42,463 nt of DNA, from positions 1 through 42,463 of the forward strand of contig JAGYLW010000004.1 of NCBI GenBank assembly GCA_018400915.1, written 5' to 3'. A model generated the notes under the pieces. That model was not told where the DNA came from. It saw only the letters and a list, made by a program, of their open reading frames with translations, and did no database searches. The stretch comes from Fidelibacterota bacterium (GTDB lineage: Bacteria; Fidelibacterota; Fidelibacteria; Fidelibacterales; Fidelibacteraceae). Below are positions 1 to 42,463 of this stretch, in pieces; the first letter of the stretch is position 1; every line of letters begins with the position of its first letter. Made by a program: the position numbers and the translations under genes.

Positions 1-635
1 TCCACCCAGCCGTTGTCCCTGATCATCAGCGCAAGCTCCCCGACGGTCATTCCGTGCCGGATGGGAATGGGATACATGCCGATGAAGGACTTGTAGTCCT
101 GCTGCAGGACCGGACCCTCGGCGAGGCGGCCGACAGGATTGGGACGGTCCATGATATAGACCGGGATACCGTGTTCACCGGCGGCTTCCATGATATTTCC
201 CATGGTGGATATGTAGGTGTAAAATCGTGCGCCGATATCCTGAATATCGAAGAGAAGTGCGTCCACACCTTCCAGCATCCCGGATGTGGGCTTCCGGGTG
301 CTTCCGTAGATACTGTAGATGACCGCTCCGGTCCCGGGGTCCGTATTGTCCTCCAGGTGTACGCCGGCCTCGGTGTCGCCGCGGAATCCGTGTTCGGGGG
401 CAAAGATCGCCTTCACTTCCACGGTCTCCTCCGCATCGAGAAGGTCGACCAGATGATCGCCGTTGCGGTCGATCGCCGTATGGTTGGTGACCACACCGAC
501 GGATTTGCCTGCGAACATGGGGAATCCTTCGTTACGGGCGTTATCCAGCCCGGTGTTCACAACGGTATTGACGGAGCAGGACATTAAAAGGGAAATGCCT
601 GCACACAGGATAAAAACCGTTCTGGGTGATCTCAT
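1..635 (-). CDS. NamZ-like (DUF1343) exo-beta-N-acetylmuramidase lipoprotein, partial
   Basis: The gene runs off the left edge of the window, so it is absent from the ORF track; about 211 codons are present from an ATG at 635 preceded by a GAGAGG ribosome site. The N-terminus is a lipoprotein signal (hydrophobic stretch, then LLMSC with Cys20). Next comes a pattern I recognise as DUF1343: GKSVGVVTNHTA, then IFAPEHGFRGD, then LLFDIQDIGARFYTYI, then YIMDRPNPVGR. DUF1343 proteins include NamZ, which removes terminal N-acetylmuramic acid from peptidoglycan fragments; anchoring in the envelope fits that role. It lies 17 nt downstream of ftsX on the same strand and is probably co-transcribed with ftsEX. 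The family call is firm; exact substrate is inferred. Confidence 0.85.
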   Translation of the reverse strand, partial: MRSPRTVFILCAGISLLMSCSVNTVVNTGLDNARNEGFPMFAGKSVGVVTNHTAIDRNGDHLVDLLDAEETVEVKAIFAPEHGFRGDTEAGVHLEDNTDPGTGAVIYSIYGSTRKPTSGMLEGVDALLFDIQDIGARFYTYISTMGNIMEAAGEHGIPVYIMDRPNPVGRLAEGPVLQQDYKSFIGMYPIPIRHGMTVGELALMIRDNGWV

Positions 636-651
636 CGATTCGCTCCTCTCA

Positions 652-1530
652 TTATTTTTTCGAATATACCTTATTGATAAAATGCCCCGTGGAAGCGGCG
701 GAAGTCAGCAGTCCGATCACGATGCCAAGTATGACGGTATTGATCCATAAAAGCTGATAGACACGTGCCGGAAAATTCAGCAGGGGGAAGGTGCTGGCGA
801 GAAAACGGTGGGCAACGATCAGTCCCGCCGCCGAGAAGATACCGCCGACAAGCCCCTCAAAGGCACCTTCCAGGATAAAGGGCATGCGGATCAGCAGGTT
901 CCCCGAGCCCAGGATCTTCATGATCATGATCTGCCGCTGCCGGGCGTAGACCGAGAGCTTGATCGTATTGCGGATCAGCAGGTTCATGGCAAGTACGAGA
1001 ATAATAAGAATGAAGATCCCCGCCATCACGACGGCCTCCGTGACATTTTCCAGTTTTTCGATCACGGAGTGCCGGTAATGCACCTCGTCCACTTCCGGCA
1101 TGGCCTCCACCTGTTTTTTGAAAACACTCAGGTATTCCGGGTGATTAAAGGAGGATTTAAGACGTATCTCAAAAGAGGTGGGCAGGGGGTTCTCATCCAG
1201 TATGTCCATGATGTTCTCACCGAACTCTTCTTCAAAAATATCCGCGGCGGTCGCTTTGGAGATATAGCGGATCCGCTCGATGGTCCGGTAAGCCTTCAGT
1301 TTTTCCCGGACCTGTTCGGCTTCGTCGGCCGGAACGGAAGGTTTCAGGTATACTTCCACCACCAGGTTGCGCTTCAGCTCATAAAGCTGGTTGTAAAGCA
1401 CCCAGCTCAGCTCGAAAAGCGCGATCAGGATGGTGAGGGCGATAAAGATCGTCAGGATCGTGGCAAGCACCGGCGTTCTTTCGCGCCATAAATTATTGAA
1501 TGTCTGACGTAATACGAATAAAAACTTCAT
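652..1530 (-). CDS. ftsX: Cell division ABC permease FtsX
   Basis: A protein of 292 residues, the usual FtsX length. It has a cytoplasmic N-terminus (MKFLFVLRQTFNNLWRER), a first membrane helix at about residues 22-47, an extracytoplasmic domain at about 50-165 containing the typical VEVYLKP strand and a later LPTSFEIRL segment, then three more helices near the C-terminus. FtsX pairs with FtsE in the inner membrane and passes ATP-driven conformational change to peptidoglycan hydrolases. Its start overlaps the ftsE stop by 4 nt, showing translational coupling, and a NamZ-like muramidase follows 17 nt later. Confidence is high because both partners are adjacent and all landmarks are visible. 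Confidence 0.95.
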   Translation of the reverse strand: MKFLFVLRQTFNNLWRERTPVLATILTIFIALTILIALFELSWVLYNQLYELKRNLVVEVYLKPSVPADEAEQVREKLKAYRTIERIRYISKATAADIFEEEFGENIMDILDENPLPTSFEIRLKSSFNHPEYLSVFKKQVEAMPEVDEVHYRHSVIEKLENVTEAVVMAGIFILIILVLAMNLLIRNTIKLSVYARQRQIMIMKILGSGNLLIRMPFILEGAFEGLVGGIFSAAGLIVAHRFLASTFPLLNFPARVYQLLWINTVILGIVIGLLTSAASTGHFINKVYSKK

Positions 1531-2237
1531 TCCTGCTTTGTCAGTAAACGGATCCTTTGTTTTCCGATGTTCATGGTCCGGTCCGGCGGAAGCACCTGCC
1601 CGTTCTCCATGTAAATGCGCTTATAGGGCGTGTCCTTGATCAGTTCGTAATCGTGGGTGGCCATCAGTACCGAAGTGCCGTTCCCGTGGATGCGCTGCAG
1701 CAGGCTCAGGACGTTTTCCGATGCCTCGCGGTCAAGGTTCCCGGTGGGTTCGTCCGCGATCACGATAAAGGGGTTCCGGGTCATGGCCCGGGCAATGGCC
1801 ACACGCTGTTTTTCACCCAGGCTGAGGGTGGAGGCGCGCTGATCGCCGCAGTGCAGCAGGCCGACCTCGTCCAGCAGGGTGTTGACCACGCGCTTGACGT
1901 ATTTCCGGCGGTATCCCTCAATGACCAGCGGCAGCGACACATTGTCGAATACGCTCATGTTCTCGATCAGTTTGAAATCCTGGAAGACCACGCCGATATT
2001 CCGCCGCAGAAGGTTGATCTGCCGGGGGGTGATGCGGTAGGAAGACCATTTCCCGACCTTAACCACACCGCCTGAGGGAAGGATGTCCATATAGATCAGC
2101 CTTAACAGTGTGGATTTTCCTGAGCCCGTGGGACCGAGGATCAGGGTAAAATCCCCGTCGCGGAGCTGAAGATTGATGTCCTTAAGCGCCCCGGGCACAT
2201 ATCCGTAGTTGACGGTGACGTGGCTGAATTGTATCAT
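1527..2237 (-). CDS. ftsE: Cell division ATP-binding protein FtsE
   Basis: An ABC ATPase of 236 residues. Walker A is GPTGSGKS at 35-42, the Q-loop lies in VVFQDFKLI, Walker B is FIVIADEPTGNLD and the switch histidine is in MATHD. The signature is LSLGEKQRVAIA, with Leu where most ABC proteins have the first Gly of LSGGE. The protein binds FtsX and powers signalling to cell-wall hydrolases at division. Compared with typical FtsE it has a short C-terminal tail after the switch region. It overlaps the upstream methyltransferase by 4 nt and ftsX by 4 nt. Assignment as FtsE rather than LolD or MacB rests on the directly adjacent ftsX. Confidence 0.94.
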   Translation of the reverse strand: MIQFSHVTVNYGYVPGALKDINLQLRDGDFTLILGPTGSGKSTLLRLIYMDILPSGGVVKVGKWSSYRITPRQINLLRRNIGVVFQDFKLIENMSVFDNVSLPLVIEGYRRKYVKRVVNTLLDEVGLLHCGDQRASTLSLGEKQRVAIARAMTRNPFIVIADEPTGNLDREASENVLSLLQRIHGNGTSVLMATHDYELIKDTPYKRIYMENGQVLPPDRTMNIGKQRIRLLTKQE

Positions 2238-2959
2238 TGCATTATTACGAGTATTCGTTTTGAATGTTCATGCGCTTCCCGGAAACTGAATTCTTCAAGG
2301 AATATAAACGTTCTTTCGGGAAATTCCACAGACAATTTTATTATTTCCCCGTAGGGATGGATATATTCCACGTGCCTTTCATGATACGTCTTCCCGCCGG
2401 GAAAACTGATGTAGATATCCGTGATGGCGCGCCGGCGTTTTTCATCATAGGAATTTTCCCTTTTGAAGGAGATCCCTTCCGGGGTGGTGTCCTCCATCTG
2501 ATCGTCGATCAGGCAGTTTTTCATTACGGCCGGAAGGGCGAGATCGAAAATATAGGCCTGCTCCGCCCCAAGGATCCTGTCCATATAGGCGATATGCGAA
2601 CGGATATCGCTGAAACGGGCGATATAATTCAGGGAATCGTGCAGGTTCAGGTAAAGGTCGACCGCCATGACGGGCGGGCGAAGCATATTGCCGGTAAAAA
2701 AAGGGATCCCGGGATAGTTCCTTTTTGCCGCGGCGATCATCGGAGCGGAAATGTCCATCCCGTATTTTGCTTCCGCCGGGAAAAGGTGCAGGAAGGTCCC
2801 GGTGCCGCAGGAGATGTCGAAGGCCGAACGCACGCCGAGATCGAATTCCGCGGCCAGGTCAACGATATATTCACACCATCCGGCGTAATCGATATCCGCC
2901 ATCAGCGTATCGTAGACCGCCGGGGAGATGGTATAGGGAGGACGGGAAAGGGAATGCAT
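2234..2959 (-). CDS. Class I SAM-dependent methyltransferase
   Basis: The ORF track starts at 3022, inside the preceding exchanger gene; the internal ATG at 2959, one base after that gene's stop codon, is the more natural start and gives about 241 residues. The glycine-rich SAM-binding loop is FDISCGTGTFL, followed by YGMDISAPMIAAAK (acidic residue after strand 2) and a motif IV-like LYLNLHDSLNYI. The C-terminal half matches small bacterial methyltransferases of the Methyltransf_25 type. The substrate cannot be told from sequence. It overlaps ftsE by 4 nt, so it is made from the same transcript, but nothing shows a role in division. No strong Shine-Dalgarno is visible, suggesting coupling to the upstream gene. 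Confidence 0.8.
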   Translation of the reverse strand: MHSLSRPPYTISPAVYDTLMADIDYAGWCEYIVDLAAEFDLGVRSAFDISCGTGTFLHLFPAEAKYGMDISAPMIAAAKRNYPGIPFFTGNMLRPPVMAVDLYLNLHDSLNYIARFSDIRSHIAYMDRILGAEQAYIFDLALPAVMKNCLIDDQMEDTTPEGISFKRENSYDEKRRRAITDIYISFPGGKTYHERHVEYIHPYGEIIKLSVEFPERTFIFLEEFSFREAHEHSKRILVIMQ

Positions 2960-2960
2960 C

Positions 2961-3896
2961 TTATCGCCAGAGATAGGAAATGACAATGAAGATAATATAC
3001 AGGACCAGGAAGGCGGCCGCATTGCCGCGGTTTATCCCCTTTCGGACGAAGATCACGGGGAAAAGCAGCATCGTGAAGATCAGCATGAACGGAACTTCAA
3101 AATCATAGATGGAGATGTTGATGGGCAGGCCGCGGATGCCGGCGACGCCGCCGCCGACAAAGAACATATTGAACAGATTCGAACCGATCACATTGCCGAT
3201 GGAGATATCCGATTCCTGTTTGACCTGTGCCATAATGCTGGCGGCGAGTTCCGGAAGGGAGGTGCCGATGGCCACGACCGTCATCCCGATCACGATCTGT
3301 GAGATCCCGAAATAGGCGGCGATCGCGGAAGCGCTATCGATAATGCCCTTTGAAGCAAGGACCAGCGCGGCAATGCCGCCCAAAGCGAACAGCAGGTTTC
3401 GCGGCACCGAATTGTCCTTTTTGGGAAGGTCTTTGACTACCTCCCCCTTTCGGGAGCTTTTCATGAGAAAAATAACATAGGCGATGATGAGCAAAAGAAA
3501 GATAAGTCCTTCAAAACGGGAGATGCCGTCGTAGGCCAGCAGCGAAAACAGCAGGGACCCCAGAAAGAGCAGCAGAAGCTGCTGGCGGACATTATGGTAT
3601 TTCAGGGTAATGGGAGCGATAAGTCCCGAGACGCCCAGGATCAGGCCGATGTTGGCGATGTTGGACCCGATGATATTGCCCACGGAGATATCGGAGGCGT
3701 TCTGCAGCACGCCGAACATGCTCACCGTGAATTCCGGCATGGAGGTTCCGAAAGCGACGACGGTCAGGCCGATAACAATGGGTTTGATCCCCAGAATGCG
3801 CCCGAGATTGGCGCTTCCCCGGACCAGATAATTCGCCCCGAGGTAGAGCAGAAAGATGCCGGCGGCCAGAATGAGGAAATTCAGAAGAAGCTGCAT
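2961..3896 (-). CDS. Calcium/sodium antiporter (CaCA family, YrbG-like)
   Basis: A protein of 311 residues with about ten hydrophobic helices and the two inverted alpha-repeats that define the CaCA superfamily. Repeat 1 has FGTSMPEFTVSM followed by GNIIGSNIANIGLILG; repeat 2 has IGTSLPELAASI followed by GNVIGSNLFNMFFVGG. The acidic residues in the two GTSxPE motifs are the cation ligands. It should exchange Na+ or H+ for Ca2+ across the inner membrane. A short hydrophilic loop containing SSRKGEVVKDL separates the halves near residue 150. It sits 5 nt downstream of nadD and 1 nt upstream of the methyltransferase start. Confidence 0.92.
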   Translation of the reverse strand: MQLLLNFLILAAGIFLLYLGANYLVRGSANLGRILGIKPIVIGLTVVAFGTSMPEFTVSMFGVLQNASDISVGNIIGSNIANIGLILGVSGLIAPITLKYHNVRQQLLLLFLGSLLFSLLAYDGISRFEGLIFLLLIIAYVIFLMKSSRKGEVVKDLPKKDNSVPRNLLFALGGIAALVLASKGIIDSASAIAAYFGISQIVIGMTVVAIGTSLPELAASIMAQVKQESDISIGNVIGSNLFNMFFVGGGVAGIRGLPINISIYDFEVPFMLIFTMLLFPVIFVRKGINRGNAAAFLVLYIIFIVISYLWR

Positions 3897-3901
3897 GTTG
3901 C

Positions 3902-4492
3902 CTACCTGTATAATCCGTTTTCTTGAATGTAGTCATTCACCGCGTCGGGAAGCAGGCCTGAAACGGGTTCTCCCCTTGCGATCCGGCGGCGTATGTCCGT
4001 GGAAGCAAGCGGAAGAGTGCCGGCGTCAAGGGCGTGTAGCCGGTCCCCGTAGGGATGGGCGTCGATGCGTTCCTGCAGGTCCTCCTCATGACAGCGGGGA
4101 AGCACAATGAATCCGGCGTAGCGGAAATGTTCCGGATATCCCTTCCACTTGTCCAGCATGTCGAGATTGTCGTCGCCGATCACCCAGTAAAGCCGTGAGC
4201 CCGGATATGCGGCGTGAAAATATTTCAGGGTATCGAGGGTATAGGAAAGCCCCTTGCGTTCGATCTCGACGCGGGAGACCCGCGAATCCGGTACGGAGCG
4301 TGCGGCAATGGAGAGCATGTTCAGCCGGTGGCGGTCCTCCGCATGCTTTATCCCGTGCTTAAAAGGGGAGTGGGCGGCAGGAATAAAATACAGCGTATCC
4401 GGCTTAAAGCTCGCAACGATCGCTTTTGCAAAATGGATGTGCCCGTTGTGCACGGGATCGAATGCGCCGCCGTACAGGCAAAGCCGTTTCAT
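3902..4492 (-). CDS. nadD: Nicotinate-nucleotide adenylyltransferase NadD
   Basis: A protein of 196 residues with the nucleotidyltransferase motif GGAFDPVHNGH at about 8-18 (the HxGH of the class), the WVIGDDNLDMLDKW segment after the central strand and STDIRRRIARGEPVSGLLP near the C-terminus, which corresponds to the ISSTxIR motif. NadD converts nicotinate mononucleotide and ATP to deamido-NAD in NAD synthesis. Length and motif order match bacterial NadD rather than CoaD. It overlaps the bamD stop by 4 nt and ends 5 nt before the exchanger gene, so it is part of the long minus-strand operon. Confidence 0.95.
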   Translation of the reverse strand: MKRLCLYGGAFDPVHNGHIHFAKAIVASFKPDTLYFIPAAHSPFKHGIKHAEDRHRLNMLSIAARSVPDSRVSRVEIERKGLSYTLDTLKYFHAAYPGSRLYWVIGDDNLDMLDKWKGYPEHFRYAGFIVLPRCHEEDLQERIDAHPYGDRLHALDAGTLPLASTDIRRRIARGEPVSGLLPDAVNDYIQENGLYR

Positions 4493-5265
4493 TGCTCCGT
4501 TTCCGCCATTGCTTTCATCAGCTTGTTGTAGTCGCTCCGTTCGGAAGCGCTCAGGGCGCCTTTATCGATCTGATCCAGCATATCGGCCGTTTTTTCTGTG
4601 TTATTGAGATTCCGGTAACAGCGCGCCATCTGCAGATAGGTCTTGTTCAGCAGGGGCGTGTCGTAATAGCCCTCGGTGATCTCCTCAAAGGTGATCGCGG
4701 CCGCCTTCCATTCACGCAGCACCATGTACAGTTTTCCGGCTTCGTAGATCTTCTTTGCCTGACCGGTGCGGAGTTCCTGAATGCGTTCCTCCGCGACCTC
4801 CCGGTATTCGCTGAAAGGGTATTCACGGATAAAATCCTGATAGGCGCGGATCGCCTTGACAATGTATTCGTCATCCCGCTGATACCCGGGGCTCTGCCGG
4901 TAATAGCACTCCGCGATCTTAAAGCGGGTCTCCTCGTAGAGGTCGCTTTCCGGCCAGCGGCGCAGCAGCTGCTGGTATTTGTCGATGGCCAGGAGATATT
5001 CCTTGAGCTCGTAATGCGAAGTGGCCAGGTAGAACTGCGCATCATCGGCGATATCGCTGCCGGGAGCGTTAAAGACCACAAAATTGAAGTCCTCGATACA
5101 CTTGTAGTACTTACCCGATTCAAACGCCTCAAGGGCATCTTCATAGCGTTCAAGGTAGGTGCGTTCCTCTTCGTCCGCATCGCTTTTCCCCGCTTTTCCC
5201 GTAGAACACCCGGAGATCAGAATGCCGATCATGAACACCGTGCTTAAGAGTATGTGTTTCTTCAT
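4489..5265 (-). CDS. bamD: Outer membrane protein assembly lipoprotein BamD
   Basis: A protein of 258 residues. It begins with a lipoprotein signal (ILISGC, Cys20) and then carries five TPR-like helical hairpins, including the BamD-type elements YEDALEAFESGKYYKCIEDF and FYLATSHYELKEYLLAIDKY, followed by CYYRQSPGYQRDDEYIVKA and FIREYPFSEY. BamD is the essential lipoprotein of the BAM complex on the periplasmic face of the outer membrane. Its presence implies a diderm cell and fits the several barrels encoded upstream. It overlaps nadD by 4 nt. The 108-bp gap upstream separates it from a broken gene and contains no clear promoter. Confidence 0.9.
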   Translation of the reverse strand: MKKHILLSTVFMIGILISGCSTGKAGKSDADEEERTYLERYEDALEAFESGKYYKCIEDFNFVVFNAPGSDIADDAQFYLATSHYELKEYLLAIDKYQQLLRRWPESDLYEETRFKIAECYYRQSPGYQRDDEYIVKAIRAYQDFIREYPFSEYREVAEERIQELRTGQAKKIYEAGKLYMVLREWKAAAITFEEITEGYYDTPLLNKTYLQMARCYRNLNNTEKTADMLDQIDKGALSASERSDYNKLMKAMAETEQ

Positions 5266-5373
5266 AAAGTCCTAACGTTTAGAATGTGATACAGATCCCT
5301 GTGTTTATGCCCGCCCGGTCCGAGGTCCCTTAGCGAGGGAACGCAGTATACGTTTGCGCGTATTTCCCGGTTC

Positions 5374-6077
5374 TCATTGTAGTGTTTTATCCGGAAAACC
5401 GGCATCCACTGCGGATATGAAATGATTGAAAAACAAAGCTGTTCCGAAATATGCGCCGATTTTCAATAAATCGTTGGCATCAAAGGGCGCATGCCGGCGT
5501 ACGCATACTGACGACGGAATATTCTGGTAGAGGCCTTCCAGCGGATCGCCGGATCCACGATACCGCCCGTCCAGTCATCCCAGCCGCTCATGAACTGTTC
5601 GTATTTTCCGATATTCTCATAAAATGGTAATCGCGTTCGATGCGGATACATATTCCGTAACCGTCCGCGATATCTGCCATGAGGTCACGGTAGCGTCTTC
5701 ATCCTGCGGTGAATAGGCCCGGTTGTCGACGTACACGGTCGCGGTATGTGTGCTGGGGTCCCGGGAAGGGTCGTAATGATCGAGCCAGTTGACCACGGTC
5801 CAGTGTGCGTCGGCAAAAATCCCTGCAGTTGTCCACCCTGAGATCGCCGCGCCGGGGTAAAATAGAGGCCCCGCCGATGAAAGCGGCTCTGGCCAAGGTA
5901 CATTGCTGCCATGCCTTTTTTTCCCGCGTACCACTGTCCGGCGCCGGGAACTGCCAGGGACATCCCGATGCCCAGCGGAACGGACTTTGCGGATCCCGAC
6001 CGGATGCGTTCCGGCGGCTGCGCCTGCAGCAGTGCGGCAAGGACCAGCAATGTGATCATAAAACGTTTCATAGGCAT
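5374..6077 (-). pseudogene. Frameshifted DUF5683-like membrane protein gene
   Basis: Three short ORFs in different frames join into one stop-free protein of about 234 residues if seven one-base indels are corrected. From the start: a signal peptide, then LGIGMSLAVPGAGQWYAGKK and MAAMYLG; then AAFIGGA (+1 shift), LYFT (-1), RRGDLRVDN (+1), ADAHWTVVNWLDHYDP (+1), YRDLMADIADGYG (-1), YENIGKYEQFMSGWDDW (-1), GDPLEGLYQNIP (-1), and AYFGTALFFNHFISAVDAG before TGA at 5374-5376. Several shifts fall at runs such as GGGG, CCCC and TTTTT. The architecture resembles DUF5683-type two-helix membrane proteins found next to envelope genes in FCB bacteria; that name is tentative. Either the gene is freshly inactivated or the consensus is locally wrong. 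It begins 6 nt after the 992-residue gene. Confidence 0.75.
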
Positions 6078-6083
6078 GATATA

Positions 6084-9062
6084 CTAAAAATCGAACAAGA
6101 TTGTCCAGTAAAATCGAAAATTGTTGCCCAGGGTCTTACGCTCCCCGAACTCGCGGTATTCGATCTCGTTCAGGGCATACACAAGGTCAAAGGTCAGCGC
6201 CAGCGGGAAACCGTACCAGGAATGCCCCCCGATGCGGGCTTCGACCCCCACATCCTGCTTGAAGACGGGATCGCTTTTCCCGAAGGTCCAGGCATCACCG
6301 ATCTGATGATAGAGCCCCAGATACAGGTTTTCGAAGGAAAAGGGCTCAATATTCAGGTTCAGCCTCTTGCTGACGGGGAAGCGAAAGGTCGATGAAAGGA
6401 TCAGCTTATGCGTGCCTTCGATGGCATAGAAGGGATAGCCTTTCAGCCCCGGCATGCCGCCGGCAAAGTAATTGAAAAAACTGTCGATCCGGGTATTGAA
6501 CATCATTCCCGCATCCAGGTTGAAGGAAAGGGCGCTGTGCCTGCTGCCGGGAAAGGGAATGAATACATCGGCGTCCAGGTCAAGGCGCGGGGTGTAGTGT
6601 TTGGTGTAGGTTTCTTCGTATGTCCCGTAGTCGGTGACCTTATAGTCGTCAATGAACTGGTTGAGATCGTAGGCCAGCACAACCTTGTTGATACGCACGC
6701 CCCGGGTGGGGGAGATATTGCTCTGCCAGTGGGGCCGCGTAAAGTCTCCCCGGTAGCGGAATTCCACGCGCTGGCCCTTGTAATAAGTGGCGGGTACGAA
6801 TTTTACCAGTCCCAGGGAGCGATCGTTGAATTCCCCCTTGATATTGGAGGTGTAGCTTCCCGCGGTGCCGGAAAGTTCGAAATAATGCTTCGCGCGCCAC
6901 GTGTAATGCATTCCCAGGGACAGCTCGCTCAGCGAAAACCGCACCTTCTGTTCCATGGTCCAGTAATCGTTGTAAAGAATGGAGTCGGTCCGGGACAGTC
7001 CCACGGCATACACTTCGGCATAAAAGCGCGGGAGGAACTGATTGAAGTCCAGGCGCGCATTGATATCGTAATCTCCGCGGAGATTGATATCCGCCATGGC
7101 GAAAAGGTTCATCTTGTCCAGCATCTCGTTCTGGTAAAAGATCAGTCCCGCCTTCATGGCGTCATAATCATACTGCAGGAAAGGCATGAAGAACAGGTTG
7201 CTGAACTGAAATTCGTAATCCCGGACGGGGGGCAGTGTGTCCGCGGTGCGGGTCTGCATCACCGTGGGGAAGCTGTAATCCTTGTACTCCGCGTATGCTT
7301 TGGGAATGTGTTGCTCCGTGCCCTGTTTGCTGAGGATGAACTGTGCGTTCCTGAACTGTGAATAGACCAGGGTGTCGCTCCGGGGATGGACCGCCGGATA
7401 CATGGCGGCGCCGCGGACATTGGTCACCAGCTCGCTCTCCGGAGCTTCCGCGGTGAGGTCTTGCCGGTAAATATTAAAAATGCCCGTGCGGTCCGAAGCG
7501 TAATAAAGCGTTTTTCCGTCGCCGGTGACAAAGGGGGTCCGGTTGTCGTACTGAATGTCAAAGATAAAGGGCTCCATATTGCCGCTCTCGGTATTCAGCC
7601 GGTAGATATCCCGGCCGTGGTTCACGGCCATGTCGAAATAGAGGTACCGGCCCTGCGGATCGCTCTGCATGATAAAGACCTGCTCGCCTTCTGAGAAGTC
7701 CGTGAGGTTCTCCATGGCGGAGTTTTCCGGATCGTAGCGGTAGATGTTGTGGGTGCCGTCGTGGACGCGGATCACATAGAGCTGCCCCGAACGGTCGGCG
7801 GTCACGGAATAGATGCGGGCATCCTCCGTCATCCGGGTAAGCTTTTCCGTGCTGAAATCGTATTTCATCAGGTCAAACCAGGTGGAGCCGTAGAGGTTCG
7901 CTTTCTGACGCTGGGCAAAGTAAAGCGTATTGCCGTCGGGGGACCACGCGACGTTCCCGCGGACGCGGTCTTTCGATATCATGTCCGGCTTTCCGTCGTC
8001 AAGGGAATATAAAAAATTATAGCTGATGTAATCGAAGCCCCTGCTGGAATGAAAAACGAAATGTTCGCCGCCGGGAGACCAGGATGGCAGGAAGTTCCCG
8101 GGGCCTTCGGAAAAAAAGGTTTCCCCCTCGGCGAGGTGCTGCCGGAGGACCGTTGTGCTGTTCAGATAATCGCGCCGGATATGATCGGTGAAATCCAGGT
8201 AAAGGTCTTTCCCTTTCATGCCGGTGACATCCTCCAGGATCCGGTTGAAGGAAAGCCGCAGTTTGTTGCGGGCGGCCCTGGCGATGTCCGCATGAATGCC
8301 GCTGCCGAAGCGGCCGGCCAGGTAGGAGGCGAACGCGTAGCCGGTGTTGTAAACGGCCTCATTCCCGATACCCGGGTGACCGAAGTGGCCGACATCGTTC
8401 CAGGACATGACATGCCCGTTCAGCGCCGCATCGCGCAGGATCATATCGCGGTGGGAGTCCCAGGCGTCATGGGAGGCGTTCTCGTACTGGTACTGTGCCA
8501 CACCCTCCGCCCACCACATGGGCACGATGGAATTGGCGACCGGCACGGAAGCGATGCCTTTGGGATATTCCAGGATAATGTTCTCTTTCATGGGGGTTTC
8601 GCGGTCCAGCCACTGCAGATAGAACATGGGGATATTGATGGGGTATTTCATCGAAGCGCCCAGGGAAACGATATGCGAGAACTCATGGGTCAGCACATTC
8701 CACATCCACTGATGATTTCCCCGAAGGTCAAATTCCAGCGGGGACGCCCAGATCAGGATCTTGTTGTCAAAATAATAGGCGCCTCCGTTCGCATAGTCGT
8801 CCGTGTCCTGGATGATAATGTGCGTTCTTTCCCGCGGTTCCCAGTTGTAGAGCCCCGTCACATGCGGATAAATGGTTTCCGCAACTTCCATGGCCATGCG
8901 TACGGACCATTCCGTCCCTTCGTGAAAGTGGAACACGAAGTGCTCGGTCTCGAAGGTCTTCCATTCCAGTTCGGGATGATGCGGTTCGTACTGGGCGGAA
9001 AGCGGCGCCGCGAGTACCGACAGGAGTAAAAGGAAACAGATATATATTCTGTGATCGCGCAT
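6084..9062 (-). CDS. Secreted metallopeptidase / beta-propeller / outer-membrane beta-barrel protein
   Basis: A protein of 992 residues with three visible parts. After a signal peptide (cleavage near LSAQ, residue 24), residues about 30-310 form a gluzincin-like peptidase: THEFSH places HEXXH at 126-130 and WWAEGVAQY supplies a plausible third ligand, Glu186. Residues about 310-600 hold TolB/PD40-type propeller repeats such as FLPSWSPGGEHFVFHS, NVAWSPDGNTLYFA and FVTGDGKTLYYASDRTG. Residues about 640-992 are alternating strands ending in YWTILFDF, the terminal Phe expected of an outer-membrane barrel read by BAM, with a D15-like FNYFAGGMPGLKGYPF. The protein probably sits in the outer membrane with the peptidase and propeller attached. 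Start ATG abuts the upstream stop, so the two are coupled. Substrate unknown. Confidence 0.85.
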   Translation of the reverse strand: MRDHRIYICFLLLLSVLAAPLSAQYEPHHPELEWKTFETEHFVFHFHEGTEWSVRMAMEVAETIYPHVTGLYNWEPRERTHIIIQDTDDYANGGAYYFDNKILIWASPLEFDLRGNHQWMWNVLTHEFSHIVSLGASMKYPINIPMFYLQWLDRETPMKENIILEYPKGIASVPVANSIVPMWWAEGVAQYQYENASHDAWDSHRDMILRDAALNGHVMSWNDVGHFGHPGIGNEAVYNTGYAFASYLAGRFGSGIHADIARAARNKLRLSFNRILEDVTGMKGKDLYLDFTDHIRRDYLNSTTVLRQHLAEGETFFSEGPGNFLPSWSPGGEHFVFHSSRGFDYISYNFLYSLDDGKPDMISKDRVRGNVAWSPDGNTLYFAQRQKANLYGSTWFDLMKYDFSTEKLTRMTEDARIYSVTADRSGQLYVIRVHDGTHNIYRYDPENSAMENLTDFSEGEQVFIMQSDPQGRYLYFDMAVNHGRDIYRLNTESGNMEPFIFDIQYDNRTPFVTGDGKTLYYASDRTGIFNIYRQDLTAEAPESELVTNVRGAAMYPAVHPRSDTLVYSQFRNAQFILSKQGTEQHIPKAYAEYKDYSFPTVMQTRTADTLPPVRDYEFQFSNLFFMPFLQYDYDAMKAGLIFYQNEMLDKMNLFAMADINLRGDYDINARLDFNQFLPRFYAEVYAVGLSRTDSILYNDYWTMEQKVRFSLSELSLGMHYTWRAKHYFELSGTAGSYTSNIKGEFNDRSLGLVKFVPATYYKGQRVEFRYRGDFTRPHWQSNISPTRGVRINKVVLAYDLNQFIDDYKVTDYGTYEETYTKHYTPRLDLDADVFIPFPGSRHSALSFNLDAGMMFNTRIDSFFNYFAGGMPGLKGYPFYAIEGTHKLILSSTFRFPVSKRLNLNIEPFSFENLYLGLYHQIGDAWTFGKSDPVFKQDVGVEARIGGHSWYGFPLALTFDLVYALNEIEYREFGERKTLGNNFRFYWTILFDF

Positions 9063-11861
9063 TTATTTCAGTATCGCCGGTTTGACAAAATAGGTTTCTT
9101 CCTTGTCCCGTCCGAGGACCGTGATCTTTGCGATAAACACGCCGGAACTTTCCCCGGAAATATCCCAGACGATCTCGTTCCACTGACCGTTGACGGAAGC
9201 TTTTGACAGGCTGCGGACGAATTCCCCGTTCAGCCGGTAGATATTGATATCTACCTGTTCTGCCCCGGCGGCATAATAGCGAAAGCGGGTGGTATTACCC
9301 TCCGCGGGATTCGGGTAATTATAGATCCGTCCGTCCAGGACCAGCGGCGGATCGCCGGCCGGCGGGGAAGGGAGCTCCTGCATCATGCGGGCCGCGTTCG
9401 TAAAAGTGGCGTCTTTGCCGCGGTAGCCCCAGAACACCGAATCGCTGCGGACGCTGTAAATGCTGCCGTCCGCGATCAGGCTGGCCGAATCAGCGGCGGT
9501 CTGTTCCATGAACAACGAGGCCGCGTCGACGGGAGCGGGAAAATGTTCAAGGCGTTCGCCCGCGTTATTATAGATCTCTACGCTGCCGGCGGGATCATAG
9601 GCCAGGATTCGCGCTTCGCCGCCGAGGTAATAGACCCGGATGTCCGTGTAATTTCCGTAGACCGGGAAGCCGTCCAGCAGATACCCGTAATGATTGAAAG
9701 CCGATAACACGGAACGTCCTTCGTATTCCGTGATCCCGATCACTTCGAATTTCCCGTCGTTGTTCAGGTGGGCGGGAACAATGCGCGTGAAATAATGGTC
9801 CGCCGCCAGTGCGGGCAGTTCGAAAGAGGGCGTATGGATAACGGCAACAGGGTTATAATACCGAAACCCCGCATCGCGGGCATAGATCAGCGTGTCGTTC
9901 ATGACCGCCGCTTCCCGGGCCTTGATATAAGCAATTGCTCCGTTACGAATGTAAGGGACAAATCCAACGGCGGAGGTATCGAGATCCGTCAGCGACCCCG
10001 TGCCGGTATGGAGGATCTTTGCCGGGTCCTCCGCGGAGAGGGCCGGCAGAAAGAGCGAATCCCCGGACAGGGCCAGATGATCAAGATCAAGTTCGTAGTC
10101 GAAGCTTAGTAAGTTTTCCGCAGAAAGCATGCCCGAAGGCTGATATTCAAGTGTTGTGATCTCCGTACCGCCGTCCGTATAGAGTACCTGCAGCAGTGCA
10201 TCCCCCTGTGTCAGCAGGCGGGTCTGATGCTTTTTGTATGTGTTATTCTGTGAGTAGATCTCACGGAGGCCGTCTTCTGCGCTGTAGAGGTACAGGCTGC
10301 TGTCCCGGAAGCCGATCAGTGCTTTTTCCGCGGTCATCCACGAGGGAAGTGCGGTGGTGAATTCATCAAAGACCATCCCGGAGATACGGTATTCCGAAGG
10401 CGGATCCATTTCCAGGTCGATCACTGCGGAATCGGCGTAAAAACGGAAGTTCCGTATGTTGATCCCGGTGGGAAGGTTGTTGACGCTGCGTGAATCGGGG
10501 TGGCTGTCGTCATTGAACTGCAGTTTGTACAGGTAGGGATTGTTGTCACTGAACGCCGGGTTGTTGCTGAACCACATGTCCCATTTCCACCCGCTGTTGA
10601 CCGATGCGTTCAGGGTGTTGTAGAATTTTCCGATGTCATCGCCGCCGTCCGCTTCCACCAGGTTCAGGAAGGGAGCGTTCCGGCGGTTGGGGTTGTCGCC
10701 GAAGTATTCCGGTTCGACAATATGCCAGATCAGCAGGCCGGAGGCGGGAAGACTTACGTCATAGTCACTGAGGGAGGTCAGAACCCCGTTCTCGACCGTA
10801 TAGTCCAGCACATCCAGGGAGTCCAGCACCGTAAGCACATCCATGGGGGTTTTGATATTGTCCCGGGAACGGTACAGGGAATCCGCCCAGATACCGGTGT
10901 TCTTCCGGAATTCGACAAGAAAATATTCATTGGAACTGACGGGGAGCTTATACACTTCGTCCCGGCGGAGGGCATATTCACCGCTGTAAAACAGTTCCAC
11001 CGGGTCCGCAGCCCCAAGCAAACAGCGTTCAAAAGCGGAAGCTTTTACCGGGAACAGGCCGCTGCCGTTGTTGGAGCCCTGGTCCATCAGACCGAAGATC
11101 CCGGCGCCGGAGGTCCCGAATTCGGTATCGTAGAGAGGGGGGAGTCCCAGGAGCATCCCGGTCAGGAGGATCTCCGTCCCGTTCAGCGCGATATTCCTCT
11201 TCAACTGGTTCTGGGTTTCCGGGAGCACGATCCCGCGCCTGCAGCCCCGGGAAATGAGCCAGCCGTATGCTTCGGCGGACAGGTGCTGCGAAAGATAGTT
11301 TTCGTCAAAATAGAAAGAAGGGATATCGAAGGGCGAATCGTCGAGATCGATATTGAAATCCTGTCCCACGCCGGCGTGATAGATGATCACCCCGTCATTG
11401 TCGGCGACAAATTCGGAAGCGTCCACCGACGCTTTCACGGATTCGTAGACAAGCCGCGCCAGCCGGTGATCCAGACTGTCGGGATCGGAATAATAGCGCA
11501 TTTGCCGGCTGAGCGTATAGGCCGCCTCGCCGGCCGGGAGCAAAAGACCGTCATCGGGCGCTATGCGGATGCGGCCGGTGCTGGCCTGCGACCAGTAGTG
11601 ATCGATAAAGTTCAGGTGTGAACGAAAATACGCGCGGTCGTGCGGAAGTGCATCCACGGCATAGACTGTGTCGTGGCCCGTCCATTCCGTGGTCATGAAA
11701 CGGCCGTTGCCCGTGGTGACGCTGTGTTCGTCTTCCTGAAATTCCACGCGGAGAGTCAGGTAGCGCCGTGTGCCGCGCGGAATGCTCTTATCGGACAATA
11801 AAGCGGCCTCGAGAGGGAGCAATCCCAGCAGTATCCATAGTAAACAAAAATATTTTTTCAT
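9063..11861 (-). CDS. M6-like secreted protein with degenerate active site and T9SS/FlgD-type sorting domain
   Basis: The start is the ATG at 11861 (GGAAGGG two bases upstream, then a classic signal peptide); the track's longer ORF has no basis. The 932-residue product follows the immune-inhibitor-A (M6) layout: PHDRAYFRSHLNFIDHYW, then VIIYHAGVGQDFN, then LGLPPLYDT at 238-246, then GIFGLMDQGS, then EYFLVEFR and GLLIWHIVEPEY. But where M6 enzymes read HEFGH, residues 232-236 read LLTGM, so the zinc site is gone, and I found no HEXXH elsewhere. The middle carries FG-GAP-like repeats. The C-terminus (YNYPNPAEGNTTRFRYY, VDINIYRLNGE, SSGVFIAKITV) is a sorting/FlgD-Ig type domain. It is probably exported through type IX secretion as a non-enzymatic surface protein. 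Confidence 0.82.
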   Translation of the reverse strand: MKKYFCLLWILLGLLPLEAALLSDKSIPRGTRRYLTLRVEFQEDEHSVTTGNGRFMTTEWTGHDTVYAVDALPHDRAYFRSHLNFIDHYWSQASTGRIRIAPDDGLLLPAGEAAYTLSRQMRYYSDPDSLDHRLARLVYESVKASVDASEFVADNDGVIIYHAGVGQDFNIDLDDSPFDIPSFYFDENYLSQHLSAEAYGWLISRGCRRGIVLPETQNQLKRNIALNGTEILLTGMLLGLPPLYDTEFGTSGAGIFGLMDQGSNNGSGLFPVKASAFERCLLGAADPVELFYSGEYALRRDEVYKLPVSSNEYFLVEFRKNTGIWADSLYRSRDNIKTPMDVLTVLDSLDVLDYTVENGVLTSLSDYDVSLPASGLLIWHIVEPEYFGDNPNRRNAPFLNLVEADGGDDIGKFYNTLNASVNSGWKWDMWFSNNPAFSDNNPYLYKLQFNDDSHPDSRSVNNLPTGINIRNFRFYADSAVIDLEMDPPSEYRISGMVFDEFTTALPSWMTAEKALIGFRDSSLYLYSAEDGLREIYSQNNTYKKHQTRLLTQGDALLQVLYTDGGTEITTLEYQPSGMLSAENLLSFDYELDLDHLALSGDSLFLPALSAEDPAKILHTGTGSLTDLDTSAVGFVPYIRNGAIAYIKAREAAVMNDTLIYARDAGFRYYNPVAVIHTPSFELPALAADHYFTRIVPAHLNNDGKFEVIGITEYEGRSVLSAFNHYGYLLDGFPVYGNYTDIRVYYLGGEARILAYDPAGSVEIYNNAGERLEHFPAPVDAASLFMEQTAADSASLIADGSIYSVRSDSVFWGYRGKDATFTNAARMMQELPSPPAGDPPLVLDGRIYNYPNPAEGNTTRFRYYAAGAEQVDINIYRLNGEFVRSLSKASVNGQWNEIVWDISGESSGVFIAKITVLGRDKEETYFVKPAILK

Positions 11862-11883
11862 GACCCTTCCAGCGGAGACTGAT

Positions 11884-13275
11884 TTAGAATTCGTAGCGAA
11901 GGCTGTAGCGCATGGTGTTTGCAAGCGGATGGCCTTCTTTTCCGCCGGTATAGGCAAAATCAAATCCGAGACCTTTCCAGATAAATCCGAAACCGACTGT
12001 GGGGTTCATCACATCGCCCTGGCGGTCGTAAATGAATCCCGCGCGCAGTGCGAACATGTCATTGTAGACGTATTCCATGCCGGTGTTCAGGATCAGCTCC
12101 TGGAGCTCGTTCTTAAAGGAACCGCTGTTCCGGGAGCCCACTTCGGACGTGGGATCGCTGAACTGTCCCGCATTATTCCCGAATTCTCCCCATCCGACCT
12201 CCACGCCGGAGCCCGCATAGGTGCCGGGCCCGTCGACGACATTCTCCGTTTCGGTATTGACCCAGTACGCCTCGCCGTCTCCGGTGCGGACATAGTCGAT
12301 GTAATGCCCCCGGTCGTTATACCAGCCCTTTTCATTGCCGTCCTCGTCATATCCGCCGATAATGCCGTCCCCGCTGTAATCGATATCGCCGTCGTATTTC
12401 CAGTTGTCCGTAAAGGAGGTAAAGATCCCGACGAACCAGTTGTCGGTATAGGCCTCCTCGCCGTAATTATCGTGAAGGGGATTTCCCCGTTCGATAATAT
12501 AATTTTCGTTCGCATCCATGGAGGGATGGTTTCCGGCCAGGATCTTGTTGACGTCAAAGACAAAGGACAGGTCGTTATGTTCAATCTGAAGCAGGTTCAG
12601 ATTGATACCCATCTTCAGGTTCGTGGGCTGCGGATCCGCCTGGGCGACATCCACAAAGGATATTTTGGGGCCCACATTGGAAATGGCGACCCCCAGGTCG
12701 AGATAATTGTTCAGTAATCCCCGGAGCTGATAGCCGACATCAAAACCGAAATGGAAAGAACTTCCGTTGTTCTGTTCTCCCTGGGTCCCGACGGGGCTCA
12801 GCATCTGGTAGGCAAACTTCAGGTTGACGCCGATCGCCTGGTTCTCGCGTATCTTTGTGGCGTAGGATGCGTTTGCGGCGGTCATATAGCTGTAAAAGGT
12901 CCCCAGGCTGTTCCCGTATTCATCGGTCCATTGCTGTTCGCCCAGGTTCAAATAAATGGCGTGCCCCCCGAAGGTGCCGACATTCGGCACATGGTATCCG
13001 CCGGACAAGAAGGTATAGTACATGTCGTTCACCAGGTTCGGCAGCCATTTTGCGTACATGGCGCCGATCTGATTTTTTCCCATGAAGGCCATGCCGGCCG
13101 GATTATAGTATGAGGCATAGGCATCATCCGCAATGGCGACCTGTGCTTCTCCCATGGCTTCCGCACGGGCCCCGGGCGCGATCAGCAGCCAGACGGCACC
13201 GGTGTTGGTGATGGCGAAAGCGGATGAGAACGTAAGCAAGGCGGTCAGAATTACTGCAAGTACATTCCTTTTCAT
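11884..13275 (-). CDS. PorV/PorQ-type outer membrane beta-barrel protein
   Basis: The second ATG (13275) is chosen because AGGAG lies 8 nt upstream, against 2 nt for the ATG at 13281; product 463 residues. After a signal peptide ending in SSAFA the mature chain begins with the PorV-like stretch LLIAPGARAEAMGEAQVAIA, then YYNPAGMAFM, and ends with the barrel signal YSLRYEF. PorV shuttles T9SS cargo; related FadL-type barrels transport lipids. Residues about 295-390 are a long acidic insertion with DGDIDYSGDG and GGYDEDGNEKG, resembling calcium-binding loops. The gene is followed 22 nt later by the M6-like protein with a sorting domain, so a PorV-cargo relationship is a reasonable inference. 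Confidence 0.82.
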   Translation of the reverse strand: MKRNVLAVILTALLTFSSAFAITNTGAVWLLIAPGARAEAMGEAQVAIADDAYASYYNPAGMAFMGKNQIGAMYAKWLPNLVNDMYYTFLSGGYHVPNVGTFGGHAIYLNLGEQQWTDEYGNSLGTFYSYMTAANASYATKIRENQAIGVNLKFAYQMLSPVGTQGEQNNGSSFHFGFDVGYQLRGLLNNYLDLGVAISNVGPKISFVDVAQADPQPTNLKMGINLNLLQIEHNDLSFVFDVNKILAGNHPSMDANENYIIERGNPLHDNYGEEAYTDNWFVGIFTSFTDNWKYDGDIDYSGDGIIGGYDEDGNEKGWYNDRGHYIDYVRTGDGEAYWVNTETENVVDGPGTYAGSGVEVGWGEFGNNAGQFSDPTSEVGSRNSGSFKNELQELILNTGMEYVYNDMFALRAGFIYDRQGDVMNPTVGFGFIWKGLGFDFAYTGGKEGHPLANTMRYSLRYEF

Positions 13276-13288
13276 AAACATCTCTCCT

Positions 13289-13317
13289 AAAAAAAATGAG
13301 CGATCTTATAACGCTCA
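13289..13317 (-). promoter_or_regulatory. Stem-loop with T8 tract in the PorV-gene leader
   Basis: On the minus strand TGAGCG and CGCTCA form a 6-bp stem with a 9-nt loop, followed directly by eight T residues and then by the AGGAG ribosome site of the PorV-like gene. The arrangement has the form of an intrinsic terminator placed just before a gene. It may end transcripts coming from nrdR or act as an attenuator. The stem is short, so termination strength is uncertain. Confidence 0.45.
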
Positions 13318-13334
13318 GTTCCACGTCGTTACAA
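13305..13334 (-). promoter_or_regulatory. Candidate sigma-70-type promoter for the PorV-like gene
   Basis: Read on the minus strand, TTGTAA (13334-13329) and TATAAG (13310-13305) are separated by 18 nt, ending about 30 nt before the chosen start codon. A separate TTGACA (13372-13367) upstream lacks a good -10 partner. The site overlaps the upstream arm of the stem-loop, so promoter and hairpin readings may be alternatives. This 0.2-kb gap is the only sizeable break in the first 20 kb of minus-strand genes. Confidence 0.35.
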
Positions 13335-13469
13335 GATGTGACATCTCCCGTTTGAGTTCCTTTATTTGTCAAGCATCTTTAACGAACGGATATGTCTATT
13401 GTTACCTCTTTTTTTTATTACGCTGTAAATATTGTCATTAAAAACAATAATGTCAATTAAAAAATCGTC

Positions 13470-13934
13470 TCAGGGCTTATTATTGCCTTCTTCAAGATCC
13501 CGGATACGGCGGTGGAACGCATCCACATTCTCAAAATCATGGTAAACCGAGGCAAAGCGTATGTAGGCGACCTTGTCGATATCCTTCAGCATGTCGATCA
13601 CCACTTCGCCGATCGCCTTTGACGGGATCTCCGTAAGCCCTTCGGCCAGTATCTTGTTCTCGATCTCCTTGACGATAAGCTGAATGGTATCCGCCGAAAT
13701 GGGGCGTTTTACGCAGGCAAGCTTGATACTGCGGATAAGCTTTTCCTGATTGAATTCCTCCCGCGTCCCGTTGGACTTGATCACCAGGGCCGTGGTCAGG
13801 CTGACGTACTCATAGGTGGTAAAGCGGTATTTGCATTTTTCGCATTCCCGGCGCCGGCGGATGCCGTTCTCTTTGCTGAGCGGCCGTGAATCGATCACGC
13901 GGTTCTCTTCATATCCGCAGTTCGGACATTTCAT
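13470..13934 (-). CDS. nrdR: Transcriptional repressor NrdR
   Basis: A protein of 154 residues, standard for NrdR. The zinc ribbon uses Cys3, Cys6, Cys31 and Cys34 ([10 protein letters not shown] and [13 protein letters not shown]), followed by the ATP-cone domain with [16 protein letters not shown] and ending with [19 protein letters not shown]. NrdR senses ATP/dATP and represses ribonucleotide reductase genes by binding NrdR boxes. It overlaps the glyA stop by 4 nt and is the last gene of the operon that begins near 20306. No NrdR-box pair was recognised within this window. Confidence 0.97.
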
Positions 13935-15232
13935 GTATCCATTTCCTCATAAAGGGGGTGCGCCGCGATCAGTGTCTGCACATCGATCTTCGCGCCCTGA
14001 ATGACCTTGTCGTTTTCCGGTTCCGAAATGACCGAATGGATGATCTCCGCGATCTTTTTCATGTCCTCCGCCGTAAATCCCCGGGTGGTCAGGGCGGGGG
14101 TGCCCAGGCGGATGCCGCTGGTAATAAAGGGACTGCGGTCATCAAAGGGGACCATGTTCTTATTGCAGGTGATGCCGATGGATTCAAGAAGCTTTTCCGC
14201 TTTTTTTCCGCTGATATTCTTGTTGTGCAGGTCCACCAGGACCAGATGGTTATCCGTTCCACCGGAGACAAGATCGAAGTCGAAATGCATCAGGGCATCC
14301 GCAAGCGCCTTTGCGTTTTCGATGATACGCCGGGAATACTCCCTGAATTCCGGTTTCAGCGCCTCACCGAAGGCCACCGCCTTCGCCGCGATGATATGCA
14401 TCAGGGGACCGCCCTGGATCCCGGGCATGACCGTAGAGTCATAGAGCTCGGACATCATTTTCGTGCGGCCGGATTTACGGGCAACGATACCGAAGGGATT
14501 CTCCGTGTCTTTTCCCGCCAGGATCATGCCGCCGCGGGGGCCTCGCAGGGTTTTGTGCGTGGTGGTGGTGACCACATCGCAGTAGGGGATGGGGGAGGGA
14601 TGCAGGCCGGCGGCGACCAGGCCGGCCGGATGGGCGATATCGGCCATCAGGAAAGCACCGGTCTCATCGGCGATCTCGCGGAATTTCGGGAAATCGTAAT
14701 GCCGGGGGTAGGCGCTGGCGCCCGCAATGATCAGCCTGGGCTTATGTTTGCGGGCCTTTTCCGCCACATCGTCGTAATCGATGTGGCCGGTGGATCTTTT
14801 TACGCCGTAACTGACAATGTTATAAAGCTTTCCGGAAAAATTGACGGGGCTTCCGTGGGTCAGATGGCCGCCGTGGGAAAGGTCCATGCCGAGAATGGTG
14901 TCGCCGGGCTCCAGCAGGGTAAAATAGACCGCCATATTCGCCTGGCTCCCGGAATGTGGCTGCACATTGGCATATTCGGCGTCAAAAAGCTTCTTTGCGC
15001 GTTCACGGGCAATATTTTCCGCTTCATCGACATGTTCGCAGCCGCCGTAATAGCGCTTGCCGGGATATCCCTCCGCGTATTTGTTGGTCATAATATTCCC
15101 GGACGCCTCCAGTACGGCCGCGCTGACAAAGTTCTCCGAGGCGATCATCTCCAGAGAAGCGCGCTGACGGTGCAGTTCGTCTTTCAGCGTCTTGAAAACG
15201 TCGCTGTCGTTTTCCCGGATGCTGTTGTACAT
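13931..15232 (-). CDS. glyA: Serine hydroxymethyltransferase GlyA
   Basis: A protein of 433 residues. The family hallmarks are present: [11 protein letters not shown] near residue 30, [20 protein letters not shown] around 50-70, PHSGSQAN at 92-99, and the pyridoxal-phosphate lysine in [16 protein letters not shown] (Lys227). The enzyme interconverts serine and glycine while loading one-carbon units onto tetrahydrofolate. It starts 4 nt after rpiB and overlaps nrdR by 4 nt; the rpiB-glyA-nrdR order recurs in FCB bacteria as far as I recall. Confidence 0.98.
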
Positions 15233-15236
15233 AATG

Positions 15237-15713
15237 TCACCCCTGTTTTTCGGTTAAGGCATGTATTTTTTCCACGCGGCGCCGGTGACGTCCGCCCTCG
15301 AATTCCGTCCGGAACCAGGTATCGGTGATGGATTCCATTTCGGGAAGCGGGGTGGTGCGGCCGCCGAGCGCAAGAATATTCGCGTCGTTGTGTTTGCGGG
15401 CCATTTCCGCATGCAGCGGGCTTGTACAAAGGGCCGCCCGCGCACCCGGGACCTTGTTGGCGGCAATGCTGATGCCGATCCCGGTCCCGCAGATCACGAT
15501 ACCGAAGGCGTTTTTATGCCCGGTCACCGCTTTTGCCACCGCCACGCCGTAATCGGGGTAATCCACCCGTTTATCAGAGTGCGTACCCAGGTCGGTCACG
15601 GATTCCGCGTATCCCTTTTCCCGGATATAGTCAATGATGTGCTGTTTCGCTTCGAATCCGGCATGGTCGGAACCGATGAACACTATTCGACGGTTACCGT
15701 TCTGTCCAGCCAC
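15237..15713 (-). CDS. rpiB: Ribose-5-phosphate isomerase B
   Basis: A protein of 158 residues of the RpiB/LacAB fold: [12 protein letters not shown] near the start, [14 protein letters not shown], the anion-hole motif [14 protein letters not shown], and [12 protein letters not shown]. It interconverts ribose-5-phosphate and ribulose-5-phosphate. The start codon is GTG at 15713, 31 nt inside the upstream TPR gene, supported by a GGGAG ribosome site about 10 nt before it. A second GTG at 15683 that overlaps the upstream stop as TAGTG lacks any ribosome site and would clip the first beta-strand, so it was not chosen. Confidence 0.95.
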
Positions 15714-16963
15714 GAATATTCTTCTCCCAGCGCTTGATAGGTATTGCCGTTCACCTTGTTTTCCTCACCGATGAGAAAGCGTTCCTTGGGTTTTGCGATC
15801 GTCAGGTCGTTGTCATACAGGTACTTGACCCTGAACTGAGCGTTGAAATTCCCCAGTTCCCGGGATTTCTGATAGTCTTCATAGGCCATATGATAGACGA
15901 TCCGGTCATTCACACCCACTTTGTCGTTCTCAAAGGTCACGGATTCGGCAAGGTTCTCAAGTATCTTTCCGCGGACGGAATAGACTTCCTTGTTCTGCGG
16001 AGCAACCTTGACGGCATTGCTTATGATGTCGTAAGCTTTTTGGTAGTTCTCGAACTCGAGGTTTTTCAGCGCCACGTCGATCTGCATGCTGATGTCGCGG
16101 GGGTTTTTCCGGGCGTAGTCCTCAAGGGCCTCCAGGGACTTTTCCAGCTGATTGTTGTATTCATAGGCCTGTGCAAGCTTTTTTACCAGGGTGATGTTCG
16201 TCGGATTAAACTGAAGGCTTTCCCGGGCGACACGGATGGCTTCACTGCATTGATTGTCGTTAAGCAGGGCGTTGATATACTTCAGTGCCCTCGAGGCGCT
16301 TTGCGGATTGTTCTCCCAGGCCTTCTGATAGAATTCCTTGGGATCCCTGCCCATTTCCCCGAGCACGTCGATAATGGCATTGATCGCATCATTGTCGTTG
16401 GGCTCGATCTCAATGATGTACTCCCAGACCTCCAGTTCATCCTCGTAGCGTCCGAGATCGTCAAGCAGGTTCGCCTGTTTTTTGAGATATTCCACATCGT
16501 CGAGATACAGGGCGTTGTATTTCTGATAGGCGTCCAGGGCACCTTCGTAATCGCCCGCCCGCTCTTTATAGTAGCCGGCAAGCTGAAGCAGGTGCTTGTC
16601 AGTCCCTTTGTAGCTCAGTCCCTCGTCAATATAGTATGCCGCCGAGTCCGGCATGCCGAGTTTCATATAGGACCGTGCGAGGTCCTTGAAAAGAGGGTCC
16701 GCGAATTCTTCGGCATAACCCTTTTCAATGATCTGCTTAAAATTCCGCACGGCATTCTCCCATGATTGCTGGATCATATACTGACGGCCGTTGCTGAGAT
16801 AGAATTTGCAGCGGTTCAGCACGGCTTCCTCTTCCTGCTTTTTTTGTGTGCTCTGGTCACTGTCGCCGTTCTGGGCCGGAAGAGAGGCGCAATTATATAC
16901 TCCCAGAACAAGAAAAAGTCCAAGCAACAGCGTTAACAGTTTTTTTGTTGATTTTCCCCGCAT
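15683..16963 (-). CDS. TPR-repeat lipoprotein
   Basis: A protein of 426 residues. The N-terminus is a hydrophobic signal followed by GVYNC (Cys25), an imperfect but plausible lipobox, then a Gln/Glu/Lys-rich linker. From about residue 45 to 350 it is a run of tetratricopeptide repeats, for example GDYEGALDAYQKYNALYLDD, GRYEDELEVWEYIIEIEPND and NQLEKSLEALEDYARKNPRD. These repeats scaffold protein-protein contacts, here presumably on the periplasmic face of a membrane. The gene lies 11 nt downstream of a barrel gene and overlaps rpiB by 31 nt. No specific function can be assigned. Confidence 0.8.
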   Translation of the reverse strand: MRGKSTKKLLTLLLGLFLVLGVYNCASLPAQNGDSDQSTQKKQEEEAVLNRCKFYLSNGRQYMIQQSWENAVRNFKQIIEKGYAEEFADPLFKDLARSYMKLGMPDSAAYYIDEGLSYKGTDKHLLQLAGYYKERAGDYEGALDAYQKYNALYLDDVEYLKKQANLLDDLGRYEDELEVWEYIIEIEPNDNDAINAIIDVLGEMGRDPKEFYQKAWENNPQSASRALKYINALLNDNQCSEAIRVARESLQFNPTNITLVKKLAQAYEYNNQLEKSLEALEDYARKNPRDISMQIDVALKNLEFENYQKAYDIISNAVKVAPQNKEVYSVRGKILENLAESVTFENDKVGVNDRIVYHMAYEDYQKSRELGNFNAQFRVKYLYDNDLTIAKPKERFLIGEENKVNGNTYQALGEEYSWLDRTVTVE

Positions 16964-16974
16964 TGTATTGTCTC

Positions 16975-18234
16975 CTATCTGTATTTGCCTTTGGTGTTAA
17001 ACCAGGTTTCGGCAATGGTTATACTTACCGTAAAGTGATAAACGAATTCTTTTGCGCGTATGGCGTCGATCCCCTCGTCCTCAAAGAGCGTGCCGGTATT
17101 GTACTCGCAGACGAACGCCGCATCGATACGGTTCCGGTATTCCGTGAACGGAAGCCCGATCCCGAGTGTGAGTCCCAGGGTCTGTACGGGGCGTCCCTGC
17201 GAATCGGCCATGTAATGCTGTTCAAAATACACACCGCCCCGGTAGGTCATTGAACGGTGATACGGGAGGTATTCACTCAGAATCCCCTGTTTTTCAATGC
17301 CCAGCCCGTAATGATTGAAGGACCTGGCCTGAGCTCCCTCATACATCGGATTAAAGGAAAAATCGCTTACGACGTTCAAAAACTGATACTGCATCCAGTC
17401 AGCGGTTAAAATATAACGCGGTGCGAGCTTTAATGCAAGTCCTACGCGCAGCTGATCGGGAAAAACATCGGTACCGGTGAACCCGGCGCTGTCACGGTAG
17501 GAATAAAAATAGGTGTCGGAATCGGACATGTAACTGATGATCTCACGGCGCGAGGAATGGTGCACATAGGTATATGCCGCGCCGATCGTCAGCTGCGGGA
17601 AGGGGGTTACGCTGATGCCGCCGGTGAACTGGGTGCCGGTGAAGCTTTCGTCGCTTTCGATACTGACCTCGTTCAGGCCGGGGGTCTCGAATGCGATATC
17701 CTTGCTGAGGGTATAGCCGCCCATGAGCAGTTCCGCCCCCAGTCCCAGGGCGAGCTGGCCTTTTTTAAAGAAGGAATAGGCAAAATTCAGGGAGGTGGAA
17801 TAGATGTTCCCCTGCACGTAAGACGATTCCCGGTATTGCTGCGCCGCATTCCGTATCCGGTAGGAGGCGTTCGCGGTGGTCAGGGGCATGATCCCGAAAG
17901 AAAAGGCGCCCTTGCCGGCAACCGGGAATTTCAGAAGTCCGTAGGAAAAACCGGTATGGTTGTTCGTGTTCCCGGTGCCGGTGATATGATTGTGATGCGT
18001 GTTCAGGGACATCTCCATCCCGGCTTTGCGGATATAGGCGAGATTGGCCGGATTCTGGGGATTTGACGTCAGGCTGTCGGAATATGCGGTTGAGGACTTC
18101 CCCCTTCCGGTGGAGGCCACCGAGTAGTTCAAACCGATCTTTCCCAGCCCGTAAAGTTCAAATACACCGGCATAACTCAGTGAAAAGGAAAAAACGATAA
18201 CGGGAATAAATAAATGCAGGATCTTTTTATTCAT
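16975..18234 (-). CDS. FadL/OMPP1-like outer membrane barrel protein
   Basis: A protein of 419 residues with a signal peptide (cleavage near LSYAG). The N-terminal part GRGKSSTAYSDSLTSNPQNP followed by ANLAYIRKAGMEMSLN has the layout of FadL-family plug regions, in which N-P-A-N-L precedes the first strands. The rest alternates polar and hydrophobic residues as strands (for example QLTIGAAYTYVHHSS and DQLRVGLALKLAPRYILTADW). Ligand unknown. Unlike many barrels it does not end in an aromatic residue (it ends KGKYR). It overlaps the DUF4270-like lipoprotein by 8 nt; their tight coupling suggests a shared outer membrane role. Confidence 0.7.
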   Translation of the reverse strand: MNKKILHLFIPVIVFSFSLSYAGVFELYGLGKIGLNYSVASTGRGKSSTAYSDSLTSNPQNPANLAYIRKAGMEMSLNTHHNHITGTGNTNNHTGFSYGLLKFPVAGKGAFSFGIMPLTTANASYRIRNAAQQYRESSYVQGNIYSTSLNFAYSFFKKGQLALGLGAELLMGGYTLSKDIAFETPGLNEVSIESDESFTGTQFTGGISVTPFPQLTIGAAYTYVHHSSRREIISYMSDSDTYFYSYRDSAGFTGTDVFPDQLRVGLALKLAPRYILTADWMQYQFLNVVSDFSFNPMYEGAQARSFNHYGLGIEKQGILSEYLPYHRSMTYRGGVYFEQHYMADSQGRPVQTLGLTLGIGLPFTEYRNRIDAAFVCEYNTGTLFEDEGIDAIRAKEFVYHFTVSITIAETWFNTKGKYR

Positions 18235-19486
18235 TGACGACCTTTGTGTAAATCACTTCCAGACCCGATTTTTCGGGATCGATGGTAATATAGTTGAAAT
18301 CGTTATATTCATTGTTCAGATAGAAAAAGACCCCTTCGTAGGCGGAGGCTTTCTCGTTTGACACCAGATACTGCAGGAGCTGGGAGATGTCGATGCTGAC
18401 CGTATCTTCCCCGGTGCTGAAAATATTTGAATACGCGGTGAACATGTATTGCAGGCTGTCGGTATCCCAGCTGTCCGTCTTGAAAAGGCGGGCCGTGAGA
18501 TAGAGGGTGTCGCCGGGCGTGATGTCGCTGCGGCGGTGGTTGATCACGAAGGTCTGCCGGGCGCGGTTCAGCAGGCGCGTCGGTCCGAGCAGGGTGTCCT
18601 GCCGGATGCTGTCCAGCATGACATAGGAACGGAAGATATTCCCCTGGGAAAGATAGAACCGGTGGTCTTCGATATTCGCGTTGCTTTCGGCTTTCTGGAT
18701 ATCCCCGCCGGTCATGACGTAAAAGGTGCTGTCCTTAAGATAGACCCCGTTGGTGTCGCGGAGGGAGCACTCAAGCCGAAGGCGCGGACGCCTGTCCGTA
18801 TCGCCGGTCTGATGTTCGGCCGAATAAAAAGCGCATATTCCCCGTGAATCCGCATTTTTCCGGACGATAAATCCGTTGTTGACATACAGCGAATCCGGCC
18901 GTTTGTACCAGCGATTCACCGTCTCCAGGTCAATGGGAATGCTTACGGAATCCGCGGCGGGATCGATGGTTTCCGTACCGTAGAATTCCGTACGGCCTTC
19001 CAGGGAGGAAAACACGTCCCGGGGATCGGCGTTGTTCTCCCAGTAGAGTGAAGTGTCATTGCCGGCCATATGAAGATCGAGGGAGAAAGAGGGGTCCGTA
19101 CCCCAGTGGTTCGAGGGGAAAAGGACAACATCCGCTTTATCGATACTCATCTCGACGGAGTCAGGCAGTCCCGTAAGGGCGAGAAAGTTGGTGAACTTGA
19201 TCAGGAATTCCGCGGAAAGGCCGTGGTAATTGCCCGCCTTGTTCTCCGTCAGCATGCTTCCCGAAGCATCGGCGTTGAGGTTCCTGATCCCGCTGATGAT
19301 CTGATGATCGTAATGCAGCGTGTCGATGACCAGGCTCTGATCCCCGTGGGGAGATTCAAAAATGTTGTCGGAGCATGACGTGAATGACAGCACCAGAATC
19401 ACAAAACAAAAAAAAGTCAAAGAAAAAATTCTTTGACGCGGTTTTGATCTTGTCAAACGGGCGTTAAAGTGTGTCGAGAAATTCAT
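18227..19486 (-). CDS. DUF4270-like outer membrane lipoprotein
   Basis: The track start at 19519 is a TTG deep inside the upstream gene; the ATG at 19486 gives a signal peptide followed by SFTSC (Cys38) and about 419 residues. The chain contains no enzyme motif. Its layout (Cys, short Asp-rich linker, long beta-rich region with repeated ILS/LDS-type strands, late VFFYLNNEYNDFNYI) resembles DUF4270 lipoproteins. In Bacteroidota such a gene often follows a short starch-synthase-like gene, and that exact order is seen here with a 23-nt overlap. The family call leans on synteny and could be wrong. It is followed immediately by a barrel gene. Confidence 0.6.
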   Translation of the reverse strand: MNFSTHFNARLTRSKPRQRIFSLTFFCFVILVLSFTSCSDNIFESPHGDQSLVIDTLHYDHQIISGIRNLNADASGSMLTENKAGNYHGLSAEFLIKFTNFLALTGLPDSVEMSIDKADVVLFPSNHWGTDPSFSLDLHMAGNDTSLYWENNADPRDVFSSLEGRTEFYGTETIDPAADSVSIPIDLETVNRWYKRPDSLYVNNGFIVRKNADSRGICAFYSAEHQTGDTDRRPRLRLECSLRDTNGVYLKDSTFYVMTGGDIQKAESNANIEDHRFYLSQGNIFRSYVMLDSIRQDTLLGPTRLLNRARQTFVINHRRSDITPGDTLYLTARLFKTDSWDTDSLQYMFTAYSNIFSTGEDTVSIDISQLLQYLVSNEKASAYEGVFFYLNNEYNDFNYITIDPEKSGLEVIYTKVVNE

Positions 19487-20306
19487 ATAGTTCTTTTGCA
19501 ATTGGACCCCAGTATTCAATGTCGTTGTTTGACGTGTTTATGTCAAATATCCTGTAATGTTCCTTTTTATCTGATAAAATATTCCTGACGGCTTCGTGCT
19601 TCAGCATGGCGTCAAGCTTGCCGTTCTTCCTGGATTTTAATCGTATCACGGCATCCGATGCGGAGAGGTTTGCTTTCAGAAAGCCTTCGGCATCGGTGAG
19701 CTGTTCCGTGTTCCCGTGAATGCCAAAACGTTTGAGAGCCTCTTCCGTAAAAGCGAAGAAGGGCTCGTCCGAGCTCAGCACGGTGACGACCTTGATATCC
19801 CTGAACCATTCATGATCTTTGAACACGGTTTTCAGCAGCACGGGGACCATCGCCGAATGCCAGTTATAGCAAAGGATCACGTTTGGCTGCCAGTAAAGGC
19901 GCTCCAGCGTGCTCAGTGATGCAAAGCTGTACATCAGGAAGGTATTGTAAACATTCGGATTCCGGGGTTTGAGGTAATTGCTGGTGACCTGCTTACTGAT
20001 CTCCCTGTAAAAATCGGGATAGATATGGAAATAGACCTGCACCCGGGAATCGGGGATGAAAGCCGATTTTACGGAAGAGATGCATTCTTCGCCGTCAATG
20101 GTGACCGCGATCTCCTTGAGGCGTATGACTTCGCGCAGGATATATTTTCTTTCGGAAATGTATCCGTAGCGGGGAAGGAAAACGCGGACATCGATCTTGT
20201 TGTCATTGAAGACCCTGGAAGTGTTACTGATGAAATTTCCCTCGGTTGAATCGGGGGTAAACGGCGTAACACGCTTCGATATGTTGTATATTTTTAACTG
20301 GTCCAT
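19464..20306 (-). CDS. Starch/glycogen synthase N-domain-like protein (GT5 N-half only)
   Basis: A protein of 280 residues resembling only the N-terminal Rossmann half of GT5 glycogen synthases. Recognisable pieces are VTPFTPDSTEGNF at the start, DNKIDVRVFLPRYGYI (canonical xDVRVxLPRY), and QPNVILCYNWHSAMVPVLLK in place of PDVVHxHDWHT. The ADP-glucose-binding KTGGL loop is replaced by PDSTEGNF, and there is no C-terminal nucleotide-binding half, so synthase activity is unlikely. Bacteroidota encode similar 270-280-residue proteins beside DUF4270 lipoproteins, as here. It is the first gene of the long minus-strand operon and has a good promoter 31 nt upstream. A regulatory or sensing role is only a guess. 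Confidence 0.7.
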   Translation of the reverse strand: MDQLKIYNISKRVTPFTPDSTEGNFISNTSRVFNDNKIDVRVFLPRYGYISERKYILREVIRLKEIAVTIDGEECISSVKSAFIPDSRVQVYFHIYPDFYREISKQVTSNYLKPRNPNVYNTFLMYSFASLSTLERLYWQPNVILCYNWHSAMVPVLLKTVFKDHEWFRDIKVVTVLSSDEPFFAFTEEALKRFGIHGNTEQLTDAEGFLKANLSASDAVIRLKSRKNGKLDAMLKHEAVRNILSDKKEHYRIFDINTSNNDIEYWGPIAKELYEFLDTL

Positions 20307-20337
20307 GGATCCCTGTATTTATTCTGCCTGACCTTAC

Positions 20338-20366
20338 AATTTACAAAAATATTTATCTTGTGTCAA
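20338..20366 (-). promoter_or_regulatory. Sigma-70-type promoter heading the minus-strand operon
   Basis: On the minus strand TTGACA (20366-20361) and TAAATT (20343-20338) are spaced by exactly 17 nt and end 31 nt before the ATG at 20306. The consensus -35 and ideal spacing make this the clearest start point for the run of seven genes down to nrdR. It lies in a 285-bp AT-rich gap between divergent genes. Confidence 0.6.
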
Positions 20367-20591
20367 TCTTTAAACTAACCATATAAATCATAAAAAAAAT
20401 GTTATTTAAAAAACTTCAGTTCAGAATAAACATTGCCGTTTTCAAGATCCCCCTTATGTATCGCATGGAGGAACAGAGGGAAACTTCTCAAATCTCCTCC
20501 GTTTTGCTGCGGGAAAAATAAATAGGTATAAGCGTGCAAAAAAGGAAAAATTTTATTATAATTTATTGTAAAAAAGGAATTCGGGGGCAGG

Positions 20592-21668
20592 ATGGACCGC
20601 ATGGGACCACAGAACAGCATGGATCGTTACCTGAGGGATCTTCTGATACTGGCGGGGTTCTGCATCGCGATATTTTTCATGCGGGAACTTCGGCATATTT
20701 TCATTCCGCTCGTACTTTCTGTCTTTTTCGCCTTTTTGTTCAGCCCCATTACCGGATTCCTCAGCCGCAAAGGCGTTCCGAACTTTCTCATCATCCTGTT
20801 GCTTCTGGTCATCGTCAGTGTGTTCCTCTTTCTGATCGGCACCGTGGTCTACGCCAGCATCAGTTCCTTTGTGAGTGAATTCCCCAAATATCAGGAACGT
20901 TTTATTCTGGCCTTCCAGGACATTCTTCTGCAGCTCAAGATCCCCATGGAGGATGCGGAGTATTTTTTCAAGGACAAGGTGAACTGGTTCGAGATCGCCG
21001 ACCGGATCTCCCTGCAGAAATTTATCACCGCCACGATGGGAAGCTTCTTTGATTTTATCGTTACCGTCATTCTGGTCGTGCTTATCCTGCTTTTCATCAT
21101 TGCGGAACGCAAAAGCCTTGAAGAGCGCCTGGAGGCGCTGATCCTGAACTACAAGACGAAAAAAAGACCCGAGATCATCCCGGAGATCCAGAAAAAGATC
21201 CAGACCTTTATATCGCGCAAAACGATCATCAGCCTGGGAACGGCGATCTCGGCCATGGTGATCGCATCCTTCTTCAAGCTGGATTTCATTATCGTGATCG
21301 GGCTGATCACCTTTCTGCTGAACTTTATCCCCAGTATCGGATCGATCATCGCAACGATATTCCCCCTGCTGATCTATTTGCTGCAATACGGCTTTGAGGG
21401 CCGGTTCATCCTCGTATCGGCGCTTTTTATCTCCAGCCAGTTCCTGTTCGGCAATATTCTTGACCCCCGTTACCTTGGGCACGGCTTAAAGCTCTCCCCG
21501 CTTTTCATCATTGTATCCCTGTTCTTCTGGCACTGGCTTTGGGGCCCCATCGGCATGATCATCTGCGTCCCCCTCCAGTCCGTCATCGGCCTCATCCTGC
21601 AGTATACCGGCGGTTCATTCATCCTCCGTTCCATCATGGGGGAGAAACTTCCCACCGACCGCGGATAG
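20592..21668 (+). CDS. AI-2E family transporter (PerM/TqsA-like permease)
   Basis: A protein of 358 residues with the usual layout of the AI-2E/UPF0118 family: paired N-terminal helices (FIPLVLSVFFAFLFSPI), a long amphipathic section around 90-150, then FIIAERKSLEERLEALI, the conserved FLLNFIPSIGSIIATIFPLL and the late LFGNILDPRYLGHGLKLSP. Family members export autoinducer-2 or act as Na+/H+ antiporters; the substrate cannot be told here. The ATG at 20592 follows a G-rich stretch; an internal ATG at 20619 is also possible. An AT-rich TATAAT at 20557-20562 lies 30 nt upstream without a clear -35. It is monocistronic and divergent from the minus-strand operon. Confidence 0.88.
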   Translation: MDRMGPQNSMDRYLRDLLILAGFCIAIFFMRELRHIFIPLVLSVFFAFLFSPITGFLSRKGVPNFLIILLLLVIVSVFLFLIGTVVYASISSFVSEFPKYQERFILAFQDILLQLKIPMEDAEYFFKDKVNWFEIADRISLQKFITATMGSFFDFIVTVILVVLILLFIIAERKSLEERLEALILNYKTKKRPEIIPEIQKKIQTFISRKTIISLGTAISAMVIASFFKLDFIIVIGLITFLLNFIPSIGSIIATIFPLLIYLLQYGFEGRFILVSALFISSQFLFGNILDPRYLGHGLKLSPLFIIVSLFFWHWLWGPIGMIICVPLQSVIGLILQYTGGSFILRSIMGEKLPTDRG

Positions 21669-21682
21669 GACGGACGGGAGAG

Positions 21683-22018
21683 GTTGATTCGTTAATCTGT
21701 TAATTTGTTAATTTGTTGTTGAATCGTTGAATTGTTGAATCGTTGAGACGAAGGGACAGAGGGACCACGTCATCATGAACTCCACCAACGCGTCATCCTG
21801 AATTTATTTCAGGATCCCCAATATGTGACGATTGAGTTCCTTTTGTTCTGCGTCATGCCATCCCATACCCCACAACCCCGAACGAAGATGAGGGGTTGAA
21901 GGTTGATAGCCCGGCATGAAATGCCGGGGACAGAGAATGTTTCCTTATAAAAAAAGAACCCCGAACTTGTAGAGGGGTTCAATATCATCAGTAGCCCGGC
22001 ATCCAACGCCGGGATCCC
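21683..22018. repeat. Intergenic cluster of short palindromic repeats (copy A)
   Basis: This gap between the permease and the PHP gene is built of short repeats. First come GTTGAATCGTTGA-like words (21683-21750). Then hairpins follow: ATCCTGAA/TTCAGGAT (21795-21815, 5-nt loop), AACCCC/GGGGTT (21874-21897), CCCGGCAT/ATGCCGGG (21910-21928, 3-nt loop), GAACCCC/GGGGTTC (21956-21980) and CCCGGC/GCCGGG (21995-22013). The same modules, in the same order, recur at 25604-25925. The pattern fits REP-like dispersed elements; no coding capacity is evident. Confidence 0.75.
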
Positions 22019-22855
22019 TCAGACCGCCGGGAAATCATACACACAATGCTCCTGCAGGTAGGAACGGAGAGGTTCCCATTCCTTCTGAAGGAGCCCCCAC
22101 TTTCCGATCACGTTCTGCTTGTTTTTCCGCAGGTCGTGAAAATCCGAGCCGCCCGTGTAGGGAAGCCGGTGCGTATTGCAGTAATTGATCACGGCGCGCA
22201 CATAGGCCGGGGAATGATTGGGATGATAGGCCTCGAATCCGTCCACGGGGAGCTTGATCAGTTCCCCGAAGGCGATCTCCCGGTGATAAAGGCCGGGATG
22301 CGCCAGGATACTGACGCCGCCTGCTTCACGGACAAGCTGAAGGGCCTCCTCAAGATCCATCCGGGCTTTGGAAATATAGGCCTCTTTCCCGTCGCCGATA
22401 TATTTATGGAAGGCGGCATTGAAGGATTTGATATATCCGGCCGCCATCATGGCACGCGCAATATGCGGGCGTCCGAGGGTGGTACCGGGAGGACAGTTCT
22501 TCCGGATATCCTCCATGGTCACGGGATACCCCAGCTCCGTTAAGCGCCTGCACATTTTTTCAATGCGTTCCAGGCGCACCTGCTGAAAATGCTCCAGGCG
22601 TTCGGTAAACCCACGGTGTCCGGGATCAAAACCGTAGGCAAGCAGGTGGAATCCGATCCCTTCGTAATTGACGGAGAGCTCCACTCCCGGAACGGCGAAG
22701 CCCCGGAAAGCATCCCTGAACGCGTAAAATCCGCTGAAACTGTCATGGTCCGCCAGGGCGGCGACAGAGATATGCCGTTTTTCGAGCATGCCGGCGATCT
22801 CCGCCGGACTGTATTCGCCGTCGGAAGCGGTGGAGTGAATGTGCAGATCGGCCAT
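22019..22855 (-). CDS. PHP-domain phosphoesterase (RNase AM / YciV-like)
   Basis: The conserved part begins at ATG 22855 (MADLHIHSTASDGEYSP); ATGs at 22888-22909 and the track start at 22957 give non-conserved extensions with no ribosome site, so the short start is preferred. The 278-residue product shows the metal-binding signatures of PHP hydrolases: DLHIHS, ALADHDSFSG, VPGVELSV, SILAHPGLY and GGSDFHDL. Homologues remove 5'-nucleotides from RNA or hydrolyse 3',5'-nucleoside bisphosphates. The central domain (about 100-160) corresponds to the inserted helical domain of this group. It is a lone gene on the minus strand between two repeat-rich gaps. Confidence 0.85.
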   Translation of the reverse strand: MADLHIHSTASDGEYSPAEIAGMLEKRHISVAALADHDSFSGFYAFRDAFRGFAVPGVELSVNYEGIGFHLLAYGFDPGHRGFTERLEHFQQVRLERIEKMCRRLTELGYPVTMEDIRKNCPPGTTLGRPHIARAMMAAGYIKSFNAAFHKYIGDGKEAYISKARMDLEEALQLVREAGGVSILAHPGLYHREIAFGELIKLPVDGFEAYHPNHSPAYVRAVINYCNTHRLPYTGGSDFHDLRKNKQNVIGKWGLLQKEWEPLRSYLQEHCVYDFPAV

Positions 22856-22999
22856 GATCTGCGGTACGGGCCTTGTATCCCGGGTCATTTTTGACATTGT
22901 AATGGTCATAAGCGCTAAGATAAGATAAAAATGACGAAGAAGAAAAAGAAAAAGCACAGGTCGGGATTGAGATCAAGACTGAGAACACCGGGTTGCCTG

Positions 23000-23049
23000 C
23001 CTGTCCGGTGAGGTTCGGAGAACGCGGAAAAATCTGTCTGCCGGACAGG
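23000..23049. repeat. 9-bp inverted repeat in the gap between PHP and YtfJ-like genes
   Basis: CCTGTCCGG at 23000-23008 is matched by CCGGACAGG at 23041-23049 with 32 nt between. The surrounding 312-bp gap (22856-23167) is otherwise featureless apart from a further GATCGG/CCGATC pair (23054-23082) and the promoter near 23107. It may be part of the same family of dispersed palindromes seen elsewhere in the window. Confidence 0.5.
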
Positions 23050-23106
23050 ACCGGATCGGGAGCAGGCTCCTGTTCACCGATCAGATATCTGCAATAAATA
23101 ATAAGT

Positions 23107-23134
23107 TTGTAAAGCACAAAAAATATTCTATATT
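23107..23134 (+). promoter_or_regulatory. Promoter for the YtfJ-NfeD-SPFH-YjbQ genes
   Basis: TTGTAA (23107-23112), 16 nt, then TATATT (23129-23134), ending 33 nt before the start codon at 23168. An AT-rich stretch surrounds the -10. A strong GGAGGG ribosome site sits 7 nt before the ATG. Confidence 0.5.
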
Positions 23135-23167
23135 TTTACCTAACACATAAATACCGGAGGGTAAAAA

Positions 23168-23695
23168 ATGAAGAAGATCACATTGGGAATTCTGCTGGCA
23201 CTGTTTCTGACCGCATTCGGCGTTGCCGGCGAGATCGTCGTTGGGGAAAAACCGCCGGTGCTGGTCCTGGACGGCAGGGACGGCGGCAGGCTGGACAACA
23301 CTTCCTGGAGCAGCAACGAACTCAAGGACAAGGTCTGGTGCCTGTTCTATGTGGATCCCGACGAATCGGACCTGAACACCGCTGCCGAGGATTCCCTGTC
23401 TGCCGAGGATATTCCGGATGACAAGCTGGAAACGGTCGCCGTGATCAATTACAAGGCGACCCGCCTCCCGGGGTTTGCCGTTTCCATCGTTTTGAAAGGC
23501 AAACAGAGGAAGCATCCGGACACGATCTATCTCAAGGATAACAAGCATGTGTTCGTCGAGAAATGGGGACTGACGGACGACACGTACTGCACCCTGGTCT
23601 TCGACAAGGAAGGCGTGCTGGTCTACCGGAAAGACGGGAAGATGAGCGAAGAGGAGATCGACGAGTACATCAGCACGATCAAAGCGAATCTGTAA
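23168..23695 (+). CDS. YtfJ-like periplasmic thioredoxin-fold protein
   Basis: A protein of 175 residues with a cleavable signal (FLTAFGVAG) and the YtfJ layout: VVGEKPPVLVLD, LDNTSWSSNELKDKVWCLFY, KLETVAVINYKA, then CTLVFDKEGVLVYRKDGKMS. The fold is thioredoxin-like, but the CxxC pair is absent, as in known YtfJ proteins, whose role is unsettled. The single mature-region Cys residues (KVWCLF and TYCTLV) are not spaced as a redox pair. It is preceded by a good ribosome site and a plausible promoter and lies 42 nt upstream of the NfeD gene. Confidence 0.75.
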   Translation: MKKITLGILLALFLTAFGVAGEIVVGEKPPVLVLDGRDGGRLDNTSWSSNELKDKVWCLFYVDPDESDLNTAAEDSLSAEDIPDDKLETVAVINYKATRLPGFAVSIVLKGKQRKHPDTIYLKDNKHVFVEKWGLTDDTYCTLVFDKEGVLVYRKDGKMSEEEIDEYISTIKANL

Positions 23696-23737
23696 AAAAT
23701 GCCGGTCGCGACCGGCCGGTAAATAAAGGAGTCGGAA

Positions 23738-24178
23738 ATGGAATTTTCACCGGTGCTTGTCTGGTTCATTGTCGGACTGGTCATGGTCCTGATGGAGTTC
23801 GTGATCCCGGGACTGATCGTTGTCTTTTTCGGAGGCGGCGCCTGGGTCACCGCCATCCTGGTGGCCATTTTCCCGGGAATGCCCGTCTGGGTCCAGCTGA
23901 TGATCTTTACGGTCTTCTCCGTTGCCTGCCTGCTGCTTCTTCGCCGGTCGCTGAAGAAACATTTTTTCAGCGATCAGGACGATTCCGTTGACGAAGACGT
24001 CGATGACTATATCGGCCGCAGGGCGGTCGTGGAAAAGGAGATCAAAAACGGAACGGGAAAGGTGCAGTTCCGCGGCGCATCCTGGGATGCCTATGCCGAC
24101 GAAGATATTCCCCGGGACACCCCGGTGACCATCATTGACAAAGACAGTATAAGACTGAAAGTCAAACCCATTACGTAA
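23738..24178 (+). CDS. NfeD-family membrane protein (short form)
   Basis: A protein of 146 residues: three or four hydrophobic helices (WFIVGLVMVLMEFVIPGLIVV, then FGGGAWVTAILVAIF, then LMIFTVFSVACLLLL), followed by a soluble OB-fold domain at about 85-146 (YIGRRAVVEKEIKNGTGKVQ, FRGASWDAYADEDIP, VTIIDKDSIRLKVKP). This is the truncated NfeD type that lacks the ClpP-like protease part and accompanies stomatin-type proteins. The next gene, 11 nt away, is such a protein, so the two probably form a membrane microdomain complex. The start is supported by AAAGGAG upstream. Confidence 0.9.
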   Translation: MEFSPVLVWFIVGLVMVLMEFVIPGLIVVFFGGGAWVTAILVAIFPGMPVWVQLMIFTVFSVACLLLLRRSLKKHFFSDQDDSVDEDVDDYIGRRAVVEKEIKNGTGKVQFRGASWDAYADEDIPRDTPVTIIDKDSIRLKVKPIT

Positions 24179-24189
24179 AGGAGCCCCGT

Positions 24190-25179
24190 ATGCTGTTAAC
24201 CATTATCTGGGCGGGTCTTGTCCTCATTGCGGTCGTCGTTCTGGCCAAGACCATCCGGGTCGTACCGCAAAAATCCGCCTATATTATCGAACGTCTCGGA
24301 AAATACAAAAAAACGCTCACGGCCGGTTTCCATATCCTGGTCCCGCTTATCGACAAGGTCGCCTATAAGCACACCCTGAAAGAACAGGCCCTGGACGTGG
24401 TCTCTCAGACCTGTATCACCCGGGACAATATTTCCGTGGAAGTGGACGGTATCCTTTACCTGCAGGTCATGGATGCCGTAAAGTCTTCCTATGGGATCGA
24501 CGATTACCAGTTCGCGTCCACCCAGCTGGCCCAGACCACCATGCGGAGCATCATCGGCCGGATGGAGCTGGACAAGACCTTTGAGGAACGCGAAACGATC
24601 AACAACTCCATTGTGGAGGCCGTTGACAAGGCCTCGGATCCCTGGGGCGTGAAAGTGACCCGCTACGAGGTCAAGAACATCACCCCGCCGCAGAGCATCA
24701 AGGATGCGATGGAAAAGCAGATGCGCGCCGAGCGCGAGAAACGTGCGACCATTGCGGAATCCGAAGGAGACAAACAGGCAAAGATCAATCGCGCCGACGG
24801 CGACAAGCAGGAGCTTATCGCCCGTTCGGAAGGAGAAAAACAGCGGCGCATCAACGAAGCCGAAGGCCGTGCCGCGGAGATCGAGAAGGTCGCTGTCGCC
24901 ACTGCCATCGGACTGAAGAATATCGCCGCCGTCATCAAGGAAAGGGGCGGCGCAGAAGCCGTGAACCTGCGCATCGCCGAACAGTATATCGATGAATTCG
25001 GGAACCTTGCCAGGGAGAACAACACCATGATCCTGCCGAGCAATCTGACCGACATCGGCGGCATGGTCGCCACCATCGGCAAAGTGCTGCAGGATACGAA
25101 GATCAAGTCGCCCAAAGATCCCGGGACCTCGCATGAAAAAGGAAACAAAAAACCTCAAACCCCTTCAGGGAAATCATGA
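24190..25179 (+). CDS. SPFH/Band 7 (stomatin, QmcA-like) membrane protein
   Basis: A protein of 329 residues. A single N-terminal membrane helix ([18 protein letters not shown]) is followed by the SPFH domain ([69 protein letters not shown]), then a long Ala/Glu/Lys/Arg coiled coil at about 175-245 ([34 protein letters not shown]), and a flexible Lys/Pro-rich tail. Such proteins oligomerise in membranes and pair with NfeD. It overlaps the downstream yjbQ start by 4 nt. Confidence 0.95.
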
Positions 25180-25598
25180 GATCAACAACGGAATATCTGA
25201 CCTTTAACGTTCCCAAACGCATGGATTTTCTGAACATCACCCCCCGGATCTCCCGGATCGTGGAGGCCTCGGGTATCAGGGAAGGCCTGTGCCTGGTGAA
25301 TGCGATGCACATCACCGCCTCGGTCTTCATCAATGACGACGAACCCGGCCTGCACGAAGATTACAAAAAATGGCTGGAGACCCTGGCTCCCTTCGATCCT
25401 TCGCCGGAACGGTACCACCACAACCGCACCGGAGAGGACAACGGGGACGCCCACCACAAACGCCAGGTGATGGGACGGGAAGTCGTCGTTGCCGTCACCG
25501 GCGGAAAGCTGGACTTCGGCCCCTGGGAGCAGATCTTCTACGGGGAATTCGACGGCCGGCGCCCAAAGCGCGTGCTGGTAAAAGTCATTGGGGAATGA
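25176..25598 (+). CDS. yjbQ: YjbQ (UPF0047) family protein
   Basis: A protein of 140 residues, typical for YjbQ/UPF0047. Conserved blocks are [20 protein letters not shown], then [20 protein letters not shown] and [20 protein letters not shown]. The clustered histidines and acidic residues form a metal site. Some members replace thiamine-phosphate synthase weakly, hence the name secondary thiamine-phosphate synthase; the true role is unsettled. The 4-nt overlap (ATGA) with the SPFH gene shows that it is the last gene of that operon. A repeat cluster starts just after its stop. Confidence 0.93.
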
Positions 25599-25603
25599 CC
25601 TGT

Positions 25604-25965
25604 TGAGAAGAGAGTTGAGTTGTTGAGTCGTTGAGACGACAAGACGGAAGAGCAGTGAGACCACGTCATCCTGAACTCCACTAACGCGTCATCCTGAACA
25701 ATCCTAAGCTTGTCATCCTGAACAATCTTAAACCTGTCATCCTGAATTTATTTCAGGATCCCCACTATCTGACGAATACCTTGCAGCCCTGAGCTTGTCG
25801 AAGGGCTGAACATCAATAGCCCGGTACGAAGTGCCGGGAACAACGATGACCCAGTATCAACCACAACCCCGAACGAAGATGAGGGGTTGAACATCATTAG
25901 CCCGAAGGGTCAACCCGGCAGAACCCTCTCCCGCAATATCCGCCCTCCCGCAGGCAAATATCCTT
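25604..25965. repeat. Intergenic cluster of short palindromic repeats (copy B)
   Basis: The gap after yjbQ repeats the modules of the cluster at 21683-22018: GTTGAGTCGTTGAGACGA, then ACCACGTCATCCTGAACTCC, then a TTCAGGATCCCCA hairpin, a CCCGGTACGAAGTGCCGGG hairpin, and CCCCGAACGAAGATGAGGGG. Four GTCATCCTGAA units start at 25665, 25688, 25712 and 25736, a 23-24 nt period. A further hairpin CAGCCCT/AGGGCTG (25784-25808) encloses GAGCTTGTCGA, part of a word I know as a common dispersed palindrome in many bacteria. No ORF of interest lies here. Confidence 0.75.
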
Positions 25966-25994
25966 GAAAAAAGTCCCTTTTTATGATATATCCC

Positions 25995-26023
25995 TTGACT
26001 GTGGGCGCGATAATAAATATATT
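25995..26023 (+). promoter_or_regulatory. Promoter for rplU-rpmA
   Basis: TTGACT (25995-26000), a 17-nt spacer, and TATATT (26018-26023), ending 47 nt before the rplU ATG at 26071. Spacing is ideal and both boxes are near consensus. It directly follows repeat cluster B. Confidence 0.6.
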
Positions 26024-26070
26024 CATCGGCTGTTTGTGATGCGGATAAATAAAGAATAGGAAACAATAGA

Positions 26071-26574
26071 ATGTACGCAATCGTAGAGATCAGTGGAAAA
26101 CAATTCAAAGTCAGTGAAACGGATACCGTAAAGGTGCCGGCACAAAATGCGGACGTGGATGCGAAGCTTGAATTCCCGAATGTCATGATGCTTGAAAAAG
26201 ACGGTGACGTAAAGGTGGGAAACCCCTTTGTCAAAGGCGCGGCGGTCAAGGCGCATGTGCTTGAACACGGCAGGGACAAGAAGATCATCGTATTCAAGAA
26301 GAAACGCCGCAAGGACTACAAGGTAAAGCGCGGACACCGGCAGGGATATTCCCTTGTCAAGGTGGATTCCATCACCGTTGAAAAGCCCAAAGCGGCAAAA
26401 AGCGCCCCGGACAAGAAACCGGCAGCTGCGAAAAAGGCGGATACGGCAACAAAGACCAATACTGCAACAAAGACGGACACGACCAAAAAGACAAGCACCG
26501 CAAAAAAAACGAATACATCCGCGAAGCCCGCAGCAAAAAAGAGCGAGACAACCAAAAAAGCTGAAAAGGAATAA
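26071..26574 (+). CDS. rplU: 50S ribosomal protein L21 with a long Lys/Ala/Thr-rich tail
   Basis: Residues 1-103 are ordinary L21: [40 protein letters not shown], and the RNA-contact region [18 protein letters not shown]. The remaining 64 residues are a low-complexity extension ([20 protein letters not shown] and similar) ending at the TAA just before rpmA. L21 binds 23S rRNA domain I. Basic C-terminal tails occur on ribosomal proteins of some FCB bacteria; here the tail is more than half as long as the core. The rpmA start follows after 2 nt. Confidence 0.96.
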
Positions 26575-26576
26575 CA

Positions 26577-26828
26577 ATGGCTCATAAAAAAGGACAAGGC
26601 AGTTCCAGTAACGGCCGTGACAGTAATCCGCAGTATCTTGGCGTCAAACGCTACGGCGGACAGTTCGTTACCGCAGGCACGATGATCGTTCGCCAGCGCG
26701 GAACCAAGATCTTCCCGGGGCAGAATGCCCGCCGGGGCGGAGACGATACGATCTTTGCCACCGCGGACGGAAACATTCAGTATGTGGACAAACGCGGGCG
26801 CAAAATGGTCGACGTGTTGACTGCCTAG
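26577..26828 (+). CDS. rpmA: 50S ribosomal protein L27
   Basis: A protein of 83 residues. It begins [19 protein letters not shown], so the N-terminus is the uncleaved type with Ala-His-Lys-Lys exposed to the peptidyl transferase centre, and has the usual [15 protein letters not shown] and [16 protein letters not shown] blocks. The gene is 2 nt after rplU and is followed by an intrinsic terminator 27 nt beyond its stop. Confidence 0.98.
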
Positions 26829-26854
26829 ACCGGTACACCCGGTAAAAAAACATC

Positions 26855-26881
26855 ACCCCGCAGGACAATGCGGGGTTTTTT
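26855..26881 (+). terminator. Intrinsic terminator after rplU-rpmA
   Basis: ACCCCGCA and TGCGGGGT form an 8-bp GC-rich stem with a 6-nt loop (GGACAA), followed by a run of T. It is placed 27 nt after the rpmA stop, so it ends the ribosomal protein transcript. Confidence 0.88.
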
Positions 26882-27011
26882 ATTTAGGATCATATTTTCC
26901 TTCGCAGAGACCGCAAAGACCGGGAGGCGTCCATATAAAAAAATGCTTGGTTATACCGCAGAAATACAGGAAATTATTCAGGATATCCGGAATATTTAAA
27001 AGGAGCAAACA

Positions 27012-27302
27012 ATGCAATGCGGTATTCAGAATTCGGGACGTAAGGTCCTGAAAATCGTTGGGTGGACCGTACTGGGCGTTGCCCTGGCATTTCTGTTCGG
27101 TCTGGTGATCAAACTGCTGTGGAACGCGCTGATGCCGGAGGTCTTCGGACTGAGCGAGATCGGCTACTGGCAGGGCGTGGGACTCTTTATCCTTGCGCGC
27201 CTCCTCTTCGGGGGAATGCCCCGCGGAAGCGGTGAGGACAAAAGATCCCAGAAAACCGACGCCGGTGAGGCGCCGCCTCCGGAAGAAAAGATCGGCGAAT
27301 AG
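27012..27302 (+). CDS. Small membrane protein of unknown function
   Basis: A protein of 96 residues with a ribosome site (AGGAG) 7 nt upstream. It has two hydrophobic helices: VGWTVLGVALAFLFGLVIKL and QGVGLFILARLLFGG, joined by LWNALMPEVFGLSEIGYW. I know similar small proteins with the LWNxLMPxxFGLxEI-type linker in many bacteria, but no function. The C-terminal 30 residues are hydrophilic (GSGEDKRSQKTDAGEAPP). It stands alone; the 130 bp before it holds only an imperfect CGCAGAGACCGCAAAG word. Confidence 0.75.
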   Translation: MQCGIQNSGRKVLKIVGWTVLGVALAFLFGLVIKLLWNALMPEVFGLSEIGYWQGVGLFILARLLFGGMPRGSGEDKRSQKTDAGEAPPPEEKIGE

Positions 27303-27441
27303 GGGATCCTGTCCCCACCGTCAGAGGGAACCATATATCAAATACAATACCTGGCAGCCGGAGAAGCGGCAGCGAAGAAAATATTTCTTATCTATAAGGA
27401 ATGCATAAGTATTATGTATGGGATACATCAGCATAAAAAGG

Positions 27442-27470
27442 TTGATAATAAAGGAAATAGAGTTTAAACT
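27442..27470 (+). promoter_or_regulatory. Promoter for the PEGA-domain lipoprotein gene
   Basis: TTGATA (27442-27447), a 17-nt spacer and TAAACT (27465-27470), 36 nt before the ATG. A strong AAGGAG ribosome site follows at about 27494. The boxes differ by one and two bases from consensus. Confidence 0.45.
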
Positions 27471-27506
27471 ATCACAAAGGTTATTATAACGCAAGGAGAA
27501 GTAAAA

Positions 27507-27854
27507 ATGAAAAAAGCAATATTGTCGTTCACGCTTGTGATCGCCCTTTTATTGACAAGCTGTTCCACGCTGGTAAGGATAGATACGCCCAACGCTCCCG
27601 GAGCCACGGTAAAGGTTGACGGGAAAGTTTGGGGGAACACCCCGGTGGAGAAGGAACTGAGTGACGCGATCTGGGAGACCTACCCGGTGGAGGTCACCAA
27701 AGAAGGTTACAAGACGTACAACGGGGAACTCGAAAAAGAACTTAAAGTCGGTACCTTCATCGGCGGTTTCATTATCTGGCCGTTCTGGCTCTGGACCTAC
27801 GGGCCGGAATCCTATCAGGAAATAGAACTTGAACCGCTTGATGGGGACAAATAG
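27507..27854 (+). CDS. PEGA-domain lipoprotein
   Basis: A protein of 115 residues. The signal ends in ALLLTSC (Cys19), a clean lipobox. Residues about 24-75 have a PEGA-like pattern: TPNAPGATVKVDGKVWGNTP, then VEVTKEGYKTYNGEL. A hydrophobic stretch TFIGGFIIWPFWLWTYGP follows near residues 82-100 and may dip into a membrane. PEGA domains mediate surface or peptidoglycan contacts; no specific function is known here. The downstream 120 bp shows no conserved gene. Confidence 0.72.
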   Translation: MKKAILSFTLVIALLLTSCSTLVRIDTPNAPGATVKVDGKVWGNTPVEKELSDAIWETYPVEVTKEGYKTYNGELEKELKVGTFIGGFIIWPFWLWTYGPESYQEIELEPLDGDK

Positions 27855-27942
27855 TCACGCCGAAGCCTTTATAAATTTTAAAGCATTGACCTCATTATCA
27901 GATCGCTTTCGATTTTTCGGGAGAAACCCCATTCTTTACTAA

Positions 27943-28326
27943 TTTGGGAACAGGGATTTCTACGGCTCCGTACCGGTGCTGATCCGTCCCGAACACCTTA
28001 TCGAACCCCTGCTTCGCAAAAGTAAGGTCTCTGAAGACTACGAGCTCTGGACCATGCAGACTGACGGCATGATCGTTTACGACCAGGATACCGATGAGAT
28101 CGGTAGGATGCTCTTCACCGACCCCGCCTATGCCGGATACAAAAGCCTCCCCGCCCTCGGCAGAAAGATCGCCGCAAACCGTGAAGGCAAAGGCAATTAC
28201 GTTTATCTCGCCCCCGGAAGTGATAAAAAAGTCATTAAGGAGGTCCTCTGGGAGACCATTGCACTGTATGGCTGCGAGTGGCGCATCGTCCTGGGATTTC
28301 GTCCCTTTGAGGAAAAGAAGCTGTAA
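27943..28326 (+). pseudogene. 5'-truncated remnant of a Cache-type sensor domain protein
   Basis: The frame is open from just after a stop at 27940-27942 to TAA at 28324-28326, about 127 codons. The visible ORF start (GTG at 27976) has no ribosome site, and the in-frame sequence before it (FYGSVPV) already reads as part of the same domain. Patterns such as VLIRPEHLIEPLL, LWTMQTDGMIVYDQD, IGRMLFTDPAY and WRIVL match the C-terminal half of a double-Cache ligand-binding domain. No signal peptide, first half or output domain is present, so I regard it as a fragment. It could instead be a small standalone domain if an unseen start exists. Confidence 0.55.
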
Positions 28327-28342
28327 ATACATGTGCAAAAAT

Positions 28343-28398
28343 AAAATGTAAAATATTATTACATAATGCTTGACAGAATAATTTACATTTTGTATTCT
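28343..28398 (+). promoter_or_regulatory. Promoter with inverted-repeat operator of the Panacea toxin-antitoxin pair
   Basis: The promoter is TTGACA (28370-28375), 17 nt, TATTCT (28393-28398). A perfect 10-bp inverted repeat brackets it: AAAATGTAAA at 28343-28352 and TTTACATTTT at 28382-28391, the second arm lying in the spacer. An extra TTACAT at 28359-28364 makes ATGTAA-N7-TTACAT with the first arm, so three half-sites are present. The gene that follows encodes an XRE helix-turn-helix protein, so self-repression is the natural inference. Confidence 0.7.
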
Positions 28399-28438
28399 TC
28401 TCTGCATCTTAATAAACAGCAAGTACAGAGAGAATAAT

Positions 28439-29215
28439 ATGAGCACCTTTTTAGAAATGATCCGCAAAAACGAGGGGGTGACGCAACAACTTCTGGCAAG
28501 CCGGCTGGGAGTTACCCGGCCCACCTATTCAAAGATCGAAAAAGGGGAGCGGGATCTGACGCTTACCGAAGCCAGGAAACTTGCGGAATTTTACGGTATG
28601 CGTGTCGAAGACATCGTTCAGGAACGCAAAAAAGCGGATCATCAGTTAATTATCGAAAAAGATGCACTTCAAGAAAAAACAGCCGCAACTGACATGCGTA
28701 TTTCCGTGCCGCAGGAGAATATCAGAAAGCTCAAGGAAGTCCTGCTGTATATTCTGGAAAAACTGGGCGCAAAACCGAATATCGGACAGGCGGTGATCTG
28801 TAAGCTCTTGTATTTTATTGATTTTGATTACTACGAAAAGTATGAAGAACAACTGATGGGTGCAGTGTATATTAAAAATCATCACGGCCCCACACCCGCA
28901 GGCTTTAAAGATATCTTGAAAGAAATGGAAAAAAACGGAGACTTGCTGGGTGTCACAACAAAATATTTTCAATACAAGCAGAAAAAATATCTTCCCCGCA
29001 GGTCCGCTGATCTCACGAATTTTTCCGGGCGTGAAAAAGAATTGATCGATACCACCATAGAACGGTTTAAGGATTTTAATGCCAAAAAAATGGAAGATTA
29101 TTCACACCGTGATGTTCCCTGGATAAGCGCTGAAGATCAACGGAAAATTGATTATGAGGCTGTTTTCTACCGGACTCCGGAATTTTCCCAACGTCAGTAT
29201 GAAGATGAAGTATGA
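28439..29215 (+). CDS. XRE helix-turn-helix / Panacea (DUF4065, SocA-like) predicted antitoxin
   Basis: A protein of 258 residues. Residues about 5-60 are an XRE-family helix-turn-helix (VTQQLLASRLGVTRPTYSKI, then ERDLTLTEARKLAEFYG). After a linker, residues about 95-230 carry the Panacea/DUF4065 domain: KPNIGQAVICKLLYFIDFDY, then HHGPTPAGFKDILKEM, and a late YSHRDVPW. Panacea domains neutralise many unrelated toxins and are usually encoded just before them. The downstream gene is a RelE-like protein overlapping by 17 nt. The N-terminal DNA-binding domain and the upstream inverted repeat suggest autoregulation. The pair looks lower in GC than its neighbours, consistent with horizontal transfer. 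Confidence 0.88.
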   Translation: MSTFLEMIRKNEGVTQQLLASRLGVTRPTYSKIEKGERDLTLTEARKLAEFYGMRVEDIVQERKKADHQLIIEKDALQEKTAATDMRISVPQENIRKLKEVLLYILEKLGAKPNIGQAVICKLLYFIDFDYYEKYEEQLMGAVYIKNHHGPTPAGFKDILKEMEKNGDLLGVTTKYFQYKQKKYLPRRSADLTNFSGREKELIDTTIERFKDFNAKKMEDYSHRDVPWISAEDQRKIDYEAVFYRTPEFSQRQYEDEV

Positions 29216-29573
29216 AGAGGATCCTAAATTTCAACGGGATGTAAAGCAACTGCAAAAACATTATCCTTCACTGAGAGAAGATCTCGAAAGCGCAAAAAGA
29301 GCTGCGATCGAGCTACTGCATATTCATAAGATAGACAATAGAAGTATAGAAAAAATAAACCAAGTTAGAAATACTGATGACTTGCAATTCTATAAGATCC
29401 GCAGTTTTGCCTGCAGGTCATTAAAGGGCAAAGGTAAAAGAAGCGGTATCAGAGTTATCTATGCCTGTTTTCCAAAACGTTTACAAGTCGTTTTTCTTGA
29501 GATGTATTACAAAGGCGATAAGGAAAATGAGGATAAGGAAAGAATAAAAGAATTCAGGAAACGGTTCCCTTAG
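29199..29573 (+). CDS. RelE/ParE-superfamily-like predicted toxin
   Basis: The start is taken as ATG 29199 (29205 is in frame too); the track's earlier start lies well inside the antitoxin gene. The product is about 124 residues. It opens with DPKFQRDVKQLQKHYPSL and ends with the typical RelE-like strand pattern IRVIYACFPKRLQVVFLEMY, then YKGDKENEDKERIKEF. RelE-like toxins are ribosome-dependent mRNA interferases; ParE relatives target gyrase; activity here is not proven. There is no ribosome site, so translation is probably coupled to the antitoxin through the 17-nt overlap. Confidence 0.75.
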   Translation: MKMKYEEDPKFQRDVKQLQKHYPSLREDLESAKRAAIELLHIHKIDNRSIEKINQVRNTDDLQFYKIRSFACRSLKGKGKRSGIRVIYACFPKRLQVVFLEMYYKGDKENEDKERIKEFRKRFP

Positions 29574-29761
29574 TGAATGTGACCTTCTGACCTTCACCCC
29601 AAAAACCGGATAGTTTGGAACCAATGTAAAATACCTATGATATCTGTCCCTAATGGCCTGAAATAACTCATGGTAAACATAGATGGTTGATTCGGAAAGA
29701 GATGATCAGATAAAAGTGGTAATATATTTACTGGATAGTGTAAAGGGTCATTCGAATCCCT

Positions 29762-30034
29762 TTATCTTATCAGCAGGAGCAATATTCCCAGGATGACCAG
29801 GATGGCGGAGATCGCGATCGAAAAGAACCAGAAGAAGTAGAGGGGGCCGGGCTGGCCTTTGTTGATCTTGGTATGTTTGCGGTATTTATTCAAGTAATGC
29901 GATATCCGCAGGTTAAACAGGAAATAATTCGGGATGCCCTCCAGAATGCGTTTTAAGTAAAAGTAAATGGAAAGCGTCGGCCAGAGGTACACCAGAAGGG
30001 CCAGTACAAAGAAAATGATGGAAAAGGTGATCAT
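29762..30034 (-). CDS. Small two-helix membrane protein of unknown function
   Basis: A protein of 90 residues with helices at about 3-27 (FSIIFFVLALLVYLWPTLSI) and 66-89 (FFWFFSIAISAILVILGI) and a basic central loop (LNKYRKHTKINKGQPGP). It has no domain I can name and no clear ribosome site, but the sharply bounded hydrophobic segments and a charged loop argue for a real protein. It stands alone between the toxin-antitoxin pairs; the gaps on either side (about 190 bp each) show nothing recognisable. Confidence 0.5.
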   Translation of the reverse strand: MITFSIIFFVLALLVYLWPTLSIYFYLKRILEGIPNYFLFNLRISHYLNKYRKHTKINKGQPGPLYFFWFFSIAISAILVILGILLLLIR

Positions 30035-30228
30035 TTTTTGAAAACCTGTAAATATTATTTCTTAAAGATCAAGTAGTAAGATAACCGATTCAGGAAGAAG
30101 ATTCAAGAATTAATAAAGAAAAACTCAGCAATCCGTAAAGGTGAGGACATTATCGCCGGATGCGATGTTATTTGAAAACAACCCGGCATCAATAAGGTCC
30201 GGAATATTCCGTGAATACCGTCCGGGGA

Positions 30229-30735
30229 TCAGACCCTGATATGCAGCTGCGTCAGCATGCCGATGAAATCGATGCAATCGACGTCCTGTTCCCTGCAGAT
30301 GGAGGGCACCTTGTACCGGGATCTTTCGGAGGGAAAGGAGACCTGTTTTGCAAAGCTTACCACGGTCTTATCACGGAGCTTTGCGCAGGCGATCGTCCTG
30401 AGGTCGTTTTTGGAAGCGCCTTTTGAAAATCCGCTTGTTTCATAGGCTTTTTCCCATTCCAGGGACAGCCGTTCCGCCCCGGCGCTGAGCGGTGTTTCCC
30501 GGAAACCGTGTTCCGTCAGCCAGGTGCGCAAAGGATATTTTTTGCTTTTTTCCCCGGAGGGCAGGTTCCGGTCGGCGCTCGGGAGGGGGTCGATCTCGTC
30601 ATACACGGGTTTAATGATGATGATCCCGTCGCGGTGCGCGGCGATCTGCTCCCACAGGGAAGGGAACAGCTTCGCCGGGTACAATACATACCAGGCCGTA
30701 ATGAAGATGCTCGTGTCTACGCAGTATAGTTCCAT
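30229..30735 (-). CDS. DUF4411 PIN-like protein (predicted toxin partner)
   Basis: A protein of 168 residues matching the DUF4411 layout: CVDTSIFITAW near the start (Asp7), FPSLWEQIA, IIKPVYDEID with Glu47, and a C-terminal VPSICREQDVDCIDFIGML. The fold is PIN-like, and these acidic residues would form the nuclease metal site; the family is usually coupled with an XRE-ImmA/IrrE protein, as here. Its ATG overlaps the upstream TGA by one base (TGATG). The third acidic position is probably Asp in SKNDLRTIACAKL. RNase activity is inferred, not shown. Confidence 0.75.
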   Translation of the reverse strand: MELYCVDTSIFITAWYVLYPAKLFPSLWEQIAAHRDGIIIIKPVYDEIDPLPSADRNLPSGEKSKKYPLRTWLTEHGFRETPLSAGAERLSLEWEKAYETSGFSKGASKNDLRTIACAKLRDKTVVSFAKQVSFPSERSRYKVPSICREQDVDCIDFIGMLTQLHIRV

Positions 30736-31865
30736 CAGATCTTTTTTTCCATGTCCAGGACATGGTTCGCGTTTTTCAGGTTGAACATTTTTTTCATTTT
30801 ATACAATCCCATTTCGCCGTTGTGATAGGCCCGGAACAGCGTGCGGGTGTAGAGGCGGCCGTACTGACGGACGGCTTCCGAGGAACGGTCCCTTCTCGGG
30901 CCGCCTGCGGCATGCTTGAATTTTTCCTTCCGGGCCGCAAGTTCCGCTTCCCAGGCTTTTTCCAGCGCGTTGAATGTGTTCCGGTCAATGAACTGCATCT
31001 GTTTCAGGCGTACCAGGCAGGCACAGGGGCTGACGTTGAATTTCCGCGCGGTCCTTTTCACCGCCTGAAGGCTGTCGACGAATGCCGCTGACTCCGGCAT
31101 GGCGTTTTGGGGCATCAGGCAGCAGCCGGCGAATGCGTCACACCATTTTTCGCTCTGTGTCTGCGGGGCGTCCCAGCGGTTGATCGCATTCTCTTTTCTC
31201 AAAAGGTGCCCCAGTTCGTGGAAAAGGGTGAAGGACCGTGCTTTTCCCGGGTCCGAGTCATTGATGACGATAATGGGCAATACCTTATAGAAGATCGCCA
31301 TTCCCCGCATCAGTCTCCTGTCGACATGGGACCATTCCCGGTATTTTGATGTCAGGAAAATGAAGATCCCCCTGTCCTCCAGTTTGTTCCTCCATGCGTC
31401 GAAGTCGGGATAACCGTCAACCTCCAGCCATTTTCTGATCACGGTGGCGGCCGCTTCCGGAGTGCTGTGCGCTTCCAGCGGGGGAGGAGTGAAAGGTCCC
31501 GTGGGTTCGCCGTGCTCTTCCCGGGTCTCAAGCATGAGCTTGCGCAGGCGCTCAAGCATGGCGGTGATGCTGCGGATCCGGTGCGGATCGAACATATCCG
31601 GGCTGCTGCGGGAAAGGCGGCGGAACGCGGGGGCATTCTCGCTCAGCCGGTATTTTTCCGGCAGGCGGTCTGACACGAACACCCAGCGGGGGACTTTGTA
31701 AAGAGCGGCGAGCGTCTCAAGCTGTTTCAGGGTGGGTGTTGCCGATCCCGTTTCGAACTCGCTGATCCTGCCGACCTTTTTTTCCACGTCGGAGAGGTCG
31801 AAGCCCATTTGTTCACGGCAGGCCTTTAAAACATGCGGGTTTATCTCTTCGCTTCTGTAAGGCAT
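30735..31865 (-). CDS. XRE / ImmA-IrrE metallopeptidase family protein
   Basis: A protein of 376 residues. The N-terminus (about 8-65) is an XRE helix-turn-helix: SDVEKKVGRISEFETGSATP followed by TLKQLETLAALYKVP. The centre contains the ImmA/IrrE gluzincin motif TLFHELGHLL and the downstream ligand region SEKWCDAFAGCCLMP. The C-terminal region resembles the COG2856 helical domain. ImmA-type proteins cleave repressors in mobile elements; with DUF4411 they form predicted toxin-antitoxin pairs. It has an AT-rich promoter region about 90 nt upstream. It could alternatively be a regulator of a lost mobile element. Confidence 0.85.
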   Translation of the reverse strand: MPYRSEEINPHVLKACREQMGFDLSDVEKKVGRISEFETGSATPTLKQLETLAALYKVPRWVFVSDRLPEKYRLSENAPAFRRLSRSSPDMFDPHRIRSITAMLERLRKLMLETREEHGEPTGPFTPPPLEAHSTPEAAATVIRKWLEVDGYPDFDAWRNKLEDRGIFIFLTSKYREWSHVDRRLMRGMAIFYKVLPIIVINDSDPGKARSFTLFHELGHLLRKENAINRWDAPQTQSEKWCDAFAGCCLMPQNAMPESAAFVDSLQAVKRTARKFNVSPCACLVRLKQMQFIDRNTFNALEKAWEAELAARKEKFKHAAGGPRRDRSSEAVRQYGRLYTRTLFRAYHNGEMGLYKMKKMFNLKNANHVLDMEKKI

Positions 31866-31954
31866 CGGAAGCTTCCTTATTGCTGTGTCCGGGATCTTTT
31901 GCGTTTATGTTCCTCCATCCCCGGCTCCATAACAAGAATATGATCTGTTATACC

Positions 31955-31983
31955 ATTATACTGTAAATACCTATCATTCAAAG
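31955..31983 (-). promoter_or_regulatory. Candidate promoter for the ImmA/IrrE-DUF4411 operon
   Basis: On the minus strand TATAAT (31960-31955) is a perfect -10; CTTTGA at 31983-31978 lies 17 nt upstream as a weak -35, giving a leader of about 90 nt. The rest of the 324-bp gap to the HIT gene (31866-32189) contains a run of eight G near 32059 and, on the plus strand, an isolated TATAAT at 32132-32137 that may serve the HIT operon. No gene or RNA was recognised in it. Confidence 0.4.
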
Positions 31984-32189
31984 TTAATAGTATCGGAGAT
32001 AAAATGCAACATATTATTAACAATATCAGTGTTACCCTGTATTCAACTGCGACACTTGAGGGGGGGGCGAAAATAAATACGGGTAGGAATAACCGGCGTA
32101 CGCTTTCCGGAAAAAGGGCGGGCCGTTCCGGTATAATTATTGTTACTTATGAAAAAATGTTTTACATTTGCAGAAAATGAGACGATATC

Positions 32190-32714
32190 ATGGATAAAAA
32201 GAAGAACGACACGTTCAAGCGGCTCTGGGCCCCCTGGAGAATGGAGTATATCCGGAATCCCGGAAAGGAAGGGGAAAGCGGCTGCGTATTCTGTAAAAAA
32301 CCTGTCAGGGACAGTGATAAAGAGGACCTTATTCTCTACAGGGGGAAAAAGGTCTATGTGATCATGAACCTGTATCCTTACAACAACGGTCATATCATGG
32401 TCGTGCCCTACCGCCATCTCAGTGATTACTGCGAAATGAGCCCTGAAGAACGGCATGAAATTGCCGATGTCACAGCGATCTGCATTGAGGTCCTGGGCCG
32501 GGTCATGTATCCCAACGGCTTTAATGTCGGGTTCAATCTCGGCAGGTCCGCCGGCGCGGGGATCGATGATCATATTCACCAGCATATCGTGCCCCGCTGG
32601 GACGGCGACACGAATTTCATGCCGATCCTGGGGCATACGAAGGTGGTGGTGGACGGCCTGAAGGAGACCTGGAAGGATCTGAAGAAGGAATTCGATAAAT
32701 ACGGGGAACAATGA
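32190..32714 (+). CDS. HIT-family (Ap4A phosphorylase-like) hydrolase
   Basis: A protein of 174 residues. The typical bacterial opening LWAPWRMEYI is present, then a CVFC zinc pair, NLYPYNNGHIMVVPYRH, and the histidine triad in DDHIHQHIVPRWDGDTNF. Members hydrolyse or phosphorolyse nucleotide derivatives such as Ap4A or nucleoside phosphoramidates; the substrate here is not known. It starts an operon: the amrB start overlaps its stop by 4 nt. The upstream ribosome site is weak. Confidence 0.92.
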   Translation: MDKKKNDTFKRLWAPWRMEYIRNPGKEGESGCVFCKKPVRDSDKEDLILYRGKKVYVIMNLYPYNNGHIMVVPYRHLSDYCEMSPEERHEIADVTAICIEVLGRVMYPNGFNVGFNLGRSAGAGIDDHIHQHIVPRWDGDTNFMPILGHTKVVVDGLKETWKDLKKEFDKYGEQ

Positions 32715-33565
32715 GTTACCGAGAAGCACAGGTTGCGGGTCAGTTCTATCCCGGGACCCCCGGGCAATTGCGGGAAATGCTCAATGAGCTGTTCCGTCTG
32801 GCCGGAAAGGATGCCGGAGAGGCGGAAGCGCCGGTCGCCGGCATTGTCGCCCCCCATGCGGGCTACGTATTCTCCGGCCTGCAGGCCGCAAAGGCCTATC
32901 AGTATCTTAAAGGCAGTACCTACCGGCTGGTCTGCATATTTAGCCCCAGCCACCGGGAATATTTCTCCGGCATCAGCCTGTATCCCGGGGAAGGCTACCG
33001 GACGCCGCTGGGCGAATGCCCCGTGCATCCGCAGGGAAGGGACGAGGCGCTCAAATGCGGGGGCGTATCCCTGTCCGAAGCGGGCCACCGCAGCGAACAC
33101 GCGCTGGAAGTGCAGCTGCCCTTCCTTCAGCATGTTCTCGGGGACCTGCAGATCCTGCCGATGGTCATGGGGGACCAGGATGCAGCCAGCATCCGGAATG
33201 CGGCGCATTGCGTGCGGCACCTTCATGAGCAATTCGGAGAGGACATCCTTTTTGTCGCCAGCAGCGACCTTTCCCATTTCCATCCTGCGGAGGAAGCCCG
33301 GAAGATGGATGCGGCCTTTATGAGCATGCTCGAAACGGCCGACGATGCACAGATCCTGGAAGCCGTCCGAAGGGGACAGGTGGAAGCCTGCGGCGCCGGG
33401 CCGGTGATGGCTGTCCTGCGGGGCCTGGGGAAGGAGACGCACCGCGTCCGGGTGCTCGGATACAGCCACTCCGGCGAAATGACGGGTGACCGGCGCGAGG
33501 TCGTGGGATATACCTCGGCGCTGATCCTGCGCACAGACCGGGATCCCGGAAAAGGGCATGCATGA
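32711..33565 (+). CDS. amrB: AmmeMemoRadiSam system protein B (MEMO1 family)
   Basis: A protein of 284 residues. It shows the MEMO1/extradiol-dioxygenase-like fold signatures: REAQVAGQFYPGTPGQL, APHAGYVFSG with the metal His, IFSPSHREYF, SEHALEVQLPFLQ and ASSDLSHFHP. In many bacteria AmrB is encoded with AMMECR1 and a radical SAM partner; neither is present here. The role of the family is not settled. It overlaps the HIT and FemAB-like genes by 4 nt each, so all three are translationally coupled. Confidence 0.93.
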   Translation: MSYREAQVAGQFYPGTPGQLREMLNELFRLAGKDAGEAEAPVAGIVAPHAGYVFSGLQAAKAYQYLKGSTYRLVCIFSPSHREYFSGISLYPGEGYRTPLGECPVHPQGRDEALKCGGVSLSEAGHRSEHALEVQLPFLQHVLGDLQILPMVMGDQDAASIRNAAHCVRHLHEQFGEDILFVASSDLSHFHPAEEARKMDAAFMSMLETADDAQILEAVRRGQVEACGAGPVMAVLRGLGKETHRVRVLGYSHSGEMTGDRREVVGYTSALILRTDRDPGKGHA

Positions 33566-34530
33566 TCCGCATAGAAAAATTTGACGGGGAAAAGCACGCG
33601 TTCTGGGATGACTTTGTCCGCAATGCCAATAACGGCACCCTCTTTCACGAACGGAAGTTTCTGAGCTATCATCCCGAAGGCCGTTTTACCGACCATTCCC
33701 TGGTATTTACGGAAAATGAAAAGCCCGTCGCCCTGCTTCCGGCCGCGGATATTTCCGCAGACGGCAAACGCTGCCTGTACTCGCACGGCGGGAGCAGTTA
33801 CGGGGGCATCGTTCAGCCGGTGGGCCAGGGGGTGGAAAAGAACGTGCGCATCATCAGGGCGCTGAACCGCTACGCGGAAAAGGAGGGCTTCGGGCGCATC
33901 GTGATGACGCTTCCCCCGGATATCTACAACCGGCAGCTGAACAATTACCTTGAATTCGCCTGCTTTATCAGCAGGTATAGGTACCTGAAACGGGAAATTT
34001 CCTCGGTGCTGAAGCTGGAGGACAGCCCGGACAAGAATATTGCAAAGTTCAAAAGCACGAACCGCACGGCATTCCGCCGCGGAGAGAAAAAAGGAGTGAA
34101 GGTCCGTGAAAGCGGGGATTACGCGCGCTTTTACGAGATCCTGAAGAACAATCTGAAGATCCGTCACGGCGTGCGTCCCACCCATGCACTGGAGGAGCTG
34201 TACGCACTGAAAGCACGGTATCCCGGACGCATCCGGCTCTACGGGGCATATCTCGGGGAGACGATGATCGCCGGGATCGTCATGTTCGACGCCAACGACC
34301 GCGTCACCCTTGCCTTCTATATCTCCCACGACGAAAAATATCAGGAATACCGCGCCGTCAATGTGCTGTTCAAGGAAGTGATCGCGGACAGCATCGCCCG
34401 GCGTTTCCATTATCTTGATTTCGGGATCTTCACGGTGAATATGGAACCGAATTACGGCCTGGCGCGCTTCAAGGAAAGTTTCGGGGCCGGCGGCGTTTTC
34501 CGCGACACCCTCATGCTCGACATCAAATAG
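33562..34530 (+). CDS. FemAB/GNAT-like acyltransferase
   Basis: A protein of 322 residues with the double-GNAT layout of FemAB-type proteins: an N-terminal half including GTLFHERKFLSYH and PAADISADGKRCLYSHGGSS, and a C-terminal half with KNNLKIRHGVRPTHALEELY, RIRLYGAYLGETMIAGIVMF, then HYLDFGIFTVNMEPNYGL. Such enzymes transfer amino acids or acyl groups to envelope polysaccharides or peptidoglycan precursors. Placement 20 nt before two flippases points to surface glycan work. Donor and acceptor are unknown. Confidence 0.8.
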   Translation: MIRIEKFDGEKHAFWDDFVRNANNGTLFHERKFLSYHPEGRFTDHSLVFTENEKPVALLPAADISADGKRCLYSHGGSSYGGIVQPVGQGVEKNVRIIRALNRYAEKEGFGRIVMTLPPDIYNRQLNNYLEFACFISRYRYLKREISSVLKLEDSPDKNIAKFKSTNRTAFRRGEKKGVKVRESGDYARFYEILKNNLKIRHGVRPTHALEELYALKARYPGRIRLYGAYLGETMIAGIVMFDANDRVTLAFYISHDEKYQEYRAVNVLFKEVIADSIARRFHYLDFGIFTVNMEPNYGLARFKESFGAGGVFRDTLMLDIK

Positions 34531-34550
34531 CAAATTGCGGAACGGCAGGT

Positions 34551-35993
34551 ATGGCAAGACAGGATATCATCAGACTGAGCAAGCAGACCCTTATTTACGG
34601 ATTCGGTTATGTGGTCGCCAGGATGATCAATTTCCTTCTGCTTCCCTTTTACTCCCACCACATGCTTCCCGGCGAGTACGGGGTCATCTCCCTGGTCTAC
34701 GCCTTTATCGCTTTTCTGAACATTATCTACCATTACGGGCTGGAAAGCGCTTTTCTGCGCTTCTATTCCGGCAGCGAAGACCGGCGGGGCTACGGGAGGA
34801 AGGACGTTTTCACCACCGTATTCCTGTCCATTATCGCCACCAGTGTCCTGTTCTCGGTCCTGATTTGGCTTTATGCTCCCGGACTGAGCCGCGTCCTGCT
34901 GAAATCGGCGGCATATGCGCGCATTATCCGTATGACGTCCGTGATCCTGCTGCTGGACGCGCTTTTCCTCATTCCCCTGCACTATCTCCGCATCCGGAAC
35001 AGGGCCGCGGTCTTTACCTCCATTACACTGGTCAACGTCTGTATTAACGTCGGGCTGAACGTTTATCTCATCGCTTTCCGCGGGATGGGGATCGAGGGGG
35101 TGTTCATCAGCAACATCGCCGCCTCCGCCTTCAATTTCCTGATCCTGATCCCCGTGGTCGTCAAGAACTGGAACGGGCGTTTCTCCGCCTCCCTGTGGAA
35201 AAAACTCATTATTTTCGGACTGCCCTTCATTCCCAGCGGCCTGTCCAGCATGATCATTGAACTGAGCGACCGCTATATGCTGGAGTGGTTTGAAGGCCTG
35301 CGAACGGTGGGGCTCTATTCCGCCGGGCACAAGCTGGGTATTTTCATGATGCTGGTGGTGATGGCCTTCCGTTTTGCCTGGCAGCCCTTCTTTCTCCAGA
35401 AACGCAATGATCCGGACGCGGCGCCGCTGTTTTCAAAGATCATGACCTATTTCGTCTTTGCCATGAGCCTGGTCTTTCTGCTGATCAGCTTTTTCATCCG
35501 GGAGATCGTCTCCCTGGAGATCATGGGGAGGCATCTGATCGAAAGCGACTACTGGGCGGGGACCGTCGTCGTGCCCTATATCCTGGCCGCCTATGTGTTC
35601 AACGGGATCTACATCAATTTTCATCCCGCCATCTTCTACTCCGGGAAAACCTGGGTGATCTCCATTGTGGTGGGGATCGCCGCCCTGCTCAATGTGGGGG
35701 CCAATCTCTTTCTTATTCCGCGCATCGGCATGGTCGGGGCGGGAATATCCTCCCTTGCGGCCTACTGTTTCATGGCCGTCTGCACCTACTGTATCGTCCG
35801 GAAATGGATGCCGGTGGCGTACGAATGGAAAAAGCTGCTGCTGATGTTCCTTTTGACGATCGCGGCCTTCGGTATTTTCATCCTTTACGGGATCGCGGCG
35901 CCCGGCATCAAGCTGCTGATCGTCCTGCTCTATGCGGCCGCTGTCCTGCCTTTCATCTATCCCCGGAAAAGGAGGGGGAAGCATGCAGCGTAG
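34551..35993 (+). CDS. Wzx-like polysaccharide/oligosaccharide flippase 1
   Basis: A protein of 480 residues with twelve or more hydrophobic helices and the MOP/PST layout: IRLSKQTLIYGFGYVVARM at the start, FYSHHMLPGEYGVISLVYAF, then FGLPFIPSGLSSMIIELSDR at the middle, which is conserved in O-antigen flippases. The substrate would be an undecaprenyl-linked glycan. It is clearly paralogous to the next gene (shared ELSDRYMLEWF / ELADRRLLGYF and NVGANLFLIPRIGMVGA / NILLNLILIPRMGMMGA blocks), suggesting an ancient tandem duplication. The start ATG is preceded by GGCAGGT. Confidence 0.87.
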   Translation: MARQDIIRLSKQTLIYGFGYVVARMINFLLLPFYSHHMLPGEYGVISLVYAFIAFLNIIYHYGLESAFLRFYSGSEDRRGYGRKDVFTTVFLSIIATSVLFSVLIWLYAPGLSRVLLKSAAYARIIRMTSVILLLDALFLIPLHYLRIRNRAAVFTSITLVNVCINVGLNVYLIAFRGMGIEGVFISNIAASAFNFLILIPVVVKNWNGRFSASLWKKLIIFGLPFIPSGLSSMIIELSDRYMLEWFEGLRTVGLYSAGHKLGIFMMLVVMAFRFAWQPFFLQKRNDPDAAPLFSKIMTYFVFAMSLVFLLISFFIREIVSLEIMGRHLIESDYWAGTVVVPYILAAYVFNGIYINFHPAIFYSGKTWVISIVVGIAALLNVGANLFLIPRIGMVGAGISSLAAYCFMAVCTYCIVRKWMPVAYEWKKLLLMFLLTIAAFGIFILYGIAAPGIKLLIVLLYAAAVLPFIYPRKRRGKHAA

Positions 35994-37398
35994 GCTCCTG
36001 AGACATTCGCTGATATACACTTCCGGGAATGTGATGGCGCGGGGGCTCAATTTTATTATCCAGGTGGTCATCTGGAGCAATCTTTTTCCGCCGGAAGCCT
36101 ACGGGCAGATCGCCTACTGCTATGTGTTCATCAGCTTTGTCACCGTGATCCTTCCTTTCGGCTTCGACGCCGCCTTCCTGAACTATTACGTGCGGAAAAA
36201 GGAAAAGGCGGCGTATCTGGCCAATGCGCTGCTGTTCATCCTGCTGGCGGGACTGCTTTTTGCGGGCGTCGCCTTTTATTTCCGCCATTCCCTGAGCATG
36301 ATCGCGCTCCGCTCGGACAGCGTCCGGCTTCTGAATCTCTCGCTGCTCATTCTCTTTTTCGACCTGCTGAACAATCAGGGGATACTGTTCCTGCGGGCGG
36401 AGGAAAGGGCCTCGCTGAGCGTACTGCTGCAGAATATCGAGATCGTGCTCCGTCTGGTGCTCCTGCTTCTGCTCGTCAGCGTCTTTTCCGCGCACATCGA
36501 GTACATTCTCTGGGCCAATGCCGTTTCTTCACTTGCCCTTTTCATTGCATTGATCGTGATCATGATCCCCCGGATCAAAGGGGGAAGTATCTCGGTGCGC
36601 ATCATGAAAGAAATGCTGGTCTTCGGTTTCCCCTTCATGATCTCGGGGCTCTTCGACCGCACCATCGAACTGGCGGACCGCCGCTTGCTGGGATATTTCA
36701 TGGGGGATGAGACCGTGGGGCTCTATGTGGCCTGCTATACGATCGCCGTGCTGATACGGCTTCTGGTCTACAGCTTCAATGCGGGATGGCAGCCGTTCTT
36801 TCTGCGGGAGATCGACAGGGAGGGCGGGCTCGAGCGGATCGAGCGGATCTACGTGCAGACGGCAAGTGTTTTCATCATGCTCTGGTTCCTGGCCTCCGTC
36901 TGGGTGCCGGAGATCGTCCGCATCCCGCTGGGGGAAGGGAGGCACGTTCTGCATTCCGCCTACTGGAGCGGCATTCCGGTCATTCCCGTGATCATGGCCG
37001 CCTATGTCATGATGGGCCTGTATTTCCTTGAGCTCCCGGGAATCTATTATCACAGGAAAACGGCGATGAACGCCGTGTTCATGGGGCTGGGGGCCGTGAT
37101 CAACATTCTGCTGAACCTGATCCTTATCCCGCGGATGGGCATGATGGGCGCCGCTCTCGCCACGGCGGCCGCGTACACCTCCATGGCGGTCAGCATCCGT
37201 ATCTGGAATATGCGCCGGACGTCCATAAAGCGCGGCAACGTCAGGATCCTGAGCATTGCGGGGGTCTCGGCCGCCATGTTCATCCTGCTGCAGCTGCCGG
37301 GATTATCGTTGCTGATCCGGGGTTTTATCTCCGTGCTGTATGTTGCGATCGTTTATATGATACAGCCGTTGCGGATCCGTTCCCTGAGGGGGAAATAA
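35983..37398 (+). CDS. Wzx-like polysaccharide/oligosaccharide flippase 2
   Basis: The ATG at 35983, which has GGAGGGGG just upstream, is chosen over the longer track ORF at 35932, giving 471 residues and an 11-nt overlap with flippase 1. It carries the same MOP-family helix pattern (LLRHSLIYTSGNVMARGLNF, VFGFPFMISGLFDRTIELAD, LILIPRMGMMGAALATAAAY). Together the two flippases suggest two related export routes or a paired system. No polymerase (Wzy) or initiating transferase is in the window. The gene ends the plus-strand operon facing a minus-strand glycosyltransferase. Confidence 0.87.
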   Translation: MQRRLLRHSLIYTSGNVMARGLNFIIQVVIWSNLFPPEAYGQIAYCYVFISFVTVILPFGFDAAFLNYYVRKKEKAAYLANALLFILLAGLLFAGVAFYFRHSLSMIALRSDSVRLLNLSLLILFFDLLNNQGILFLRAEERASLSVLLQNIEIVLRLVLLLLLVSVFSAHIEYILWANAVSSLALFIALIVIMIPRIKGGSISVRIMKEMLVFGFPFMISGLFDRTIELADRRLLGYFMGDETVGLYVACYTIAVLIRLLVYSFNAGWQPFFLREIDREGGLERIERIYVQTASVFIMLWFLASVWVPEIVRIPLGEGRHVLHSAYWSGIPVIPVIMAAYVMMGLYFLELPGIYYHRKTAMNAVFMGLGAVINILLNLILIPRMGMMGAALATAAAYTSMAVSIRIWNMRRTSIKRGNVRILSIAGVSAAMFILLQLPGLSLLIRGFISVLYVAIVYMIQPLRIRSLRGK

Positions 37399-37488
37399 GC
37401 CCTGTATGACGGGAAATAAAGGCAAAAAACATTCCTTATTCGATTTGTGTCCGGGGTTCGGGCGTTGGGGGAGGAGCTTTGAGGAAGA

Positions 37489-38643
37489 TCAGCCGCACAC
37501 GGAGCGGTAGACGGCCTCAAGCTTGCCGGTGATCACTTCTTTGTCATATTTTTCCACGATCTCCTGCCGGATCGCCTGCGCATCGTATTTTCCGGATATG
37601 CTGATCATTGCTTTCATGGCGTCAGCCAGGGCCATCGGATCGTCTACCGGCACCAGGATGCCGTTCTTTGCATGCACATAATCATTCGGGCCGCCGATAT
37701 TTCCGGCGATCACGGGGATACCGCAGGAAAGCGCCTCCACAAGGGAAACGCCGAAGGTTTCCATCCTGCTGTACAGCATACATACGTCCGCATGCTGCAG
37801 GTTGCGGAGAACGACGTCCCTTCCGGTCTCACGGACGAACTCGACCTGCCTGCTAAGGCTGCAGTCCCGGGCGGTTTTAGCCAGATGTTCATACTCGGGG
37901 CCGTCTCCGACGATCCGCAGCTTTGCCAGGTGCGTGTTCCCGATGGACATAAATGTCCGGATGATCCTGTCGATCTGTTTCTCGGGACGGAGCATGGCCA
38001 CGATCAGATAGGTGAAGTGCGTTTTGGCGGGGGGTGTTTCCGGCGGTTTGAAAAATCCGGTATCCACCATGTTCCCCATCACGCGGGTATCGCACTGCGG
38101 CGGGATCCTGAAATACTGCCGTATGCGTTTCATCACCGGGGTTGACGGCGCGATGAGCGCGGAGGCTTTTTTGTACGCTGCGTTGATCAGTCCTTTCTGG
38201 AAGGAGGAGAATCCGTCGTACATCAAAAATTCTTTCAGATGCTCGGATATGACAACGGGGACATCCGGATCGAACGAGGCCAGTGCCGCTCCCGTCCAGA
38301 GCGAGGAATGCACGTGAAAACAATCGGGCGTTCCTTCGTTCTCCAGTGCCGTGTCCAGCAGTGCTTTCAGGATCTTGCGGTAGCGGCCGTAAAAGGCTTC
38401 CGGACGTTTCGGATGCCGGTTCGAGGCCAGGCACTGATAGGTCTTCACGCCGTTCTCGCTGTAGATCCGGGTACCGAGGTCCTTTCGGGACGCGAAGAAG
38501 GAGCGCAGGGAAATGATCTCGGCGGCAACGACGACGACCTCATGGCCCGCCGCGGCAAGGGTTTCCGCGTGTTCTTTGAAAAATGTACCGTTTACCGGAT
38601 TGGAGGGATACGGGTACCAGGAGGGAAGGATAAATATTTTCAT
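37489..38643 (-). CDS. GT4-family glycosyltransferase
   Basis: A protein of 384 residues with the GT-B fold. The N-terminal motif is PSWYPYPSNPVNGTFFKEHA, the C-terminal half contains YLIVAMLRPEKQIDRIIRTF, LRIVGDGPEYEHL and the E-x7-E motif in ETFGVSLVEALSCGIPVIAG. Such enzymes transfer a sugar from a nucleotide donor to a glycan acceptor. The neighbours on its strand are Nif3-like (3 nt away) and a phosphoesterase, so its cell-surface role follows only from family and from the convergent flippase operon, 90 nt away. Confidence 0.92.
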   Translation of the reverse strand: MKIFILPSWYPYPSNPVNGTFFKEHAETLAAAGHEVVVVAAEIISLRSFFASRKDLGTRIYSENGVKTYQCLASNRHPKRPEAFYGRYRKILKALLDTALENEGTPDCFHVHSSLWTGAALASFDPDVPVVISEHLKEFLMYDGFSSFQKGLINAAYKKASALIAPSTPVMKRIRQYFRIPPQCDTRVMGNMVDTGFFKPPETPPAKTHFTYLIVAMLRPEKQIDRIIRTFMSIGNTHLAKLRIVGDGPEYEHLAKTARDCSLSRQVEFVRETGRDVVLRNLQHADVCMLYSRMETFGVSLVEALSCGIPVIAGNIGGPNDYVHAKNGILVPVDDPMALADAMKAMISISGKYDAQAIRQEIVEKYDKEVITGKLEAVYRSVCG

Positions 38644-38646
38644 GGC

Positions 38647-39435
38647 CTATACGGGGTTGTTAATGTTGAAATACTTGGTTTCTATGTTAAAATGCTGTTC
38701 CAGATGTGTTTTCAGGGCTTTGACTCCCAGGGTTTCCGACCAGTAGTGACCGATGTTCAGATAATTGGTCTTGCTTTCATAGGCGATGGCCGGTATCTGT
38801 TCGCGGATATCCCCGGTGATGTAGGTGTCAGCTCCCATTGCCAGTGCCTTTTCGTAATAGGAGGCGCCTCCGCCGGAGACGCAGGCAAGCGTCTTTGGTA
38901 CTTCAGGACCGAAGGCGAGGTAATCGATGCCGAACTTTGTTCCCGGCGCGATGCCGGAAGGAGGGACTGCAGGGCCTTCACCGGTACCCAGTTTTTCATG
39001 ATAACGTTGCATGATCCCGTCCAGGCTCAGTTTCGCCTTGTTTTTCAGCATAAAGCCCACTTCGACCGTTCCCGTGATCTCTGCGGAGATACAGGCGGCA
39101 AGCTGTGCATTATTCCCCAGTTCGCAGTGCGCGTCCAGGGGGAGGTGAATGCCGAAAAGGGACATGCCGGTATCCAGGAGTGTCTTGACCTTTGCCTTTT
39201 CCCTGCCCTGCAGCGTAAAGAAGTTCTTTCCGAAGATCCCGTGGTGAACGATCAGCGCATCGGCGCCCCAGCCGGCCGCCGCCTCGAGGGAAAGCCGGTT
39301 GTAAGACACGGCGAAAGCGATCTTCCGGATCCTGTCAGCGCCTTCGACCTGAAGGCCGTTATGGCAGTAATCCTCATAATCCTCGTAGCGGAACAGATGC
39401 CGGAGATATTCCGCAAGCTTGTCACGATGTATCAT
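38647..39435 (-). CDS. Nif3-like dinuclear metal-center protein (YbgI family)
   Basis: A protein of 262 residues with the conserved histidines of the family: DALIVHHGIFGKNF, SLFGIHLPLDAHCELGNN, TYITGDIREQIPA and LNIGHYWSETLGVKAL. Nif3 proteins bind two metal ions in a toroidal hexamer; they are annotated as GTP cyclohydrolase I type 2 although function is unproven. The chain is the compact form without the inserted PII-like domain. It overlaps the phosphoesterase gene by 4 nt and precedes the GT4 gene by 3 nt. Confidence 0.93.
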   Translation of the reverse strand: MIHRDKLAEYLRHLFRYEDYEDYCHNGLQVEGADRIRKIAFAVSYNRLSLEAAAGWGADALIVHHGIFGKNFFTLQGREKAKVKTLLDTGMSLFGIHLPLDAHCELGNNAQLAACISAEITGTVEVGFMLKNKAKLSLDGIMQRYHEKLGTGEGPAVPPSGIAPGTKFGIDYLAFGPEVPKTLACVSGGGASYYEKALAMGADTYITGDIREQIPAIAYESKTNYLNIGHYWSETLGVKALKTHLEQHFNIETKYFNINNPV

Positions 39436-40346
39436 TGCTGAGCTCCTTCCTGCGTTCCTGCGATGATCAGGCTGACAGAGACCGGACGGTGATCGGAGAT
39501 ATAGCTGTGATATTCGCTCCAGCGGCCTTCAAGGTAGGTATCGTAGAGCATGGTCTGTGTTTGGTAATGGTGTTCGAACAGCTCGCCGGTAATAAGGATA
39601 TGATCAATGTGGGAGGGGTAGGAGGGATAGGACCAGAGCAGGTTGCTTCCTTCGGCAATATGCATGTCGGTGAAACGGCTGGAGAGCGAATCGTCGATCC
39701 AGAGCTGAAAGACATTACGTACCGGCGGGTCCGTCAGTTCATCGTTCAGGTCACCGAGAACGACAAGTTTTTCCTCATTGAAATCCGATCTGATGTGGTC
39801 ATCCAGTAATTGAACGGCCTCCTGCCGCCGCCGCTCCTCGTCCCAGCTGTCATCCGGGTCGATCGCGCCGTCGCCGCCGGCTTTAAAATGGTTGTTGATG
39901 ATCACGACCTTTACTCCCTGCCAGCGGGCCTCCATCACAAGGGGAGGTCGGGGAAAGGGACGTGACATATCGGTATAGATCTCATAGATGCTGGTGTCGA
40001 GGGCGATCAGGCTGTCAACGTAGAAATATGCCAGACCCCAGTCGCCGCCGCCTTCGCCCCGGTGCCAGGAATAATGCTCCAGGCGGTCCGCCAGCTGCTG
40101 AAATGCGAACTCTGAGCTAATCTCCTGAAAGGCGATGATGTCGGGTTTCATGTCACGGATGGCGTCCTCAACGTAATTGATGCTGCTGATGCCGCTTTTC
40201 GGGAAAAGGTTCAGGTTCCAGGTCACGATATCCAGGGTGTCGCCGCCGCTGAAAGCGGGGAACCCGGGATCGCCGTCATCAGGCGTGTCGATCGCGCAGG
40301 CAGCCAGGAAAATGAGGAGGAGTGCGGATGTGAAGGACTTATTCAG
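39432..40346 (-). CDS. Endonuclease/exonuclease/phosphatase-fold lipoprotein, apparent CTG start
   Basis: The track begins at a GTG (40226) that would cut off the first beta-strand (DIVTWN). Reading upstream in the same frame gives a lipoprotein signal, NKSFTSALLLIFLAAC, with no ATG, GTG or TTG before it. The only initiator position is a CTG at 40346 that overlaps the upstream stop as CTGA, preceded by GGAG at 5-6 nt. The product (304 residues) has the EEP motifs: DIIAFQEI with the metal Glu, NNHFKAGGDGA, LVVLGDLND, SHIDHILI and SDHRPVSV. It should hydrolyse a phosphodiester in the envelope. CTG may be a true start or an A-to-C change. Confidence 0.8.
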   Translation of the reverse strand: MNKSFTSALLLIFLAACAIDTPDDGDPGFPAFSGGDTLDIVTWNLNLFPKSGISSINYVEDAIRDMKPDIIAFQEISSEFAFQQLADRLEHYSWHRGEGGGDWGLAYFYVDSLIALDTSIYEIYTDMSRPFPRPPLVMEARWQGVKVVIINNHFKAGGDGAIDPDDSWDEERRRQEAVQLLDDHIRSDFNEEKLVVLGDLNDELTDPPVRNVFQLWIDDSLSSRFTDMHIAEGSNLLWSYPSYPSHIDHILITGELFEHHYQTQTMLYDTYLEGRWSEYHSYISDHRPVSVSLIIAGTQEGAQQ

Positions 40347-40744
40347 GTGATCTCCGTTTCAATAATGTATTGTTTGTTCGCCACAGCGATATGCCGGATC
40401 TGATGTTTCGGGAAATACATGTTGCTCAGCATCCGGGTGTCGATCCTGAGATCGGGATAGTCGACCCTGACGAAGGGGATCGAATGGGTGTAGCGCTCAA
40501 GAAAGTTGATCAGCATTTCGGCGATCTTCCGGTGGGAAAGGATATGCAGTGTCAGTACGTCATTCCTGAAGTGCACAAAATCCAGCTCGACTTTCAGTGT
40601 GTTCACGATCGGCGCCCTCATGGTAATGACAATGGTCTCATCCGGTTTCTGTATGTCAAAATGAAGGTTTTTCAGCAGACCTTTGTCCGAATTCAGCTCC
40701 GCAGAGAAATGAAGGTGATCGAATGTCAGTGTTATGGTTTTCAT
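40343..40744 (-). CDS. Small uncharacterised protein
   Basis: The start is placed at ATG 40744; the track's 40750 is TTG. The product of 133 residues is soluble-looking, with alternating beta-type segments (TITLTFDHLHFSAELN, TIVITMRAPIVNTLKVELDF) and a helix (RKIAEMLINFLERYTHSIPF). No signal peptide or named motif is visible, so I give no function. Its TGA overlaps the CTG of the following lipoprotein gene by 3 nt (CTGA), so the two are probably co-expressed. The upstream 140 bp also serves the divergent GAPDH gene. Confidence 0.65.
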   Translation of the reverse strand: MKTITLTFDHLHFSAELNSDKGLLKNLHFDIQKPDETIVITMRAPIVNTLKVELDFVHFRNDVLTLHILSHRKIAEMLINFLERYTHSIPFVRVDYPDLRIDTRMLSNMYFPKHQIRHIAVANKQYIIETEIT

Positions 40745-40862
40745 AGACAATAAAGATAATACAAAATGGTTTATAAAATCAATATAAAGTTACCGTTAAT
40801 CCCGATTCTGAAAAAATATCTGGCGTTCACATCGGAAACATTATATATTTTATGACATTTGA

Positions 40863-41885
<1,023 letters not shown>

Positions 41886-41892
41886 CCCAATT

Positions 41893-41933
41893 ATATAACA
41901 AAGGCTGTTCTCCGTGAACAGCCTTTGTTATAT
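41893..41933 (+). terminator. Long hairpin between gap and the GH57 gene
   Basis: ATATAACAAAGGCTGTTC pairs with GAACAGCCTTTGTTATAT, an 18-bp perfect stem with a 5-nt loop (TCCGT). No proper T tract follows, so it is a hairpin-type terminator of GAPDH transcripts or an mRNA-end stabiliser. The distal arm ends 6 nt before the GH57 ATG at 41940, so it may also affect that gene. Confidence 0.65.
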
Positions 41934-41939
41934 TACAGT

Positions 41940-42463
41940 ATGTCCACAATAAAATTTATATTTGCCTTACATAATCATCAGCCCGTTGGAAATTTCAACG
42001 AGGTGTTCGAGCATGCGTATGATAAGGCCTACAAGCCTTTGCTCGGGCTCCTGAAAGAACATCCCGGTATTGCCGTATCGCTGCATTACAGCGGGTCCCT
42101 GCTTGAGTGGCTGATAGAGAACAAGCCCGGATTCATCGACGATATCCGCTTTCTGACGGACAGGAACAATGTCGAGCTGCTCTCGGGCGCCTTTTATGAA
42201 CCCATGCTCACCCTGCTTCCCGAATCCGACAGGATCGGGCAGATCAAACTGCAGAACAGCCTGCTTCGGGATGTTTTCGCCTATGTTCCCCGGGGAATGT
42301 GGATACCCGAACGGGTATGGTCCCTTGACCTGCCTTACTGCATTTGCGAGGGCGGGCTCAAATATACGGTGATCGATGAACATCATGTCAGCCGTCACCG
42401 GCCGTTGAAGGGATATTACAATACGGAAGCCGAAGGAAGAACCGTCGGCGTATTCTCCATTTC
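41940..42463 (+). CDS. GH57-family alpha-amylase / 4-alpha-glucanotransferase, partial
   Basis: The gene is cut by the window end; 174 codons are visible from ATG 41940. It opens with the GH57 motif FALHNHQPVGNF (HQP), followed by EHAYDKAYKPLLGLLKEHPG, then GSLLEWLIENKPGFIDDI and MWIPERVWSLDLPYCICEGG, where PERVW is another family signature. GH57 enzymes hydrolyse or transfer alpha-1,4-glucans by a retaining mechanism; the catalytic nucleophile Glu lies near the visible ERVW block or beyond. No Shine-Dalgarno precedes the ATG because the upstream hairpin occupies that place. It is encoded next to GAPDH, hinting at glycogen use. Confidence 0.9.
   Translation, partial: MSTIKFIFALHNHQPVGNFNEVFEHAYDKAYKPLLGLLKEHPGIAVSLHYSGSLLEWLIENKPGFIDDIRFLTDRNNVELLSGAFYEPMLTLLPESDRIGQIKLQNSLLRDVFAYVPRGMWIPERVWSLDLPYCICEGGLKYTVIDEHHVSRHRPLKGYYNTEAEGRTVGVFSI

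Follow-up and report, generated by a model that had tools for sequence, protein, structure and literature searches.

A probable PanAT-type toxin–antitoxin operon with putative tandem operators in a Fidelibacterota bacterium

Positions 28343-29573 of the window, which is the whole 42,463-nucleotide stretch of DNA analysed here, very probably hold a type II toxin–antitoxin operon of the PanAT kind. To judge from sequence and predicted structure, the antitoxin PanA would silence the toxin PanT and repress its own operon through tandem operators. The interest of Panacea antitoxins lies in their capacity to neutralise many unrelated toxins. In the published PanAT survey, 88 toxin clusters and 343 HTH-bearing PanA are described, with MqsR, Fic, toxSAS, PemK and ParE-like proteins among the partners (Kurata et al. 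2022, PMC8832971). HTH-GepA fusions with MqsR (YgiU)-like toxins were noted earlier (Makarova et al. 2009, PMC2701414). Since MqsR and ParE-like partners are already known, the present pair is a variant of the published PanAT. What is new is the conserved arrangement of the operators, together with a C-terminal tail characteristic of PanA proteins that have a RelE partner; both appear to be undescribed.

The panA gene (28439-29215, forward strand) encodes a protein of 258 aa, characterised by Pfam matches above cut-off, a structural model and an alignment of 46 PanA. The fusion of a DNA-binding domain to a Panacea domain, claimed in the original prediction, is borne out, with both HTH_3 (an XRE HTH; residues 5-57, E 2.6e-14) and SocA_Panacea (PF13274, DUF4065; residues 121-228, E 4.2e-18, 66.7 bits against a cut-off of 25.7) lying above the Pfam cut-offs. 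In the model, the HTH is ordered and is joined by a linker (63-91) to the Panacea domain; linker and tail (246-258) are both disordered. No MqsA zinc-binding domain was matched in PanA, the SocA equivalog model gave 15.2 bits against a cut-off of 190, and the antitoxin is an HTH-Panacea protein rather than one of the RelB type.

To survey the association of the two genes, P0002 was searched in 245 genomes of the phylum of the window. A profile was run against two further phyla, with 392 and 380 genomes, the phylum of the Phycisphaerae record L035 being one of them; the survey also covered genome contigs, viral contigs, plasmids and phages. Strong toxin matches were defined by an E value of about 1e-14 or better, and only loci with upstream DNA present were counted, three further strong loci being cut by a contig end. 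A Panacea gene lies directly upstream in all 47 counted loci and carries an HTH in 44 of them; the HTH-less exceptions are a virus of methanogens (L039), a viral contig (L042) and L058. In L054, panA is frame-broken. The locus is a conserved two-gene unit, with a distance between the genes below 100 nt, that recurs in more than one species; it is known here from three bacterial groups, from two viral contigs and from one virus of methanogens. Conversely, each of the 12 full-length relatives of PanA in the phylum has the toxin beside it except that of G014, whose panA sits at a contig end. Among weaker toxin matches, those of Leptospira and L059-L062 are without Panacea, and L087 has one. Toxin distances correlate with Panacea distances (r 0.54) and with HTH distances (r 0.65) over 43 pairs, with none of 2000 permutations as high. 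On the genomic side, the homologues are always co-encoded, and the finding that had been named as counting against the original prediction, homologues never encoded together, did not arise.

The pair is patchily spread, being present in two of the ten genomes of the genus, and its flanks are not common to G003 or other relatives, as expected of a mobile module. The flanking genes are non-syntenic in relatives, so no empty insertion site can be demonstrated. Just upstream, an ORF at 27976-28326 shows 68-70% identity to the C-terminal part of a reading frame of about 500 aa in G002 and may be a gene remnant adjoining the module. The search for close plasmid or phage homologues returned only distant ones, namely Leptospira plasmids and the virus of methanogens with its HTH-less Panacea. 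On the plasmids (L037 and L038, 2287-2824), a related RelE toxin stands beside a 74-aa partner that is unrelated to PanA and belongs to no known family. In the virus (Caudoviricetes sp. vir080, a virus of Methanobacteriales; L039, 1605-2490), the HTH-less Panacea gene and the RelE-like toxin gene lie near an integrase, and both are annotated merely as hypothetical proteins.

The pair might act as regulator and effector in phage defence rather than as a plain addiction module, with Panacea sensing a phage cue and freeing the toxin. This role is somewhat less likely than not. Panacea has been proposed as a sensor (PMC10440598), and viral contigs and the virus of methanogens are among the carriers of the pair. 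Moreover, a second putative toxin–antitoxin pair lies 1 kb downstream (30229-31865, reverse strand), consisting of an XRE + Peptidase_M78 protein resembling RmrA of RosmerTA (PADLOC E 5e-17) followed by a 168-aa DUF4411/PIN-like protein. However, no defence gene cluster is established for the pair, which is absent from PADLOC as such; neither PADLOC nor NCBIfam yielded a specific family for it. A role in phage defence is compatible with the toxin–antitoxin explanation preferred here.

The toxin gene, panT, runs on the forward strand from an ATG at 29199 (or 29205) to 29573 and encodes 124 aa with a predicted RelE fold, as judged from an AlphaFold model and the homologue alignment. The first ATG produces the 17-nt overlap with panA that had been claimed, and the second, which fits the homologue alignments best, would give 11 nt. 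By sequence, panT falls below the Pfam RelE cut-off (E 0.065, 13.9 bits against 27) and matches HigB-2 in the PDB weakly (E 0.07). The claimed RelE likeness finds its support in the model (mean pLDDT 85.6), which has an alpha/beta fold of the RelE (BECR) type. Its best Foldseek matches are archaeal RelE (1wmi, E 2.4e-4) and HigB2 (8a0x, E 8.0e-4), followed by RelE, YoeB and HigB entries. Residues K66, R85, Y88, E101, Y103, K105, K108, E111 and R115 are invariant among homologues, and a Leptospira toxin related to panT reaches 28.3 bits, above the Pfam RelE cut-off.

A toxin of this RelE/ParE fold could instead poison DNA gyrase in the manner of ParE, or hit another target, rather than cut mRNA. 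The fold is common to ParE, ParE-domain partners of Panacea are reported (PMC8832971), and for the homologue L034 the matches to ParE and to RelE are both weak. Such a target is nevertheless unlikely for panT: the closest structures to its model, RelE, HigB2 and YoeB, are all mRNA-cleaving, basic residues and a tyrosine are conserved (K66, R85, Y88, K105 and K108), and the Leptospira relative belongs to Pfam RelE. Cleavage of mRNA is the most likely activity of the toxin.

Upstream of panA, the promoter of the original prediction, TTGACA-N17-TATTCT, is found at 28370-28398 on the forward strand. Its -35 box (TTGACA, 28370-28375) is conserved in homologues, and its -10 box (TATTCT, 28393-28398) follows after a 17-nt spacer. 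The 10-bp inverted repeat that had been said to surround this promoter is perfect, with forward-strand arms AAAATGTAAA (28343-28352), upstream of the -35 box, and TTTACATTTT (28382-28391), inside the -35/-10 spacer; the -10 box lies outside it, so the repeat does not surround the promoter. Across the 42-kb window, the arm AAAATGTAAA is found at two places, where 0.08 would be expected. Judged in this one genome, the repeat is only modestly significant, since shuffling the AT-rich intergenic stretch yields a perfect repeat of 10 bp or longer in 1.7% of cases (P 0.017).

The stronger symmetry in the window is a 19-bp dyad with perfect 6-bp arms at 28346-28364, ATGTAA-AATATTA-TTACAT (ATGTAAAATATTATTACAT), taken as the putative operator O1. 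It stops 5 nt short of the -35 box, and an identical dyad occupies the corresponding position in L023, L029, L035 and others. A weaker 19-bp dyad, TTGACAGAATAATTTACAT (28370-28388), covers the -35 box and spacer and is taken as the putative operator O2, with the TTG of the -35 box as its left half. Neither dyad is assigned a strand. The two share the core TG-N13-CA, their centres are 24 bp apart, and the complete tandem occurs nowhere else in the 1.7-Mb genome. The predicted third half-site, TTACAT (28359-28364), is indeed present, but two tandem operators are a better reading of the bracketing repeat with its extra half-site: the three half-sites are three of their four halves. An HTH_3 domain in the antitoxin and two putative operators over its own promoter are consistent with an autorepressed type II operon.

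The operator layout was compared in the promoters of 46 panA genes, of which 32 were left after removing PanA at least 70% identical. The pattern was formulated and tested on the same loci, with no hold-out set, and the following enrichments are to be read accordingly. The O2 pattern TTG-N13-CA is present in 24 of the 32 homologues against 4.4 expected, at N13 only, and is missing in eight. TTG-N12/13-ACA followed by a -10 element likewise occurs in 24 of 32, compared with 0.70 by dinucleotide shuffling (maximum 5 in 1000 shuffles) and 0.009 per 130 nt elsewhere in the same loci. When TG-Nk-CA was counted for k from 6 to 21 in the 32 promoters, enrichment appeared at k=13 alone (52 vs 14.2, z 10.7). 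Tandem TG-N13-CA pairs spaced 23 or 24 bp from centre to centre are present in 13 of the 32 loci, where shuffling gives 0.09 (maximum 2), and in none of 14 control Panacea loci, which are HTH-less or have another partner. This absence ties the tandem to the HTH. Some panA promoters (L034, L043, L044) are TTG/TAnnTTTG-like, in the Bacteroidota style, yet in them the O2 half-site keeps its register.

The repeat AAAATGTAAA, which was to be sought before homologous pairs, is not conserved as such; it was rejected as a conserved unit, the half-site being variable (TTTACAT, AACAT, GTACGATA-like in L030) and the TG-N13-CA geometry alone being shared. The claim that the module has its own operator gains support from this spacing and from tandem conservation among homologous promoters. 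That the repeats are chance in AT-rich DNA or ordinary promoter features, as the shuffles of the window alone might allow, is rejected as highly improbable, since only a single spacing is enriched, and this in loci that have diverged deeply and to a level far above shuffles. The tandem excess, the absence of the tandem from the control Panacea loci and the rarity of the pattern in other DNA of the same loci also speak against it.

The tandem arrangement resembles lambdoid repressor operator pairs. In the available text of two papers (PMC8832971, PMC10440598), self-regulation of HTH-bearing Panacea antitoxins is merely presumed, and no description of a PanAT operator was found in the accessible portion of the literature on PanAT. 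The conserved geometry makes self-control directly testable, as it gives the exact bases to mutate.

The linker and the tail of PanA are strongly conserved despite their predicted disorder. Both RIxVP (87-91), within the linker motif RISVPQ (residues 87-92), and the tail pattern FYR..YSVR.Y.DE, in PanA FYRTPEFSQRQYEDEV (residues 243-258), are kept in most of the 46 aligned PanA. Nine further Panacea proteins of the phylum, all with neighbours of a kind other than RelE-like, lack the tail. It is kept as FYRDPEYIVREYDE, in the form YIVREYDE, in the HTH-less PanA of the methanogen virus (L039), which has a RelE-like partner and lacks RIxVP. L058, the most distant PanA, is without it. In a panA of the same genus (L023; G003:C168), an in-frame TAG stands at the start of the tail (about 1478-1510), with SQRQYDDEI readable beyond; it is a recent nonsense change, an assembly error or readthrough. 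Given this loss of the tail in G003, the tail may be dispensable, or the G003 gene or assembly may be damaged. The two segments are the best candidates for contacting the toxin, and we infer from the conservation pattern that the tail would do so, possibly together with the linker. Occurring with RelE-like partners, the tail is a candidate neutralising segment and bears on whether Panacea neutralises or senses. In earlier work, tested PanA antitoxins neutralise their partners through complex formation (PMC8832971), and neutralisation can stem from Panacea itself or from added elements (Kurata et al. 2023, PMC10440598).

In the proposed mechanism, PanA, with its XRE HTH and Panacea domain, would bind the RelE-fold toxin and hold it inactive; free toxin would most likely behave like RelE and HigB2 and cleave mRNA at the ribosomal A site. 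The gene overlap would couple translation of panA and panT. PanA, alone or with toxin, would bind O1 and O2 as two HTH dimers, which could cooperate because centres 23-24 bp apart place both near the same face of the DNA. The dimer on O2 would cover the -35 box, blocking RNA polymerase and holding the operon down. If PanA were lost, or if the Panacea domain answered some cue, the toxin would be freed, translation would drop and the operon would be derepressed, a step suggested by type II toxin–antitoxin biology and the sensor proposal in PMC10440598.

A broader proposal, nearly balanced but leaning slightly against, is that HTH-Panacea/RelE modules belong to a coherent lineage that has spread widely by transfer. 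Its members would share an undescribed operator code, consisting of tandem 19-bp TG-N13-CA sites with centres 23-24 bp apart and the TTG of the -35 box serving as half of O2, and a partner-specific C-terminal tail. Neutralisation of the RelE toxin would fall to this tail, and Panacea would be free to act as a sensor.

Several known systems resemble the module in part. SocAB (type VI) shares the Panacea family domain, but the SocA model scores far under its cut-off and the partner here is RelE-like, not SocB. HigB2-HigA2 and RelBE share the toxin fold and, for HigA, an HTH antitoxin with autorepression; PanA, in contrast, is not RelB- or HigA-like outside the HTH, and its gene comes first, whereas higBA places the toxin first. 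MqsR:PanA of B. fungorum (ZBD-HTH-Panacea) also joins a RelE-superfamily RNase to an HTH-Panacea antitoxin. There, however, a zinc-binding domain neutralises, while here the HTH is directly N-terminal, with no ZBD. As in the PanAT described in the available text of PMC8832971 and PMC10440598, a Panacea antitoxin, often with an N-terminal HTH, is encoded first and adjoined by a short toxin gene; the present module differs from them in its conserved tail, FYR..YSVR.Y.DE, and no operator is described for them in that text.
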